Shown here: positions 1 through 64,000 of the stretch, in pieces | Layout of the letters: each line of letters opens with the position of its first letter | How positions within the stretch are numbered: the stretch's first letter is position 1 | Assembly (NCBI RefSeq): GCF_004364865.1 | Contig: NZ_SOAU01000001.1 | Coordinates: forward strand, 2,140,001-2,204,000 | Length of the DNA stretch: 64,000 nt | Reading direction: 5' to 3' | Source: Ilumatobacter fluminis | GTDB lineage: Bacteria > Actinomycetota > Acidimicrobiia > Acidimicrobiales > Ilumatobacteraceae | Notes under the pieces: generated by a model | Told to the model about the DNA's origin: nothing | Seen by the model: the letters and a program-made list of their open reading frames with translations, nothing else | Database searches by the model: none | Translations under genes and position numbers: made by a program

Positions 1-1195
<1,195 letters not shown>

Positions 1196-1266
1196 CTTAC
1201 TTCGATCGATAGCTCGTGCTTGCTCTGGAGTCCTCTGGGTGCAAACCCATAGAGTTGACAACAAGT

Positions 1267-1384
<118 letters not shown>

Positions 1385-1393
1385 TTGCTCTGA

Positions 1394-1434
1394 GAAGGGC
1401 GCCACCTCATCGAGGTGGCGCCCTTCGTCGTTTT
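1394..1434 (+). terminator. rrn operon terminator
   Basis: Perfect 15-bp stem (arms 1394-1408 and 1412-1426) with a 3-nt ATC loop, followed by gtcgtttt. It sits 9 nt after the 5S gene, so it is the Rho-independent end of the rRNA operon. It is the only hairpin in the window with a clear T-run. Confidence 0.93.
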
Positions 1435-1472
1435 CGGCCGATGTGGCGCTGCCGGCCGTAGCATGGTCGCCT

Positions 1473-2654
1473 ATGTCTGACGACCGTTCCCGCTCTTCAC
1501 GCCCCGGCTCCGGCCGATCCTCCGGCTCCGGTTCGCGCGGATCGTCGGGCGGCAAGCGTGGTGGTACCGGTCGCCCGAGCGGCAAGCCCGGCTCCAAGCC
1601 GGCCGGCCGTTCCGGCAAGCCGGCTGGGCGTTCGAGTGGTCCGTCGAAGGGCCGCCCCGGTGGCAAGCCCGGCTCGAAGTCGGGCGGACGCGCCGGTGGT
1701 TCGGGCCGACCGCCTCGTGACGGTCGCCGCGACGACCGGCGGGATGATCGTCGTGACGGTCGCGGTGATGATCGTCGTGGCGGTCGTCGTGATGACCGTC
1801 GTGACGACTGGCGCGCCGAGCCGCGAACCGAGGCCGAGCGCCGCGCGGCCGCCGTGCGCGCCACGCGCGGACCTCGTCGCACCGAGCGGACGCCCGAACT
1901 CGAGCAGGAACAGATCGAGTCCCGGACCACCGAACAGTGGATCGATGAGGGATCCGTCCGGTCCGAAGCGGCCGCGGCGACGCGCCGTGCGTCCGGCGGC
2001 GGGAGCGGGAGCCGTGAACCGGCCGAGATCGACCCCGAGGTCGTCGCCGAGATCCAGGCGGCGCTGTCGCCCGATCGTGCCAAGCGCCTGACCGAGCGAC
2101 TCGGGTCGGCGTCGGCGGCGCTCGATCGCGAGCGCTTCGAGGAGGCGCTCCGCATCGTCACGCCTCTGACGCGCGAACTTCCCCACGTCGCAGCCGTGCA
2201 CGAGGTGAGCGGTCTCGCCGCGTACCGGCTCGGTCGGTGGAAGAAGGCGTCGCAGTCGCTCGAGCTCGCTCGACAGTTGCACGACGACCCGGCGTTGCTG
2301 CCGGTGCTCGCCGACTGCTACCGGGCCCAGCGTCGGTGGATCGACGTCGACGCCGTCTGGGACGAGATCAAGTCGAAGTCGCCGCCGCACGACATCATGG
2401 CCGAGGGCCGGATCGTCGTCGCGAACTCCCTGGCCGAACAGGGCAAGCTGAAGGACGCGATCTCGATGATGAACTCGGTGGCGCAGAAGCCGAAGCGGGT
2501 TCGCGACCACCACCTTCGTCAGTGGTACGTGCTGGCCGACCTGTACGACCGCGCCGGCGACACGATGGCGGCGAGCCGCTGGTTCACCGAGGTCGCCCGC
2601 AACGATCCGCAGTTCGCCGACGTCTCCGAGCGTCTGCGGGCGCTCGGTCGCTGA
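1473..2654 (+). CDS. TPR-containing protein with long Arg/Gly/Ser-rich N-terminus
   Basis: 393-aa protein of unknown exact role. Residues about 1-80 are almost only Ser, Gly, Arg, Pro and Lys, in GKPGSK/GRSGKP-like units. Residues about 82-113 are short RDDRR/RRDGR tandem units. The C-terminal half (about 190-393) is alpha-helical with tetratricopeptide-like helix pairs (for example LERFEEALRIV-type and AASRWFTEVARNDPQF). The basic disordered region resembles RGG-type RNA-binding tails, which is only an inference. I chose the ATG at 1473 because a TAGCAT hexamer lies 8 nt upstream and the reading frame further upstream runs back into the 5S gene and terminator. Tandem repeats in the N-terminal DNA may vary between strains. 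Confidence 0.8.
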   Translation: MSDDRSRSSRPGSGRSSGSGSRGSSGGKRGGTGRPSGKPGSKPAGRSGKPAGRSSGPSKGRPGGKPGSKSGGRAGGSGRPPRDGRRDDRRDDRRDGRGDDRRGGRRDDRRDDWRAEPRTEAERRAAAVRATRGPRRTERTPELEQEQIESRTTEQWIDEGSVRSEAAAATRRASGGGSGSREPAEIDPEVVAEIQAALSPDRAKRLTERLGSASAALDRERFEEALRIVTPLTRELPHVAAVHEVSGLAAYRLGRWKKASQSLELARQLHDDPALLPVLADCYRAQRRWIDVDAVWDEIKSKSPPHDIMAEGRIVVANSLAEQGKLKDAISMMNSVAQKPKRVRDHHLRQWYVLADLYDRAGDTMAASRWFTEVARNDPQFADVSERLRALGR

Positions 2655-2676
2655 GACACCCCGTACGCTCCACTCG

Positions 2677-3111
2677 ATGCCCAACCCTCACTTCCGAGCC
2701 GGTGTGGTCGCCGTCGTTCGGCGCTCCGACGGTGACGTGCTCGCGTTCGAGCGAGCCGATGTGCCCGGCGCCTGGCAACTGCCCCAGGGCGGGATCGAAG
2801 ACGACGAGTCGCCCGAACAGGCCGCGTGGCGTGAGCTCGAGGAAGAGACCGGGCTCGGGCGCGACGACGTCCGACTCGTCGGGTCCCACGACGGCTGGAC
2901 CGTCTACCAGTGGCCCGACGGCGTCCGGAAGAAGAAGGGCCGGCTCGGTCAGGCGCAGCGATGGTTCTTCTTCGAGCCGTTGCACGACACGGTTCGTCCA
3001 CGACCCGACGGCAAGGAGTTCTGCGACTGGACGTGGATGAGCACCGAGCAGCTGATCGCCGACGTCGCCGACTTCCGCAAGCGTTCGTACGAGGAGGTGC
3101 TCGGTGGATGA
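2677..3111 (+). CDS. Nudix hydrolase, RppH-like
   Basis: 144-aa Nudix protein. The Nudix box is complete at about residues 35-57 (G-x5-E-x7-REL-x-EE-x-GL: GGIEDDESPEQAAWRELEEE then TGL), so it should hydrolyse a nucleoside diphosphate linked to another group. The N-terminus (FRAGVVAVV) and the LPQGGIE context resemble RNA 5'-pyrophosphohydrolases (RppH/NudH) more than ADP-ribose enzymes, but the substrate cannot be read from sequence. A TACGCT hexamer at 2664-2669 is 7 nt before the ATG, with no Shine-Dalgarno sequence, so the mRNA is probably leaderless. The gene overlaps rarA by 8 nt and is first in a seven-gene overlapping run. Confidence 0.9.
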   Translation: MPNPHFRAGVVAVVRRSDGDVLAFERADVPGAWQLPQGGIEDDESPEQAAWRELEEETGLGRDDVRLVGSHDGWTVYQWPDGVRKKKGRLGQAQRWFFFEPLHDTVRPRPDGKEFCDWTWMSTEQLIADVADFRKRSYEEVLGG

Positions 3112-4399
3112 CCTGTTCTCGGCCGCGGTCGAGGACCGTCTCCGCTCGTCGGCACCGCTCGCTGCTCGACTGCGACCGCGCACGATCGACGACGTGGTCG
3201 GCCAGGACCACCTCGTCGGACCGGGCAAACCGCTCCGACGCCTGGTCGAGGGCGACCGGCTCACCTCGGCGATCTTCTGGGGGCCACCCGGCACGGGCAA
3301 GACGACGCTCGCATTGGCCGTTGCCGGCTCGACGGCTCGTGCGTTCGAACAGCTGAGCGCGGTCACCGCCGGCGTGAAAGACGTCCGCGAGGTGATCGAG
3401 CGGGCCCGACAGCGACTCGGGGAGCGAGGTCAGGGCACGATCCTGTTCCTCGACGAGATCCACCGGTTCTCCAAGGCGCAGCAGGACGCTCTGCTGCCGG
3501 CGGTCGAAGACGGTACGTTGACGCTGATCGGAGCGACCACCGAGAACCCGTTCTTCGAGGTCAATCCACCGCTTCGCAGCCGCTCGACGTTGTTCCGTCT
3601 CGAACCGCTGCCGAGGGATGCGATCCGGACCCTCGTCGCCCGCGGCCTCGAGGCCGAGGGGGCGTCGGCCGACACCGATGCCGTCGACCTGCTCGTCGAA
3701 CGTGCGGGTGGCGACGGTCGCCAGGTCCTCACGTCGCTCGAGGTCGCGTGTGCACTCGCCGGCGATGCCGTCGTCTCCATCGAGCACGTCGAGGCGGCGC
3801 TCGGCACGAGCGCGTTGCGGTACGGCCGCGACGACCACTACGACGTCATCAGCGCGTTCATCAAGTCGATGCGTGGCTCCGATCCCGACGCGGCCATCTA
3901 CTGGCTCGCCCGGATGCTCGAGGCCGGTGAGGACGCTCGCTTCATCGCTCGCCGGATCGTGATCTTCGCCAGCGAGGACGTCGGCATGGCCGACCCGCAG
4001 GCGCTGCAGGTCGCGGTGGCGGCGGCTCAGGCGGTCGAACACGTGGGCCTGCCCGAAGCACAACTCAACCTGTCGCAGGCGGTCATCCACATGGCGACGG
4101 CCCCCAAGAGCAACACGGCGACGACGGCCATCGGCGCTGCCCGCCGAGCCGTCCGCGACGGCTCGCTCGGCGAGGTGCCCGCACACCTGCGCGACGCCCA
4201 CTATCAGGGTGCTTCCTCGCTGGGGCACGGCGCCGGATACGAGTACCCTCATGACGACGAACGCGGCTGGGTCGAACAGCAGTATCTCCCCGACGAGCTG
4301 GTGGGGGAGCGCTGGTACCGTCCGAGCCGACACGGATTCGAACGGGAGATCGACGAACGTATGCAGCAGCGACAGCAACCCCGAGGAGACGACGCGTGA
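3104..4399 (+). CDS. rarA: RarA/MgsA-type AAA ATPase (replication-associated recombination)
   Basis: 431-aa AAA+ protein of the RarA/MgsA/Mgs1 (WRNIP1) family, which acts at stalled replication forks with SSB. Walker A is GPPGTGKTTL (about residues 64-73), Walker B FLDEIHRF (about 116-123), and sensor-1 is GATTENP. The C-terminal MgsA tetramerisation region contains SAFIKSMRGSDPDAAIYWLA, the family's most recognisable segment. Length matches the family (about 430-450 aa). The GTG start at 3104 overlaps the Nudix stop, giving translational coupling, and the 3' end overlaps the next gene by 4 nt (GTGA). Confidence 0.95.
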   Translation: MDDLFSAAVEDRLRSSAPLAARLRPRTIDDVVGQDHLVGPGKPLRRLVEGDRLTSAIFWGPPGTGKTTLALAVAGSTARAFEQLSAVTAGVKDVREVIERARQRLGERGQGTILFLDEIHRFSKAQQDALLPAVEDGTLTLIGATTENPFFEVNPPLRSRSTLFRLEPLPRDAIRTLVARGLEAEGASADTDAVDLLVERAGGDGRQVLTSLEVACALAGDAVVSIEHVEAALGTSALRYGRDDHYDVISAFIKSMRGSDPDAAIYWLARMLEAGEDARFIARRIVIFASEDVGMADPQALQVAVAAAQAVEHVGLPEAQLNLSQAVIHMATAPKSNTATTAIGAARRAVRDGSLGEVPAHLRDAHYQGASSLGHGAGYEYPHDDERGWVEQQYLPDELVGERWYRPSRHGFEREIDERMQQRQQPRGDDA

Positions 4400-4821
4400 C
4401 CGCCGGCGATCTCGCCGTCACCCTGGCGGCGCTGCTCTGCGCAATCGGGTTCGCGGCACTCATCGTCGTGCTCGTCCGGGTGCTCGACAGCCTGAAGGTG
4501 CTCCGTGGCGAAGTCGAGTCGCTCCGCAACGAGACCCGACCGCTCCTCGCCGAGCTGCGGGCGTCGACCTCGGAGGCCCGCGACGCCGTCGACACGGCCC
4601 GCTCCGATCTCGAACGATTCGATCGCGTGCTCGGCTCGGCCGAGGCGATCAGCGAGGCCGTCGAAGGGTCGGGTCGTGCAGCCCGAGTCGCCTTCTCGGC
4701 ACCCATCATCAAGGCGGCCGGTCTGGCCGCCGGAACCCGGCGCGCCGCACGCCGGCTCCGCGGCCGCTCGGTCGACATCGAGATCATCCGGCCGGCCGAA
4801 CCCGATCGGAGGCGAGCATGA
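4396..4821 (+). CDS. DUF948-like membrane-anchored protein
   Basis: 141 aa. One N-terminal transmembrane segment (about residues 8-30, LAALLCAIGFAALIVVLVRVL) is followed by a long charged helix (about 31-85) with heptad character, then a basic tail. This is the layout of DUF948 proteins, which are small membrane-bound coiled-coil proteins of unknown function next to rarA/alaS in Gram-positive bacteria. The GTG start overlaps the rarA stop by 4 nt and the stop overlaps the following ATG (ATGA), so it is translationally coupled on both sides. Confidence 0.8.
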   Translation: MTAGDLAVTLAALLCAIGFAALIVVLVRVLDSLKVLRGEVESLRNETRPLLAELRASTSEARDAVDTARSDLERFDRVLGSAEAISEAVEGSGRAARVAFSAPIIKAAGLAAGTRRAARRLRGRSVDIEIIRPAEPDRRRA

Positions 4822-5150
4822 AACGAGTCACCTGGTTCGTGGCCGGAGCCACGGCCGGCGCCGCCGGCGCCAACTACGCCGCCAAGAAGGTCAAGCGCAC
4901 TGCGCAGAACCTGACACCCGTGAACGTCGCGCGTGGCGCCGCCGGTCGTGCCAAGACCGGCACGAAGCAGATCGTCGACGCGGTCCGTGACGGCCGAGCG
5001 GCGATGCGCGCCAAGGAAGACGAGCTCAAGGCCCGTCGCGACGCCCGCCTCGAACCGGTCGACAGCCGCCTCGAACCGGGTGAGCAGTTGCTCGTCGACG
5101 GTCACCCGGTCGAGTCCGGCCGCGTGATCGTGCTGAAGCAACGTCGATGA
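4818..5150 (+). CDS. Small hypothetical protein with Gly/Ala-rich N-terminus
   Basis: 110 aa. The N-terminus (MKRVTWFVAGATAGAAGANYAAKKVKR) has a short hydrophobic Gly/Ala stretch too weak for a certain membrane span. The rest is a charged helix ending in a basic tail. No family recognised. The start is fixed by the ATGA overlap with the DUF948-like gene, and the stop is overlapped by the glcD ATG. In other actinobacteria a comparable small protein follows the DUF948 gene upstream of alaS; here the following gene is a glycolate oxidase subunit instead. Confidence 0.75.
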   Translation: MKRVTWFVAGATAGAAGANYAAKKVKRTAQNLTPVNVARGAAGRAKTGTKQIVDAVRDGRAAMRAKEDELKARRDARLEPVDSRLEPGEQLLVDGHPVESGRVIVLKQRR

Positions 5151-6574
5151 CCCGCCGGCTCGTCGCCGATCTGACACGGGCGCTCGACCGCCGTCGCGTC
5201 CACGACGGCGACGGGCATCGGGCGCGCTACCGACGCGACGCCTCCAACATGGAAGGGACGACGTCGGTCGTCTGTCTGCCCGAGACCACCGACGAGGTCG
5301 CGGCCTGCGTCCGGATCGCGAACGAACACGGTGTGCCGTTCGTCGCCCGCGGGTCGGGCACCGGCCTGGCCGGGGGAGCGGTGCCGCTCGGTGACAGCGT
5401 CGTCATCTCGCTCACGCGCATGACCGACATCGTCAGCGTCGACGAACTCAATCGACGGGCGTGGGTGCAGCCGGGCGTGCTCAACCTCGACCTGTCCGAC
5501 CAGCTCGCTCACCTCGGCGTGCACTTCGCCCCCGACCCGAGCAGCCAGCAGACCTGCTCGATCGGCGGCAACGTCGCGAACAACTCGGGTGGCCCGCACT
5601 GCCTCGCCGAAGGGGTCACGAACGCCCACATCCTCGGCGTCACGGTCGTCCTCCCGGACGGTACCGTCACCGTGCTCGGCGGCGACGAGCCCGAACCGGC
5701 GGGCTACGACCTGCGGGGCGTCTTCGTCGGGAGCGAAGGGATGCTCGGCATCACGACCGAGGTGTGCGTGAAGCTGACCCAGAACTATCCGGCCGTTCGC
5801 ACGATGCTGATGGACTTCGCCACGGTCGCCGACGGCGCCGCGACGGTCAGCAGCATCATCGCCGACGGCATGGTGCCCGCCGCGATCGAGATGATGGATC
5901 AGCTCTGCCTGGAAGCGGTCGAGGCGTACATCCACGCCGGCCTGCCGGTGCACTCGGCCGCAGCACTGCTCATCGAAGTGGTGGGGCTGCCCAACGACCT
6001 CGAGGCACAGGTGGCGCGCATCGTCGAGATCGCCGGTGAGCACGCCGTTTCGTCGGTCCGGGTCGCTCAGGACGAAGCCGAACGGGCGCTGCTCTGGAAG
6101 GGGCGCAAGTCGGCGTTCGGTGCGATCGCCAACATCCAACCCGACTACTACCTGCACGACACCGTGGTGCCTCGATCACAACTCCCGGCCGTGCTCGAAC
6201 AGATCTACGAGATCGCCGACCGCCACCGACTCCAGGTGCTCAACGTGTTCCACGCCGGTGACGGCAACCTGCACCCGTTGCTCGTCTACGACGCACGGGT
6301 GCCGGGCACGGTCGAGCGGGTGCACGAGGCGGGTCGCGAGATCGTCCAGGCGTCGGTCGACGCCGGCGGTGTGCTGACCGGCGAGCACGGCATCGGCCTC
6401 GAAAAGCGCGACTACATGGGGCTGATGTTCAGCGAGGTCGACCTCGCCGCCCAGAACGCACTCCGCTGTGCATTCGACCCCGACATGCGCTCCAACCCCG
6501 GCAAGGTGCTCCCGAACCCTGCGACCTGCGGCGAGATCAACCACGTCCACGTGCCGGAGGGCGCATGGATCTGA
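5147..6574 (+). CDS. glcD: Glycolate oxidase/FAD-linked oxidase subunit GlcD
   Basis: 475-aa PCMH-type flavoprotein. The FAD-binding half contains FVARGSGTGLAGGAV (about residues 62-76) and GSEGMLGITTEV; the FAD-oxidase C-terminal half contains HAGDGNLHP and the family signature GEHGIGLEKR near the end. GlcD is the catalytic subunit that oxidises 2-hydroxy acids such as glycolate and passes electrons to GlcE/GlcF. The length is typical. The ATG overlaps the previous stop (ATGA) and glcE overlaps its 3' end by 10 nt. GlcD and D-lactate dehydrogenase of the same fold are hard to separate; the adjacent GlcE-type protein favours glycolate oxidase. Confidence 0.9.
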   Translation: MTRRLVADLTRALDRRRVHDGDGHRARYRRDASNMEGTTSVVCLPETTDEVAACVRIANEHGVPFVARGSGTGLAGGAVPLGDSVVISLTRMTDIVSVDELNRRAWVQPGVLNLDLSDQLAHLGVHFAPDPSSQQTCSIGGNVANNSGGPHCLAEGVTNAHILGVTVVLPDGTVTVLGGDEPEPAGYDLRGVFVGSEGMLGITTEVCVKLTQNYPAVRTMLMDFATVADGAATVSSIIADGMVPAAIEMMDQLCLEAVEAYIHAGLPVHSAAALLIEVVGLPNDLEAQVARIVEIAGEHAVSSVRVAQDEAERALLWKGRKSAFGAIANIQPDYYLHDTVVPRSQLPAVLEQIYEIADRHRLQVLNVFHAGDGNLHPLLVYDARVPGTVERVHEAGREIVQASVDAGGVLTGEHGIGLEKRDYMGLMFSEVDLAAQNALRCAFDPDMRSNPGKVLPNPATCGEINHVHVPEGAWI

Positions 6575-7437
6575 GCGAGTTCGCCGAGGAGATCGGCAGC
6601 GAGGGCCCGGTCACGATCGCCGGGCTCGGCACTCGAGGGGGCCCGGTCGACGACGTCCGCCCCGTCATGGCCCCCGGTGGCGTCGACTGGTTCAAGCCGG
6701 ACGAGATGACCGTGTGCTGCGGCGCCGGTACCCCGCTCGACGAGTTGGAGGACACGCTCGCCGTGCATCGCCAGACGGTGGCGATCCCGCCGTTCGGCAC
6801 GGTCGGCGGGGCGTTGGCGGTCGGGCGTTCCGGCGTGCGTCGGCTCGGCTACGGGCCCGTGCGCGACGTCGTCCTGCAGCTGCGATACGTCGACAGCGCC
6901 GGACAGGTCGTCAAGGCGGGCGGGCCCACCGTGAAGAACGTGAGCGGCTTCGACCTGTGTCGGCTGCTCGTCGGATCGCACGGCACCCTCGGTTTCATCG
7001 GTGAGGTGATCCTCCGGACCCGCCCCATGGGCCGGTTCGAGCAGTGGTTCACCACGACCACCGAACCCGAAGTCCTCCTGCGCGAGCTGTACCGCCCGAC
7101 GTCGATCCTCTGGGACGGCGAGCGGTCGTGGGTCCTGCTCGAGGGCCACCCCGACGACGTTCGTGCGCAGGCGGCGTCGGTCGACCTGGTGGCCGGCGAT
7201 CTGCCTCCGGCGCTGCCGTCCGGCGGCCGCTGGTCGATCTCTCCGAGCGACATCCGCTCGCTCGTCGGCACCGGCCGCTTCGTGGCCGAGGTCGGTGTGG
7301 GCATCGTCCATCACGAGCACCCGGCCCCCGATCGTCCGGTCGATCCGGGCGTCGCCGAACTGCACCGGCGCATCAAGGCCCGCTTCGACCCGACCGGACG
7401 CCTGAACCCGGGTGTCGACGTGCTGGCCCGGGCATGA
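6565..7437 (+). CDS. glcE: GlcE-like FAD-binding subunit
   Basis: 290 aa, a short PCMH-type FAD-binding protein without the large C-terminal domain of GlcD. Visible family segments are GTVGGALAVGRSGVRRLGYG, where the flavin-binding loop lies, and the stretch KAGGPTVKNVSGFDLCRL, which is very characteristic of GlcE (VMNGYDVSKL/NVSGFDLC). The C-terminus RFDPTGRLNPGVD is the usual ending of FAD-linked oxidases. It lies within the glcD operon (10-nt overlap) and its stop overlaps the next ATG. GlcF, the iron-sulfur partner, is 3.7 kb away at 11144. Confidence 0.88.
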   Translation: MDLSEFAEEIGSEGPVTIAGLGTRGGPVDDVRPVMAPGGVDWFKPDEMTVCCGAGTPLDELEDTLAVHRQTVAIPPFGTVGGALAVGRSGVRRLGYGPVRDVVLQLRYVDSAGQVVKAGGPTVKNVSGFDLCRLLVGSHGTLGFIGEVILRTRPMGRFEQWFTTTTEPEVLLRELYRPTSILWDGERSWVLLEGHPDDVRAQAASVDLVAGDLPPALPSGGRWSISPSDIRSLVGTGRFVAEVGVGIVHHEHPAPDRPVDPGVAELHRRIKARFDPTGRLNPGVDVLARA

Positions 7438-8345
7438 CCGACCGCCCCGACATCGACCGGCCGTTCGTCGACCGGCCCGTCGTCGACCGCGACGCAGCGT
7501 TGCAGGTCGCTCGAACGCAGGCGGCGGCGTGGGGACTCGACGATCCCGTCGTGCTCCGGCACGGCATGAACGCGCTGTACCGGTGCGGTTCGGTCGTGTT
7601 GCGGGTTGGGCGGGCGACCGGGCCCGCAGTGGCGTCACACGAACTCGTGCGCTGGTTGCTCGACAACGGCATCCCGACCGTGGAGCCGGTCGACGGCATC
7701 ACGGCCGACCTCGACGGGTTCGCCGTCACCGGTTGGCGACTCGAACGCGAGACCCGACGAGCGGTCGATTGGCGGGTCGTCGGCTCGGTCGTCGCCACCG
7801 TCCACCGCCTGCCGCAGACCGGCGTGCCGGCCTCGTACCCGGTGCCGTCACCGATCGTCTTCCCGTGGTGGGACTTCGACGGCTTGCTCGACGACGTCAG
7901 TACCGACATCGATGCGCCGGCGCTCGAAGGTCTGCGTTCCGCGGTCGAACGACACCGGGGATGGCGGTCCGACGTCGGCGTCGACCCGGTCTTGTGTCAC
8001 GGCGACGTCCATCCCGGCAACGTCATGATGACCGGTCGCGGGCCGCTCCTCGTCGACTGGGATCTGATGTGCGTCGCCCATCCGGCGTGGGACCACGCGA
8101 TGCTCGCCAACCACCACCGCCGGTGGGGTGGCGACCCTGCGGTCTACGACGCGTTCGCCGCTGGTGCGGGCACGTCGCTCCGCGACGATCCGCTCACCAC
8201 CGCGTTGGGCGAACTCCGCGACGTCGCCGCCACGATCCTGCGGGTCCGCGCCGGGCGGCACGACGACGCGGCTCGAGCCGAGGCCGAGCAGCGGCTCCGG
8301 TCGTGGCGCGGCGACGTCGACGCGCCGGTGTGGCGGGCGCAGTAG
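7434..8345 (+). CDS. APH-fold phosphotransferase
   Basis: 303 aa, aminoglycoside phosphotransferase/choline kinase-like fold. The catalytic loop is HGDVHPGNVM (about residues 188-197) and the metal-binding segment LLVDWDLM (about 204-211). A hydrophobic WW motif (VFPWWDFDGLLDD) precedes it. Phosphate-acceptor substrate is unknown; this superfamily covers drug kinases, small-molecule kinases and fructosamine kinases, and nothing here indicates antibiotic resistance. The ATG overlaps the glcE stop by 4 nt and it ends the operon, 3 nt before the convergent acetyl-CoA hydrolase gene. Confidence 0.85.
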   Translation: MTDRPDIDRPFVDRPVVDRDAALQVARTQAAAWGLDDPVVLRHGMNALYRCGSVVLRVGRATGPAVASHELVRWLLDNGIPTVEPVDGITADLDGFAVTGWRLERETRRAVDWRVVGSVVATVHRLPQTGVPASYPVPSPIVFPWWDFDGLLDDVSTDIDAPALEGLRSAVERHRGWRSDVGVDPVLCHGDVHPGNVMMTGRGPLLVDWDLMCVAHPAWDHAMLANHHRRWGGDPAVYDAFAAGAGTSLRDDPLTTALGELRDVAATILRVRAGRHDDAARAEAEQRLRSWRGDVDAPVWRAQ

Positions 8346-8348
8346 CGG

Positions 8349-9620
8349 TCAGGCGTAGCCCATCTCGCGTGCCCGTGCCGTGAGGTCGTCACGGTGATCG
8401 GGGTGGGCGATCTCGATCAGGGCACGAGTGCGCTCGCGGATCGACCGGCCCCGGAGCTCGGCGACGCCCCATTCGGTCACGATCTTGTCGACGGTGTTCT
8501 TCGGTGTCGTGACGGCGTCGCCGGCGGCGAGCGTCGGCACGATCCGGCTCGCTCCCGATGACGTCGTCGAGTGCAGCACGACGAACCCCTGGCCGCCCTG
8601 GGAGTACATGGCGCCGCGGGCGAAGTCGTTCTGCCCACCGGACGACGAGTAGTACTTGCCACCGATCGTCTCCGATGCGCATTGCCCCAGGAAGTCGACG
8701 TTGAGCGTGGCGTTGATCGATACGAAGTTCGGCTCGTTCGAGATGATCCGCGGGTCGTTCACGTAGCGAACGGCGTGCAGTTCGAGCGCCGTGTTCTCGT
8801 GCAGGAATCGGTGGAGCCGCTCGGTGCCGAGTGCGAACGTGCCCACCGCCTTGGTGCGATTGAGTCGCTTCTTCACCCCGTTGACGACACCGGACTCCAT
8901 CAGGTCGACGACGCCGTCGGAGATCAGTTCGGTATGGATACCGAGGTTCTTGTGATCGGACAGTGAGGCCATGATCGCGTTCGGGATCGCACCGATGCCG
9001 GTCTGGATCGTCGCTCCGTCGGGGATGCGTTCGGCGACCATCTCGCCGATCGTGCGATCGATCTCGGACGGCTCGACCGGGGCGACCTCGATCAGCGGAC
9101 GGTCCGACTCGCACCACCCCTCGAGCTGCGACACGTGCAGCTGGTTGCGACCGAAGGTGCGTGGCATCTGGTCGGTCACCTCGAGGAAGAAACGAGCGCG
9201 ACCGATGAAGCTCGCGACGTAGTCGGCGGACACGCCGAGCGAGCAGAAGCCGTGCTGGTCGGGCGGTGACGCCGCCGCCACGACGATCGGGTCGGCGGAT
9301 CGGCCCGCCATCAGCGAGTACACCTCGGAGAAGTGGGCCGGCACCAGGTCGATGGTGGCGGCCTGGAAGTGCTTGCGGGTGATGTGGGACAAGAAGTAGG
9401 CGACGTGGCGCAGGTCGTCGCCGTAGGCGCCCGCGAGATAGTCGCGGTCGTGCAGCGCGTGCATCTGGTGGACGCGCACGCCCGACAGGCGTCCCGCCGC
9501 CGCGCCCGCCTCGAGGGCGTCCATGACGCAGGTCGGCTCGCCGTTGGCGAGCGGCACGATGACGTCGCCACCCGGTCCGACCAGGTCGATGATGTCGTCG
9601 GGCTGATTGGGAGGAGGCAT
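8349..9620 (-). CDS. Acetyl-CoA hydrolase/transferase family protein
   Basis: 423 aa, class I CoA-transferase fold of the acetyl-CoA hydrolase/4-hydroxybutyrate CoA-transferase type. The probable active-site Glu lies in HTELISDGVVDLM (about residues 217-229). Other family segments are TIQTGIGAIPNAI and the C-terminal GGQNDFARGA. The enzyme would move CoA between acetate or butyrate and other short acids. A longer frame exists upstream, but the ATG at 9620 gives the normal protein start and avoids an unrelated Ser/Arg-rich extension overlapping the aldehyde dehydrogenase gene. It follows that gene in the same direction, 88 nt apart. Confidence 0.9.
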   Translation of the reverse strand: MPPPNQPDDIIDLVGPGGDVIVPLANGEPTCVMDALEAGAAAGRLSGVRVHQMHALHDRDYLAGAYGDDLRHVAYFLSHITRKHFQAATIDLVPAHFSEVYSLMAGRSADPIVVAAASPPDQHGFCSLGVSADYVASFIGRARFFLEVTDQMPRTFGRNQLHVSQLEGWCESDRPLIEVAPVEPSEIDRTIGEMVAERIPDGATIQTGIGAIPNAIMASLSDHKNLGIHTELISDGVVDLMESGVVNGVKKRLNRTKAVGTFALGTERLHRFLHENTALELHAVRYVNDPRIISNEPNFVSINATLNVDFLGQCASETIGGKYYSSSGGQNDFARGAMYSQGGQGFVVLHSTTSSGASRIVPTLAAGDAVTTPKNTVDKIVTEWGVAELRGRSIRERTRALIEIAHPDHRDDLTARAREMGYA

Positions 9621-9708
9621 CGAAGTCACCTTCCCAGCATGCACGATCGATCGCCGATCGGGCGACCGACGGACCGCCGTCGGCGTCGGGACGTTGGTCC
9701 CGAAACCG

Positions 9709-11085
9709 TCAGAGCAGCTTGCGGAGCAGCTTGGCCTTGAAGCCGGTGTAGGGCGGGTAGGCCAGACTCGGGTCGGGGTTCGACTTGCGGCGCAGCACGG
9801 GCTTGAGGTGCGAGAACAGGTCGAACCCGTGCTGACCGTGATAGGCGCCCATGCCGCTCGCGCCGACGCCGCCGAAGGGCAGTTCGGGCACCGCGAGGTG
9901 CAACAGGGTGTGATTGAGCGTGACACCGCCCGAGGTGGTGCGGTCGATCAGCTCGTCGGCCTCGTCGCCATCGTCGGTGAAGGGATAGAACGCGAGCGGC
10001 TTCGGTCGCTCGGTGACGAACCGGATCGCCTCGTCGAGGGTTTCGTAGGTGATGATCGGCAGGAGGGGGCCGAAGATCTCGTCCTGCATGATCGGTGCCG
10101 TCAGGTCGACATCGGTGATCACCGTCGGAGCGATGTATCGATCGTCGGCGTCGCTCGAGCCGCCGTGCGCGATGGTACCGGCACCGTCGAGCAGCGTCGT
10201 GAGCCGCTCGAAGTGCTTGCCGTTCACGATCCGTCCGTAGTCGTCGGACTGCTGGGGGTCGTCGCCGTAGAACGTGGTGATCGCCGACGAGAGTTCGGCC
10301 AGGAGTCCACTGGCGACCGACCGGTCGACGAGGACGTAGTCGGGAGCGACGCACGTCTGGCCGGCGTTGGTGAACTTGCCCCAGGCGATGCGTCGGGCGG
10401 CGACCGCGAGATCGGCGTTGGCCGTGACGACCGCCGGGCTCTTGCCGCCGAGTTCGAGGGTGACGGGCGTGAGATGCTCGGCCGCTGCCTTCATGACGAT
10501 CCGACCGACGGTGCCGTTGCCGGTGTAGAACACGTGATCCCACGGTTCGTCGAGGAGGGCGGTCGTCTCGGGGACGCCGCCGGTGACGACCTGCACGATG
10601 TTCGGGTCGAGGTATTTCGGGACGAGCCGCTCGATCGCGTCGGCGGTGGCCGGGGCGACCTCGGACGGCTTGATCACCGCCGTGTTGCCGGCCGCGATCG
10701 CTGCCACGAGGGGCGCGAGCACCAGCTGGAGCGGATAGTTCCACGGAGCGATGATCAACACGGTGCCGAGCGGCTCCGGCTGCACGACCGCCGAACCCGG
10801 CTTCAGGTGGATCGGCAGCGACACCTTGCGCGGCTTGGCCCACTTCTTCAGGTTCTTCAGGACATGATCGATCTCGGTCAGCGTGAACCCGATCTCGGTC
10901 GAGTAGGCCTCGACCGGCGACTTGCCGAGGTCGCTCGCGAGTGCGTCGACGAACTCGCTCTCGCGTTCGGTGAGCATCCGTTTGATGCGCTCGAGCTGAA
11001 CCCGACGCATGTCGAGGTCGTGCAGAACGCGGGCGTCGGCGCCGCCGCGGACGAGCTTGAGTGGTTCGGACAAGTCGATGCTCAC
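9709..11085 (-). CDS. Aldehyde dehydrogenase (ALDH3-like)
   Basis: 458 aa NAD(P)+-dependent aldehyde dehydrogenase. The general-base Glu is in LELGGKSPAVV (about residues 209-219) and the nucleophile Cys in NAGQTCVAPDYVL (about 240-252); the cofactor segment is IIAPWNYPLQL. The short length, the N-terminal helix without a coenzyme-binding extension, and the C-terminal GGVGASGMGAYHG match class 3 (fatty/aromatic aldehyde) enzymes such as AlkH/CalB. It is divergent from glcF, with 58 nt between start codons. Confidence 0.93.
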   Translation of the reverse strand: MSIDLSEPLKLVRGGADARVLHDLDMRRVQLERIKRMLTERESEFVDALASDLGKSPVEAYSTEIGFTLTEIDHVLKNLKKWAKPRKVSLPIHLKPGSAVVQPEPLGTVLIIAPWNYPLQLVLAPLVAAIAAGNTAVIKPSEVAPATADAIERLVPKYLDPNIVQVVTGGVPETTALLDEPWDHVFYTGNGTVGRIVMKAAAEHLTPVTLELGGKSPAVVTANADLAVAARRIAWGKFTNAGQTCVAPDYVLVDRSVASGLLAELSSAITTFYGDDPQQSDDYGRIVNGKHFERLTTLLDGAGTIAHGGSSDADDRYIAPTVITDVDLTAPIMQDEIFGPLLPIITYETLDEAIRFVTERPKPLAFYPFTDDGDEADELIDRTTSGGVTLNHTLLHLAVPELPFGGVGASGMGAYHGQHGFDLFSHLKPVLRRKSNPDPSLAYPPYTGFKAKLLRKLL

Positions 11086-11143
11086 ACCTCCAGCCTAAGG
11101 AACGGTGGGGCTCGACGGCGAGCGAGGCCTACCATGGCGCTCG

Positions 11144-12322
11144 ATGTCGCTGTCGCTCGACCCCGAATCGCTCAACACGTGCGTCTCCTGCGGGCTCTGT
11201 CTGCCCCACTGCCCGACCTACCGGGTCACGGGTGACGAGGCGCTGTCGCCGCGAGGTCGGATCGACGCGATGCGCGCCGTCGAGCTGCAGGGAGCGCCGA
11301 TCGACGCCGAGTTCGTCGACGCGATGTCGACGTGCGTGCAGTGCCGGGGATGCGAACCGGCCTGCCCGAGCGGCGTCCCGTACGGCGAGCTGATCGAACG
11401 CACCCGAACCGAACTGACCGAACGCGGTCGCACCACGAGCTGGTGGCAGCGTCGCGGCTTCGACGTGTTGCCCAAGCACGCCCTCCTGTTGCGCGGTTCC
11501 ACCGCGCTGGCCCTGCTCCAGCGCGTGGGCCTCGTGCCGAAACGTTTCGTGGCCGGACGGCTCCCGGTCCGTCGAGGGCCGGCGGTCGAGGCGACGGCGA
11601 CGCCCGACTCGGCCGAGGCGTGGATCCACACCGGTTGCGTCATGGACGCCTGGATGCGGTCGACCCATCGGTCGGTCGCTGCGCTGCTCGACGCGATGCA
11701 GTTCACCTACGCCGTACCGGGCAGCGGTGGCGGCTGCTGCGGCGCGCTGCACGCCCACGCCGGTCTGCACGAGGGTGCGATCGACCTGGCCGAACGCACC
11801 ATGGCGTCGATGCCCGGTAGCGCCCCGATCCTCGTCGACTCCGCCGGCTGCGGCGCCGCGATGAAGGAGTACGGCCGCCTGCTCGGCACACCGGAGGCCG
11901 AGGCGTTCTCGGCCCGGGTGTTCGACGCCAACGAGTTCATCGCCGCCCACGCCGACCGCTTGCCACCGATGCGGCCGATCCACGGCCCGCTGATCGTGCA
12001 GGACCCGTGTCACCTCCGTCACGTGCAGGGTGCGCACGGCTCGGTCCGTGAACTGCTCGCCCCGCTCACCGAGTTGGTCGAGCTCGACGACGCCGGGCTG
12101 TGCTGCGGTGCCGGCGGCGCCTACGCAGCGGTCGAACCCGAACTCGCCGGCGACATCCGGGCGCGCAAGGTCGCCACGATCGAACGCGCCGTCGAGCGAT
12201 CGGGCGCGTCGACGGTGATCAGCGCCAATCCGGGCTGCGGCATGCACCTCGAGGGTGAGCTGCGCAGTCGCGGCATCGCGGTGCGCCATCCGATCGACGT
12301 GCTCGCGGCGGCGCTGCCGTGA
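11144..12322 (+). CDS. glcF: (Fe-S)-binding oxidoreductase, GlcF-like
   Basis: 392 aa. Two [4Fe-4S] motifs at the N-terminus: CVSCGLCLPHCPTY (about residues 11-24) and CVQCRGCEPACPSG (about 63-76). Two CCG (heterodisulfide reductase type) domains follow, with GGCCGALHAHAG and GLCCGAGGAYA. This is the exact layout of GlcF, which takes electrons from GlcD/GlcE to the quinone pool. The ATG at 11144 is 8 nt after a TACCAT hexamer, so a leaderless start fits; 13 extra upstream codons are possible but not needed. It is separated from glcDE by three genes and is probably transcribed on its own. Confidence 0.9.
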   Translation: MSLSLDPESLNTCVSCGLCLPHCPTYRVTGDEALSPRGRIDAMRAVELQGAPIDAEFVDAMSTCVQCRGCEPACPSGVPYGELIERTRTELTERGRTTSWWQRRGFDVLPKHALLLRGSTALALLQRVGLVPKRFVAGRLPVRRGPAVEATATPDSAEAWIHTGCVMDAWMRSTHRSVAALLDAMQFTYAVPGSGGGCCGALHAHAGLHEGAIDLAERTMASMPGSAPILVDSAGCGAAMKEYGRLLGTPEAEAFSARVFDANEFIAAHADRLPPMRPIHGPLIVQDPCHLRHVQGAHGSVRELLAPLTELVELDDAGLCCGAGGAYAAVEPELAGDIRARKVATIERAVERSGASTVISANPGCGMHLEGELRSRGIAVRHPIDVLAAALP

Positions 12323-12522
12323 GCGACGTCGAACGCCTCGCCGAACGTCTCGAGCAGATCGTCGCCGATCTCGACGAGGTGGCGTTCGACCGGCTCCGTG
12401 AGGCCGCCGCCGACGGGGCGACCGAGCGGCCCGCAAGCGACAAGGAGCTGGCGAAGGCCCGACGGGCCGCCGAGAAAGCCGCCTACATCCTGCGGAACAT
12501 CGACGGATCAGTCGACGACTGA
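12319..12522 (+). CDS. Small helical hypothetical protein
   Basis: 67 aa, strongly charged and predicted fully helical (VERLAERLEQIVADLDEVAFDRLREAA, then AKARRAAEKAAYILR). No family recognised. The GTG start overlaps the glcF stop (GTGA), so it is coupled to glcF. Its last 15 nt overlap the 3' end of the convergent LOG-family gene. Confidence 0.7.
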   Translation: MSDVERLAERLEQIVADLDEVAFDRLREAAADGATERPASDKELAKARRAAEKAAYILRNIDGSVDD

Positions 12523-13554
12523 TCCGTCGTCGAGCACCCAGCCGTTGACCGTGTCGATCAGGCCCTTGAGCTCGGCGTAGCCGCGCTGGTTGAACTTCAT
12601 CGCGACGCGGGGGAGGCTCGGATGGTCGTTCTGGCGTCGCTCCACGTCGTACGCCCGCACCCGCCTGATCCGGCCGCTCGATACGAGATGGTCGAAGCGG
12701 TCGTTCAGCTCGTCGAGCTGGGCGTCGGTCGGCTCGTACTGCAACCGCACGATCAGGTCGTCGCCGACATTGCGGATCGAGTGGTAGTTCGCGTAGAAGC
12801 GTTCGATCACGGCCGCAGCGTCGTCGCACGAGTCGGTGATGGTGTACAGCGAGGTGTCGGCCTCGGCGATCAACCCGCGGGGGAGGAGCTGCTCGACGGC
12901 GAAGGTGTGCACGTGCTCCCAATAGGGGTCGCCCGGCGTGTCGAGGAACACGATCGGTACCGGGACGCCCTTGCCGGTCTGGGTGAGCGTGAGGAGCTCG
13001 AACGTCTCGTCGAGGGTGCCGAATCCGCCGGGCAGGCAGACGAACGCCGCGCTCTCCTTCACCAGCATCAGCTTGCGGGTGAAGAAATACTTCATGGCAA
13101 CGTGCTTGTCGTCGCCGGCGATGATCGAGTTCGCTCCCGCTTCGAACGGGAGCCGGATCGACACGCCGATGCTGCGCTCGCGGCCGGCACCCTCCATGCC
13201 TGCCTGCATGATGCCCGGGCCCGCCCCGGTCACGACCATCCACCCGGCGTCGGCCAGGCGCGCCGCAACGCGTCGGGTCTGGTCGTAGAGCGGATCGTCC
13301 GGCTGGGTGCGCGCCGATCCGAAGATCGACACCTTGCGAACCTCTCGGTACGGTTTGAAGACCTCGAAGGCGTCGCGCATCTCGGTCACCGCTGCGCTGG
13401 CGATCTTCAGGTCGAGGACGTGAGGCTGGTCGGCGATCAGCCCCAGCACTTCCGAAACGAACGATTCCGAGATTCGAAAGTCCTGCGAAACATCCAGCTC
13501 ACGAAGGGCCGCAGCGATGCGCTCCTCCGTCGACTTCGGCACACTTGAGTCCAT
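12508..13554 (-). CDS. LOG family protein (Rossmann-fold nucleotide-binding, TIGR00730-type)
   Basis: 348 aa. It has the LOG/lysine-decarboxylase-like motif PGGFGTLDE (about residues 176-184) and the N-terminal strand VSIFGSAR followed by GAGPGIMQAGMEGA. LOG proteins cleave cytokinin- or purine-nucleotide 5'-monophosphates to base and ribose 5-phosphate; the longer group seen here also has a C-terminal extension (about 240-348) of unknown function. The start ATG shares the sequence CCATGG with the start of the divergent molybdopterin oxidoreductase gene, overlapping it by 2 nt. A TAGAGT hexamer on this strand (13564-13569) lies 9 nt upstream, inside that neighbouring gene. Confidence 0.88.
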   Translation of the reverse strand: MDSSVPKSTEERIAAALRELDVSQDFRISESFVSEVLGLIADQPHVLDLKIASAAVTEMRDAFEVFKPYREVRKVSIFGSARTQPDDPLYDQTRRVAARLADAGWMVVTGAGPGIMQAGMEGAGRERSIGVSIRLPFEAGANSIIAGDDKHVAMKYFFTRKLMLVKESAAFVCLPGGFGTLDETFELLTLTQTGKGVPVPIVFLDTPGDPYWEHVHTFAVEQLLPRGLIAEADTSLYTITDSCDDAAAVIERFYANYHSIRNVGDDLIVRLQYEPTDAQLDELNDRFDHLVSSGRIRRVRAYDVERRQNDHPSLPRVAMKFNQRGYAELKGLIDTVNGWVLDDGSVVD

Positions 13555-15244
13555 GGCACACCGACTCTACGGGTCCGCATGGCACGGCGTCGCGCTCGGC
13601 TTGCTCTCGACGTTCGCCGGCTTGGCCGTCGCCGAGCTCATCACGGGCCTCGTCAAGGGCGCATCGTCGCCCGTGCTCCCCGTCGGCCAGGAGATCATCG
13701 ACATCGTGCCGCCTGCGGTGAAGGACTGGGCGATCGAGACGTTCGGCACCGCCGACAAGGCCGTGCTGATCCTCGGCACAGTCATCTCGCTCGGCGTGAT
13801 CGGCTCGATCGTGGGCATCCTCGCCGTGCGCGGATCCCGGGCCGCGGCGTACGCCGTCACCGGTGTGGTCGGCCTGATCGGTGTCTGGGCCGTCTGGATG
13901 CGGCCGGCTCCGTCGTTCGGCAAGATGCTGCCGTCGATCATCGGCACTGCCGTGTCGATCGGGGTGCTGTGGTGGCTGGCGCCGCGTTCGGTCGTTGCCG
14001 GACCAGAACCGACCACCGATGTGTCCGCACCCGACCAGGAGCCGGTCGCTGCGGGGCTGCCATCGACCGGTGCGACAACCACCGGTGCGACGACAACGGG
14101 TCCGGCATCGACCGAACTGATCCCGGTGGCGGGGTCGTCGCGGCGTGGCTTCGTGATGGGCGCCGGCATCGTCGCCATGGGGGCGGTCCTGCTGGGCGGC
14201 CTCGGCCGCGTGCTGAAGCGCCGGTTCGACGTCGACGACGAGCGGGACGCGCTGACCCTGCCCGAGGTCGACGACACCGTTCCCGACCCGCCGATGCTCG
14301 AGACGTCGACCGCCGCGATCGACGGCAACGACTTCGGTCTCGACGGTCTCACGCCCTTCGTCGTGCCGAACTCGGACTTCTACCGGATCGACACGGCGCT
14401 CTCGGTGCCCCAGGTCTCGAAGGACGATTGGTCGCTCCGGATCCACGGCATGGTCGACAACGAGATGGAGCTGACCTTCGCCGACCTGCTCGAACGACCG
14501 ATGATCGAACGACCGATCACGTTGTCGTGCGTGTCCAACCAGGTCGGTGGCGACCTCGTCGGGAACGCGGTGTGGCAGGGCGTGCGAATGAAAGACCTGC
14601 TCGACGAAGCCGGGGTCGATCCGGAGGCGACGCAGGTCGTGTCCCGCTCGATCGACGGGTGGAGCTGTGGCTCGCCGACGTCGATCATCATGGACGGTCG
14701 CGACGCCATGGTCGCCATCGCGATGAACGGCGAGCCGCTGCCCGCCGAGCACGGCTATCCGGTCCGCCTCGTCGTGCCGGGCCTGTACGGCTACGTGTCG
14801 GCCACCAAGTGGGTCACCGAGATCGAGATGACGCGCTGGGAGGACTTCGACGGCTACTGGGTGCCACGCGGCTGGGCCAAGGAAGGCCCGATCAAGATCA
14901 TGGCGCGCATCGACCGTCCGTCGAACGGCCGCCGTCTCGATCGCAGTGCCGACGGCGCCGTCGACATCGCCGGTCTCGCCTGGGCGATCCACCGCGGCAT
15001 CTCACGTGTCGAGGTCGAGATCGACGAGGACGGCGAGTGGCGCGAGTGCGAACTCGCCGGTGTGCCGAGCGACGACACCTGGCGACAGTGGCGGTATCGC
15101 TGGACCGACTTCACGCCCGGCGAGCACCGTGTGACGGCACGGGCGTACGACGGTGACGGCGAGCCGCAGCCGGTCGGCCCGAAGAGCGTCGCCCCCGACG
15201 GTGCGGAGGGCTACCACTCGGTGCGTTTCGACATCGAGGGCTGA
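13553..15244 (+). CDS. Membrane-anchored molybdopterin-dependent oxidoreductase (sulfite oxidase family)
   Basis: 563 aa. The N-terminal third has four to five hydrophobic segments (about residues 12-30, 62-82, 88-106, 122-138 and 200-220), interrupted by a Thr-rich linker (TGATTTGATTTGPAST). The catalytic domain holds the molybdenum-ligand Cys in LSCVSNQVGG (about 325-334) and the conserved GHP/AEHGYPVRLVVPG loop. A Mo-cofactor dimerisation domain forms the C-terminus (ITRVEVEIDEDGEW-like strand). The sulfite oxidase family includes sulfite oxidase/dehydrogenase and MsrP-type reductases; with an N-terminal membrane domain and no heme domain the substrate is unclear. The start is discussed under findings because it overlaps a divergent start codon. 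Confidence 0.87.
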   Translation: MAHRLYGSAWHGVALGLLSTFAGLAVAELITGLVKGASSPVLPVGQEIIDIVPPAVKDWAIETFGTADKAVLILGTVISLGVIGSIVGILAVRGSRAAAYAVTGVVGLIGVWAVWMRPAPSFGKMLPSIIGTAVSIGVLWWLAPRSVVAGPEPTTDVSAPDQEPVAAGLPSTGATTTGATTTGPASTELIPVAGSSRRGFVMGAGIVAMGAVLLGGLGRVLKRRFDVDDERDALTLPEVDDTVPDPPMLETSTAAIDGNDFGLDGLTPFVVPNSDFYRIDTALSVPQVSKDDWSLRIHGMVDNEMELTFADLLERPMIERPITLSCVSNQVGGDLVGNAVWQGVRMKDLLDEAGVDPEATQVVSRSIDGWSCGSPTSIIMDGRDAMVAIAMNGEPLPAEHGYPVRLVVPGLYGYVSATKWVTEIEMTRWEDFDGYWVPRGWAKEGPIKIMARIDRPSNGRRLDRSADGAVDIAGLAWAIHRGISRVEVEIDEDGEWRECELAGVPSDDTWRQWRYRWTDFTPGEHRVTARAYDGDGEPQPVGPKSVAPDGAEGYHSVRFDIEG

Positions 15245-15253
15245 CGGGGGCGA

Positions 15254-17122
15254 TCAGCCGGGCAGGGCGCACCAGCCGCCGCGCTCGGTTGCTCCGCCGA
15301 TGCCGGCGGGACAGGTGCGACGGTCGTACGAGGCGAGCGCCCGAGAGACGTACATCGCCGCCTCGCGAGCTCCCGCGACGGTGAAGTGGACGCCGTCCGA
15401 TGTCACCCAGTCGGGGTGACCGGCGCTGTAGGCGTTCCAGTCGAGCAGGGTGAGTTCGGGCCACCGTGCCGACGCCCATTCCGTCCGGAGGATCGCGTTG
15501 TTCGCGGCGTACGTCGCGGCGTTCGACGCCCCGGCGGGTGAGGTGTAGCCGACCGACTCGCGGTACGTGATCCACACCACCCTCGGGATGCCGACGCGGC
15601 GTGCCGCTTCCATGACGCTGACGAACCCCTCGTGGAAGCGGGAAGCGAAGTCGTTGTAGCCGGTGCCGACCACGAGGACGTCGACCGATCCCGGCGTCAC
15701 ACTCAGCACCTCGGTGACGGCGTTGTACGGTCGGTAGCCCTCACGGCCGAAACAGGAGGAGCCGATGAGACGACGGCACGACTCGAGGCGTGCATCGAAG
15801 TCGGCCCCCTGGAGGAGCGGGAGGGCCCCGTTCCACCGGATCCCGGCGAACGACGAGTCGGCGACGAACAGGACGCGGCCGCCGGTGGTGGGGACGGGAT
15901 TGCGGTCGGCCGCAGCGGCCGCCGGTGCGGCGCCGCCGGTGAACCAGCCGAAGCGGTCGACCACGACGTGGGTCCCACCCTGGGCCCAGAAGGTCACCCC
16001 GGCGGTCGTGTTGCGCACCAGCGTGGCTGCAGCCGCCGGTTCCGACCACTGGAAGTTGACCGTCGACGTGGCCGGCCGAGTCGAGCCGGCGGGGCCGACG
16101 GTGAGATGGCCCGGTTCGGTCGCACCGACCGCCGTGACGTTGAGCGCGACGACCGCAGCGTCAGTGGTCGCCATCGTCTTCGTCAGGGCGCCACCGTCGT
16201 GGAGGGGATCGTTCGTCGTACGTGAGTCCCAGACCCTGGTCGGTGACTCGGGGACGAACAGCCCGTCGGTGGAAGCACGGGCGCTGGGACCGGTGAACCA
16301 TCCCCACAGGTCGACGACGAGGTCGCCCTCGCTCACCCGGTGCAGAACGATGCCGTCGTCGCTGACCGGTGCCAGGACGGTGGTGCCCCGGGTTCGCACG
16401 TAGGCGTCGGTGTTGACGACGGAGGCGTTGGGTCTCGGCGTGCCGGCGGGGTGGACGGTGATGTGTCCGGGTGCACTGTTGACCGAGACCACCGAGATCG
16501 CAACGCCGGTCGCATCGGCGGGGACGCCGTCGGGGAGCGGCAGGAGCAGATCGCCACTGCCACGTGTCGTGACACGCGACCCCTCGAACGACGTCGGGTC
16601 GCGGGTGTCGGCGATTCGGGTGGGAGCGACCGATTCGAGCCGGCCCGCCGACACGGCACCGGTGACCGGGCTGAACGTGCCGTCGAGGTCGACGCTGACC
16701 TCGGTGTCGGTGTGGACGTACAGGTCGACGGCTCCGTTGCGCACCACGACGATGGCGGTGTTCGCCGTGGTCCGACCGGCGGTGTAGTTCACGTTCGATG
16801 CGGTCGGCCGTTCGGTCCCGGCGGGGTACACGGTCAGGTGGCCCGGACCGGTCGGTTTGGTGACGGTCAGGGTGAGGACAGCCGCCGACAGGTCGGCCGG
16901 AGCTCCACAGCGGCCGGCGATCTCGATCCGAAGCGTCTTCGGGGCGACCGTACGACCCGGTTCCTCGCGCGTGTCGAGGAGGCGGCAGGGTTGGTTGGGG
17001 GTGTAGGCGGACGCTCCTGCGGCGGGTGCGGCGTTCGAGGTGCCGCCAGATCCGACGGCGGCGATCGAACCGATCAGGAGTGCTGCGGCGACGATGAGCG
17101 GGCGGTGCACGCAGCGTGACAT
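15254..17122 (-). CDS. Secreted protein: three beta-rich repeats plus SGNH/GDSL-like domain
   Basis: 622 aa. A signal peptide (about residues 1-31) ends in ASA/NAAPAA-type sites. Three repeats of about 115-125 residues follow (about 38-155, 160-275, 285-395), each with an RLLDTR/RIADTR/RVWDSR start, a GHLTV.PAG..RP segment and a VDL.G.FTG end. A ~200-residue SGNH-hydrolase-like domain comes last: VLFVADSSFAG (block I Ser), GTGYND (block III Asn) and SDGVHFTVAG (block V Asp-His). This suggests an extracellular esterase or acyl-group hydrolase displayed on beta modules. Two C-terminal Cys (CPAG, WCALPG) may form a disulfide. A TACCGT hexamer 7 nt upstream supports the ATG at 17122. The gene is convergent with the oxidoreductase. 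Confidence 0.85.
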   Translation of the reverse strand: MSRCVHRPLIVAAALLIGSIAAVGSGGTSNAAPAAGASAYTPNQPCRLLDTREEPGRTVAPKTLRIEIAGRCGAPADLSAAVLTLTVTKPTGPGHLTVYPAGTERPTASNVNYTAGRTTANTAIVVVRNGAVDLYVHTDTEVSVDLDGTFSPVTGAVSAGRLESVAPTRIADTRDPTSFEGSRVTTRGSGDLLLPLPDGVPADATGVAISVVSVNSAPGHITVHPAGTPRPNASVVNTDAYVRTRGTTVLAPVSDDGIVLHRVSEGDLVVDLWGWFTGPSARASTDGLFVPESPTRVWDSRTTNDPLHDGGALTKTMATTDAAVVALNVTAVGATEPGHLTVGPAGSTRPATSTVNFQWSEPAAAATLVRNTTAGVTFWAQGGTHVVVDRFGWFTGGAAPAAAAADRNPVPTTGGRVLFVADSSFAGIRWNGALPLLQGADFDARLESCRRLIGSSCFGREGYRPYNAVTEVLSVTPGSVDVLVVGTGYNDFASRFHEGFVSVMEAARRVGIPRVVWITYRESVGYTSPAGASNAATYAANNAILRTEWASARWPELTLLDWNAYSAGHPDWVTSDGVHFTVAGAREAAMYVSRALASYDRRTCPAGIGGATERGGWCALPG

Positions 17123-17235
17123 ACCCGTGACGGTAGGCGATGAAACGGCCGTTCGCCCCGTGGAGGCGGGGAGCCGGCGACTAGATTCGACGTCAACGGC
17201 GATCGGGGGGTCGCCGTCGAACGGGGGTACTCACG

Positions 17236-18444
17236 ATGACCGCGACCGAGCCGGTGCAGAACTGGGCCGAAGACTTCGAGATCTTCGACCCCGATTTCGT
17301 GCGCGACCCGTACCCGATCTGGGGCGAGCTGCGCGAGCAGGGTTGTCCGTTCGCTCGCACCGAACGTCGGGGTCCGACCTACATGCCGACGACGTTCGCC
17401 GCGGTCCGCGAGGTCGCCGACCGGACCGACGACTTCTCCTCGTTCGAGGTGACGGTCGCTCCGGCACCGCCGGCCTACGACAGTGAGGGCAATCGCATCC
17501 GCTCGGTGATCACCACCGATGCGCCCGATCACACACCCGAGCGCCGCTTGCTCCTGCCGTTCTTCGCCCCGAAGGCCGTCGAGAAGTATCGCGACCACAC
17601 GCGCGACCTGTGTCGTCAACTGATCCGCAGCTTCATCGAGGACGGCCGCGCCGACTTCGCCGGCGACTACGCCCGGCAGATCCCGCCGCGCATCATCGCC
17701 GCGATCCTCGGCATCGATCCCGATCGCGCCGACGACTTCACCACCTGGGTGCAGGGGGTGCTCGAACTCGGCTTGCAGGACGACGAGATCCGCGAGCACT
17801 ACGCCAAGATCATCCGGGAGTTCTTTCTCGAACAGGTGATGGACCGGATGGAGAACCCGGGCGACGACCTGATCTCGTTCCTCCTGAACGCCGAACTCGA
17901 TGGTGAGCCGGTTCCGATGCACGTGATCCGCGGCAATCTCGGACTGATGTTGATCGCCGGGATCGACACGACGTGGAGTTCGATCGGCTCTGCGCTCTGG
18001 CACCTGGCGAGCCATCCCGACGACCGCCGGCGTCTGGTCGACGAGCCCGAGCTGATCCCGACCGCTGTCGAGGAGTTCCTCCGTGCCTATTCGCCGGTGA
18101 CGATGGCCCGTCTGGCGACCCACGACACGATGCTCGGCGATCGCGAGGTGAAAGCAGGGGAGCGGGTGCTGCTGCCCTTCCCGGCGGCGAACCGCGACCC
18201 GGACATGTTCGAGCGTCCGGAGGAGGTCATCATCGACCGGCAGGTGAACCGCCACGTTGCGTTCGGTGCCGGCATCCACCGCTGTCTCGGCTCGAACCTG
18301 GCGCGGCTCGAGATGCAGGTGGCGATCGAGGAGATGCTGGCGATGATCCCCGAGTTCGAACTCGAGGATCCCGACGCCGTCACGTGGGCCGGCGGCCAGG
18401 TCCGCGGCCCCCGCTACCTCCCCGTCACCTTCCCCAACCGCTGA
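17236..18444 (+). CDS. Cytochrome P450
   Basis: 402 aa soluble bacterial P450. The heme-thiolate loop is FGAGIHRCLGSNLAR (about residues 336-350), the I-helix oxygen-activation motif is AGIDTTWSS (about 239-247), and the ExxR motif is in VEEFLRAYSP. All key residues are present, so it should be active with a ferredoxin partner; a possible ferredoxin gene lies far off at 43730. Substrate unknown. A GGGGGT-rich stretch precedes the ATG, giving a usable Shine-Dalgarno sequence (gggggtactcacg). It is transcribed alone and is convergent with the carboxypeptidase gene. Confidence 0.95.
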   Translation: MTATEPVQNWAEDFEIFDPDFVRDPYPIWGELREQGCPFARTERRGPTYMPTTFAAVREVADRTDDFSSFEVTVAPAPPAYDSEGNRIRSVITTDAPDHTPERRLLLPFFAPKAVEKYRDHTRDLCRQLIRSFIEDGRADFAGDYARQIPPRIIAAILGIDPDRADDFTTWVQGVLELGLQDDEIREHYAKIIREFFLEQVMDRMENPGDDLISFLLNAELDGEPVPMHVIRGNLGLMLIAGIDTTWSSIGSALWHLASHPDDRRRLVDEPELIPTAVEEFLRAYSPVTMARLATHDTMLGDREVKAGERVLLPFPAANRDPDMFERPEEVIIDRQVNRHVAFGAGIHRCLGSNLARLEMQVAIEEMLAMIPEFELEDPDAVTWAGGQVRGPRYLPVTFPNR

Positions 18445-18507
18445 ACGGGTCGGGTGTCGTAGGGAACGGCGACGGAGTCGACGTTTCCGGAGATCACCCG
18501 ACCCGGA

Positions 18508-20199
18508 TCAAGCCAGCTCCACCTCGGTGCGCACCACGCCGGCGCGGTCGTGGACGATCTCGATCGAGCACGTCGTGCCGGCGCTGCCGCGGACGACCCA
18601 CTCGGCGACGGTGCGGTCGGGGGTGCCGTCGGAGGCGCCACCGAAGGCACGCACCGCGTTCTGCTTGAGTGCCCGGCCGGCCAACTGTCCGAGATCGAGG
18701 CGTGGTGAGCCGGTCGCGAGCGAGGCTCCGTCCGGGAGGGTGATCCGACCGATCATGGGCCGCACGTATGCGGCATCGATCGCCCGCTGGGTCACGGAGG
18801 TCGTCATCCAGCCGGCGTTCTCCACGACGACGCGGATGCGCCACGTGTCGTCGCCCAACCGGTCGACGATCGTGTCTCGGTGGCGCAGTTGCGGGCTCGA
18901 CAACGCGAGCCGGAGGGCGAGCGCCGTGTGCGGTTCGACCTCGGCCTCGAGCAGGTGGGCCGGAGGGTTCCGGAAGACGAGTTCGGAGTGCCAGCCGCCG
19001 AGCTCGACCCGGCCGAGCTGCGGATGGTCGTACTCGTACCAGTCGACGTAGCCGCCGGGCACGTTGTCGTCGACCCAGGCCAGGAGCTGGAGTTCCTCGT
19101 CGATCGGGTGGGTGCGGTACCACTCGAGTGGGTGGCTGTCGTCCAGCCCGGCGGCCTGGAGGGCGTTCCAGAACTCGGTCGTCCACGCGTAGACGCCGAG
19201 GTGGTCGTACGCCCAGTCGGTGCCGACGCCCTTGATGACGCTCTTGGGGTGATAGCGGAAGTCGTGGTAGCCGGAGATCGCCGGGTACCCGGTGAGTTCG
19301 GTGGCGATGTCGCCGAGCGCCTGGAAGGTCCAGAGGTCGTCGGCGGGCAACGCCTCGTCGGCACGGTCGCTGTAGGCACGGATGTGCACGCCCGAGAAGG
19401 TGTGGTACGCGAAGTAGGTGCAGATGTTCTTGCGGTCGGTGATCGCCTTCAGGAGCGCGCCGACCTCGGGTTCGCTGCCCGGATATTCGCCTGCGTCCCA
19501 GGGGCCTTCGACCTTGCGCTCCCACTGGAACGGGAACTGCCGGTTCGGGTCGATACCGGCGCGGTATGGGGCGGTCGGGATCCGGACGCCGTCGTAGTCG
19601 TGGATCGTCCCCTCGGCGAGGATGCGGTAGTAGGGGCCGTCGCCGTCCTCGTCGAGGTCGCGGGCGACCATGAGACGTGGGTCGTGGGCGTACGGCTTCC
19701 AGGCGCCGTTCGGGTCTTCGACGCGCATCTGGAGGATGCGGCCGTCCTTGTCGATGTCGGCGGGAACCAGGCCGGCCTGCTGCTCGGTGTACGGCCACGG
19801 GTGGACGCTGCCGCGGACGAACGAAGGGAGTTCGGCCAGGGACAGCTCGGCGCCGTCGGGGTTGACGCGCGGCACGAGGTAGAAGGTGCGGGTGTCGAGC
19901 GCTCGGGTGATGCGCTCGTCGGAGCCGTACCCGGCCGTGAGGGTGTCGACCAGGTGGACGATCGCCACCGACGCCGTCACTTCGGACGCGTGGATGTTGC
20001 CGTCGATCCAGAGCGCCGGCTTCTCGGCGGGGTCACCGATCTGGTGGTTGGTGACCGTGAGGAGCCAGATGTCGCGGCCCTCGTACGACTGCCCGATCGA
20101 CGTCTTGCGGACGAGGTCGGGGAACTGCTCGGCGAACTCGTCGAGCCACTCCGTCAGTTCCTCGTACCGTGGATACCGGTCGTACACAGCAGACGTCAT
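18508..20199 (-). CDS. M14 family zinc carboxypeptidase
   Basis: 563 aa. The Zn ligands are seen as HASE (HxxE, about residues 72-75) and a distal His in AYHTFSGVHIRAYS; the catalytic Glu is in YAWTTEFWN (about 344-352). The substrate-carboxylate Arg region NPDGAE/NPNRQFPFQW is also present. No signal peptide is visible, so a cytoplasmic peptidase is likely unless exported otherwise. The C-terminal 150 residues form a beta-rich domain of unknown role. The gene lies downstream of transaldolase on the same strand, separated by the long inverted repeat at 20211-20294. Confidence 0.88.
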   Translation of the reverse strand: MTSAVYDRYPRYEELTEWLDEFAEQFPDLVRKTSIGQSYEGRDIWLLTVTNHQIGDPAEKPALWIDGNIHASEVTASVAIVHLVDTLTAGYGSDERITRALDTRTFYLVPRVNPDGAELSLAELPSFVRGSVHPWPYTEQQAGLVPADIDKDGRILQMRVEDPNGAWKPYAHDPRLMVARDLDEDGDGPYYRILAEGTIHDYDGVRIPTAPYRAGIDPNRQFPFQWERKVEGPWDAGEYPGSEPEVGALLKAITDRKNICTYFAYHTFSGVHIRAYSDRADEALPADDLWTFQALGDIATELTGYPAISGYHDFRYHPKSVIKGVGTDWAYDHLGVYAWTTEFWNALQAAGLDDSHPLEWYRTHPIDEELQLLAWVDDNVPGGYVDWYEYDHPQLGRVELGGWHSELVFRNPPAHLLEAEVEPHTALALRLALSSPQLRHRDTIVDRLGDDTWRIRVVVENAGWMTTSVTQRAIDAAYVRPMIGRITLPDGASLATGSPRLDLGQLAGRALKQNAVRAFGGASDGTPDRTVAEWVVRGSAGTTCSIEIVHDRAGVVRTEVELA

Positions 20200-20210
20200 G
20201 CCCGCTGTCT

Positions 20211-20294
20211 ACCAGAAGGGGTCAGGCACCTTCTGGCGTGCAGCGGTCGGTCGCCGTCGTTTCGTCGGCCAGAAGGTGCCTGACCCCTTCTGGT
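20211..20294. repeat. Long inverted repeat, copy 1 of a two-copy element
   Basis: Perfect 27-bp arms (20211-20237 and 20268-20294) enclose a 30-nt spacer. Each arm is itself partly palindromic (CCAGAAGG ... CCTTCTGG). The core GGGGTCAGGCACC recurs in a second element at 47339-47417. The right arm touches the transaldolase stop codon, and the carboxypeptidase start is 11 nt from the left arm. It could act as a terminator or mRNA processing signal, or be a REP-type mobile palindrome. Confidence 0.9.
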
Positions 20295-21403
20295 CAGTCG
20301 GCAGTGAGTTCGGCGGCCTTTTGTTCGAGCGCCTCGATGAGTTCGTCGAACGACTTGATGAACGAGTCGACGCCCTCGCGCTCGAGCTGCGCGGCGACGT
20401 CGTCCATATCGACGCCGACGTCGGCGAGGCCCTGCCACACGCGATCGGCCTCGTCCATGCCGGCGTCGATCGTGCGGGCGACCGTGCCGTGGTCGGCGAA
20501 CGCCTCGAGGGTGTTCTCCGGCAGGGTGTTGACGGTGTCGGGGCCGATCAGTTCGTCGACGTAGAGCGTGTCGGGGTAGTCGGGGTTCTTCGTGCTCGTG
20601 CTGGCCCACAGCGGCCGCTGCACTCGAGCGCCACGCTCGGCGAGCGCCTGCCAGCGCGGTCCGCTGAAGGTCTCCTGGAAGAGGCGGTAGGCGAGCTTGC
20701 CCTGGGCGACGGCCGCCTTGCCGCGCAGTGCGAGGGCTTCGTCGGTGCCGATCGCCTCGAGGCGGCGGTCGACTTCGGTGTCGACGCGGGAGATGAAGAA
20801 GCTGGCAACGCTCGACACCTGCGACAGGTCGGCGTCGGGGTCGTCGGCGAACTGCTCGAGACCGGCGATGTAGGCCTCCATCACCGATGCGTATCCGTCG
20901 AGGGAGAAGATCAGGGTCACGTTGATGTTGCGACCCTCGGCGATCATCTGCTGGATCGCCGGCAGGCCGGCCTCGGTGCCGGGGATCTTGACCATCAGAT
21001 TGCGGCGGTTGAGCCGCTCGTGCAGCTGCCGGGCGGCTTCGGTCGTGCCGGCGGAGTCGTGGGCGAGGCTCGGGTCGACCTCGACCGACACGTAGCCGTC
21101 GAGTCCGTCGGTCTCGTCGTACACACGGGAGAACACGTCGCAGGCGCCGTGGATGTCGGCGAGCACCATCGCCCAGTAGTCGTCGATGACGGGATGCTCG
21201 TCACCGGCGAGCGCACGGAACTGCTCGTCGTAGTCGGCCGAACCCTGGATCGCCTTCTGGAAGATCGACGGGTTGCTGGTCAGGCCGCGCACGCCGCGGT
21301 CGCGCAGGTCGGCGAGTTCGCCGGAGGTGAGGTAGCTGCGCTTCAGGTTGTCGAGCCACGGGCTCTGGCCCTGGTCGTTCGAGAGTGACTGGAGTCGGTT
21401 CAT
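20294..21403 (-). CDS. tal: Transaldolase
   Basis: 369 aa, actinobacterial-type transaldolase, which transfers a dihydroxyacetone unit between sugar phosphates in the pentose phosphate pathway. The Schiff-base Lys is in LMVKIPGTEAG (about residues 132-142); the N-terminal GVRGLTSNPSIFQKAI and the WASTSTKNPDY strand near the C-terminus are family signatures. Length matches the mycobacterial form (about 370). The ATG at 21403 follows AAAGAACCC (weak ribosome site), 38 nt after the transketolase stop, so the two genes form an operon tkt-tal. Confidence 0.95.
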   Translation of the reverse strand: MNRLQSLSNDQGQSPWLDNLKRSYLTSGELADLRDRGVRGLTSNPSIFQKAIQGSADYDEQFRALAGDEHPVIDDYWAMVLADIHGACDVFSRVYDETDGLDGYVSVEVDPSLAHDSAGTTEAARQLHERLNRRNLMVKIPGTEAGLPAIQQMIAEGRNINVTLIFSLDGYASVMEAYIAGLEQFADDPDADLSQVSSVASFFISRVDTEVDRRLEAIGTDEALALRGKAAVAQGKLAYRLFQETFSGPRWQALAERGARVQRPLWASTSTKNPDYPDTLYVDELIGPDTVNTLPENTLEAFADHGTVARTIDAGMDEADRVWQGLADVGVDMDDVAAQLEREGVDSFIKSFDELIEALEQKAAELTAD

Positions 21404-21441
21404 GGGTGGGTTCTTTCCTGTCGTTCGATGGGGGCGCTGGG

Positions 21442-23400
21442 TCAGTCGGCGAGCAGTTCGACGAGTTCGGCGGCACGGGCGACGACGTGGTCGACGTTCA
21501 GGCCGAGCTTCTCCATGACGACGTTGCCGGGAGCGCTCGCACCGAAACGTTCGATGCTGACGACGTCGTCGGCGTACTTGTGCCATCCGAGTTCGACGCC
21601 GGCTTCGACGGCGAGGGTCGGTACACCGATCGGGAGCACGGTGTCGGTGTAGTCGGCGTCCTGCTGATCGAAGCGATCCCACGAGGGCATGCTCACGACC
21701 TGGGTCGTGGTGCCGTCGGCGGCGAGGCGTTCGGCTGCCTCGACGCAGAGGGCGACTTCGCTGCCGGTGGCGACGAGGACGATGTCGGGGTCGTCGGCGG
21801 AGCGAACGATGCCCGCGCCGCGCTCGACGGCCGAACCGTCGGTGACGACGGTGATGTTCTGGCGGCTGAGCACGAGTGCGGTCGGTCCGTCGTGGCGGAC
21901 CGTGTCGGCCCATGCAGCGATCGTCTCGTTGGCGTCGGCCGGCCGGATGACGTGGAGGTCGGGGATGGCCCGCAGGGTGGCGAGGTGTTCGACCGGCTGG
22001 TGGGTGGGGCCGTCCTCACCGACGCCGACCGAGTCGTGGGTGAACACGAACACGGCCTTGGCGTGTGACAGCGCCGAGAGGCGGACCGGCGGACGCATGT
22101 AGTCGAGGAACACGAAGAACGTGCCGCCGATCGGGATGACGCCGCCGTGGAGGGCCATGCCGACCATGGCCGAACCCATGCCCTGCTCGCGCACGCCGTA
22201 GGCGATCTGTCGTCCGCCCGGCGCATCCGCCGCGTTCGTCGTCTGACCGTTCAGCTTGGTGCCGGTGTTGCCCGTGAGGTCGGCGGCGCCGGAGACGAGA
22301 CCGGGGATCTTGTCGAGCGTGGCGTTGAACGCGGCGTTGATCGCCTTGCGGGTGGCGACGCTGTCGCCCTGGTCGTAGGTGGGCAGGTCGGCGTCCCAGC
22401 CGTCGAGGCCGGTCTGGTTCCAACAGGCGGCCCACTCGGGCGATTCGATCGTGTCGGCAGCGCGGGCTTCCCAGGCGGAGCGGGCGGCGGTGCCGCGCTC
22501 GGCGGCCGTACCGCGGTAGGCGTCGACGACCTCGCTCGGCGCCCAGAACGGTTCGTCGGGGATCCCCATGACCTCCTTGGTGCGGGTCACGTCGCCGGCG
22601 TCGAACGCGAGACCGTGGGCCTCGTGGTCGTCGGTGTGGTCGGGCGAGGGAAAGCCGATGTGCGAACGCAGCACGAGCAGCGAGGGCCGATCGGTCTGCT
22701 TCGCCGCTTCCAGCGCCGCTTCGAGTGCGTCGAGGTCGTTCGCGATCTCACCGAGGTCGACGACGTCCCAGCCGTAGGCGCGGAAGCGGGCGGGGGTGTC
22801 GTCGCTGAAGGCGAGTTCGGTCTCGCCGTCGATCGTGATGTGGTTGTCGTCGTAGACGCAGACGAGCTTGCCGAGCTGCAGGTGCCCGGCGAGCGACGCG
22901 GCCTCGTGCGACACGCCCTCCATCAGGCAGCCGTCGCCGGCGACGACGAAGGTGTGGTGGTCGACGGCGTCGGTGCCGAACTTCTCCGACAGGATGCGTT
23001 CGGCGAGCGCCATGCCGACGGCGTTGGCGAATCCCTGACCGAGCGGACCGGTGGTGACCTCGACGCCGGCGGTGTGGCCGGCTTCGGGGTGACCCGGCGT
23101 CTTCGACTCGAACTGGCGGAACGCCTTGATGTCGTCGAGTTCGAGACCGACACCGCTCAGGTACAGCATCGAGTACTGCAGGATCGACGCGTGGCCGGCG
23201 GACAGGACGAACCGGTCGCGGTCGGCCCAGTTCGGGTCGGCCGGGTCGAACTTCATCACCCGGCTGTAGAGGACGTGGGCCAGCGGTGCGAGCGCCATCG
23301 CGGTGCCCTGGTGGCCGCTGTTGGCGGCGAGCGGGGCGTCCATGGCGAACCCACGGATCAGATTGACGGCGTCGCGGTCGAGTTCGGGGGTGAGAGGCAT
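21442..23400 (-). CDS. tkt: Transketolase
   Basis: 652 aa thiamine-diphosphate enzyme of the pentose phosphate pathway. Visible signatures are SGHQGTAMALAPLAHVL (TPP-binding N-terminal region), GHPEAGHTAGVEVTTGPLGQ, GDGCLMEGVSHEA (Mg/TPP motif) and DSVGVGEDGPTHQPVEHLA in the second domain. The length is typical for bacterial transketolase. GGAGGTG lies directly before the ATG at 23400, an unusually short spacing, so initiation a few codons downstream is possible. It precedes tal on the same strand. Confidence 0.95.
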   Translation of the reverse strand: MPLTPELDRDAVNLIRGFAMDAPLAANSGHQGTAMALAPLAHVLYSRVMKFDPADPNWADRDRFVLSAGHASILQYSMLYLSGVGLELDDIKAFRQFESKTPGHPEAGHTAGVEVTTGPLGQGFANAVGMALAERILSEKFGTDAVDHHTFVVAGDGCLMEGVSHEAASLAGHLQLGKLVCVYDDNHITIDGETELAFSDDTPARFRAYGWDVVDLGEIANDLDALEAALEAAKQTDRPSLLVLRSHIGFPSPDHTDDHEAHGLAFDAGDVTRTKEVMGIPDEPFWAPSEVVDAYRGTAAERGTAARSAWEARAADTIESPEWAACWNQTGLDGWDADLPTYDQGDSVATRKAINAAFNATLDKIPGLVSGAADLTGNTGTKLNGQTTNAADAPGGRQIAYGVREQGMGSAMVGMALHGGVIPIGGTFFVFLDYMRPPVRLSALSHAKAVFVFTHDSVGVGEDGPTHQPVEHLATLRAIPDLHVIRPADANETIAAWADTVRHDGPTALVLSRQNITVVTDGSAVERGAGIVRSADDPDIVLVATGSEVALCVEAAERLAADGTTTQVVSMPSWDRFDQQDADYTDTVLPIGVPTLAVEAGVELGWHKYADDVVSIERFGASAPGNVVMEKLGLNVDHVVARAAELVELLAD

Positions 23401-23450
23401 CACCTCCGACACTACTGGCCGCGGGCGCGACCCGACATGGGCCGATCGCG

Positions 23451-23864
23451 TCAGGCGGCGGGCGGCAGCAGGGTGAACGGCACGACGTGCCAGGGGCCGC
23501 GGTCGACGCGGCAGTGGGCGAACACCTGCCCGTAGTCGGGGAACTCGAGTTCGCCACGCACCAGGCGGTAGGTGAACTTGCCGGGTTCGACGTTGAACGG
23601 GCTGACGTTGCGGGCCAGGTGCTCGCCGGCGTCGGGACGTTCGGGATCGTCGAGGTCGGGGCGGAAGATCACCTCGAACACGCCCTGGCCCGTCTCGCCC
23701 TCCGGGCAGAAGATGAGCGCCACGAGGTGCGGCGAGATGGTGAGCGGGGCCGGTTCGGGGGCGGCCATCGAGAACATGGCGCCGGTGAGGTCGAGCCTGG
23801 TGGACGGGCCGGGAGCCTGTCGCATCTCGAAGTTCTCGACGAAGAGGGCCGACACGATCTGCAT
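23451..23864 (-). CDS. Conserved-looking hypothetical protein
   Basis: 137 aa, beta-rich, no signal peptide or membrane segment. The sequence begins MQIVSALFVENFEMRQ and contains PHLVALIFCPEGETGQGVFEVIF, which resembles small actinobacterial proteins of unknown function (DUF6941-like); the family match is not certain. A TACCCT hexamer 7 nt before the ATG at 23864 supports this start over the longer frame. Divergent from the methyltransferase gene, with 16 nt between the starts. Confidence 0.7.
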   Translation of the reverse strand: MQIVSALFVENFEMRQAPGPSTRLDLTGAMFSMAAPEPAPLTISPHLVALIFCPEGETGQGVFEVIFRPDLDDPERPDAGEHLARNVSPFNVEPGKFTYRLVRGELEFPDYGQVFAHCRVDRGPWHVVPFTLLPPAA

Positions 23865-23880
23865 GGGGCCGAGGGTAGCG

Positions 23881-24447
23881 GTGACCTGCGAAGATGGCCC
23901 GGTGCAGGCGGACGCAGAGCGTTGGAACGGACGGTACGACGGCAAGCTCACCGGCGACCCGTCGATGCCGAAGGGCCTCGGCGGGGTGCGACTCGAGCGC
24001 GGGCGCTGTCTCGACGTGGCGTGCGGATTGGGTGCCCAGTCGTTGTGGGCCGCTCAGAACGGGTTCGAGGTGGTCGCCGTCGATGCGTCCGACGTGGCGA
24101 TCACCGCCCTCAACTCCGCTGCCGTGCAACTCGGGATCCGCGACCGGGTCGACTCGCGGGTGATCGATCTCGACGAGGGGCTGCCGAGCGATGTCGGGAA
24201 CAGCTGCTCACTCGTGATCTGTCAGCGGTTCCGCGACCCCGACCTGTACGAGCAGCTGGTGTACATGCTCGAGCCGGGTGGCGTGCTCGTGATCACCGTG
24301 CTGTCCCAGGTCGGGCTCGACGGCGAGGGCGGCGAGTTCCATGCCCCGCCGGGGGAGCTGGTCGACGCGTTCCGCGAGTTCGACGTGACGATCGAACGCC
24401 ACGTCGAACTCGACGGTGAGGCCACCCTCGTCGCCCGCCGCCGCTGA
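23881..24447 (+). CDS. Class I SAM-dependent methyltransferase
   Basis: 188 aa. SAM-binding motif I is CLDVACGLGAQSLWAA (about residues 46-61), followed by motif II (VVAVDASDVAI) and a motif IV-like segment (CSLVICQRFRDP). This compact form resembles tellurite-resistance/UbiE-type small methyltransferases, but the substrate is not readable. The start is uncertain: GTG at 23881 (with gagggt upstream) or GTG at 23902, seven codons later. Divergent promoter region shared with the gene at 23864. Confidence 0.82.
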   Translation: MTCEDGPVQADAERWNGRYDGKLTGDPSMPKGLGGVRLERGRCLDVACGLGAQSLWAAQNGFEVVAVDASDVAITALNSAAVQLGIRDRVDSRVIDLDEGLPSDVGNSCSLVICQRFRDPDLYEQLVYMLEPGGVLVITVLSQVGLDGEGGEFHAPPGELVDAFREFDVTIERHVELDGEATLVARRR

Positions 24448-24465
24448 GTCGCACCGATCCGGCGT

Positions 24466-25032
24466 TCAGCGCTCCGGCGGGTGGATGGCGACGTGGACCG
24501 TGACGATCGACGGGCGTTCGGGCGGGTCGCTGAAGCCGACACCGACCGGCTTGCGGATCGGGACGACTTCGCCGAGGTCGACGCCGTCGAGGGTTCCCGA
24601 CGCCTCGGTGATCCAGCTCCAGCCGCGCGACTGGTACCACTCGCGCACGCCGGTCGGGCTGACGCCGTAGGTCTCGACGCCCATCAGGCGACGGGCGATC
24701 GGCGCCTCGACCCAGCGGGTGACCCACCGTGGCCGTGGGAACGGGATCGGACGGCGGCGGCCCGCCGTCATCGAGAGCTGGAGCCCGTGGCCGGACACGT
24801 GCGTATGGGTGGCGTCACCGTCGACGGTCAGGGGTGCCACGTGGACCTCGTCGAAGGCGTAGATGGAGGTGATGAACTCGGCGGCTCGCTCGTCGTTCAC
24901 GAGGAGGCGACGGGTGCCGTCGGTCGTGACCCACATGACGTCGACGAGGCGGCCGACAGGGGAGCGATGCCAGTTCCCGACGACGAACCGGTCGCCCGAC
25001 TCGAACGCGACGGAGCTGATCGTGCCCCGCAC
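24466..25032 (-). CDS. Hypothetical protein
   Basis: About 188 aa if the GTG at 25032 is used. A longer frame reaches into the AlaX gene but has a Ser/Pro/Arg composition typical of an out-of-frame shadow. The protein begins VRGTISSVAFESGDRFVVGNW and has several conserved-looking Trp/Arg-rich segments (VREWYQSRGWSWITEA) and an SPVGRLVDVMW strand. No family recognised; actinobacterial proteins of this shape are annotated only as hypothetical. It lies 40 nt downstream of alaX on the same strand. Confidence 0.6.
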   Translation of the reverse strand: MRGTISSVAFESGDRFVVGNWHRSPVGRLVDVMWVTTDGTRRLLVNDERAAEFITSIYAFDEVHVAPLTVDGDATHTHVSGHGLQLSMTAGRRRPIPFPRPRWVTRWVEAPIARRLMGVETYGVSPTGVREWYQSRGWSWITEASGTLDGVDLGEVVPIRKPVGVGFSDPPERPSIVTVHVAIHPPER

Positions 25033-25072
25033 CGCTGTCGGTTCGGCGACGAGCGGATGGACGTCCTGCGGT

Positions 25073-25795
25073 TCAGGCGTCGGCGAACTGGAAGCGGACA
25101 CGTCGGTTGTGGCGACCCTTGTTCTCGACCTTGGTGATGGCGATCGGCCGGGACTGGCCGGTGTTGGTGAGGTGGGTGCCACCGCAGGCCTGGCGGTCGA
25201 CGCCGTCGATGTCGATCACGCGGAAGGTGCCGTCGTCGGTGGGCGGCGGCGCGACCGACTTGCTGCGCATGAGGCCGCTCTCGGGTGTGGCTTCGGTGAC
25301 GGGGACGTAGATCGAGTCGACGGTGAGGCCCCGGGCGATCACCGCGTTGATCGGGTCGGTGAGTGCACGGAGGCGGTCGTTGTCGACCTCGGGGAGGTCG
25401 AAGTCCATCCGGCCCTTGCCGTCGCCGGTGATCTGGGCACCGGTGACGAGGGCGCCGGCGAACTCGTCGAAGACGAACGCGTTGAGCACGTGGCTCATGG
25501 TGTGGAGCGAGGCCACGCCGAGGCGGTGGTCGGCGTCGACGGTGACCTGCACGCTGCCGCTCGGTTCGGCGGTGGCGTCGTCGAGGACGTGCCACCAGGT
25601 GTCGCCGTCGAGTTCGACGTGGGTGACCGCGGCACGACCGCCCGACCACTCGATCGCGCCGATGTCGCTCACCTGCCCGCCGCCACCGGGATGGAACGCC
25701 GAGCGGCTCAGGGCGACGGCGCCCGGCCGCACGGCGACGACGTCGGCGTCGTGCTCGTAGAGATCGGGGTCGGTGTGGCACAGGTAGATCGCCAT
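25073..25795 (-). CDS. Alanyl-tRNA editing protein, AlaX-type
   Basis: 240 aa. It has the AlaRS editing-domain zinc motifs HTMSH (HxxxH, about residues 97-101) and CGGTH (CxxxH, about 206-210) together with AFHPGGGGQVSD, the N-terminal signature shared by AlaRS and AlaX. These free-standing proteins deacylate mischarged Ser- or Gly-tRNA(Ala). The length matches AlaX-L/medium forms. The ATG at 25795 gives the correct N-terminus (MAIYLCHTDP). It is probably co-transcribed with sodX, 13 nt upstream on the same strand. Confidence 0.9.
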   Translation of the reverse strand: MAIYLCHTDPDLYEHDADVVAVRPGAVALSRSAFHPGGGGQVSDIGAIEWSGGRAAVTHVELDGDTWWHVLDDATAEPSGSVQVTVDADHRLGVASLHTMSHVLNAFVFDEFAGALVTGAQITGDGKGRMDFDLPEVDNDRLRALTDPINAVIARGLTVDSIYVPVTEATPESGLMRSKSVAPPPTDDGTFRVIDIDGVDRQACGGTHLTNTGQSRPIAITKVENKGRHNRRVRFQFADA

Positions 25796-25808
25796 GGCCG
25801 GGAGTCTG

Positions 25809-26129
25809 TCACCGGCGGGCGGAGACGGTCCACACGACGCGGAACGAGCCGGCGATCGGCACGTCGCCGAACACGCGGGAGTCGACCGCACCGGCGTCGG
25901 GATTGTCGGAGACCGCTTCGAACCGGTCGCCGCGCACGTGATCGACCCGCTTCACGAGCCAGAAGCCGGGCCGCATCGGGTGCTCGAAGACGCGGATCTC
26001 GCCGCGCCGGGCTCGGCTCGATCGGACTGCCAGGAGGCCGTCACCGGGCCGGAGGGTCGGTTCCATCGAGGCCTCGACGACCTGGAAGCGGCGGATCGGC
26101 CAAGTTCGGCCGGGTTGCCTTGTCGCCAC
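25809..26129 (-). CDS. sodX: Nickel-type superoxide dismutase maturation protease (S26 family)
   Basis: About 106 aa from a GTG at 26129. Short S26 signal-peptidase-like protein: the catalytic Ser is in VVEASMEPTLRPGD (about residues 20-33) and the Lys in WLVKRVDHVRGD (about 60-71); the SDNPDAGAVDSR segment corresponds to the GDN/SRDSR box. Such proteases lie next to sodN and remove its short leader so that the N-terminal His can bind Ni. The gene is divergent from sodN with 52 nt between starts, which holds both promoters; the longer ATG frame from 26204 would overlap sodN. Confidence 0.9.
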   Translation of the reverse strand: MATRQPGRTWPIRRFQVVEASMEPTLRPGDGLLAVRSSRARRGEIRVFEHPMRPGFWLVKRVDHVRGDRFEAVSDNPDAGAVDSRVFGDVPIAGSFRVVWTVSARR

Positions 26130-26181
26130 GTTTGTGAGTGTAGGTTGCGGGGTAACCGTCCCCTCGATGAAGGAGAAATCG

Positions 26182-26604
26182 ATGCTCAGCCGTCTGTTCG
26201 CCAATGCGACCGAGGCCCACGCTCACTGCGACCTCTACTGCGGTGTCTACGACCCGGCGCAGGCCAAGATCGAGGCCCTGTCGTGTCTGAAGACCATCCA
26301 GAAGTACCACGACTCCGATGACGAGCACTTCAAGACCCGTGCGATCATGGTCAAGGAGCAGCGCGCCGAAGAGGTCAAGCATCACCTGATGGTGCTGTGG
26401 GCCGACTTCTTCACCCCCGATCACTTCGCCCAGTTCCCGAACCTCCACCAGATGTTCTGGGACGCCATCCACGGCGCCGGCGACGTCAAGAAGAGCCTCG
26501 ACGCCGCCCCGGCCGAGAAGCTCCTCGAGCAGATCGATGCCATTGCCGACGTCTTCTGGCAGACCGAGAAGGCGAAGGGCATGGGCGTCTACCCGCCCAG
26601 CTGA
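26182..26604 (+). CDS. sodN: Nickel superoxide dismutase
   Basis: 140 aa: a 14-residue leader (MLSRLFANATEAHA) and a mature protein starting HCDLYCGVYDP, the Ni hook. His1, Cys2 and Cys6 are present, so Ni binding is expected. Position 5 is Tyr where Ni-SODs known to me have Pro, a point listed under findings. The rest (helical bundle EEVKHHLMVLWADFFTPDHF) is normal for the family. The AAGGAG at 26170-26175 has ideal spacing to the ATG at 26182, so the frame's earlier ATG at 26167 is unlikely. The enzyme converts superoxide to peroxide and oxygen. Confidence 0.95.
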   Translation: MLSRLFANATEAHAHCDLYCGVYDPAQAKIEALSCLKTIQKYHDSDDEHFKTRAIMVKEQRAEEVKHHLMVLWADFFTPDHFAQFPNLHQMFWDAIHGAGDVKKSLDAAPAEKLLEQIDAIADVFWQTEKAKGMGVYPPS

Positions 26605-26701
26605 TCCGCCCGATCACCACCTGAACGATCGACCGACGGGGTCGCGTCGCCGCAAGGCGACCGGCCCCGTCGTCGCGCCCGGGGGCCGGGCGGGCGGGCA
26701 G

Positions 26702-26719
26702 ACGCGTCCGCGGACGCGT
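26702..26719. repeat. 18-nt palindrome ACGCGTCCGCGGACGCGT, copy 1
   Basis: Perfect 18-nt palindrome 98 nt after the sodN stop. The same 18 nt occur exactly at 28952-28969 and with one change at 28706-28723, so three copies fall within 2.3 kb and nowhere else in this window that I could find. Confidence 0.9.
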
Positions 26720-26784
26720 GCCGTCGCGCAGCGAGCACGCGCAGCAACGCCCTGACGAGAAGACCGCCCGCCGACCGCCGCCTG

Positions 26785-26844
26785 CCCCCGGATTAGGCTG
26801 GGGCGTCGGTGCGGGGTGGGATGCGCCCCAGCCTAATCCGGGGG
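26785..26844. repeat. 60-nt inverted repeat with perfect 21-bp arms
   Basis: Arms at 26785-26805 and 26824-26844 are exact reverse complements; the 18-nt loop is GT-rich. No T-run follows. Its last bases begin the 26839-26861 near-repeat and the 26842-26874 hairpin, so the structures overlap. Confidence 0.92.
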
Positions 26845-26874
26845 TGCGACAAGGTTTCCTGAGGAGTCGCACCC
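26842..26874. repeat. Hairpin with 9-bp arms
   Basis: GGGTGCGAC (26842-26850) pairs with GTCGCACCC (26866-26874) across a 15-nt loop containing aaggtttcctgagga. It is mutually exclusive with the adjacent 60-nt repeat because they share GGG. Confidence 0.75.
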
Positions 26875-26997
26875 GCCGGCCCCGATCGATGAGTGCCGGT
26901 ACGTGCGCGTCCGACCGCATCGTGCACCGAACCTTCTGATCGGGTCGCGTGCGGCGTGGCGCTTGCCGTGTGGGACCAGATCAGGCATTCTGCGCTA

Positions 26998-27396
26998 GTG
27001 GAAGAGGCGGTTGTGGAAGTCGACACGGTGACGCTTGCGGGCTTCGTCGAAGGGTCCGACGACATCCTGAACCCAGAGTTCTTCGCGGCAATGGCGGTTC
27101 GTCTTCATGACGGCGAGTGGCCGATCGATCGGCCCGAGGCTGCAGCCAGCCCAGATGCTGGAATCGGAGTTCGCCTCCCACGACCTGGGCAGGTCCAGGC
27201 TGCAGAGACCGAACGTGCCGGACTTGCGGCCGCGACCAGATTGCTCCATGACTTGGCGATGGTGACGCGATCAACCCCGGTGACGGTCGCGGTCGAGTAC
27301 GACGGCGAGGTCATCGGGTGGATCTCGGACGGCCAACTCGACGAGAGCCTTGAGGTTGGATTTCTCGGCGAGTGGAGACGTGCGCTTGATGCCTAA
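26998..27396 (+). CDS. Unrecognised orphan protein of atypical composition
   Basis: About 132 aa from a GTG at 26998; other GTG starts at 26968 and 27013 are possible and none has a good ribosome site. No family recognised. The sequence has a helix-rich first half (FAAMAVRLHDGEWP) and ends with PVTVAVEYDGEVIGWISDGQ and a short tail, a small alpha/beta shape. Codon usage is less GC3-biased than neighbouring genes (gctgcagccagcccagatgctgg), which suggests later arrival. It lies between palindromes and a broken HNH gene. Confidence 0.5.
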   Translation: MEEAVVEVDTVTLAGFVEGSDDILNPEFFAAMAVRLHDGEWPIDRPEAAASPDAGIGVRLPRPGQVQAAETERAGLAAATRLLHDLAMVTRSTPVTVAVEYDGEVIGWISDGQLDESLEVGFLGEWRRALDA

Positions 27397-27588
27397 CTGC
27401 CGATGCGAGAGCCGCGACGGTCTCGCTCTGTTCGGAACTCGATCGATCAGAACTGCGGCTGAGGAAGCACTTCGACCCCACGCGCTAACCGGCAGTGTGA
27501 GCGGGTCTTGCTCGACGGTGCGATCCTGGATCGAGGTCGGCCAGCCAGACCGTCATTGCGGCTGACTCGCGCTCGGAGGTGCACGCGG

Positions 27589-28595
27589 TCAGGCGGCGGC
27601 GTGTCCGTGGCGGCGGCGGTGGCAGGGGGCGCAGCGGAGTTCGAGTTCGTCCACGACGGTGCGCCCCGACACCGCGAAGTCGGGGACGTGGTCGTACTCG
27701 AGGAGCCCCGTGGACCCACAGTCGACGCACGCTCGGTCGCGCTCCTTGACGACGCGCTTCTGGCGGGCGGTCGGGTGACGCCGGCGCGAGCTGGCGTCGA
27801 TCGGGCGACCCTCGGCGTCGTGGATCAGCGCCCGGATGAATGCGTCGGACGCGATGCGGGCGACGACACCGAGCGGCAACGGTGAGCCGTCGTCGAGGGT
27901 CGCACCGTCTTCGCGGACGTGGAGCACGACCTCGGTCGTGAGCGATCCTGCCGTGCCGGCGATCAGCGCCGACAACGCGTCGGCGTGCTGTTGCGCCAAG
28001 GAGGGCCACGCATCGAGCGACGCCGCGTCGGGCGATTCGTCATGACGTGGGTCTGGAGGCGTGCGATCAGCTGACCGGCAGCCAACGGAGCCAGCCGTGC
28101 CGTGAACGTGACCATGCCGTCGGGTTCGTTGCGCCAGACGACGGAGCGCTGTTCCTGGTGCAGCCGCTCGAGCTCGACGTCGTCGGATGTGCGACTCATC
28201 CACGCAGCGATCGCTCGGCCGAGCTGTCCGGCTGGGACGTCGGCCGCCAGTGCGACGAGCGCCGACTCGTTCTCGCTCGTCGCAACACGCGTCAGCGTTC
28301 GCACCTTGCTGTACGACAGCTCGCCGGTGTCGAACAGCCGTGCCACCAGCGGCAGGCTCCGGAGCGTCCGCCCGACGCGGATCCACTCACGAGCCGTACA
28401 CACCTCGATGTCGGCGCTCGCTGCGATCCAGTGCGCCGCCGACGCCGAGCTGGACACCACCCACTCACCCGAGTCGGCGAACTCGGCGGCGAGCACGACG
28501 ACGGTTCGCTGGTCGTTCGACCAGTTCGCAATGGCGTCGCCCAACGCCTCGGTCAGGGGTGCTCCTTGAGTGGCGGGAGATCGGGAACCGGACAT
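27589..28595 (-). pseudogene. DUF222/HNH endonuclease (13E12-repeat type), frameshifted
   Basis: The N-terminal DUF222 part (MSGSRSPATQGAPLTEALGD onward, through ADVPAGQLGRAIAAWMSRTS and RLAPLAAGQLIARLQTH) is open in one frame down to about 28035. The C-terminal part (AWPSLAQQHADALSALIAGT ... ERDRACVDCGSTGLLEYDHV ... LRCAPCHRRRH) continues in another frame to the stop at 27589. A one- or two-base indel near 28030-28045 separates them. Both halves are otherwise intact, including the HNH Cys/His set, so the break is recent, programmed, or a sequencing error. 13E12-type genes are multi-copy in many actinobacteria; their role is not established. Confidence 0.85.
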
Positions 28596-28700
28596 GACTG
28601 CCTCCGATCGGATCGGGCTTCGTTTCCGGACCACCGTTCGGCGAGGGTGTGGTCGAGCTCGCTCGACTCAGCGTACTTCGGGGGTGTCACAGGGTTTCCG

Positions 28701-28728
28701 GGCTGACGCGTCTGCGGACGCGTCAGCC
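28701..28728. repeat. Hairpin containing palindrome copy 2
   Basis: GGCTGACGCGTC (28701-28712) pairs perfectly with GACGCGTCAGCC (28717-28728) over a TGCG loop. Inside it, 28706-28723 matches the 18-nt palindrome except one base. It sits upstream of both the HNH pseudogene and the 60-aa gene, so it is not at a gene end. Confidence 0.88.
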
Positions 28729-28765
28729 GATGGACGGCCACGCCGCCGGGGCGTAGCGTTCGGTC

Positions 28766-28948
28766 ATGGACGACATCGACGATCGGGGGCACAGCGTGCT
28801 GACACCCGAGGGGCAACTCCAGTCGAACCGGGCGTTCCTGCGCGGCCTCGGCAGCCGCTACGGCGATTCGAGGGTTCGCCGCATCGTCGGATGGTGCGCG
28901 CTCGCCGGAGTCGCGGTGTGCATCGTCGCTGCCGTGCTCGCCCGCTGA
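28766..28948 (+). CDS. Small putative membrane protein
   Basis: 60 aa. A charged, helical N-terminal half is followed by one transmembrane segment (about residues 40-57, IVGWCALAGVAVCIVAAVLA) and a terminal Arg. No family recognised. Evidence that it is real: a TAGCGT hexamer 6 nt before the ATG, a clean membrane segment and the palindrome hairpin at its stop codon. Short length keeps the confidence moderate. Confidence 0.6.
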   Translation: MDDIDDRGHSVLTPEGQLQSNRAFLRGLGSRYGDSRVRRIVGWCALAGVAVCIVAAVLAR

Positions 28949-28977
28949 CTTACGCGTCCGCGGACGCGTCGGTCAGC
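28944..28977. terminator. Palindrome copy 3, hairpin across two convergent stops
   Basis: GCTGAC (28944-28949) and GTCAGC (28972-28977) flank the exact 18-nt palindrome at 28952-28969, giving a long stem. It covers the stop codons of the 60-aa gene and of the convergent isomerase-like gene, so a bidirectional terminator is likely here. No T-run, as is common in this phylum. Confidence 0.75.
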
Positions 28978-29602
28978 CGCCGCCCAGCACCGACGAACGG
29001 GTGGGCACCGTCCCGTCCCAGTCGTCGAGCGGGGCACAGTGCCAGGCCCAGTCGCTCAACCGCTCCCGGCCCGACAGCTCGATCCGACCGTTGGCCCAAC
29101 GGAGCAGATCCCATGGATCACCGTCACCCTCGATCCACGGGAACAACCGTGCCAGCACCGCCGCCGACAGGTCGTCGCTCGGGCGGAACTCGAGGCCGAG
29201 ACCGCGCGCCGCGTCGTCGGTGTGGATCAGCATCTCGTCGCACGCCATCGCCGCGAACCCGGAGGGATCGGCGGCACCCATGGGATGGAAACCGCGCACG
29301 GTGTCGGGTGTCGTCTCGATCACACCGGCCACCACGCGTGCGTAGGCCGTCAGCGTGTCGACCAACGACCCGTTCGTGACGTCAGTCTTGACCCGATGCT
29401 CGACCGGCTCGAGGTCGTCGCCGCCGGCCGCCAGGTCGATCGCGTACCACACGCACCCCTCGGCGGCGTGCGCGACCACCTCGCCGACCGTCATCTCCAG
29501 GTCGGGGATCGGCACCGACCAATCGTCGTCCACCTCGCCACGGAGGAACTGCGCACACTCGTCAGCAGCTCGTCGTACCTCGTCGGCCCCGATCGATCCC
29601 AC
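28973..29602 (-). CDS. Maleylpyruvate isomerase N-terminal/DinB-like family protein
   Basis: 209 aa. The mycothiol-dependent maleylpyruvate isomerase/DinB-type four-helix bundle is suggested by VGEVVAHAAEGCVWYAIDLAAG (first metal-ligand His at about residue 45) and CDEMLIHTDDAARGL (second His at about 126). Actinobacterial paralogues of this family are numerous and mostly of unknown substrate; they may bind Zn and use mycothiol. GTG start at 29602 with TAGGAT 6 nt upstream. Divergent from the esterase gene. Confidence 0.8.
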   Translation of the reverse strand: MGSIGADEVRRAADECAQFLRGEVDDDWSVPIPDLEMTVGEVVAHAAEGCVWYAIDLAAGGDDLEPVEHRVKTDVTNGSLVDTLTAYARVVAGVIETTPDTVRGFHPMGAADPSGFAAMACDEMLIHTDDAARGLGLEFRPSDDLSAAVLARLFPWIEGDGDPWDLLRWANGRIELSGRERLSDWAWHCAPLDDWDGTVPTRSSVLGGG

Positions 29603-29652
29603 GGCCCGATCCTACGTACGCTGCCGACCGCGAGATGTGGAACCCTGGCGGG

Positions 29653-30654
29653 ATGGACGCGGCGACGCACGAACCGAACCCGGCGACGGATCCGGGCGTC
29701 GCGGTTCGACCCGAGTTCGATCCCGAGCTCCGTGGGGGACTGGCGCTCGTCGGCGGCATGTTCCCGCCGACCATCACGCCGGACCTCGTCGACTTCATGC
29801 GGACGTCGTACGCCGGTCCGCCGGTCGCCGACTTGCTCGAGGGGCGGCGGATCACCGTCTGCGACGAAACGTTCGCCGGACACCGCGGCGACGAGGTCGT
29901 GGGATCGGTCTTCACCGCCGACGGGGCAGTCGGCGCCCGACCGACCGTGCTGTTCCTGCACTCGGGCGGGCTGATGTTCGGCGACCGTTTCAGCGGCCTC
30001 GACCGCGTCATCGACTGGGTCGAACGGTGGGCGGTCACGCTCGTCACCGTCGAGTACCGACTCGCACCGGAACACCCGGATCCCTACGCACGCGAAGACT
30101 GCTACGCAGCACTCGAGTGGCTCGCGTCGGACGCCGATCGTCTCGACGTCGACCCTGACCGCATCATGGTCGCCGGGGCGAGTGCCGGCGGCGGACTCGC
30201 AGCGGGGCTCGCTCTCGCAGCGCGCGATCGTGACGGCCCGCCGGTGTGTGCGCAACTGCTCGACTACCCGATGCTCGACGATCGTGGGCGAACCGTGTCG
30301 ACGACCCAGTTCGACGGGATCGGGGTGTGGGACCGCGTCAGCAACGAGACGGCGTGGCGTGCCTCGTTGGGCGACCGGTACCAAACCGACGACGTGTCGA
30401 TCTACGCCGCACCCGCACGCGCCACCGACCTGTCCGGTCTGCCGCCCGCGTTCATCGACGTCGGGTCGGCCGAGATCTTCCGCGACGAGGCGATCGAGTA
30501 CGCCACCGCGCTGTGGCGCGCCGGCGGCAGTGCCGAGCTCCACGTGTGGCCCGGTGGCTTCCACGCCTTCGACATCTTCGCCCCGCACGCCACCTTGTCG
30601 CGAGGGATGATCGCGACCCGGGACGCCTGGGTGGCCCGGGTCCTGATCGACTGA
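29653..30654 (+). CDS. Alpha/beta hydrolase, HSL/acetyl-esterase family
   Basis: 333 aa. The oxyanion motif is HSGGLMFG (a variant of HGGG, about residues 99-106), the nucleophile elbow is GASAGGG (about 174-180), the acid is in FIDVGSAEIFRDEA and the catalytic His in WPGGFHAFD. This is the hormone-sensitive-lipase (type IV) esterase family, acting on short acyl esters. The second residue of the oxyanion motif is Ser rather than Gly. An alternative start at 29635 adds six residues; a TGGAACCCT stretch just upstream favours 29653. Confidence 0.88.
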   Translation: MDAATHEPNPATDPGVAVRPEFDPELRGGLALVGGMFPPTITPDLVDFMRTSYAGPPVADLLEGRRITVCDETFAGHRGDEVVGSVFTADGAVGARPTVLFLHSGGLMFGDRFSGLDRVIDWVERWAVTLVTVEYRLAPEHPDPYAREDCYAALEWLASDADRLDVDPDRIMVAGASAGGGLAAGLALAARDRDGPPVCAQLLDYPMLDDRGRTVSTTQFDGIGVWDRVSNETAWRASLGDRYQTDDVSIYAAPARATDLSGLPPAFIDVGSAEIFRDEAIEYATALWRAGGSAELHVWPGGFHAFDIFAPHATLSRGMIATRDAWVARVLID

Positions 30655-30719
30655 TCGGCCGTCCGGCCCAGTCGTGCTCTCGTTGAGTAGGATGTGCGTC
30701 TGCCCGAGGGAGGGGAAGA

Positions 30720-31763
30720 GTGCAGGAGCTCCTTGCGCGTCTGACGGCGCTCGACACCAGCGCAAGCATGTCGCTCCGCGTCATCGCGTGTTTCGACGAA
30801 CTCGTGCGCGGGGGTGTCAACGCTCATGCGCTCCTCAGCGCCGGCGCGTCCATGGCCGGTTCGGTGGCCGGCTTCCACGACGAACGCTCCGGCCGCTCGA
30901 TGCGCGTCGGTCCCGACGGTGTGGCCCTTCCCGACGATGCTGCCGCGCCCTCGATCGAACGGGTGGCCCATACCGACGACGGCCTGACGGTCTGGATCGA
31001 GAAGTCACCCCCGCTCGGGATGAACGACGCGATGGTCCTCGAACGGCTCGCGCTGGGTATCGGGCTCCGGCTCGGACGCAACCCACCCGACGGTCGCCGC
31101 GGTCTGTCGTCGGCCCTCGACCCCGACGTCCCGCCACACGTACGGCAGCAACTCCTCGTCGCGCTCGGGCTCCGGCCCAACGAACGGCATCGCATCGTCT
31201 GCCTGCCGCTGTTCGCCACGTGGCACCGTCACGGCCACATGGTCGAGGACGTCGTCAACACACCGTTCGGCCCCATCCACGTCGCCGTCGTGCCGGAGTC
31301 GGTGATCGCGATCGAGGCCAACCCGTGCGGGATCGGCGTCCCCATGTCGCTCGACGACCTCGACCGGTCCTTCCGGACGGCGATGGTCTGCCTACGTTTG
31401 AGCGCCCCGCCCGACGTCCCGACGGTCGTCGCCGACGACTACGGCGGTCTGGTCGAACTCCTCGCAGCGAGTCACACGGCCGGCCCACTGCTCGACGTCG
31501 ACCCGCTCGACGCGATCATGGCCCACAGTTGGGGCGCCGAGACGCTCGACGCACTGGTGAGGGCCGGCTCGGTCCGCCAGGCGGCCCGCCTCGCCGACGT
31601 CCATCACTCGACCATGCAGACGCGGATCGACGAGATCCAACGGACATTGCCGTTCGATCCGATGGACGGCATCGGACGCACCCGCATCGGCATCGCCTAC
31701 CTGGTGTGGCGCCTCCAACACTCCACCGTGTTGGTCGCCCCACCGACCGCCGAGCAGCGCTGA
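30720..31763 (+). CDS. PucR-type transcriptional regulator
   Basis: 347 aa. The C-terminal ~60 residues form the PucR helix-turn-helix ([20 protein letters not shown] then [13 protein letters not shown]), preceded by a GAF/sensor-like region without recognised ligand. PucR proteins commonly control uptake or breakdown genes near them; here the adjacent serine hydrolase (31900) or esterase (29653) could be a target. A TAGGAT hexamer at about 30687-30692 and a GGGAGGGGAAGA ribosome site precede the GTG, so unlike most genes here it has a leader. Confidence 0.85.
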
Positions 31764-31899
31764 ACACCCGACCCGCCGAACGGCGGGCCGACGGGCGAGA
31801 AGTGCGTCGCGATGGCGGTATCGCCCCGCCGTGGTGTTGCGTACCGTCGGAGTCGTGCACGGAGACCGTCTCCGCGCCGAGGGGCTGGAGGGGGCCATC

Positions 31900-33135
31900 A
31901 TGAACGATCTCGCCGACGCGATCGACGCCGTACTCGACGACGCGACCACCGGCACGCCGCGAGTGCCGGGCGTGTCCGTAGCGATCACCGACCGAAGCGG
32001 CACGATCTACGAAGGAGCGCGTGGCGTCCGGAACATGGGATCGGAGGAACCGTTCGAACCCGACACCGTGTGTGCGATCTTCTCGACCACCAAGGCGATC
32101 GCCGGGACCGCGTGCCTGCAACTCGTCGAGGACGGTGCGCTCGACCTCGACGCCCCGGCGCGCGAGTACGTGCCCCGGCTGGGTGAGATCCAGGTGCTCG
32201 ACGGCTTCGACGACGACGGGACGCCCCGTCTGCGTCCGCCGAAGCGGGACATCACGACACGTCATCTGCTGACGCACACCGCCGGCTTCACCTACGACTT
32301 CTTCAACGAGGCGTACACCCGTCTCGCGAACGAGCAGGGCCAGCCGTGGGTCGTCGACGCGTCGTGGGCGTCGATCACCACGCCGCTCCTCTTCGACCCG
32401 GGCGAGCGCTGGGAGTACGGCACGAACATCGATTGGGCCGGCATGGTCGTCGAGGGGATCACCGGCCAACGCCTCGGCGAGGTGATGCAGCAGCGCATCC
32501 TCGGTCCACTCGGCATGAACGACACGGCCTTCACGCCGACACCGTCCATGCAGGCTCGACTCGCGACGATCCACGCCCGCGAAGACGCCGACGACTCGCT
32601 GATCCCGCTCGACGGGGTCGCACTGCCTCCGGATCCCGAGATCCACATGGGCGGGCACGGCCTGTACGGGACGGCCCTCGACTACGTGAAGTTCATCCGC
32701 ATGTGGCTGAACGACGGCCGCAGCGACGACGGCGAGCAGATCCTGCGTCCCGACACGGTCGAGATGGCGTCGCGGAACCATCTGCCCGCGGGCATGAACA
32801 TCACGATGCTGCCCGGGGTCGGGGCGACGACCACCGCGTCGTCGATCCTGCCGGTCTCGCGCCCGAGACTGTCGAACGACGCCGAGTTCTTCCCCGGCAT
32901 GCCGAAGACCTGGGCGTTGACCTACATGATCAACGACGAGGACGCTCCGACCGGGCGGCCGGCCGGGTCGCTGGCGTGGGCCGGCCTGGCCAACTGCTAC
33001 TACTGGATCGATCGCCGGACGGGGCTCGGCGGGTACTGGGCGACGCAGATCTTCCCGTTCGCAGATCCGGCTTCGGTCGGGGGCTACCTCGCGATGGAGA
33101 CGGCGGCCTACGAACACACCACCGTCACCGCCTGA
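31900..33135 (+). CDS. Serine hydrolase, beta-lactamase/EstB-like family
   Basis: 411 aa. Class C beta-lactamase fold: SxxK is STTK (about residues 63-66), YxN is YGTN (about 172-175), and HTAG marks the other active-site strand. No signal peptide, so it is cytoplasmic, and the family at this length is mostly carboxylesterase (EstB) or 6-aminohexanoate hydrolase-like, not drug resistance. The ATG at 31900 has GGAGGGGGCC at good spacing; a GTG 15 codons upstream (31855) is possible with TACCGT ahead of it. Confidence 0.87.
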
Positions 33136-33158
33136 TCCCGGCTCGCCCTCAGAGCGCT

Positions 33159-33220
33159 CACCGCCGAACGCGTGAACTCCTCGCGGGATCGATCCGCGAG
33201 GAGTTCACGCGTTGGCGGTG
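33159..33220. terminator. Bidirectional terminator-like inverted repeat
   Basis: Arms 33159-33186 and 33194-33220 pair over 27-28 bp with a single bulged base and a 7-nt loop (GATCGAT). It lies 24 nt after the serine hydrolase stop and includes the last 16 nt of the convergent desaturase gene. No T-run. Confidence 0.8.
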
Positions 33221-33966
33221 ACCGGCTCGGGTAACTGGCCGGGTGCGAGGACGATGTCGTCGAAGCGAAGTCGTGCCAGGCGGAGCCAGGTGAGGGGCTT
33301 GATCACGAACCAGCCGGGGTCGATCTGGTGCCGGCGGTGGGCGAAGCGGGCCGACGTGGGCGCCGCGTGGTGATTGTTGTGGAACCCCTCACCGGCGGTG
33401 AGGAACGCCAGCCACTGCAGGTTGGTCGCCGAGTTGCGGTACGGGCGCCGCCCGAAGTGGTGACCGATCGCGTTCACCGCCGCCGAACCGCCGAGGTAGT
33501 AGTTGATGTGCACGAACGCCGCGATGAGTGCGATCTGCCAGCCGAACACGACCAGCAGCAACGTGAAGCCGAGCGCCAGGCCGAGCCATTGCCGGTCGAA
33601 CAGCCAGCGGTCCCAGCGGGTCGGCGCCAGATCCTTGGCGTAGCGGCGGATGTTCTCCTCGTCGTGGGCGGCGGCCCGGTACATCGACAGGTTCTTCACC
33701 TGCACCGTCAACCAGCCGGACACGGCGGGGGAGTGCGGGTCGTCGGGCGTGTCGGTGAAGGCGTGGTGCTTGCGGTGCACTGCGACCCACTCCCGCACCT
33801 TGATCCCGGTGCTCAACCACAGCACCGTCTTGAAGCCGGCGTGCGCGGGCCGGGAGAACTGGATCGCACGATGCGACAGCCCCCGGTGCAGGTACACGGT
33901 GGTGCAGAGGTTGGCGAGCGTGGTGGCGGCGATACCGACCAGGACAGCGAGCAAGATGGTGGTCAC
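33205..33966 (-). CDS. Membrane fatty-acid desaturase (acyl-CoA type)
   Basis: 253 aa. All three histidine boxes of membrane desaturases are present: HRGLSH (HX4H, about residues 27-32), HRKHH (about 63-67) and HNNHH (about 200-204). Several hydrophobic segments occur (about 3-22, 45-60, 130-155). This is the delta-9 acyl-CoA desaturase type (DesA3/OLE1-like) without a cytochrome b5 domain. The GTG at 33966 is 7 nt after a TACGGT hexamer. Divergent from a TetR gene with a palindromic operator between them, so desaturation is likely regulated by it. Confidence 0.92.
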   Translation of the reverse strand: MTTILLAVLVGIAATTLANLCTTVYLHRGLSHRAIQFSRPAHAGFKTVLWLSTGIKVREWVAVHRKHHAFTDTPDDPHSPAVSGWLTVQVKNLSMYRAAAHDEENIRRYAKDLAPTRWDRWLFDRQWLGLALGFTLLLVVFGWQIALIAAFVHINYYLGGSAAVNAIGHHFGRRPYRNSATNLQWLAFLTAGEGFHNNHHAAPTSARFAHRRHQIDPGWFVIKPLTWLRLARLRFDDIVLAPGQLPEPVTANA

Positions 33967-33987
33967 GACACCCACCGTAGCGGGGCT

Positions 33988-34005
33988 ACCTACCGGTCGG
34001 TAGGT
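33988..34005. promoter_or_regulatory. Palindromic TetR-type operator
   Basis: ACCTACCG, GT, CGGTAGGT: perfect 8-bp arms and a 2-nt spacer, midway between the divergent desaturase (-10 at 33974-33979) and TetR genes (-10 at 34026-34031). TACCNACCGGTA-like palindromes are common TetR sites. Confidence 0.75.
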
Positions 34006-34041
34006 CGAGGTGGTGAATTCGGTGTTAGCGTCTCGTGACAC

Positions 34042-34692
34042 ATGGCCGTGCAACCCGAGGCGTCGCTCGACGACGCGATCGAAACCGGAATCAGGTCGAC
34101 CCGCGAGCAGATCCTCGACGAGGCGCTGGCGTGCTTCGCGCAGGCCGGCTACGAGGGCACGTCCTTGAACGACATCGCCGCCGGTGTCGGTATCCGTCGG
34201 CCCAGCCTCCTGCACCACTTCCCGTCGAAGGAAGCGCTCTATCAAGAGGTGTTCGAGCACCTCCTCTCCGACTGGTTCGACCGCCTCACCGGTGCGATCG
34301 CGGCCCCGGAGGAAGGGTGGGACAAGGTCGAACTGGTCCTGCGCACCGGCTTCCGCTTCTTCGCCGACAACCCGAGCTACGTCCGCATGGTCCGTCGCGA
34401 GGCGATCGACGGCGGCCAGCACCTGGCGATCGACCTCGCCAGCGTCCTGCGCCCGATGTTCGACCTCGCCACCGAGTACTTCACCCGCGAGATGGACAAC
34501 GGCACGTTCCTGCGCCAGGACGCCCGCCAACTCCTCATCACCGGCTACGGCGCACTCCTCAGCTACTTCTCCGACGAACCGTTCCTCGAGGGCCTGCTCG
34601 ACGTCGCCCCGATGTCCGACGCCGCCCTCGCCGCCCGCGAAGAACACGTCGTCGACTTCTTCCGCGCCGCGCTCGTGCCGCGCCCCACCTGA
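34042..34692 (+). CDS. TetR-family transcriptional regulator
   Basis: 216 aa. The N-terminal helix-turn-helix is clear (ILDEALACFAQAGYEGTSLN through RRPSLLHHFPSKEALYQEVF, about residues 24-70), followed by an all-helical ligand domain. It is divergent from the desaturase and the palindrome at 33988-34005 lies between them, so it probably represses that gene and itself, with a fatty-acyl ligand a reasonable guess. It may also affect the downstream acyl-CoA synthetase at 34778. Confidence 0.9.
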   Translation: MAVQPEASLDDAIETGIRSTREQILDEALACFAQAGYEGTSLNDIAAGVGIRRPSLLHHFPSKEALYQEVFEHLLSDWFDRLTGAIAAPEEGWDKVELVLRTGFRFFADNPSYVRMVRREAIDGGQHLAIDLASVLRPMFDLATEYFTREMDNGTFLRQDARQLLITGYGALLSYFSDEPFLEGLLDVAPMSDAALAAREEHVVDFFRAALVPRPT

Positions 34693-34777
34693 CCGGGCCG
34701 TCGCACTGGGAACCGCCTGAGCGGCGGCGCTCCAATGCCGCCACCCGAGGGTGGTCGGTCACTACCGTGGTCGGCGC

Positions 34778-36931
34778 ATGCACGCTGGAACCACGCTGTC
34801 CGAATCCGAGTCGAAGACCCTGCTGGTCGGCTACGGACTCCCCATCGCCCCCGAAGCCGTCGTCGCCTCGGCGACCGAGGCCGCCGACGCCGCCGATCGG
34901 CTCGGCTACCCGGTCGTCGCCAAGCTCGAAGGCGCGGCGATCGCGCACAAGACCGAGCGTGGCCTCGTCCGCCTGAACCTGCCCGACCGGGCGTCGGTCG
35001 AGACGGCGGCGACCGAACTCCTGGCAGCGGCCACGCCCGACGACGGCGAGGTCGGCGTGCTCGTCGCCCCGATGATCCGCGGCAACCGCGAACTGATCGT
35101 CGGCCTCCTGCGCGACGTCCAGTTCGGCGCGACGGTGATGCTCGGCGTCGGGGGCATCCTGGCCGAGGCCGTGGCCGACGTCGTGTTCCGGCCGGCTCCG
35201 ATCGACGCGGTCACGGCCGAGGAGATGATCGACGGGCTCGCCACCCAGAAACTGCTCGGTGAGTTCCGCGGCGAAGCCGCCGTCGACCGCCAGGCGCTCG
35301 TCGACCTGCTCGTCGGTCTCGGTCGGCTGTCGGTCGACCGTCCCGACGTCGCCAGCGTCGACGTCAACCCGCTGATCGTCACCGCCGACGGCGCGCCGGT
35401 CGCCGTCGACGCTCTGGTCGAGATCGGTCAGCACGACGCCGGTCACCTCCCGATGCGGCCTCGCCCCTCCGACGACGCCTTCTGTGCCCTGTTCGAGCCG
35501 AAGGGCGTGCTCGTGACCGGTGCGTCCACCCACCCGGGCAAGTTCGGTTTCGTCTCGCTCCACAACCTGCTCGCCTCCGGCTACGAGGGCGCCGTGTTCG
35601 GCACGAACCTCCAAGGTGAGAACGTGCTCGGCATCGACACCGTCGCCGACATCGAGGCACTGCCCGAGGGCGAGATCGACCTCGTCTTCGTGTGCACCCC
35701 GGCCAAGGCGAACCCCGACATCCTCCGGGCCTGCGCAGCCAAAGGGATCGGCGCCGCGTTCCTCACCTCCGCCGGCTACGGCGAGGCGGGCGAGGAAGGC
35801 CGTGCCGCGGAGCGCGACCTCGTCGCCCTGGCCGACGAACTCGGCATCCTCCTCGCCGGCCCGAACGGGCAGGGCGTCGTCTCGACGCCGGCGAAGCTGT
35901 GCGCGCAGATCGTCGCCCCGTATCCGCCGGCCGGCCGCATCGGCGTCGCCAGCCAGTCGGGCAACTTCGTGTCGAGCTTTCTCAACCTGTCCCGCTCGAG
36001 CGGCGTCGGCATCAGCCGCGCCGTCTCGGCCGGCAACGCGGCGGCGGTCAGCGTCGCCGACTATCTCGACTTCTACGCCGACGATCCCGAGACAGCCGTC
36101 GGCCTCGCCTACGTCGAAGGCATCACCGACGGCGCCGGCCTGATGCGCCGTCTCGGCGACGCCGCCGCCCGCAAGCCGCTCGTGCTGCTGAAGGGCGGCG
36201 CCACGGCCGGCGGCGCCAAGGCTGCCGCCAGCCACACCGGTGCCCTCGCCGCCGACGACAAGGTCTTCGACGGCGCCTGCCGCGCCTACGGCGTCACCCG
36301 CGCCCCCTCGGTCGAGGAAGCGTTCGAGGCGGCCGCCACGTTCGCGACCCAACCGCTCCCCACCGGATCGAACGTCGTCGTGCTCACCACGGCCGGCGGC
36401 TGGGGTGTCGTCACGGCCGACGCGATCACCCGAGACCCCGACCTGAACCTGCTCGAGCTCCCCGACGACCTCAAGGCCGCCATCGACGAACACCTGCCGG
36501 CTCGCTGGAGCCGCAACAACCCGGTCGACTGCGCCGGCGGCGAGACCCGTGACACGATTCCGACCGTGATGCGCCTCATCGCCGAGCACCCCTCGGTCGA
36601 CGCCGTCGTCTACATCGGCCTCGGCATCCAGTCGAACCAGGCCCGCCTCATGCGTGAGGGCCGTTTCTACCCCGACCACGGTCTCGAGCGCATCGTCGAG
36701 TACCACGAGCGCCAGGACCGTCGCTTCGCGGAGGCGGCGGCCGAACTGAGCGATGCGACCGGCAAGCCGATCCTGTGCGCCACCGAACTCGCCGTTGCCG
36801 ACCCCGACAACCCGGGTCCGGCCGCCGTGCGCGACACCGGTCGGCTGGCCTACCCCAGTGGCGACCGTGCCGTCGCGGCGCTCGGCCACCTCGTTCGCTA
36901 CGCACAGCACCGGGCGCGACGAACCGCATGA
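34778..36931 (+). CDS. NDP-forming acyl-CoA synthetase (acetate-CoA ligase family)
   Basis: 717 aa. The ATP-grasp domain is N-terminal (about residues 8-225; GYPVVAKLEGAAIAHKTE) and the CoA-binding plus ligase CoA domains follow (about 240-700), with GVASQSGNFVSSF and the phospho-His segment SHTGALAADD. This is the inverted order of the usual alpha-beta ACD layout, as in some fused archaeal and bacterial enzymes. It would make acyl-CoA (or ATP in reverse) from short-chain acids. TACCGT 9 nt before the ATG; its stop overlaps the next ATG. Confidence 0.88.
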   Translation: MHAGTTLSESESKTLLVGYGLPIAPEAVVASATEAADAADRLGYPVVAKLEGAAIAHKTERGLVRLNLPDRASVETAATELLAAATPDDGEVGVLVAPMIRGNRELIVGLLRDVQFGATVMLGVGGILAEAVADVVFRPAPIDAVTAEEMIDGLATQKLLGEFRGEAAVDRQALVDLLVGLGRLSVDRPDVASVDVNPLIVTADGAPVAVDALVEIGQHDAGHLPMRPRPSDDAFCALFEPKGVLVTGASTHPGKFGFVSLHNLLASGYEGAVFGTNLQGENVLGIDTVADIEALPEGEIDLVFVCTPAKANPDILRACAAKGIGAAFLTSAGYGEAGEEGRAAERDLVALADELGILLAGPNGQGVVSTPAKLCAQIVAPYPPAGRIGVASQSGNFVSSFLNLSRSSGVGISRAVSAGNAAAVSVADYLDFYADDPETAVGLAYVEGITDGAGLMRRLGDAAARKPLVLLKGGATAGGAKAAASHTGALAADDKVFDGACRAYGVTRAPSVEEAFEAAATFATQPLPTGSNVVVLTTAGGWGVVTADAITRDPDLNLLELPDDLKAAIDEHLPARWSRNNPVDCAGGETRDTIPTVMRLIAEHPSVDAVVYIGLGIQSNQARLMREGRFYPDHGLERIVEYHERQDRRFAEAAAELSDATGKPILCATELAVADPDNPGPAAVRDTGRLAYPSGDRAVAALGHLVRYAQHRARRTA

Positions 36932-38406
36932 ACGCCCGGCGGCAGTCCGGTGCCGGCCCCCTCGTCGTCCTCACGATCGCAGCGCTGATCCCGGCGCTGC
37001 TGTTGTGGGCGATCTGGCGATGGGCCGACGGTGAGGCTGCCGCCGCCGACGACGCCGTTCCCGAGACCGACTCGTCGGTGCCGGTCGCGACCGAACCGGC
37101 GCAACCGGCCCTGAGCACCGGCCTGCTGTCGATGCGCCGGACGGCGGGCGAGCTGTCGCGCCGCCTGAATGTGGTCGCGTTCCAGGACGCGGCGACCTCG
37201 ATGACCCCGCTGATCAACGACCGGTCGTGCAGCGCGATCTCCCTCGACGGCACCGACGTCGGCGCCGTCAACGCGGACACGATCGTCATCCCGGCCAGCA
37301 ACCAGAAGATCCTCGTCGCGGCCGTGGCCGAGGACGTGCTCGGGAACGACTTCCGCTACACCACCCGCGTCGTCGGCCCTCAGCCGTCCGGCGGGGTCGT
37401 CAGCGGCGACGTCTACCTGGTGGGAGGAGGCGACCCGCTGCTGTCGGGTGAGTGGTACCCGGAGAGCAACCTCGACCGCAATCCGGTGTTCGACATCACC
37501 TCGCTCGATCAGCTGGCTCGCAACCTGGTCGCTGCCGGTGTCACCCGCATCGACGGCACCGTGCGCGGCGACGGCTCGCGGTACGACGACGAGTACTACA
37601 TCGACTCATGGGGCGAAGGCGTCGCCGGCATCGAAGCCGGCCCGTACGACGCCTTGCTCGTCAACGATGCCCGAGTCCAGGGTGACGACCAGCGGGGGAG
37701 CGATCCGAACGAGGCGGGTGCCCGTGAGTTCGTCCGCATCCTCGCCGAACAAGGCGTCGTCGTCAGCGGCGGCAGCGGCACGGGCGTGGCGCCCGGCGAC
37801 GTGCCGGAACTCGCCTCGATCGAGTCGCAACCGTTGCCGTCGGCGATCGCCGAGATGCTGACGAACAGCGACAACAACACCGCCGAGATGATGGTGAAGG
37901 AGATCGGCGTCGCCGTGTCGGGTCAGGGCACACGCGAAGCCGGCCTGAACGCGATCGCAGCGACGATCGCCGGGTGGGGGATCGACACGACGGGCATGGT
38001 GCTCGGCGACGGCAGCGGCCTCAGCCTCGACAACCGGATCAGCTGCGCGACCCTGCTCGACGTCCTGCAGTACTCGACCTACGACTCGTCGGTCGGCGCC
38101 GGCATGGCGATCGCCGGCGAGACCGGCACCCTCAGCGACATCTTCACCGACACCCCGGTGGCGGGTCGGATGCGCGCCAAGACCGGCACGCTCAACAACC
38201 CGCCCTTCGACCAGGACCCGCCCGCCGTGAAGGCGCTGTCGGGCTACCTGCCGGTCGACGGCGGGGGAGCGATCGAGTTCGTGCTGATCCTCAACGGGCC
38301 GACGATCAGCGACCAGAGCGAGTATCGGCAGGTGTGGGCGGAGCTCGTGAACGTGTTGAATTCGTTCCCGGCCGTCGCCAGCCCGGCGGCGCTCGGCCCC
38401 CGCTGA
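36928..38406 (+). CDS. D-alanyl-D-alanine carboxypeptidase, PBP4/DacB type (1)
   Basis: 492 aa, penicillin-binding S13 family. Motifs: ASNQK (SxxK, about residues 122-126), NSDNN (SDN, about 312-316) and KTGTL (about 418-422). An N-terminal membrane anchor (about 11-28) and an acidic linker with Asp/Glu/Thr precede the domain, so it is periplasmic-side/extracytoplasmic and trims or cross-links peptidoglycan peptides. Its ATG overlaps the synthetase stop (ATGA) and it is followed 3 nt later by a paralogue. Confidence 0.92.
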   Translation: MNARRQSGAGPLVVLTIAALIPALLLWAIWRWADGEAAAADDAVPETDSSVPVATEPAQPALSTGLLSMRRTAGELSRRLNVVAFQDAATSMTPLINDRSCSAISLDGTDVGAVNADTIVIPASNQKILVAAVAEDVLGNDFRYTTRVVGPQPSGGVVSGDVYLVGGGDPLLSGEWYPESNLDRNPVFDITSLDQLARNLVAAGVTRIDGTVRGDGSRYDDEYYIDSWGEGVAGIEAGPYDALLVNDARVQGDDQRGSDPNEAGAREFVRILAEQGVVVSGGSGTGVAPGDVPELASIESQPLPSAIAEMLTNSDNNTAEMMVKEIGVAVSGQGTREAGLNAIAATIAGWGIDTTGMVLGDGSGLSLDNRISCATLLDVLQYSTYDSSVGAGMAIAGETGTLSDIFTDTPVAGRMRAKTGTLNNPPFDQDPPAVKALSGYLPVDGGGAIEFVLILNGPTISDQSEYRQVWAELVNVLNSFPAVASPAALGPR

Positions 38407-38409
38407 CCC

Positions 38410-39849
38410 ATGCGTGATCGCAACACCATCCCCCTGACCTCGCTCGTCGTCCTCGCGCTCATCCCCGTCGTGCTGCTCGGAGGCGTGTGGGGTCTGGCCG
38501 AGGCCAACGAACCGCCCGCCACCACCACGACGACCACGACGGTGCCGCCGCCTCCGGTCGACGAGTTGTCGACCGACATCCTCTCGTTCCGACGCCATCC
38601 GACTCCCATCGCCGTCGACGTCGCCGAGGCCGAGTCGCTCGCCGCGTTCGAAGCAGCGGCCGACGAGCTCACCGCCACGATCGGCGACGGGATGTGCCTC
38701 ACCATCCGGCGGGGCGACGAGATCGTCATCGACGATCGCGGGCAGGACCCGCTGATCCCCGCCAGCAACATGAAGCTGCTCGTCGCAGCCGTGGCACTCG
38801 ACGAGCTCGGCCCCGACCACACCTTCCGGACCGAACTCAGCTCGGCCCCACCGGTGGGCGGCGTCGTGGCGGGTGACGTGTACGTGATCGGGAGCGGCGA
38901 TCCGGTGCTGGTCACCGCCGACTTCGTCGATCCCAAGCCGCACCCGGCGGTGAACACGACGACCCTCGATGCCGTCGTCGACCAGCTCGTGGCGGCCGGG
39001 ATCACCCGGATCGACGGCGACATCGTCGGTGACGCCTCCCGCTACGACGACGAGTTCCGCGTCGACGCGTGGGGCGACGGCATCACGTTCTCCGACGCCG
39101 GTCCGTACGACGCCCTGCTCGTCAACGACGGGATGATCGGCAACGGCAACTTCGCGATCGTCCCCGCTCAGGCGGCGGCCAACGAGGTCGAACGCCTGCT
39201 CGAGGCGCGTGACGTCGACGTCGTCGGTAGCGCTCGCCAGGCCCCGACCCCCGACGACGCCGCTCTCTCCACGCTGGCCCTGATCGAGTCCGAACCGCTC
39301 ACCGAGATCCTCGTCGAGCTGCTCCACACGAGCGACAACAACACCGCCGAACTGTTGCTGAAGGAGATCGGCTACGCGGCACGGGGTGAGGGAACTCGCG
39401 CCGCCGGCGCCGCCGTGATCGGCGAGCGCCTGACCGAGTGGGGCGTCCCGCTCCCCGGTGCGATGGTCGTCGACGGGTCCGGGCTGAGCCGCGACAACCG
39501 GCTCACCTGCGACTCGCTGTCGGCCGTGCTCGCCGTCTCGCCCGTCGCCGACGACCTCGCCGACCTGCTGCCCGTCGCCGGCCGCGACGGCACGCTCGAC
39601 GATCAGCTGATCGGGACCCCGGCCGAAGGTGAGCTGCGGGCCAAGACCGGCACCCTGACCGGCGTCAAGGCGCTGACCGGTGTGATGGACGGCGACGACG
39701 GCGACCCGGTCGAGTTCGCGCTGGTGCTCAACGGCGACGGAGCGAACGACCCGGCCTCCTACACGCCGTACTGGTCGTCGGTGATCGACCTGATCGCCCA
39801 GTACCCGATCGTCGTCGAACCCGACCCCGACCGCTTCGCACCGCGCTGA
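38410..39849 (+). CDS. D-alanyl-D-alanine carboxypeptidase, PBP4/DacB type (2)
   Basis: 479 aa paralogue of the preceding gene, arranged in tandem. Motifs: ASNMK (SxxK), TSDNN (SDN) and KTGTL. N-terminal membrane anchor (about residues 8-30), followed by a seven-Thr linker (ATTTTTTTVPPPP). The two proteins share the whole catalytic layout but differ in linker and anchor, so this is an older duplication rather than a recent copy. Only 3 nt separate the genes. Confidence 0.92.
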   Translation: MRDRNTIPLTSLVVLALIPVVLLGGVWGLAEANEPPATTTTTTTVPPPPVDELSTDILSFRRHPTPIAVDVAEAESLAAFEAAADELTATIGDGMCLTIRRGDEIVIDDRGQDPLIPASNMKLLVAAVALDELGPDHTFRTELSSAPPVGGVVAGDVYVIGSGDPVLVTADFVDPKPHPAVNTTTLDAVVDQLVAAGITRIDGDIVGDASRYDDEFRVDAWGDGITFSDAGPYDALLVNDGMIGNGNFAIVPAQAAANEVERLLEARDVDVVGSARQAPTPDDAALSTLALIESEPLTEILVELLHTSDNNTAELLLKEIGYAARGEGTRAAGAAVIGERLTEWGVPLPGAMVVDGSGLSRDNRLTCDSLSAVLAVSPVADDLADLLPVAGRDGTLDDQLIGTPAEGELRAKTGTLTGVKALTGVMDGDDGDPVEFALVLNGDGANDPASYTPYWSSVIDLIAQYPIVVEPDPDRFAPR

Positions 39850-39882
39850 ACCGGCGCAGGTCGTTCGGCCTACCCTGGGTTC

Positions 39883-40524
39883 ATGGCCGTCGTGCCCATG
39901 TTCCCGCTCGGGATGACGGTGCTGCCCGGTGGGGTGGTGCCGCTCCAAGTGTTCGAGCCCCGCTACGTGCAACTCGTCCAGGATCTCCTGGCCGACGACA
40001 CGAACCCGATGGAGTTCGGTGTCGTGATGATCGAACGCGGTCACGAGGTCGGCGGGGGCGACATCCGAGCCGACGTCGGCACGATGTGCCGCATCGCCGA
40101 CATGCGGGTCATGCCCGGCGATCGATTCGCCGTGGCGATCGTCGGCGCCGAACGGATCCGGGTCGTCGGCTGGCTGCCCGACGACCCGTACCCGCTGGCC
40201 GACGTCGACATCTGGCCCGACGACGGCGATCCGCCCGTCGACATCGCCGAGCGCATCGACGAACTCCACGACCGGGTCCGCCGCCTCAACCAATCGGTCC
40301 TCGACATGGGCGAAGGGGCGCCACCGCCCGATGCCGAGATCAGCGACGACCCCCGGCTGGCGATCTATCACCTCGCCTCGCTGTCGCCGCTCGGCGCGGT
40401 CGACCGACACCGCGTCCTGGCGGCGCCGTCGCTCGCCGAACGGTGCGATGTGCTGCGCGACGCCCTCGACGACGCCGACGCCGTGATCGAGTTCCGTCGT
40501 TCGTCCGGGGGATCCTCCGGATGA
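39883..40524 (+). CDS. Lon-type substrate-binding domain protein
   Basis: 213 aa. The LON N-terminal domain (PUA-like) is recognised from VPMFPLGMTVLPGGVVPLQV and FEPRYVQLV at residues about 4-33, with ERIRVVGWL further on. It has no AAA or protease domain, so it may act as an adaptor or be non-catalytic. TACCCT 6 nt before the ATG, no ribosome site: leaderless type. It starts the run of small genes that leads to the tRNA-modification genes. Confidence 0.85.
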   Translation: MAVVPMFPLGMTVLPGGVVPLQVFEPRYVQLVQDLLADDTNPMEFGVVMIERGHEVGGGDIRADVGTMCRIADMRVMPGDRFAVAIVGAERIRVVGWLPDDPYPLADVDIWPDDGDPPVDIAERIDELHDRVRRLNQSVLDMGEGAPPPDAEISDDPRLAIYHLASLSPLGAVDRHRVLAAPSLAERCDVLRDALDDADAVIEFRRSSGGSSG

Positions 40525-40564
40525 TCGGGGGCGGAGCGCCGCGAACCTGATAGAAACGGGAGCC

Positions 40565-40924
40565 ATGGCTGACGACACCACACGTCCAGCAACCCCGCCG
40601 CCCACGGCCAAGGTCGAAGGTGCTTCGGTCGGCGAGGTCGTCGACTACGTCAAGCGCTACGCGAAGCAGGAGACGCTCGGCCCGCTCAAGGGCGCCGGCA
40701 CCTGGATCGCGATGGGCGCTGCTGCTGCCGTCTCGCTCGGTATCGGCATCATCATCTTGCTGCTCGGCCTGCTGCGCGTGCTCCAGGTCGAGACCGACAT
40801 GGGTACGAGCGAGTGGTGGTCGTGGGTGCCGTACCTGATCGTCATCCTCGTCGGCGCTGCGATCACCGCGATCGTCGTGAGCCGCATCAACAAGACCTAC
40901 CTCGACCCGAAGGACAAGCGATGA
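40565..40924 (+). CDS. Small membrane protein (two hydrophobic segments)
   Basis: 119 aa. Two transmembrane segments (about residues 48-70, WIAMGAAAAVSLGIGIIILL, and 84-104), a disordered Thr/Pro N-terminus and a charged tail. The shape resembles actinobacterial holin-like membrane proteins, but no phage genes are near, so it is more likely an envelope protein of unknown role. GGGAG lies 5-9 nt before the ATG. Its stop overlaps the next ATG. Confidence 0.78.
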   Translation: MADDTTRPATPPPTAKVEGASVGEVVDYVKRYAKQETLGPLKGAGTWIAMGAAAAVSLGIGIIILLLGLLRVLQVETDMGTSEWWSWVPYLIVILVGAAITAIVVSRINKTYLDPKDKR

Positions 40925-41139
40925 GCCAGACCTCCACCGGCGAGACGATCTCGGCCGACGAACTCCGCGACAAGATGCAGGGTCTGCAGAACTCCCTGCA
41001 GGGCAAGGTCGACGAGCAGAAGAACACCCTGCTCACCATCGGTGGCGGCGCACTCGTCGTGCTGCTGATCCTGTTCTTCCTGCTCGGCAAGCGCAGCGGC
41101 AAGAAGAAGACCACCCTGGTCGAGATCCGGAGGCTCTGA
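40921..41139 (+). CDS. Small single-span membrane protein
   Basis: 72 aa. A coiled-coil-like N-terminal segment (DELRDKMQGLQNSLQGKVDE) is followed by one strong transmembrane helix (about residues 38-56, LLTIGGGALVVLLILFFLL) and a very basic tail (GKRSGKKKTT). No family recognised. Overlap of the ATG with the preceding stop suggests coupled translation and a shared membrane complex. Confidence 0.75.
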   Translation: MSQTSTGETISADELRDKMQGLQNSLQGKVDEQKNTLLTIGGGALVVLLILFFLLGKRSGKKKTTLVEIRRL

Positions 41140-41143
41140 GCCC

Positions 41144-41479
41144 GTGGCGCTGCTCCCTCGTGCCCTTCGCCCGTCGTGGATCATCCGCCGCTGGGCGATG
41201 TACCAGGGCGTCCGGTCCGAGAGCGCGCTGTTCCGGTTCCTCGCGCTGTTCCTGATCGGCCGGACCCAGTTCCTGCGCACCACCTCGATGCGCCAAGGCG
41301 TCTACGGCGGCAGCCGCGGCTGGCAGGCCGTCGCCGGCGTGTTCTTCCTGAACGACATGATGAAGAAGCTCACGGTCAAGGAGACCGAGAAGCTCTCCAC
41401 CGAGACGCTCAAGGCCGGCCAGTCGGTGCTGATCACCAGCATCCCGCCGGCCAAGAAGCGTCGCAAGCGTTCTGCCTGA
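41144..41479 (+). CDS. Small basic hypothetical protein
   Basis: 111 aa with many Arg/Lys and a hydrophobic stretch in the middle (FRFLALFLIGRTQF). The C-terminus is SIPPAKKRRKRSA. No family recognised. GTG start 4 nt after the previous stop, same strand, so it is part of the same run as the two small membrane proteins. Confidence 0.72.
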   Translation: MALLPRALRPSWIIRRWAMYQGVRSESALFRFLALFLIGRTQFLRTTSMRQGVYGGSRGWQAVAGVFFLNDMMKKLTVKETEKLSTETLKAGQSVLITSIPPAKKRRKRSA

Positions 41480-41484
41480 CTCCG

Positions 41485-41679
41485 ATGCTGGTCCGCCTCC
41501 GGCAACCCAAGCGCGAGATCACGGTCGACGGGGTGAGCACCGTCAACCAGTTGCTCGACTCACTCGACATGAATCGCGAGTCGTTCCTGGTCATCCGCAA
41601 CGGCACACTGGTGCCTGGTGATGGACGACTCGACCCCGACGACACGATCGAAATCCGCCCCGTCGTCTCGGGCGGCTAG
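41485..41679 (+). CDS. Ubiquitin-like sulfur carrier (MoaD/ThiS/TtuB type)
   Basis: 64 aa beta-grasp protein ending in Gly-Gly (EIRPVVSGG), the thiocarboxylate-forming tail of ThiS/MoaD/TtuB. It has the family turns VSTVNQLLDSLDMN and RNGTLVPGDGRLDPDDTIEI. It lies 24 nt upstream of a TtuA-type tRNA thiolase, which makes TtuB, the sulfur donor for 2-thiouridine at position 54, the best guess. Its E1-like activator (TtuC/MoeB type) is not in this window. Confidence 0.85.
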   Translation: MLVRLRQPKREITVDGVSTVNQLLDSLDMNRESFLVIRNGTLVPGDGRLDPDDTIEIRPVVSGG

Positions 41680-41703
41680 CCCGCGACCCGGCGGAGGCCC
41701 CCG

Positions 41704-42720
41704 ATGAGCGGCTCGAAGTGTCGCGTCTGCCGCGAACCGGCGATCATCGACCTCCCGCGTCACAACGCGAACTTCTGCGCCGAGCACCTGTTGCAGCTCT
41801 GTCGTCGCCAGGTCGAGAAGGCGATCAAGGACTACGACATGCTGTCGCCCGACGACCGCATCCTCGTCGCCGTCAGCGGGGGCAAGGACTCCCTGGCGGT
41901 CTGGGACATCCTGCACGAACTCGGCTACGCAGCCGACGGCCTGTACATCGGTCTCGGCATCGGCGAGTACAGCGACGTGTCGTACGAGTTCACCCGCGAC
42001 TTCGCCGACGAACGCGGCCTGACGCTGACGACGGTCGACCTGCGCGACGAGTTCGGCTACGACGTACCCACCGCCGCCAAGGTCACCAAGCGGGTGCCGT
42101 GTTCGGCGTGTGGCATGTCGAAGCGGCACATCTTCGACAAGGCGGCGCTCGACGGCGGCTACGACGTCGTCGTGACCGGCCACAACCTCGACGACGAGGC
42201 AGCGGTCCTGTTCGGCAACACCCTGCGGTGGGACATCGACTATCTCTCACGTCAGCTGCCGGTGCTGCCCGCCCGCGACGGCTTCCCGAAGAAGGTGAAG
42301 CCGCTCGTGCGTCTGACCGAACGGGAGATGGCGGCGTGGTGCATCGTCCGTGGCATCGACTACCAGGTCGAGGAATGCCCGATGGCGGTGGGCAACAAGC
42401 ACTTGTCGTACAAGGAGGCGCTCAACTCGATCGAGCGCGAGTCGCCCGGCTCGAAGGCCGCGTTCTACCTCGAGTTCGTCGACAAGATGGCGCCGTTGTT
42501 GGCCGAGCGCCGATCCTCGGAGCGCGCCCGGTTGCTGGCGTGCACCTCGTGCGGCGCACCCACGACCGCACCCGATTCGGGCGACGCACCGGTGTGCGCC
42601 TTCTGCCGGCTGCAGGAGCGCACCGCCGGTGTCGAGCCGGTGCCCGTCGAAATGGTTCTGAACAAGAAGGCCCGCAAGGCCTACCTGGCCGCACAGGCGG
42701 CCGCAGGAGGAAACGACTGA
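41704..42720 (+). CDS. tRNA 2-thiolation protein, TtuA/Ncs6 family
   Basis: 338 aa. PP-loop ATPase motif SGGKDS at about residues 58-63; an N-terminal zinc cluster (CRVC, FCAEH), an internal CxxC (CSACG, about 137-141) for the Fe-S/catalytic Cys, and a C-terminal zinc ribbon (CTSCG, CAFC). This is the TtuA/CTU1 group, which activates tRNA uridine with ATP and places sulfur from a ubiquitin-like carrier; the carrier gene is directly upstream. The Ncs6/TtuA split (position 34 versus 54) cannot be read from sequence. Confidence 0.92.
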   Translation: MSGSKCRVCREPAIIDLPRHNANFCAEHLLQLCRRQVEKAIKDYDMLSPDDRILVAVSGGKDSLAVWDILHELGYAADGLYIGLGIGEYSDVSYEFTRDFADERGLTLTTVDLRDEFGYDVPTAAKVTKRVPCSACGMSKRHIFDKAALDGGYDVVVTGHNLDDEAAVLFGNTLRWDIDYLSRQLPVLPARDGFPKKVKPLVRLTEREMAAWCIVRGIDYQVEECPMAVGNKHLSYKEALNSIERESPGSKAAFYLEFVDKMAPLLAERRSSERARLLACTSCGAPTTAPDSGDAPVCAFCRLQERTAGVEPVPVEMVLNKKARKAYLAAQAAAGGND

Positions 42721-43556
42721 TGCAGGCCCTGGCCGCGGGCGACCGCGTGATGTTGCTCGACGCGAAGAAGCGTCGCTATCTGGTGACGCTGCTCGCGGGC
42801 GGCGAGTTCCACACCCACGCCGGCTTCGTGCCCCACGACGACATCATCGGGCAGGGCGACGGCGCGGTGGTCAAGTCGACGAAGGGCGCCGAGTACACGG
42901 TGCTGCGGCCGACCCTCGAGGACTATGTGCTCGAGATGCCGCGTGGGGCGCAGGTCATCTACCCGAAAGATCTGGCGACCATCTGCATGCTGGCCGACAT
43001 CGGACCCGGCATGCGGGTGTTCGAGACGGGTGTCGGTTCGGGCGCCATGTCGATGACGATGCTCCGATACGGCGCCGACATCGTGGGGTTCGAGGTCCGG
43101 GAAGACTTCGCGAAGCGGGCGATCGCCAACGTCCGCGAGTTCATGGGCGAGGGCGTCCTCGACCGGTACGACGTGCACATCGCCGACAGCTATGAGGGCA
43201 TCGGTGAGGAGCACGGCACGTTCGACCGTGCGGTCCTCGACCTGCCCGAGCCGTGGCAGGTCATCCCGCACCTCGAGCAGCGCCTGCACCCGGGAGCCGT
43301 CGTCGTGGCGTACACCCCGTCGATCGTCCAGGCCCAGCAGGTTCGTGAGTGCTTCCGTGGCAAGTGGATCGACGCCCGCACGATCGAGGTGCTCCACCGC
43401 GGCTGGAAGATCGACGGTCAGGCCGTCCGTCCCGACCACCGCATGGTCGCCCACACGGCGTTCCTGTCGGTGGCCCGCTTCCTCGGCATGGAGAACCGAG
43501 CCATGCGCACCGACCCCAAAGTAGAACGCCTCGGCGGAGAACGCCCCCGGCGCTGA
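42720..43556 (+). CDS. trmI: tRNA (adenine-N1)-methyltransferase, TrmI
   Basis: 278 aa. Class I methyltransferase with motif I VFETGVGSGAMSMTML (about residues 97-112), and the TrmI-specific N-terminal beta domain (RRYLVTLLAGGEFHTHAGFV). It makes m1A58 in the T-loop of tRNA. The ATG overlaps the TtuA stop by one base (TGATG), so the two tRNA-modification genes are coupled. In actinobacteria trmI typically lies beside the proteasome ATPase gene, as it does here. Confidence 0.93.
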   Translation: MQALAAGDRVMLLDAKKRRYLVTLLAGGEFHTHAGFVPHDDIIGQGDGAVVKSTKGAEYTVLRPTLEDYVLEMPRGAQVIYPKDLATICMLADIGPGMRVFETGVGSGAMSMTMLRYGADIVGFEVREDFAKRAIANVREFMGEGVLDRYDVHIADSYEGIGEEHGTFDRAVLDLPEPWQVIPHLEQRLHPGAVVVAYTPSIVQAQQVRECFRGKWIDARTIEVLHRGWKIDGQAVRPDHRMVAHTAFLSVARFLGMENRAMRTDPKVERLGGERPRR

Positions 43557-43598
43557 CCGCCACCCCGTTCCCGCTGCGAGTGACCTGAAAACGAGCAA

Positions 43599-43625
43599 AC
43601 CGCCCGACCCGGAGGGCCAGGCGGT
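43599..43625. terminator. Weak hairpin between convergent genes
   Basis: ACCGCC (43599-43604) can pair with GGCGGT (43620-43625) with some pairing inside; it lies 43 nt after the trmI stop and about 105 nt from the convergent ferredoxin stop. Only a weak terminator candidate. Confidence 0.4.
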
Positions 43626-43729
43626 CAACTCAGTTCTTTCAGGCGTCGGACCCTGCAACGGCGAACGCCGTGTCACAGTCCCCGGAGATCACGAGCGATG
43701 CGGCACACGCAAACCCGTGAAATCAAACC

Positions 43730-43975
43730 TTACGGCTCGATGAAGATGCATTCTCCCGGGCACTCTTCGGCGGATTCGACGACGGCGTCGATCTGGCTGT
43801 CGGGGAACTCGGCGAGTCCCTCGGCACCCTGGGGGTTGCCCTTCGCCTCGGCGAAGATCTTGTCGCCTTCGACCACATAGGCAAGGCCGTCGTCGAGCAG
43901 GGTGAACACGTCGGGGGCGATCTCTTCGCACAGCCCGTCGCCGGTGCAGAGATCCTGATCGATCCAGACCTTCAT
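43730..43975 (-). CDS. Ferredoxin, single Fe-S cluster
   Basis: 81 aa acidic ferredoxin. Ligand pattern: C10, D13, C16 (CTGDGLC) and C72-Pro, with another Cys at 76. The second Cys of the usual CxxCxxC is Asp, which is typical of [3Fe-4S] ferredoxins that serve P450s, though a [4Fe-4S] cluster is possible. In other actinobacteria a ferredoxin gene stands at this place between trmI and arc, and its role there is unknown. GAAGGAG about 10 nt upstream of the ATG is a good ribosome site. Confidence 0.92.
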   Translation of the reverse strand: MKVWIDQDLCTGDGLCEEIAPDVFTLLDDGLAYVVEGDKIFAEAKGNPQGAEGLAEFPDSQIDAVVESAEECPGECIFIEP

Positions 43976-44096
43976 GTGAATTCAGACTCCTTCGAGCGGG
44001 AAATAGACAGTGCCGAGTTTACACGGCCGACCCCTCGGAAACGAACATGACGCCCAGATCCGACCAGGTCGTGACCTTCGTCCCATGTCCGGGCGG

Positions 44097-45059
44097 TCAG
44101 CGGGATCCGACGCCGGCGAGCCGGTCGACGACCTCGCCGAACTCTCGCACGGTGTCGCCGATGATGTCGGCCACGGGACGCACCGAGTCGATCCGACCCG
44201 CGACCTGTCCCGACAGGGCGATCGCCGCTTCCATGTCGCCGCCGTAGTAGAGCGACTTCGCGTCACCGAAGTCGGCGAACACGTTGTGCTCGGCGTCGAC
44301 GAGTGCGGTCGTCCGCCCGGTCTTGAGCGCACGCAGGGCGGGGGAGTGGCGCTGGTTCAGGAGCACGGTGTCGGTCTCGGCGGCGTCGACGATCGCCTGC
44401 TTCCAGTTGTCGTGCACCGGTGACTCGGCGGCCGACACCATCCGGGTGCCCATCTGGACGCCTTGGGCCCCGAGGGCGAACGCGGCCGCCATCGTGGCGC
44501 CGTCGGTGATGCCGCCGGCGGCGATCACCGGCACGTCGACGCGCGAGCACACGAGCGGCAGCAGCACCATCGTCGAGACCGGGGTCGGCGACTTGAAGCC
44601 GCCGCCTTCACCGCCTTCGACGATCAGCCCGTCGACGCCGGCGTCGACCGCCTTCAGCGCTGCCTGCAGGGTCGGCACGACGTGGTACACGATGAGGCCC
44701 GCTTCCTTGAGCGTCGAGGTGTACTTGGTGGGCGAACCGGCCGACGTGGTGACGAACTCCACACCCTGCTCGATCACGAACTCGGCGATCGACGGGTCGC
44801 GGACGAATGCCTGCGCGATGTTCACACCGAAGGGTCGGTCGGTGAGATCCTTCATGGTCCGGATCTCGTCCTTGACGGCGTCGAGTTCGCCCGACGACGT
44901 CTCGATGATCCCCATCGCCCCGGCCTGCGACACGGCGGAAGCGAGCTGACTGCGGGCGATCCAGCCCATCGGGGCCTGCACGATCGGGATCTCGACGCCG
45001 AGCTGGCGGGTCACGGTGTTGTCGAACGCGGCGGGGAGGGCGGACGATGTGGCGGTCAT
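44097..45059 (-). CDS. Nitronate monooxygenase (NMO/2-nitropropane dioxygenase family)
   Basis: 320 aa FMN-binding TIM barrel. Signatures: VQAPMGWIARSQLASAVSQ at the N-terminus, VPVIAAGGITDGATMAAAFALGAQGVQMGTR (the phosphate-binding GGI and GT region, about residues 168-198), and EGGEGGGF near the active site. NMO oxidises alkyl nitronates; family members also include enoyl reductases, so substrate is uncertain. TAGGTT lies 8 nt before the ATG. Divergent from arc. Confidence 0.9.
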   Translation of the reverse strand: MTATSSALPAAFDNTVTRQLGVEIPIVQAPMGWIARSQLASAVSQAGAMGIIETSSGELDAVKDEIRTMKDLTDRPFGVNIAQAFVRDPSIAEFVIEQGVEFVTTSAGSPTKYTSTLKEAGLIVYHVVPTLQAALKAVDAGVDGLIVEGGEGGGFKSPTPVSTMVLLPLVCSRVDVPVIAAGGITDGATMAAAFALGAQGVQMGTRMVSAAESPVHDNWKQAIVDAAETDTVLLNQRHSPALRALKTGRTTALVDAEHNVFADFGDAKSLYYGGDMEAAIALSGQVAGRIDSVRPVADIIGDTVREFGEVVDRLAGVGSR

Positions 45060-45188
45060 GGCCCGGCAACCTACCGATGAGCACCAGGACCGGACGAGCC
45101 AGCCACGGATGGCGTTTCGGTGCCACGCGAGATCGCAGACGCGCGTGTAGGTTCAGACCAAGAGCACACGACCGGAAAGGAAACGGAC

Positions 45189-46919
45189 GTGGACGACAGC
45201 GTGAACAGCGACGACCACCAGGCGAACGAGCGTGCCGCACTCGAGGCGCAGCTCACCATGGCCGCGGAAGAGAACGCCCATCTGCGTTCTCGGCTGGCCG
45301 ACACGCCGAACCGCATCCGCTCGCTCGAGGAGCGGCTGCTCGAGACGAAGGGCCAGTTGTCGCAGGCGACGGCCCAGAACGAGAAACTGAGCTACACCCT
45401 CCGCGAGGCGCGCGAGCACATCGCGTCACTGCGCGACGAGGTCGACAAGCTCACCCAACCGCCGAATGCGTACGGCGTCGTGGTCGGCCTCAACGACGAC
45501 GACACGATCGACATTCTCACCAGCGGCCGCAAGATGCGGGTCCAGGTGCATCCCGAGATCGACCTCGACCTGCTCGAGATCGGCGCCGAGGTCGCGTTGA
45601 ACGAGAGCTTCAACGTGATCGACGCCCGTCACCCCGACACGACCGGCGACGTGGTGTCGCTGAAGGAAGTGATGGACGACGGCGTCCGGGCGATCGTCGT
45701 CGGCCGCGCCGACGAAGAACTCGTCGTCGAACTGGCGAGCCAGATCCGCGGTGTGCGGCTCCGTGCGGGCGACATGCTCCGGCTCGACCCCCGGTCGAAC
45801 ATGCTGCTCGAGAAGCTGCCACGGCCCGAGGTCGAAGACCTGCTGCTCGAAGAGGTCCCCGACATCAGCTACGCCGACATCGGCGGCCTCGACGACCAGA
45901 TCGAGGAGATCGCCGACGCCGTCGAACTGCCCTTCCTGCACCAGGACCTCTTCGCCGAGCATCGCCTGCCGGCACCGAAGGGCATCCTGCTCTACGGGCC
46001 GCCCGGCTGCGGCAAGACCCTGATCGCCAAGGCGGTGGCCAACAGCCTGGCCAAGAAGGTCGCCGACAAGATGGGGGAGGGCAAGGGCCGCTCCTACTTC
46101 ATCAACATCAAGGGCCCCGAACTGCTCAACAAGTACGTCGGAGAGACCGAGCGCCAGATCCGCCTCGTGTTCCAGCGAGCTCGTGAGAAGAGCGAGGAGG
46201 GGTGGCCCGTCATCGTGTTCTTCGACGAGATGGACTCGATGTTCCGCACCCGTGGCTCGGGCATCAGCTCCGACATGGAATCGACGATCGTCCCCCAGCT
46301 GCTCGCCGAGATCGACGGTGTCGAGGGGCTCCGCAACGTCATCGTGATCGGTGCGACCAACCGCGAAGACCTGATCGATCCGGCGATCCTGCGTCCCGGC
46401 CGTCTCGACGTGAAGATCAAGATCGAGCGTCCGAGCGCCGCTGCGGCAACGGCGATCTTCGCTCGCTATCTGACCGACGAGATCCCGATCATGGAGGGCG
46501 AGGACGTCCCCGTGATGATCGACCGCACGGTCGAGGAGATGTACCGCGACGACGACGCCAACCGGTTCCTCGAGGTGACCTACCAGAACGGCGACAAGGA
46601 GATCCTGTACTACAAGGACTTCGCGAGTGGCGCCATGATCGAGAACATCGTCCGTCGCGCCAAGAAGTTGGCGATCAAGCGGGTGATCAGCGGTGGCACG
46701 CGCGGCGTGTGCGCCGACGACCTGATCGCGTCGATCAAGCAAGAGTACAAGGAGCACGAGGACCTGCCGAACACGACGAACCCGGACGACTGGGCGAAGA
46801 TCTCCGGCAAGAAGGGCGAACGGATCGTGTTCATCCGCACCCTCGTCAACCAGGGCGACGATCACGACCCGCTCGGTGGTCGCACGATCGAACGCACCCA
46901 GACCGGTCAGTACCTGTAG
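45189..46919 (+). CDS. arc: Proteasomal ATPase ARC/Mpa
   Basis: 576 aa. N-terminal coiled coil (about residues 12-90, heptads with [15 protein letters not shown]), two OB domains (about 95-245), and an AAA ATPase domain with GPPGCGKT (Walker A, about 284-291), [11 protein letters not shown] (Walker B) and [11 protein letters not shown] (box VII). The C-terminus GQYL is the HbYX-like tail that docks on the 20S core. It unfolds pupylated proteins and feeds them to PrcBA. GTG start after AAAGGAAA. Some genes intervene before dop, unlike in mycobacteria. Confidence 0.97.
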
Positions 46920-46925
46920 CGGTTC

Positions 46926-47327
46926 GTGGCCCCGATCGCTCTGCGCCTCTCGTGGCGCACCTGGGTGCGTTGGGTCGCGGCGCTCGCCGTCACGCTCGCC
47001 GTCGGGATCCTTGCGGCGACCGACTCGGTGCCGTGGTACTTCCGGATCGTCGCCGTGTTCGGCTTCCTCGGCGGCATGGTGGTGTTGCTCGATGTCGTCC
47101 TGTTCATCCGGACGTGGGACGTCGACGGTCAGCGGTGGTGGGTGCCTCGCCTGACGTCGCGCGGTCGCATCATCCCGGTCGACGACCGGCGGGTGGTCGA
47201 ACTGCACCACACGTATCCGGCGCGCCTGCGCATCTCGGGCGACAAGGGCCAACGCGATCTCGTCATGAACCCGCTGGTCAGCGTTCGCGATCTCGACCGC
47301 TGGTTCGACCGCATCGCCATGGCATAG
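46926..47327 (+). CDS. Small hypothetical membrane protein
   Basis: 133 aa. Two transmembrane segments (about residues 13-31 and 40-60), then a soluble C-terminal part with several Arg/Asp pairs (RVVELHHTYPARLRISGDKG). No family recognised; the shape is like PH-domain-type membrane proteins. GTG start 6 nt after the arc stop, so it is likely in the arc transcript. Confidence 0.72.
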   Translation: MAPIALRLSWRTWVRWVAALAVTLAVGILAATDSVPWYFRIVAVFGFLGGMVVLLDVVLFIRTWDVDGQRWWVPRLTSRGRIIPVDDRRVVELHHTYPARLRISGDKGQRDLVMNPLVSVRDLDRWFDRIAMA

Positions 47328-47338
47328 CGGAAGGGGTC

Positions 47339-47417
47339 GGAAGGGGTCAGGCACCATCTGGCGTGCCACGTCGCGGTGGTCGTCAGGTCGAATGCCAGAT
47401 GGTGCCTGACCCCTTCC
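47339..47417. repeat. Long inverted repeat, copy 2 of a two-copy element
   Basis: Perfect 24-bp arms (47339-47362 and 47394-47417) with a 31-nt spacer. It shares the core GGGGTCAGGCACC, arm layout and a GGCGTGC junction with the element at 20211-20294, but the outer arm bases differ (ATCTGG instead of TTCTGG). An extra imperfect copy of GGAAGGGGTC precedes the left arm at about 47329-47338. It separates two convergent genes. Confidence 0.92.
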
Positions 47418-47419
47418 GG

Positions 47420-48403
47420 TCACCGCCAGGCGGCGTGGATGAGATCGAGGCTGCGGAGCCTGTCCTCGAGGTCGTAGGTGGCCGCCGTGAGCATCAGTTC
47501 GTCTGCTTTGGTCCGGTGGACGAGATCTCGCAACCCCTCGACCACCCGTTCGGTGCTGCCGATCAGCTGCTGTGATGGCATGGTCCGCGCCTGCTGGGCG
47601 TCGGGGTGGTCGACGGCAGCGTCGGGGGACACGAGCGGATTCCGCTTGTTCGTGCGGATCCCCAATCGGAGGATCTGGCTCGGGAGCCCGATGCGCGCCG
47701 CCTCGTCGTCGGTCTCGGCCGCCAGCGCACCGACGCCGAGGATGAGGTACGGCTCATCGAGCACCGGTGACGGCTCGAACTTGTCGAGGTAGAGCTGCGA
47801 TGCGAGGTTCGTCTGACCGGTGTCGAAGTGGTGGGCGTAGGCGAACGGCAGGCCGAGCATGCCGGCCAGCTGAGCGCTGTAGCCCGACGACCCGAGCAGT
47901 GCCACGGTGGGGGAGCTGGTGAGCACCGGCGTCGCACGGAACGAGGTCCACATCCCTTCGTCGCCCCGCTGGTCGCCGAGCATCCCCATCACGTCGATCA
48001 GGTCGCGCGGGAATTTCTCGACGCTCTCGTGCGGATGACGGCCGAACGCCGACGCGGTCCGCGGATCGGTGCCCGGAGCCCGACCGATACCGAGGTCGAT
48101 CCGGCCGGGGTACAGCGACTCGAGCAGTGCGAACTGCTCGGCGATCGCGAGCGGTGCGTGGTTGGGGAGCATGACGCCGCCCGAGCCGACCTTGATCCGT
48201 TCGGTCGTGGCGGCGAGGTGCGCTGCGAGCACGCCCGGCGTCGTCGACGCGACCGTTCCCATGTTGTGGTGTTCAGCGACCCAGAACCGCAGGAAGCCGA
48301 GCCGATCGGCGTGTTGAGCCAACCGGGTGGTGTGGTCGAGTGCGAGCGACGACGTGCCGCCGTCACGCACGACCGACAGGTCGAGGACCGAGAGGGGGAT
48401 CAC
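47420..48403 (-). CDS. LLM-class flavin-dependent oxidoreductase
   Basis: 327 aa bacterial luciferase-like TIM barrel. The N-terminal PLSVLDLS and FWVAEHHNMG, the internal ERIKVGSGGVMLPNHAPL and YPGRIDLGIGRAPGTDP are typical of the MsnO8/luciferase-like subgroup. It uses reduced flavin and O2; substrate unknown. GTG start at 48403. It is convergent with the arc-linked gene and its stop is 3 nt from the inverted repeat. Confidence 0.92.
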   Translation of the reverse strand: MIPLSVLDLSVVRDGGTSSLALDHTTRLAQHADRLGFLRFWVAEHHNMGTVASTTPGVLAAHLAATTERIKVGSGGVMLPNHAPLAIAEQFALLESLYPGRIDLGIGRAPGTDPRTASAFGRHPHESVEKFPRDLIDVMGMLGDQRGDEGMWTSFRATPVLTSSPTVALLGSSGYSAQLAGMLGLPFAYAHHFDTGQTNLASQLYLDKFEPSPVLDEPYLILGVGALAAETDDEAARIGLPSQILRLGIRTNKRNPLVSPDAAVDHPDAQQARTMPSQQLIGSTERVVEGLRDLVHRTKADELMLTAATYDLEDRLRSLDLIHAAWR

Positions 48404-48453
48404 CCGTGCGACGGTATCGGCGTCGGGCGCGAGCGACGAGTGGCGGCCGCCAC

Positions 48454-49308
48454 TCAGCGGACGATCGCGACCGGGCTGTGGCTGTGGCTCGCCAGATCGA
48501 GGCTCGTCGATCCGAGCAGGAGGCCCCGGAACCCGCCTCGGCCGCGCGACCCGACCACGATGAGGTCGGCCTCGCGTGACTCCTCGATCAGGGCGAACTC
48601 CGGCGTGCCGTTCACCGGGCGGGCGGTCACGGTGACGGCCGGATCGACGTCGGCGGCAGCGATCACCCGCTCGACGACCGCGATCGCGTCGGCGTCGAGG
48701 TCGTCGAAGTCACCGCCGGCGTTCGAGAACCGCCCGGCGGCGACCATCGGCACGAACCAGGCGTGCACGGCGTCGATGCGGGCCTCGGGGAACATCATCG
48801 CCGCGAACCGGAGCGCACGGACCGACTCGTTCTCGCCGTCTTCCAGGTCGTGATCGTCGACGCCGACCACCACGTGCAAAGGCTCCGGCGCATGGTCGCC
48901 CCGGCACACGACCACCGGGCACTCGGCGTGGTGGATGACGTGGTTGGCGGTCGACCCGAGCACCATCGTCGCCTGGCCCGAACCCTGGTGACCGACCGCG
49001 ACCACGTCGGCGTTGCGTTCGGCGGCGACGTCGACGATCGCCCGGCCAGCGTGGCCCTGCACCGCCATCGGTTCGATCCGGTCGTCGTCGATCCGGTCGA
49101 TCAGCTCGGCGAGCCCCTGCGCGGCGACGCGCTCCATGTCGTCGACCGGGATCATCGCCAAGGTGTCGATGCCGACCATCGTCGGGAGGCTCCAGGCGTG
49201 GACGGCGACGATCGAGTCGTTGGCGTAGGCGGCCGCTCGGGCCCACTCGAGGGCGCGTCCGCCCTCATCGGTCGCGTCGACGCCCACCACGAATGTCCGA
49301 GAAGTCAT
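48454..49308 (-). CDS. Universal stress protein, two UspA domains
   Basis: 284 aa with two tandem Usp domains. Both keep the ATP-binding signature: GHQGSGQATMVLGSTANHVI (about residues 108-127) and GSRGRGGFRGLLLGSTSLDL (about 249-268), i.e. G-x2-G-x9-GS(T). Usp pairs bind ATP and act in dormancy and stress responses. The ATG at 49308 is the first in the family frame. It is divergent from the acyl-CoA dehydrogenase. Confidence 0.93.
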   Translation of the reverse strand: MTSRTFVVGVDATDEGGRALEWARAAAYANDSIVAVHAWSLPTMVGIDTLAMIPVDDMERVAAQGLAELIDRIDDDRIEPMAVQGHAGRAIVDVAAERNADVVAVGHQGSGQATMVLGSTANHVIHHAECPVVVCRGDHAPEPLHVVVGVDDHDLEDGENESVRALRFAAMMFPEARIDAVHAWFVPMVAAGRFSNAGGDFDDLDADAIAVVERVIAAADVDPAVTVTARPVNGTPEFALIEESREADLIVVGSRGRGGFRGLLLGSTSLDLASHSHSPVAIVR

Positions 49309-49390
49309 GTCGCGAGTCTCGCCGATGCAGCGCCGTCGCGCATGCGTCGCGGTTTCCGAGCACGACCGTGCGCCGCATACGGTGAGCGGC

Positions 49391-50623
49391 ATGTACGCAT
49401 GGTCCGAGGAACACCAGATGATCCGCACCGCGATGAAGGACTTCATCGCGAAGGAGATCATCCCGATCCGTGACGATCTCGAGCACGGCGACCTGCCGCC
49501 GTACGAGGTGCTCCGCAAGCTGTACACCCAGTTCGGGATCGCCGAACAGGCGGAGGCCTCGTTCTGGAAGCGCCTCGAGTTCGACAAGCAGGTGGCGGCG
49601 GGCGAGGTCGACCCGTCCGACCGTCCGAGCCGCCACAGTGGGGGAGACGCCGGCTTCTCGCTGATCCCGACGATCGAGTTGTGCCGCCAGTGCCCGGGTC
49701 TCGTGACGGCGCTCGGGGTTTCGACCGGTCTCACGGCCTCTGCGATCAACGGCAAGGGCACGATCGCCCAGCGCGAGCGGTGGGTGCCCGACCTGCTGAC
49801 GCTGCGGACGGTCGGTGCGTGGGCGATCACCGAACCCAACTCCGGTTCGGACGCGTTCGGTTCGATGTTGGCGACCGCTCGGCGCGACGGCGACGAGTAC
49901 GTCCTCAACGGCAACAAGACGTTCATCACGAACGGTCCCTACGCCGACACGATCGTCTTCATCTGCAAGCTCGACGAGGGCAACGACCCCAAGGAGCGCA
50001 AGGTGCTCAGCTTCGTGCTCGACGCCGGCATGGAGGGCCTCACCCAGACGCCCCCGCTCCGCAAGATGGGCATGCACTCGTCGCCGACCGGCGAACTGTT
50101 CCTCGACGACGTGCGCGTCGGCAAGGACCGCCTGATCGGCGAGGACGAGGACCCGAAGTCGGGCGGCGGCCGTTCCGGTGCGAAGGCCACGTTCCAGCAG
50201 GAGCGTGCCGGCGTGGCCGCCATGGCGCTCGGCATCATCGAGCAGTGTCTCGAGGTGTCGGTCGCCTACGCGAAGGAGCGTGTCCAGTTCGGCCAGCCGA
50301 TCGGTGAGTTCCAGCTGATCCAGCAGAAGCTGGCGACGATGGAGGTCGCCCGGATGAACATCCAGAACCTCGTCTGGCGCACGATCGAGATGTCGAACGC
50401 CGGCGAGACGATGACGTTCGCCGAGGCGTCCGCGATGAAGCTCTACTCGGCCCAGCAGGCCACCGCGTGCGCCCTCGAAGCGGTGCAGTTGCACGGCGGC
50501 AACGGCTACATGGCCGAGTACCACGTCGAACAGCTGGCCCGCGACGCCAAGGTGCTCCAGATCTACGCCGGCACCGACGAGATCCAGACCCGGGCGATCG
50601 CCAAGGCCCTGCTGGCCGACTGA
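49391..50623 (+). CDS. Acyl-CoA dehydrogenase
   Basis: 410 aa FAD enzyme of beta-oxidation type. Signatures: WAITEPNSGSDAFGS (FAD/substrate), the QQERAGVAAMALG helix, and QLHGGNGYMAEY near the C-terminus. The usual catalytic Glu in YEGT is replaced here by Ala (IYAGTDEIQ), as in isovaleryl-CoA and long-chain enzymes, where a Glu in the helix at the QQER position does the work; that Glu is present. The acyl group is not readable. TACGGT is 7 nt before the ATG. Confidence 0.93.
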   Translation: MYAWSEEHQMIRTAMKDFIAKEIIPIRDDLEHGDLPPYEVLRKLYTQFGIAEQAEASFWKRLEFDKQVAAGEVDPSDRPSRHSGGDAGFSLIPTIELCRQCPGLVTALGVSTGLTASAINGKGTIAQRERWVPDLLTLRTVGAWAITEPNSGSDAFGSMLATARRDGDEYVLNGNKTFITNGPYADTIVFICKLDEGNDPKERKVLSFVLDAGMEGLTQTPPLRKMGMHSSPTGELFLDDVRVGKDRLIGEDEDPKSGGGRSGAKATFQQERAGVAAMALGIIEQCLEVSVAYAKERVQFGQPIGEFQLIQQKLATMEVARMNIQNLVWRTIEMSNAGETMTFAEASAMKLYSAQQATACALEAVQLHGGNGYMAEYHVEQLARDAKVLQIYAGTDEIQTRAIAKALLAD

Positions 50624-50681
50624 GCGTTCGGTGCCGCCCGCCGCCCTCGCCGACCGGACCGATCACGGGTAGGGTGCGCGT

Positions 50682-52166
50682 ATGTCGATCCACAAGGTCT
50701 GCGGTATCGAGACCGAGTACGGCATCGTCGTGCGTGGGGGCGACAACAATCCGGTCAGCGCCTCGTCGCTCCTGATCAACGCCTACGTCAGCGCGACGTC
50801 GAAGAAGGTCGGCTGGGACTTCGAGGACGAGACCCCGGCGAACGACGCACGCGGGTTCAACCTCGACGCCGTCTTCGCGCCCGAGATCGAGACGACCCTG
50901 GTCAACGCCGTCTTGCCGAACGGTGCCCGCTACTACGTCGATCACGCCCACCCCGAGATCTCGATCCCGGAGGTCACGAACGCGCTCGAGGCGGTCACGT
51001 GGGACCGTGCCGCCGACGAGATCATCCGGCGCTCGATGCGTCACGCGGACAACATCCTCGACGACGGCGCCGAGGTCATCGTCTACAAGAACAACTCCGA
51101 CGGCAAGGGCAACAGTTACGGCTGCCACGAGAACTACCTCATGGCTCGCGAGGTGCCGTTCGGTCGGATCGCCACCCAGATCACGCCCCACTTCGTCACC
51201 CGACAGGTGTTCTGCGGTGCGGGCAAGGTCGGCTGTGAGCAACCCGGTCGTGAACCCGGCGACGTCGCGTACCAACTCAGCCAGCGGGCCGACTTCTTCG
51301 AGGAGGAGATCGGTCTCGAGACGACGCTGAAGCGTCCGATCGTGAACACCCGCGACGAGCCGCACTGCGACCCGCAGCAGTACCGCCGCCTGCACGTCAT
51401 CGCCGGCGACGCCAACATGAGCGAGGTCGCCACCTACCTGAAGGTCGGCACCACGGCGATCGTCCTCGCGATGATCGAGGACGACGTGATGGGCGACGAT
51501 CTCGTGCTCGGCAATCCGGTGCCTGCGGTGCGCCAGGTCAGTCACGACCCGACGCTCCGGCAGACGATCATGCTGCGAGACGGCCGCCGCGCCACCGCGC
51601 TCGAGATCCAGTTCGGCCTGCTCGAACGGGCCCAGAAGTACGCCCAGACCCACGGTCTCGAACCCGTCGGCGCCGACGTCGGCCACGACGTGCTCGCACG
51701 GTGGGAGACGATGCTGACGGCGCTCGAGGCCGACCCCGAGTCGGTCGCCGACCAGGTCGACTGGGTCGCCAAACGGCGCCTGGTCGACGGGTTCCGCAGC
51801 CGACACGACCTACCGGCCGACTCGCCGAAACTCAAGGCGATCGACCTGCAATACCACGATCTCCGCACCGATCGGGGCCTGGCGTACCGCGTCGGTCTCC
51901 GCACGATCGCCGACCCGGACGAGATCATCGACGCGATCACCGAACCGCCCACCACGACCAGGGCCTACTTCCGTGGCCGATGCCTGCAGAAGTTCCCCGA
52001 CGACATCGTCGCCGCCAACTGGGATTCGATGGTGTTCGACGTCGGGCGCGACCCGCTGCGTCGCGTCCCGATGATGGAGCCGCTACGCGGGACCGCCCAT
52101 CATGTTGCTACGTTGATCGACGAGAGCACCACCGCCGCCGAGCTGCTCGATCGGCTCGGCGCCTGA
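50682..52166 (+). CDS. dop: Pup deamidase/depupylase Dop
   Basis: 494 aa. Glutamine-synthetase-like fold: GIETEYGI (metal-binding Glu, about residues 8-15), YYVDHAHPE (catalytic Asp, about 86-94), [18 protein letters not shown] and [11 protein letters not shown]. The length and the internal Dop-specific loop place it in Dop rather than PafA (both are present here). It converts the C-terminal Gln of Pup to Glu and removes Pup from targets. TAGGGT lies 6 nt before the ATG. It begins the dop-pup-prcB-prcA run. Confidence 0.97.
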
Positions 52167-52185
52167 CACGAGCGAGGCCATCCTC

Positions 52186-52383
52186 ATGGCAGAACGCATC
52201 AACAAGCAGAAGACCACAAGCGACCGCACCGACGAGACCGTCGAAGAAGCCGAACCCGCCGTCAGTGAGTCCGGCGAGAAGCTGAAGGCCGACCTCGACG
52301 ATCTGCTCGACGAGATCGACGAAGTGCTCGAGACCAACGCCGAAGACTTCGTGAAGTCCTACGTGCAGAAGGGCGGGCAGTAG
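52186..52383 (+). CDS. pup: Prokaryotic ubiquitin-like protein Pup
   Basis: 65 aa, intrinsically disordered and acidic, with the coiled-coil-forming helix ([20 protein letters not shown]) that binds ARC and the conserved ending [11 protein letters not shown]. The last residue is Gln, so Dop must deamidate it before PafA can link it to Lys residues. It lies 19 nt after dop and 3 nt before prcB. Confidence 0.98.
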
Positions 52384-52386
52384 TCC

Positions 52387-53211
52387 GTGTCGATGCCGTT
52401 CTTCGAGCCCGGTGACGATCCGGGTTCGAACTTCCCGGAGCTGCTCCGGCGCGTCGGCCTGTCCGGCCACGGCGAGCAGTCCGGTCAGATCGACGTGCCG
52501 CACGCCACGACGTGCGTCGCACTCCGTTTCGCCGACGGTGTCGTCATGGCGGGCGACCGCCGGGCGACGTCGGGCAACCTGATCTCGCATCGGGCGATGG
52601 AGAAGGTCGTCCAGGCCGATCGGTACAGCGGCGTCGCCATCGCCGGTGCTGCCGGCCCGGCGATGGAGATGATCCGCCTCTTCCAGCTGCAGCTCGAGCA
52701 CTACGAGAAGGTCGAGGGTTCACCGCTCAGCCTCGAGGGCAAGGCCAACCAGCTGTCGATGATGGTGCGCGGCAACCTGCCGGCGGCCATGCAGGGCATG
52801 GTCGTCGTGCCGCTGTTCGCCGGGTACGACCTGCGACGCGACGTCGGGCGTCTGTTCGCCTACGACGTCACCGGTGGCCGCTACGAGGAGCGCGAGTACG
52901 TCGCGACCGGCTCGGGCAGCCTCCACGCCAGCACCGTGATCAAGGTCGGCTTCCGCTCGGCGATGACGCGCGACGACGCGATCGACCTGGCGGTGCGGTC
53001 GCTGTGGGAGGCCGCCGACGCCGACTCGGCCACGGGTGGCCCCGATGCCCTGCGCGGCATCTACCCGATCGTCGCCACGGTCACGTCCGACGGCTGGGAA
53101 CCGGTCGGCGACGACGATCTGGCCGAGCGCTTCCGGCGCATCGCCGACGACGTCCTCGTGCGCACCACACCGCCCGCACCCGACCCGGCGCTCGGAGGTG
53201 ACGACGCATGA
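52387..53211 (+). CDS. prcB: 20S proteasome beta subunit
   Basis: 274 aa. A 40-residue propeptide precedes the catalytic Thr41 (VPHA/TTCVALRF). The usual cleavage context in other actinobacteria is His-Gly before Thr; here it is His-Ala, which is noted in the findings. The remaining fold (GDRRAT with the catalytic Asp, AMEKVV with Lys, TGSGS) is complete. It assembles with PrcA into the 20S core. GTG start; its stop overlaps the prcA ATG by 4 nt. Confidence 0.97.
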   Translation: MSMPFFEPGDDPGSNFPELLRRVGLSGHGEQSGQIDVPHATTCVALRFADGVVMAGDRRATSGNLISHRAMEKVVQADRYSGVAIAGAAGPAMEMIRLFQLQLEHYEKVEGSPLSLEGKANQLSMMVRGNLPAAMQGMVVVPLFAGYDLRRDVGRLFAYDVTGGRYEEREYVATGSGSLHASTVIKVGFRSAMTRDDAIDLAVRSLWEAADADSATGGPDALRGIYPIVATVTSDGWEPVGDDDLAERFRRIADDVLVRTTPPAPDPALGGDDA

Positions 53212-53888
53212 GCATGCCGTTCTACGTCGCACCCGAGCAGGTGATGAAAGACCGCGCGGACTACGCGCGCAAGGGCATCGCGCGCGGCCGGGCGCTGGTC
53301 GCGATCCGCTACAGCGACGGGATCGCGATCGTCGCCGAGAACCCGTCCGAGACGCTGCGCAAGGTCAGCGAGATCTACGACCGCATCGCGTTCGCCGGGG
53401 TCGGCAAGTACAACGAGTTCGACCAGCTCCGGGTCGCCGGAATCCGCGCCGCCGACCTGAAGGGGTTCCAGTACTCGCGCGACGACGTCGACGCCCGCAC
53501 GCTCGCGAACCAGTACGCGCAGATCCTCGGCACCGTGTTCACCCACGAGATGAAGCCGATGGAGGTCGAGATCCTCGTCGCCGAGGTCGGCCTCGAGCCC
53601 GACGGCGACCAGATGTTCCACATCCTCTACGACGGCACCGTCATGGACCAGCGCGACACGGCGGTGCTCGGTGGCGATGCGGAGGCCATCTCGGGTCGCC
53701 TGGCCGAATCGTTCTCCGACGGACTCGATCTGAACGACGCCGTCCGGATCGGTGTCGAGGCGCTCGCCGGGCCCGATCGGGAGCTGCCCACGAGCGAGCT
53801 CGAGGTGGCGCAGTTGTCGCGTGGCAACGGCCGCCGATGCTTCCACCGTCTCGCCGAGGGTGACGTCGTCGCAGCGCTCGGTCGCTGA
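53208..53888 (+). CDS. prcA: 20S proteasome alpha subunit
   Basis: 226 aa. N-terminal gate segment [28 protein letters not shown], the alpha-type signature, and no catalytic Thr. Acts as the gate ring that docks ARC through its C-terminal tail. Overlap with prcB (ATGA) and with the next gene suggests coupled translation. Confidence 0.97.
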   Translation: [226 protein letters not shown]

Positions 53889-54393
53889 CCGACCGCTCCT
53901 CGGTGGCCCGCGCTCGCGGGCGCCCCGGTGGTTGCGTGCCGTCATCGCGCTCGGCGCGCTCGCGGCCGGGCTGTTCAGCGCTGCGCTCTTGCTCTCCGAC
54001 CGAGCGCCCGGCGTGCTGCGCACGGTGCTCGGCCCTCGCATCGAGCGGCTCTGGAACCGGGTCGATCTCGCCGGGCGGCCGGCCGAACTGGCCGGCGAGG
54101 CGGCGTCGCAGCCCGACGCCGTGGTCCATGTGGTGCTCTGGGCCGTGGTCACCGTGCTCGCCGTGCTCACCCTGTGGTCATGGCGAGCGACCCCGTTCGT
54201 CGTCGTCGCCGTGGCCGCATCGTCGCTCGTCATCGAGCTGGGCCAAGGCGTTTGGAGCGACACCCGGGCCGTCGAGCGCAGCGACATGGCGGCCAACCTG
54301 CTCGGCACCGGCATCGGTGCAGCGGTCGCGATCGCGGTGATGGGCCTGTGGAGCGCGCTCGGTTCGCTCACATCTCGATCCACCGAGATCTAA
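53860..54393 (+). CDS. VanZ-like membrane protein
   Basis: About 177 aa if the GTG at 53860, inside the prcA end, is used; a TTG at 53932 is the other realistic start. Three to four transmembrane segments; VanZ-type motif VIELGQ ... RAVERSDMAANLLGTGIG (about residues 118-145) with Arg and Asp. VanZ-family proteins are membrane proteins of uncertain role, some linked to teicoplanin resistance, others with no known function. It lies between prcA and pxpA in the same direction. Confidence 0.65.
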   Translation: MTSSQRSVADRPLLGGPRSRAPRWLRAVIALGALAAGLFSAALLLSDRAPGVLRTVLGPRIERLWNRVDLAGRPAELAGEAASQPDAVVHVVLWAVVTVLAVLTLWSWRATPFVVVAVAASSLVIELGQGVWSDTRAVERSDMAANLLGTGIGAAVAIAVMGLWSALGSLTSRSTEI

Positions 54394-54402
54394 GGTGGGG
54401 CC

Positions 54403-55164
54403 GTGCCCGCCATCGACCTGAACGCCGATCTCGGTGAGTCGTACGGCATCTGGTCGCTCGGTGACGACGACGCGATGCTCGACGTGGTCACCAGTGCCAA
54501 CGTGGCCTGCGGGTTCCACGGGGGCGATCCGAGCACGCTCCGCCGGGTCTGCCATGCCGCTGCGGAGCGGAACGTGACGATCGGGGCGCAGGTGTCGTAT
54601 CCCGACCTGCTCGGCTTCGGCCGTCGTTTCATCGACATCGATCCGGGCGAGTTGCGCGACGCCGTGTTGTACCAACTCGGTGCGCTCGACGGGTTCGCCC
54701 AGGTCGCCGGAACCGGCGTGAAGTACCTGAAACCGCACGGTGCGCTCTACCACGCCTGCGTCACGCATCACGACCAGGCCGAGGCGGTCGCCACCGCCGC
54801 CCACGAGTTCGATCCGTCGATGGCGATCCTCGGTGCGCCCGGCTCGCCGTTGCTCGCCGTCGCCGACGCGCTCGGGATGGAAGCCGTGCCGGAGGCGTTC
54901 GCCGACCGGGCATACCTCGGTGACGGTCGGCTCGTGCCGCGTTCGGAGCCCGACGCCGTCATCACCGACCCGAGCATCGTCGCCGCACGAGCGGTCGCCG
55001 TCGCCACCGAACGTCGGGTCACGGCAATCGACGGAACCCACGTCGAGGTGCACGCCCGCTCGATCTGTGTCCACGGCGACACCAACGGTGCGGTCGAGTT
55101 GGCTCGTGCGGTCCGGGCCGGTCTCGAGATGGCCGAGGTCGGCGTCCACGCGTTCGCGCTGTAG
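54403..55164 (+). CDS. pxpA: 5-oxoprolinase subunit A (LamB/YcsF)
   Basis: 253 aa. LamB/YcsF signature: DLNADLGESYG at the start, NVACGFHGGDP (about residues 32-42) and YLKPHGALYH. PxpA, with PxpB and PxpC directly downstream, forms the ATP-dependent 5-oxoprolinase that opens 5-oxoproline (pyroglutamate) to glutamate. GTG start; TAAGGT 6 nt before it overlaps the VanZ-like stop, so an internal promoter is possible. Confidence 0.96.
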   Translation: MPAIDLNADLGESYGIWSLGDDDAMLDVVTSANVACGFHGGDPSTLRRVCHAAAERNVTIGAQVSYPDLLGFGRRFIDIDPGELRDAVLYQLGALDGFAQVAGTGVKYLKPHGALYHACVTHHDQAEAVATAAHEFDPSMAILGAPGSPLLAVADALGMEAVPEAFADRAYLGDGRLVPRSEPDAVITDPSIVAARAVAVATERRVTAIDGTHVEVHARSICVHGDTNGAVELARAVRAGLEMAEVGVHAFAL

Positions 55165-55166
55165 TC

Positions 55167-55769
55167 ATGCGCGTCCTGCCGATGGGCCCGAGCGCCGTCC
55201 TGGTCGAGGACCTCGACGCACCCCCGGCCGTGGTCGGGGAAGCGGTACGGCGGCTGGGCCTCGCCGGGGTCGTCGACATCGTCCCGGCGGCCGAGACCCT
55301 GCTGATCACGGTCGATCGCCAGGAGGCGGTCGACACCGTCGTCGCTGCGCTCTCGGCAGCCGAGCATCGCGAAGCGGACCAGGGGGACACCCGACCGGTC
55401 GAGATCCCGGTCGTCTACGACGGGGACGATCTCGCCGAGGTCGCCGAACGATCCGGCCTGTCGACCGCCGACGTGATCGAACGACATGCCGGTGCCACCT
55501 TCCGAGTCGCGTTCTGCGGGTTCTCGCCGGGGTTCGCCTACCTCGACGGGCTGCCGCCCGAGCTCCATCTCGCCCGACGGGCCACCCCGCGGACCCGGGT
55601 GCCCGCCGGGTCGGTCGCGATCGCCGCAGGATTCAGCGCCGTGTACCCGACGGCGTCGCCTGGTGGTTGGCACCTCATCGGGCGGACCGACGTCGTCCTG
55701 TTCGACGTGCACGCCGAACCACCGGCTCGTCTCACGCCGGGTACGTCGGTGAGGTTCGTGCCGCGATGA
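55167..55769 (+). CDS. pxpB: 5-oxoprolinase subunit B (KipI/PxpB)
   Basis: 200 aa. KipI-family signature FCGFSPGFAYLDGLP (about residues 114-128), followed by TPRTRVPAGSVAIAAG and TASPGGWHLIGRT. Works as the second subunit of the PxpABC 5-oxoprolinase. Starts 2 nt after pxpA and overlaps pxpC by 4 nt (ATGA), so the three are translated together. Confidence 0.95.
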   Translation: MRVLPMGPSAVLVEDLDAPPAVVGEAVRRLGLAGVVDIVPAAETLLITVDRQEAVDTVVAALSAAEHREADQGDTRPVEIPVVYDGDDLAEVAERSGLSTADVIERHAGATFRVAFCGFSPGFAYLDGLPPELHLARRATPRTRVPAGSVAIAAGFSAVYPTASPGGWHLIGRTDVVLFDVHAEPPARLTPGTSVRFVPR

Positions 55770-56563
55770 TCGAGGTGGTCGACGCCGGACTGCTGACGAC
55801 GGTGCAGGATCGCGGACGCGCCGGCTGGGCCCACATCGGTGTGCCGCGTAGCGGCGCCGTCGACCCGGCGCTGATGGCCGTGGTGAATCGTCTCGTGGGC
55901 AACGAGGGCGACGCCCCGGCGCTCGAGACCGTCGGCGGGTTGGTCGTCCGGGCCGTGACGGCGGCGACGATCGCGAGCGACCTCGAGCCGGTCGCCCGGA
56001 CCCTCGGCGTCGGCGAGACCGTTCGGGTGCCGGCCGGCGGGCGACAGTGGCACTACCTGGCGGTTCGTGGGGGGATCGACGTCGAGCCGGTGCTGGGGTC
56101 GTGCTCGACCGACACGCTGAGCCATCTCGGGCCCGCAGCACTGCGAGTGGGAGATCGGCTGGCAGTCGGTCCCGAACCCCGGTCGGCGCCACACGGCGAG
56201 ACCGTCCCGACCCGCCACGGAGAGTCGCGGGCCCGACTGCTGCCGGGTCCCCGTGCCGACTGGTTCGACGGCGACGTCGTGCGGTCGATGACGCACGTTG
56301 CGTGGCGGGTGACGTCGTCGAGCCGGGTCGGCGTCCGACTGACGGGTGGTTCGCTGCGCCGCACCGTGGGTGCGGAGCTGCCGAGCGAAGGCCTGGTCCG
56401 CGGCGCGATCCAGGTGCCGCCCGACGGTGACCCGATCATGATGCTGGCCGACCATCCGACCACGGGTGGCTACCCGGTCGTGGCGGTGGTCCATCCCGAC
56501 GACGTCGCCGTCGTCGCCCAGGCCGCCGCCGGCACCACCGTCCGCTTCACCCGCGCCACGTGA
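55766..56563 (+). CDS. pxpC: 5-oxoprolinase subunit C (KipA/PxpC)
   Basis: 265 aa. Typical KipA start IEVVDAGLLTTVQDRGRAGW and IGVPRSGAVD, with RVGVRLTGG and the ending MMLADHPTTGGYPVVA. Completes the 5-oxoprolinase. It lies between pxpB (overlap) and pafA, 36 nt downstream, so the set is fully embedded in the pupylation region. Confidence 0.95.
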   Translation: MIEVVDAGLLTTVQDRGRAGWAHIGVPRSGAVDPALMAVVNRLVGNEGDAPALETVGGLVVRAVTAATIASDLEPVARTLGVGETVRVPAGGRQWHYLAVRGGIDVEPVLGSCSTDTLSHLGPAALRVGDRLAVGPEPRSAPHGETVPTRHGESRARLLPGPRADWFDGDVVRSMTHVAWRVTSSSRVGVRLTGGSLRRTVGAELPSEGLVRGAIQVPPDGDPIMMLADHPTTGGYPVVAVVHPDDVAVVAQAAAGTTVRFTRAT

Positions 56564-56599
56564 GGACCGGGGCCGACCGGCTCCTGTTACGGTGCGGTC

Positions 56600-57958
56600 A
56601 TGGAGCGTCGGATCTTCGGACTCGAGAGCGAGTACGGCGTCACGTGCACGCTCAGAGGGCAGCGTCGGCTGAGCCCCGACGAGGTCGCCCGATATCTGTT
56701 CCGCCGGGTCGTGTCGTGGGGCCGGTCCTCGAACGTGTTCCTGCAGAACGGCGCCCGTCTGTATCTCGACGTCGGATCGCATCCCGAGTACGCGACGCCC
56801 GAGTGCGACTCGCTGTACGACCTCGTGGTCCACGACAAAGCAGGGGAGCGGATCCTCGAATCGCTCGTCGAGTCGGCCGAGCAGCGACTCGAAGAAGAGT
56901 CGATCCGCGGCACGATCTACCTGTTCAAGAACAACACCGACTCGGCCGGCAACAGCTACGGGTGCCACGAGAACTACCTGACCCGACGCAGCGACGACAT
57001 CGCCCACTACGCCGAGGTCCTGATCCCGTTCTTCGTGAGCCGTCAGATCTACGCCGGTGCCGGCAAGGTGCTGCAGACCGCCCGCGGCGCCACGTTCTCG
57101 ATCGCCCAGCGCGCCGAGCACATCTGGGAGGGCGTCAGCTCGGCGACGACGCGCAGCCGACCGATCATCAACACCCGCGACGAGCCCCACGCCGACGCCG
57201 AGCAGTACCGGCGGCTCCACGTGATCGTGGGCGACTCGAACATGAGCGAGTACGCCACGTTCCTGAAAGTCGGCGCCGCGGCCTGCATGCTGCGGATGCT
57301 CGAGGACCAGAACGTCGTGCTGCGAGACATGACGCTCGAGAACCCGATCCGAGCGATCCGCGAGATCAGCCACGACATCACCTGTCGCCGCACGGTCCGC
57401 CTGGCCAACGGTCGCGAGGTGAGTGCGCTCGACATCCAGCGCGAGTACCTCGACCGGGCCCTGCGCTACGCCGACAGTCAGGGCTTCCCGCCGCTCGAAC
57501 AGCGGGCGCTCGAGATGTGGGAGCACTGCGTGACCCAGCTCGAGAACGACCCCCTCAAGCTCGACCGCGAGGTCGACTGGGTGATCAAGTACAAGCTGCT
57601 CGAGGCGTTCCGGGAGCGCCACGACCTGCCGCTCGGCCACGCACGGGTCCAGCTGCTCGACCTGCAGTACCACGACGTCACCCGCGGTCGCAGCCCGTTC
57701 ACGAAGCTGCAGGATCGCGGGCTCGTCGAGCGGGTCTGCAGCGATGACGACATCGAGGCCGCGATCGACACCCCACCCCAGACCACCCGTGCCCGCCTCC
57801 GCGGCGAGTTCGTGAAAAGGGCCAAGGAACGTCGCCGTGACTACACCGTCGATTGGGTGCACCTGAAGCTCAACGACCAGGCCCAGCGAACGGTGCTCTG
57901 CAAGGATCCGTTCAAGAGCCGTGACGAACGGGTCGAAAAGCTCATCGAATCATTGTGA
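56600..57958 (+). CDS. pafA: Pup ligase PafA
   Basis: 452 aa, glutamine-synthetase-like. FGLESEYGV (metal-binding Glu, about residues 6-14), [17 protein letters not shown] (catalytic Asp region, about 53-69) and [18 protein letters not shown]. Shorter than Dop and without its loop, as expected for the ligase that joins the Pup C-terminal Glu to target Lys. TACGGT 6 nt before the ATG gives its own leaderless promoter. In mycobacteria pafA is also close to tatC, as here. Confidence 0.97.
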
Positions 57959-58006
57959 GGCGCTGCGCCCCGTCCCGGGACACCGTCCGATACCGTTGCT
58001 GACGCT

Positions 58007-58657
58007 GTGACCGAGACCTACGACGCCGACAGGGCCGACTCCGACGACGCCGAGCCCGACACCCTCGTCGAGCCGCCTGCGCCCGATGACGGCACCGGCC
58101 TCTCGTCCGGCGCTCGCGCCTTCTTCGACTGGGTCGTCGTGGTCGGTGTCGCGCTCCTCGTGGCGATTCTCGTGCGGACCTTCCTGCTCGCGCACTTCGT
58201 GGTCGACGGACAGTCGATGTACTCGACGTTGTCGCCCGGCGACCGGGTGTTCGTCAACAAGATGTCGTACCAGCTCCACGAGCCGGGTCGCGGTGACGTC
58301 GTCGTGCTCCACGAGATCAGCGGAGCGATCGAACGCGACCTGATCAAGCGGGTCATCGCCCTCCCGGGGGAAGAGATAAGGATGGAGAACTGTGTCGTCT
58401 GGATCGACACCGATCCGTCCGACGACGTCCCGGCCCAACGCCTCGACGAGCCCTACCTCGACCCGACGGTGGTGACGCCCGGCAACTGTGGTTCGGCGAT
58501 CGAACCGATCGTCATCCCCGACGACGCCGTGTACGTCATGGGCGACAACCGGCCCGGTTCCCACGACAGCCGTGCGCTGGGTGCCGTCTCCTACGACGAC
58601 CTCGTCGGTCGGGCCTTCGTGGTGTTCTGGCCACGCGCCGACTGGCAGTGGCTCTGA
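58007..58657 (+). CDS. lepB: Signal peptidase I
   Basis: 216 aa. An acidic N-terminal region, one transmembrane helix (about residues 43-62), the catalytic Ser in VVDGQSMYSTL (about 67-77), Lys in LIKRVIALPG, and the box E GDNRPGSHDSRALG. Removes signal peptides from exported proteins. GTG start with TACCGT 10 nt upstream. Convergent with the GDPD gene. It is not S26-short like sodX and is probably the housekeeping enzyme or one of its paralogues. Confidence 0.94.
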   Translation: MTETYDADRADSDDAEPDTLVEPPAPDDGTGLSSGARAFFDWVVVVGVALLVAILVRTFLLAHFVVDGQSMYSTLSPGDRVFVNKMSYQLHEPGRGDVVVLHEISGAIERDLIKRVIALPGEEIRMENCVVWIDTDPSDDVPAQRLDEPYLDPTVVTPGNCGSAIEPIVIPDDAVYVMGDNRPGSHDSRALGAVSYDDLVGRAFVVFWPRADWQWL

Positions 58658-58686
58658 GCCGCTGCGTGTCGACCCGCTGAGCGGGC

Positions 58687-59406
58687 TCAGGCGAGCCGGG
58701 CAGCGGCGTCCGACATCCGATCGACGTGGTCGCTGTAGACGCCGTCGACACCCATGCGGAGCGCGTTGTCGAGCTCGTGGTCGTGTTGGAGGTCCCACGA
58801 GAACGCCGCCCGCTCGAAGCGGTGGAAGAGTGTGACGAGGCCACCCGTCCAATCGGGGCCGCGCATGTTGATCGCGTCGATGCCGTGATCGGCGAGCATC
58901 GCCGCACGACGTTCGGGACCGCCGTCGAGCCGGTGGAGACGGGTCGAGTCGACGAGCTTGACATCGGCGTCGAGGGGGCGGAGCGACAGCAGCGTCGGCA
59001 GCTCCCAGTGGCACAGCCAGGTCCGGCCGAGCATGTCGGGGTGGTGGAGTCGGATCGTCTCGATGACGACCGGGCCGGCGTGCTCGTCTTTGAGGTCGAG
59101 CGACAACTCGTAGTCGGTACCGCACCGGTCGAACAGCTCGAGCAGCGACGGGATGTGCTCGGGCAGCTCGCTGCGCTTCAGCTCGCCGATCGGGCGCTTG
59201 CGGAGCCAGCCCGACTTGATCTCGCCGTCGTGGTCGAGCACGGGGACGCCGTCGGCGGTGACCCAGACATCGCTCTCGAGACCGTTTGCGCCCAGTCGCA
59301 AACCGAGCTCGAACGCCTCGAGGGTGTTCTCGGGCGCGTGCGCGCGGGCGCCGCGGTGGGCGAACAGGATCTGGTGGGGGAGCAGGGACGGGAGACGTTG
59401 CTGCAC
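58687..59406 (-). CDS. Glycerophosphodiester phosphodiesterase
   Basis: 239 aa TIM barrel. Catalytic HRGARAHAPENT (about residues 18-29), LESDVWVTADGVPVLDHDG (metal ligands and second His) are the GDPD signatures. Splits glycerophosphodiesters into glycerol 3-phosphate and an alcohol. No signal peptide visible. The GTG at 59406 gives a normal N-terminus; the open frame extends far upstream but only as an antisense shadow of tatB/tatC. Divergent from tatB. Confidence 0.9.
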   Translation of the reverse strand: MQQRLPSLLPHQILFAHRGARAHAPENTLEAFELGLRLGANGLESDVWVTADGVPVLDHDGEIKSGWLRKRPIGELKRSELPEHIPSLLELFDRCGTDYELSLDLKDEHAGPVVIETIRLHHPDMLGRTWLCHWELPTLLSLRPLDADVKLVDSTRLHRLDGGPERRAAMLADHGIDAINMRGPDWTGGLVTLFHRFERAAFSWDLQHDHELDNALRMGVDGVYSDHVDRMSDAAARLA

Positions 59407-59464
59407 GAGATCGACAGTCTGCCAGGAGCGGTGGCCGGGACGCCACGTCCCTAGACTGCCGAAC

Positions 59465-59959
59465 GTGTTCAACTTCCAGGGCAGCGAGATCGTCATCATC
59501 TTGCTGCTCGCGCTCGTCGTGCTCGGTCCCGAGAAACTGCCCGAGGCGATGCGCAAGGCCGGACAGATGTACGGCGAGCTCAAGAAGATGTCCTCCAGCT
59601 TCCAGTCGGAGTTCCGGTCGGTGCTCGACGAACCGGTCCGGGAGGTCAAGGAGACCGCCGACCTGCTCCGCGACTCCGCCGACTTCACCAAGCTCCAGAA
59701 CGGCGAACGAGACGAGAAGCCCAAGTCGGGCGAGATGTCGGAGGCCGGCGCGATGAACCTGGCGCCCGCCGATCCCGACTCGGTCCCGACCGATGACGTG
59801 CCGTTCCGCCCCGCCGATCCCGACTCGGTCCCGACCGACGACATGCCGTTCCGCCCCGCCCCGCCCGACGCGCCCACCGGTCCGACCGGCAGCGATGCGT
59901 TCGGCGACCTGCCGACGCCCAACCGCTCGGCCGACACCGGAACCGACGGGGCCAGCTGA
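59465..59959 (+). CDS. tatB: Twin-arginine translocase subunit TatB
   Basis: 164 aa. One N-terminal transmembrane helix (about residues 8-22, EIVIILLLALVVLGPEKLPE) with the VLGPEKLP hinge of TatB, then an amphipathic helix and a long acidic tail. The tail holds two repeats of PADPDSVPTDD(V/M)PFRP. With TatC it exports folded proteins; TatA must lie elsewhere unless this acts for both. GTG start; TAGACT 7 nt upstream. Confidence 0.9.
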   Translation: MFNFQGSEIVIILLLALVVLGPEKLPEAMRKAGQMYGELKKMSSSFQSEFRSVLDEPVREVKETADLLRDSADFTKLQNGERDEKPKSGEMSEAGAMNLAPADPDSVPTDDVPFRPADPDSVPTDDMPFRPAPPDAPTGPTGSDAFGDLPTPNRSADTGTDGAS

Positions 59960-59961
59960 CC

Positions 59962-60768
59962 GTGGTGTCGTTGCGCCGGGGCGAGGAGCGCGCCCCCAAC
60001 CCCGATGGACAGATGACGCTGGTCGAGCACCTGGCCGAGCTCCGGATGCGCATCATCCGGGCCGGTCTGGCGGTGCTCATCGGCGTCGTGATCGTCGTCC
60101 TCGCCTGGGAGTGGGTCTTCGACGTGCTGACCGGCCCGTACGCCGACCTGTGCGCCCGCCGGGGCGCCGACTACTGCGGCGACGCCTACGACCCGTCGAC
60201 GGGCGACGTGAAGCTCAACATCCTCGACCCGGTCGAGGGCCTCGCGACCCGCCTGCGCGTCGGTTTCTACGGGGGCATCGTGCTGGCCGCTCCGGTGCTG
60301 CTCTGGCAGTTGTGGAAGTTCATCGTGCCGGCGCTGCACAAGAACGAGAAGAAGTACGCGCTCGGCTTCGTGCTCTCGTCGTGCCTGCTGTTCCTCCTCG
60401 GCGGATTCATCGCCTTCACGACGCTCGAGCGTGCCCTCGAGTTCCTGATCGACTGGGCGGGCGAGGACGTCGATCAGGTCTTCCAGGTGCAGGCCTACAT
60501 CCGGCTCGTCACGCTGATGGTGGTCGCGTTCGGTGTCGGCTTCACGATTCCGGTGCTCCTCGTGTTCCTGCAGCTCCTGCGGGTGCTGTCGTGGCGGACC
60601 CTTCTCAAGGCGTGGCGGTACGCGATCGTCGGCACGTTCGTGCTCGCCGCAGCGATCACGCCGTCCGGCGACCCGATCTCGTTGCTGGCGCTGTCGGTGC
60701 CGATGGTGGTGCTGTACCTGCTGTCCGTTCTGATCGGTCGCATCGTCCAGGGCAAGAACCCGGAGTGA
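59962..60768 (+). CDS. tatC: Twin-arginine translocase subunit TatC
   Basis: 268 aa with six hydrophobic segments. Signatures: MTLVEHLAELRMRI (cytoplasmic N-terminus), the DPVEGLATRLRVGFYGG region with the conserved Glu, and FTIPVLLVFLQLLRVLS and ITPSGDPISLLAL. TatC is the twin-arginine signal receptor. GTG start 2 nt after tatB; its 3' end overlaps helY by 4 nt (GTGA), matching the mycobacterial tatC-helY order. Confidence 0.95.
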   Translation: MVSLRRGEERAPNPDGQMTLVEHLAELRMRIIRAGLAVLIGVVIVVLAWEWVFDVLTGPYADLCARRGADYCGDAYDPSTGDVKLNILDPVEGLATRLRVGFYGGIVLAAPVLLWQLWKFIVPALHKNEKKYALGFVLSSCLLFLLGGFIAFTTLERALEFLIDWAGEDVDQVFQVQAYIRLVTLMVVAFGVGFTIPVLLVFLQLLRVLSWRTLLKAWRYAIVGTFVLAAAITPSGDPISLLALSVPMVVLYLLSVLIGRIVQGKNPE

Positions 60769-63371
60769 GTCCGGTGCCGGGCAGCTTCCGTCGAGCGATC
60801 GTCGAGCGCTACCCGTTCGAACTCGACCGGTTCCAGGTCGAGGCGCTCGACGCGTTCGACGACGGCCAGCACGTGATCGTCGCCGCACCCACCGGGAGCG
60901 GCAAGACGGTCGTTGCCGAGTACGGGGTCGAGACCATGCTGCGGTCGGGCCGCCGAGCGTTCTACACGGCGCCGATCAAGGCGCTCTCGAACCAGAAGTA
61001 CCGCGATCTGTGTGCGCTCCACGGCGATCAGTCGGTCGGCCTGCTGACCGGCGACACGGTGATCAACGGCGACGCGCCGATCGTCGTGATGACGACCGAG
61101 GTGCTCCGCAACATGATCTACGCCGGGCGTGACCTCACCACGCTCGGCGTCGTCGTCCTCGACGAGGTCCACTTCCTCCAGGACGAGTACCGGGGGCCGG
61201 TGTGGGAGGAGGTCATCATCCACTTGCCGGCGCACGTGCAGCTGGTGTGCTTGTCGGCGACGGTGAGCAACGCCCGCGACCTCGGTGAGTGGATCACCAC
61301 GGTTCGAGGACCCACCCATGTGGTGGTCGAGCAGCGCCGGCCGGTCGAGCTCGACCAGTTCTACTTCGTCGCCGATCGCACCAACGGCCGTCTCCGCTTC
61401 ATGCCGACGATCGTCGATGGGCAACCCAACCGCGACGCGATCCGGATCGATGCCAGCGGCGTCCGCTTCGGAGGTCGGCGCCGTCGCGACCGCACGCCGC
61501 GCGGGAGCGGCGAACGGAAACTGGCGACACCGTCTCGCGAAGAGGTCGTGGCCACCCTCGCCGACCGCAACCTGCTCCCGGCGATCTACTTCATCTTCAG
61601 CCGTGCCCAGTGCGACGCCGCGGCTCAGAACCTCGTCGACAGTGGGATGTCGTTCAGCGAGCCCGAGCACCAGGAGCGCATCCGGGAGATCGCGGCGGAC
61701 CGTCTGGCCGGCCTGCACGACGACGACCTCGACGTGTTGGGGTACGAGCAGTTCCTCCGTCAGCTCGACGCCGGCGTCGCCTCGCACCATGCCGGTCTCG
61801 TGCCACCGTTCAAGGAGGTCGTGGAGCAGGCGTTCGTCGAAGGTCTCCTCCAGGTCGTGTTCGCGACCGAGACGTTGGCGGTCGGGGTCAACATGCCGGC
61901 ACGTACCGTCGTCATCGAGAAGCTCACGAAGTACACCGGCGACCGGCACGAGACGTTGTCGCCGGGCCAGTTCACGCAGCTGACCGGGCGCGCCGGGCGG
62001 CGGGGCATCGACGACCGCGGCGCCGCCGTGGTGCTGTGGAGCCCGTTCGTCCGATTCGACGACGTCGCCGAGTTGGCGCTCAGCCGGAGCTTCCATCTGC
62101 GTTCGGCGTTCCGCCCGACGTTCAACATGGTCGCCAACCTGGTGCGCACTTACGATCGCGATCGGGCCCGCCAGCTGCTCACCCTCTCGTTCGCCCAGCA
62201 CCAGGCCGACCGCGACATCGTCCGCATCGAACGACGGCTGCAGCGTCAGCGCGAGCGGCTGACCGAGCTGCGCGACCAGGCGGCGAGCCCGTTCGGCGAC
62301 ATCGACGAGTATCGCCGCACGCACACCGCCGACGGCACCGTGCGCGGCCCGATCGACGAGTCGCTGGCCGCACTGCGCCCGGGCGAGGTCATCCACGTCG
62401 ACAAGGGCAAGCACTTCGGCCCGGCGGCGGTGGTCGCCACCGCTCACCGGTCGGGCGGCATCAAGGTCACGGTCATCACGCCGAGCGGCCACTCGATCGG
62501 ACTGTCGGCCGACGACTTCGACGCTCCGGTCGATCCGATGGGCACGATCGTGCTCCCGGGTCATTACTCGCCGAACCGCAAGGACTACCGCGACGAGGTC
62601 GGCAAGCGCCTGAAGCGAGCGAAGCTGCGCGGTGGCCGGCGGCGTGCCGGCACCACCGGACCCGCTCGTCATCCGGTCGAGGACGATCCCGAACTCCGGC
62701 AGCGGCTCGAGGCGGCGCAACGCGCCGACAAGACCGCCGCCGAGATCGACTCGCTCGAGCAGCGGGTCGAGCAACGCAACTCCTCGCTCGGCCGTGAGTT
62801 CGACGCCGTGCTCGACATCCTCGAACAACGTGGCTACGTCGACGCCGCAGCCTGGCACCTCACCGAGCGCGGCGACGCGTTGTCGAACCTGTTCCACGAG
62901 TCCGATCTGCTGGTGAGCGAGGCGATGTTCGCCGGGGTGTTCGACGGGCTCGACGACGCATCGCTCGCCGGTCTCGTGTCGTGCATCGTGTACGAGCACC
63001 GGTCGCCCGACGACCCGCCTCGGCCGTGGTTCCCCAACGACGAGGTACGACGGCGGTGGGAACAGCTCGCCGAGATCAGCGACCGGTTGGCGGCCGACGA
63101 GCGCCGCCACGGCCTCTCGGAGCACCGGGCGCCCGATCCGGGCTTCCTGGCGATCGCGTACGCCTGGGTCGGCGGTGAGGGATTCGCCGACATCGTCGCC
63201 GAGGAAGACCTGACGGGCGGTGACTTCGTGCGCACCACGAAGCAGCTCGTCGACCTGCTCGGCCAGCTGGGATACGTCGCCACCGACTCCGGTACACGGT
63301 CGGCGGCGCGACGAGCGGTCGAGGCGGCTCGCCGTGGCGTCGTCGCCGACTCGTCGGTGGTCGGCCCGTGA
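60765..63371 (+). CDS. helY: DExH-box RNA helicase HelY (Ski2/Mtr4-like)
   Basis: 868 aa. Motif I APTGSGKT (about residues 43-50), DEVH (motif II, about 135-138), SAT (motif III), and motif VI QLTGRAGRRGID. The Mtr4/Ski2-type C-terminal region with DSHCT-like segments follows, with a long beta-rich insert (about 480-600). Actinobacterial HelY resembles exosome helicases and may work in RNA turnover. GTG at 60765 overlaps tatC; a GTG 3 codons later (60774) is the alternative. Confidence 0.94.
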   Translation: MSPVPGSFRRAIVERYPFELDRFQVEALDAFDDGQHVIVAAPTGSGKTVVAEYGVETMLRSGRRAFYTAPIKALSNQKYRDLCALHGDQSVGLLTGDTVINGDAPIVVMTTEVLRNMIYAGRDLTTLGVVVLDEVHFLQDEYRGPVWEEVIIHLPAHVQLVCLSATVSNARDLGEWITTVRGPTHVVVEQRRPVELDQFYFVADRTNGRLRFMPTIVDGQPNRDAIRIDASGVRFGGRRRRDRTPRGSGERKLATPSREEVVATLADRNLLPAIYFIFSRAQCDAAAQNLVDSGMSFSEPEHQERIREIAADRLAGLHDDDLDVLGYEQFLRQLDAGVASHHAGLVPPFKEVVEQAFVEGLLQVVFATETLAVGVNMPARTVVIEKLTKYTGDRHETLSPGQFTQLTGRAGRRGIDDRGAAVVLWSPFVRFDDVAELALSRSFHLRSAFRPTFNMVANLVRTYDRDRARQLLTLSFAQHQADRDIVRIERRLQRQRERLTELRDQAASPFGDIDEYRRTHTADGTVRGPIDESLAALRPGEVIHVDKGKHFGPAAVVATAHRSGGIKVTVITPSGHSIGLSADDFDAPVDPMGTIVLPGHYSPNRKDYRDEVGKRLKRAKLRGGRRRAGTTGPARHPVEDDPELRQRLEAAQRADKTAAEIDSLEQRVEQRNSSLGREFDAVLDILEQRGYVDAAAWHLTERGDALSNLFHESDLLVSEAMFAGVFDGLDDASLAGLVSCIVYEHRSPDDPPRPWFPNDEVRRRWEQLAEISDRLAADERRHGLSEHRAPDPGFLAIAYAWVGGEGFADIVAEEDLTGGDFVRTTKQLVDLLGQLGYVATDSGTRSAARRAVEAARRGVVADSSVVGP

Positions 63372-63943
63372 CCATCCGGCGAGGCGAGCCGTGGGGGAGT
63401 GAGGTGCCGCGACCGGCCGATCTGTCCGTCGCTGCGTCCGACCGTGCGCTCGCCGCTGCCGACGGACCGATCGGGCTCGCCGGCGGTGACGTGTTCCGGA
63501 GCCTCGGGTCGCCGCCGCCACGCGATCCGGTGCAGCAGGTCGAACTCGACGCGATCGAGGTCGTGCTCGACGACGGGCAACCGTTGCTGGGTGTCGCCCA
63601 CGTCGTCGCCCGGCGGTCGTGGTGGCGTGGGCGAGTGGTCGCGTGCATGAACGTCGATCACCTCGGCGAGTGGAACGTGGCGCCCCGAGCGCACCCGAAC
63701 GACGGGCGCCTCGACGTCGTCGAGTGTGCGGCGGGGATGTCCGTGCGGGCCCGTTGGGCTGCACGGAGTCGGTTGCCGGCAGGGACCCACGTCCCACACC
63801 CCGACATCGAGGTCGGTCGCATCACCGACCGACGGTGGGAGTTCGATCGCGCCCACCGGGTCTGGGTCGACGGCGAGCACGTCGGCTCGACGCGAACCCT
63901 GACGGTTCGGTGCCTGGCCGACCGTTTCACCGTGCTGTTCTGA
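63368..63943 (+). CDS. DAGK/YegS C-terminal-type domain protein without kinase domain
   Basis: 191 aa. It matches the C-terminal beta domain of diacylglycerol/lipid kinases: the segment APRAHPNDGRLDVVE is the DAGK_C signature, with NVDHLGEWNVAP and the RWEFDRAHRVWVDGEH end. There is no N-terminal kinase domain (GGDGT) here, so it is not a kinase by itself; a role in lipid or nucleotide binding is open. GTG start overlaps helY (GTGA), so it is coupled to it. Confidence 0.7.
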   Translation: MTIRRGEPWGSEVPRPADLSVAASDRALAAADGPIGLAGGDVFRSLGSPPPRDPVQQVELDAIEVVLDDGQPLLGVAHVVARRSWWRGRVVACMNVDHLGEWNVAPRAHPNDGRLDVVECAAGMSVRARWAARSRLPAGTHVPHPDIEVGRITDRRWEFDRAHRVWVDGEHVGSTRTLTVRCLADRFTVLF

Positions 63944-63960
63944 GCCCCTCACCAGGGGCT
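63943..63960 (+). terminator. Possible terminator hairpin after the last gene
   Basis: AGCCCC (63943-63948) pairs with GGGGCT (63955-63960) over a 6-nt loop, overlapping the stop codon of the last gene. No T-run follows. Weak candidate for the end of the tatB-tatC-helY transcript; the following 40 nt contain no recognised gene before the window ends. Confidence 0.4.
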
Positions 63961-64000
63961 GGACGAAGATCCTCCGGAGCGGGGTGCTCGGCTCCTACCA

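Follow-up and report, generated by a model that had tools for sequence, protein, structure and literature searches.

To our knowledge, nickel superoxide dismutase (Ni-SOD) is understood from structures of the enzymes of one genus, Streptomyces, and from peptides that copy the nickel hook. The solved chains matched in this study (1t6u, 1t6q, 1t6i, 1q0d, 3g4x, 3g50 and 4ncq) are presumably all Streptomyces enzymes, and we take it that Pro5 of the hook is in the cis conformation in the crystals, that Tyr62 lies beside Tyr9 at the access gate, and that Lys64 and Lys115 are located near the active site. A survey reportedly published by Dupont et al. in 2008 may already note tyrosine at residue 5. 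The published consensus at this position is proline, as the earlier note on this DNA had assumed: PMC12933891 (2026) prints HCXXPCXXY as the conserved hook, and PMC4460010 (2015) applies H-C-X-X-P-C-G-X-Y as a filter to identify Ni-SOD. The occurrence of sodN in bacteria has been surveyed (PMC8346466). For active hook peptides, PMC5722923 gives computed structures with a trans Leu4-Pro5 bond, and this suggests that a cis-proline is unnecessary for nickel binding in the peptides.

Results

A Ni-SOD with tyrosine in the nickel hook

The window, i.e. the whole stretch of 64,000 nucleotides analysed here, contains a sodN gene with an ATG start, a TGA stop and the sequence AAGGAG immediately 5' of it (Table 1). 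Profile scores and structure matches settle the family of the encoded protein: SodN reaches 137.3 bits against TIGR02753 (cut-off 90) and 132.6 bits against PF09055 (cut-off 25), and a phmmer search returned six distinct PDB sequences, each annotated as superoxide dismutase [Ni] (best 5e-36). An AlphaFold model based on 16 aligned sequences (mean pLDDT 83.9) has the helical-bundle fold of the solved Ni-SODs, with which SodN shares about 50% identity: Z scores against Ni-SOD crystal chains were 19.0-19.6 as compared to 11.6 for the best unrelated entry, and Foldseek gave E values of 2.5e-9 to 1.8e-8 for 16 Ni-SOD entries. Residues 1-21 of the precursor, which include the hook up to residue 7, were modelled at pLDDT below 50, and the model does not resolve the hook; a changed loop geometry in the Tyr5 enzyme is possible.

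The precursor consists of a 14-residue propeptide, MLSRLFANATEAHA, and a mature chain that begins with HCDLYCGVYDPAQAKIEALSC. Precursor residues 15-25 read HCDLYCGVYDP, hence residue 5 of the mature protein is tyrosine. The ligands His1, Cys2 and Cys6 are intact (HCDLYC), just as the earlier note had stated, with His1 presumably exposed by cleavage; Asp3, Tyr9, Glu17 and Lys89 are also shared with the solved enzymes. The six distinct PDB matches have proline at position 5 in all three alignments listed. The window protein continues after Phe62 with Phe63 and Thr64, and the PDB sequences have Lys64. The Tyr codon is real, but it had been placed one base off, at 26237-26239 instead of 26236-26238. 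A sequencing or assembly error at this codon is hardly conceivable, since Tyr5 recurs in 78 of the 80 best relatives, among them the separately assembled L032, with an identical protein, and L033 (99% identity), and in 12 of the 110 sodN genes of a sample of the phylum (the window gene counted).

Table 1. Coordinates of the sodN-sodX locus in the window.
Feature	Position	Strand	Basis
sodN, Ni-superoxide dismutase precursor, 140 aa	26182..26604	+	TIGR02753, PF09055, PDB matches
Ni hook codons, mature residues 1-9 HCDLYCGVY, ligands His1, Cys2, Cys6	26224..26250	+	sequence; alignment to PDB residues 1-9
Tyr5 codon TAC (aligned PDB sequences: Pro)	26236..26238	+	sequence, PDB alignment; Tyr5 in 78/80 best relatives
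Phe codon TTC, mature position 62 (PDB sequences: Tyr62)	26407..26409	+	sequence, alignments
sodX, signal-peptidase-type maturation protease, 106 aa, GTG start	25809..26129	-	TIGR02754, Peptidase_S26, SMEPT + VKR
divergent intergenic stretch, 52 bp	26130..26181	.	AAGGAG before sodN; GTGTAGGTT

Residue 5 in the phylum

The phylum sample comprised 396 genomes drawn evenly; 108 of them carry sodN, and all 110 genes were read: residue 5 is proline in 71, methionine in 25, tyrosine in 12 and phenylalanine in two. The published motif HCXXPCXXY is thus broken by 39 of 110 genes. It is also broken by the window protein due to Tyr5, and since so many sampled genes deviate likewise we regard the motif, as printed, as overly restrictive and count the window SodN as a member of the Ni-SODs nonetheless.

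Tyr5 is found mainly in two groups of organisms. The best 80 of 175 relatives in assembled contigs (78 Tyr5, two Phe5) stem mainly from Mycobacterium/Mycolicibacterium and from Ilumatobacter/Acidimicrobiia, in a set that is biased toward Tyr5 because HAHCDLYC was among its search patterns. The phylum Actinomycetota and the class Acidimicrobiia were assigned from the nearest named relatives, Ilumatobacter and further Acidimicrobiia, and the mycobacterial group (f38/g65) from grouping with the sodN genes of Mycobacterium and Mycolicibacterium. In the mycobacterial family, 17 of 301 genomes have sodN, 14 with Tyr5 and three with Pro5. In the class sample, sodN is present in 169 of 296 genomes. 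Thirty loci were read there (Pro 29, Met 1; two already in other sets, two second copies) as well as 60 further ones, most of them picked from the low-scoring end (Phe 47, Tyr 9, Met 3, Pro 1), so that the counts cannot be taken as frequencies. Other sodN genes of the class sample were read where they also belonged to the phylum sample.

Altogether, 299 loci were collected, 297 with sodN and two Fur-gene loci without it; six of the 297 were fetched twice (four Tyr5, two Pro5). The reading pattern [HQ]C...C was found in all 297 genes, and these encode 269 distinct SodN proteins: 97 with Pro5, 94 with Tyr5, 49 with Phe5 and 29 with Met5. No other residue and no charged one occurs at position 5. 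The idea that Tyr5 is a lone, exceptional substitution must therefore be rejected: natural enzymes of the phylum have Pro, Met, Phe or Tyr at position 5, and Tyr5 is common to a subfamily. The expectation that many active Tyr5 enzymes might already be described holds in so far as many such proteins exist, but none was found described as tested in the literature searched. In the openly licensed literature, there was no match for HCDLYCG or for Ni-SOD together with proline wording, and no paper with Tyr5 Ni-SOD as its subject was found by titles, beginnings of abstracts and term counts, including a search for NiSOD and Mycobacterium.

The only gene read outside the phylum, on a Novosphingobium plasmid, encodes a Pro5 hook (HCDIPCKIYDP). 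A plasmid or phage origin was considered and rejected: there was no phage match, and the two matching plasmid records both have Pro5 and share less than 60% identity. Among the Met5 proteins, one group (f24; L136, L137, L142, L149, L156, L160 and others) has Asn or Tyr rather than Asp at residue 10, and such hooks (HCDLMCGVYN, HCDLMCGVYY) are present in 16 of the 29 distinct Met5 proteins. Genome G294 of the class has two sodN genes (L173 and L153), which share Met5 but differ at residue 62 (Tyr in one, Phe in the other); L173 has no sodX match nearby.

Residues that vary with residue 5

Residues 1, 2, 3, 6, 9 and 89 show no variation across the 269 distinct proteins, of which 262 have Glu at residue 17. 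Residue 62 varies with residue 5: it is Tyr in 91, Arg in four and Trp in two of the 97 Pro5 proteins, Tyr in 26 and Phe in three of the 29 Met5 proteins, Phe in 48 and Tyr in one of the 49 Phe5 proteins, and Phe in all 94 Tyr5 proteins. An aromatic residue 5 together with Tyr62 is thus found in a single case (L129) among 143 aromatic-5 proteins. Lys64 is present in 94 of 97 Pro5 proteins and in none of the Tyr5 proteins, which have Thr (67), Ala (24) or Ser (3).

Relative to the Streptomyces sequence, the Tyr5 consensus carries eight exchanges: besides Pro5 to Tyr, Tyr62 to Phe and Lys64 to Thr, Ala or Ser, these are Lys83 to His (93 of 94 Tyr5 proteins), Lys115 to Glu or Asp (all 94), Arg15 to Lys (93), Glu19 to Leu (85) and Val21 to Cys (80). 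The other non-proline forms of the phylum share the ligands and Tyr9. In contrast to the Tyr5 proteins, the Met5 set keeps Tyr62 in the 26 cases mentioned and Lys64 in 29 of 29; nearly all Phe5 proteins have Phe62 in common with Tyr5, but most of them retain Lys64 (34 of 49) and Lys83 (39 of 49). Many mycobacterial Tyr5 proteins (e.g. L056, L058 and L094) have KERQAEE in place of KEQRAEE, i.e. Arg47 is shifted by one place.

Among positions with more than 0.3 bit, the share of entropy explained by residue 5 is highest at residue 62 (0.81); by raw mutual information, residues 19, 25, 56 and 115 exceed residue 62. Independent pairs of changes at residues 5 and 62 number one on the starred branches of the tree and three on all branches, too few for significance, and because the independent events are so few, the link between the two residues may be explained by shared descent. 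In Mycobacterium vaccae (L090) and M. parafortuitum (L109), which stand among Tyr5 mycobacteria, residue 5 is Phe and Phe62 is unchanged.

Phylogeny and probable transfer to mycobacteria

Three trees were calculated, and the short SodN alignments leave many of their forks open. In the first tree (130 rows, column 5 removed), which had taken in only two Phe5 genes, the 31 Tyr5 rows formed one group (SH-aLRT 99). For a larger tree, the 269 proteins were reduced to 152 with a threshold of 92% identity, and columns 5, 62 and 64 were removed; this tree requires eleven changes at residue 5, three at residue 62 and eleven at residue 64. Tyr5 needs five changes on this tree and Phe5 eight, indicating that Tyr and Phe interchange. 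In the third tree (85 rows), 55 aromatic-5 rows, L129 not included, are parted from 30 Met5/Pro5 rows by two changes; the aromatic-5 proteins are thus nearly, not strictly, one group. Judged by these trees, nearly all aromatic-5 proteins that were read belong to one lineage of Acidimicrobiia and mycobacteria.

The eight mycobacterial rows of the third tree cluster together (96) within a larger group that also includes five rows of the class (99). A topology that keeps the aromatic-5 rows of the class to themselves, with the mycobacteria outside, was weakly rejected (p-AU 0.041, for a group selected after a tree had been inspected). The nested position of the mycobacterial group and the weak rejection of the alternative make a transfer of the aromatic-5 sodN to mycobacteria likely, rather than proven.

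The maturation protease SodX

The earlier note had recognized a sodX gene directly next to sodN, and this is indeed the case: sodX lies on the minus strand and points away from sodN, and the two start codons are 52 bp apart. The intergenic stretch contains GTGTAGGTT, which is common to six of the seven loci listed. SodX scores 46.8 bits against TIGR02754, below the cut-off of 63.25 although this profile is its best NCBIfam match, and 30.9 bits against Peptidase_S26, over the cut-off. As in the SodN-SodX pair described by TIGR02753 and TIGR02754, the protease gene is adjacent and divergent and encodes the conserved Ser (SMEPT) and Lys (VKR); the sub-threshold score sets it apart. We assume these two residues to be catalytic, as in signal peptidases. 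SM.P and KR are nearly invariant among aligned SodX proteins, with Ser15 kept in 263 and Lys54 in 260 of 265 rows (numbering of the aligned part).

A sodX match accompanies sodN in nearly the whole set of 297 loci (Tyr5 113/113, Phe5 51/51, Met5 28/29, Pro5 100/104), although the match at the Tyr5 locus L239 is placed on an extremely long branch and is possibly spurious. Within the first 190 loci, the top-scoring sodX match is on the strand opposite to sodN and upstream of it in 90/90 Tyr5, 66/71 Pro5, 24/25 Met5 and 4/4 Phe5 cases; a cruder count of orientation on whole open frames gave a divergent arrangement for 112/113 Tyr5, 49/51 Phe5, 22/29 Met5 and 87/104 Pro5 loci. Ala immediately precedes the cleavage site in 268 of 269 distinct SodN proteins (96 of 97 with Pro5, all 94 with Tyr5 and all others). 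SodX and SodN distances correlate over 265 loci (r 0.72), as would be expected from shared descent as well.

Superoxide dismutases and nickel supply of the host

The host genome (99.97% complete, one contig) contains one sodN gene and no match for an Fe/Mn SOD, a Cu/Zn SOD or a superoxide reductase. Since no other detectable enzyme of these types is encoded, the window SodN is most likely active. Similarly, the Tyr5 genomes of the class in the phylum sample have neither Fe/Mn SOD (0/8) nor Cu/Zn SOD (0/8), whereas the Tyr5 mycobacteria of that sample have Fe/Mn SOD in three and Cu/Zn SOD in four of four genomes. Fe/Mn SOD was present in 15 of 72 sodN genomes chosen among the 108 of the phylum sample and in none of the 60 further class genomes (Phe5 47, Tyr5 9, Met5 3, Pro5 1), for which the search covered Fe/Mn SOD. 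The Pro5 and Met5 genomes of the class lack Fe/Mn SOD as well; being the sole SOD is thus not special to Tyr5.

The suspicion that Tyr5 impairs metal loading or protease recognition is not supported: Ala precedes the cut in 94 of 94 Tyr5 proteins, a sodX match is present at all 113 Tyr5 loci read, and sodN encodes the only SOD found in the genome.

Nickel or cobalt could be supplied by a CbiM-PDGLE/CbiQ transporter, the uptake locus of which lies beside a divergent Fur-family gene in the host genome; a NicO permease had no match there. The gap between the Fur-family gene and the transporter genes (L300, about 1300-1385; G000:C1 near 33000) holds two near-identical perfect palindromes, TCGGATGATG-N5-CATCATCCGA, likely the operator of a nickel/cobalt regulon. 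No 8- or 9-base word of the palindrome stretch occurs within the 95 bases around the sodN start, and an operator shared by the two loci is thus unsupported.

Other features of the window

Downstream of sodN, at 26785-26844, there is an inverted repeat whose two 21-nt arms match perfectly around a loop of 18 nt (RNA fold -56 kcal/mol, z -6.5). It is the only such pair in the window, and its 12-base core is missing from the close relatives L032-L034. At 27589-28634 on the minus strand, two frames overlap; one has an HNH domain (21.5 bits) at its end, and the other had no match in Pfam. Judged by their reading frames, they look like a single gene broken by a frameshift.

Discussion

As far as can be judged from sequences, Tyr5 belongs to a natural aromatic-5 subfamily, and the idea of one isolated, harmful exception has to be given up. 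In our preferred reading, these Ni-SODs work, with a second shell that has been rebuilt, and we consider it probable that the window SodN is a functional, SodX-matured member of the subfamily. SodX would cut after Ala(-1) and set free His1; His1, Cys2 and Cys6 would then bind nickel as in the solved enzymes, and the Tyr5 protein would serve as the SOD of the cell. Pro5 would be dispensable for the fold, and position 5 would have been rebuilt along with the exchanges of Tyr62 for Phe, Lys64 for Thr, Ala or Ser, Lys83 for His and Lys115 for Asp or Glu. It is tempting to speculate that the co-varying positions surround the hook, that a bulky side chain at residue 5 fills or gates the space gained through loss of the Tyr62 hydroxyl, and that residue 5 may follow Leu4 in a trans peptide bond.

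A more far-reaching proposal can be put forward only tentatively: the aromatic-5/Phe62 form may represent a second active-site design of Ni-SOD, in which the cis-proline hook has been replaced, the side chain of residue 5 has taken over the gate role of Tyr62, and Lys64 and Lys115 have been lost. This design would have arisen in the Acidimicrobiia via Met5 and Phe5 states and would have been passed, probably with its SodX, to mycobacteria. Alternatively, position 5 may simply have become tolerant once proline was lost, so that it drifts neutrally, and the remaining diagnostic residues would simply mark the lineage, with no functional link to residue 5. Such drift is a real possibility to which we give less than an even chance. 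It would account for the eleven changes at residue 5, for the presence of Met, Phe and Tyr at this position and for residues 19, 25, 56 and 115, which track residue 5 as well; however, residue 5 is limited to four amino acids, none of them charged, in 269 proteins, residue 62 needs three changes as compared to eleven, and the combination of Tyr62 with an aromatic residue 5 occurs just once.

It seems doubtful that the phenol of Tyr5 acts as an additional proton donor or redox relay near the nickel and in this way replaces Tyr62. A phenol is indeed present at residue 5 where residue 62 has none in all 94 Tyr5 proteins, and the Tyr9 phenol is discussed as a proton source in PMC5722923 and PMC12933891, but Phe5 is commonly combined with Phe62 (48 of 49 Phe5 proteins), which argues for a dispensable phenol. 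Moreover, Phe5 and Tyr5 interchange while Phe62 remains constant, and this makes it unlikely that the Tyr5 hydroxyl is essential. That the Tyr5 protein is degenerate or devoid of Ni-SOD activity is very improbable: the protein does lack a residue that is counted with the hook motif, and 31 of 94 Tyr5 proteins have exchanged Arg47 as well, 29 of them for Gln, but all ligands are invariant, a sodX match is present at every Tyr5 locus read, and no other SOD was found in the host.

For a functional aromatic-5 subfamily, the natural Met, Phe and Tyr hooks, which go along with residue 62, are ready variants for probing the roles of the cis-proline and of the Tyr9/Tyr62 gate. Surveys based on the motif can undercount Ni-SOD, since Pro5 is written into the motif and the motif is used as a filter; if the second design is true, the annotation motif HCXXPCXXY misses about a third of the enzymes of the phylum, as judged by the 110 sampled genes. 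Finally, sodN encodes the sole SOD found in the eight Tyr5 genomes of the class that were checked, and nickel may thus be needed for oxygen tolerance in this class.
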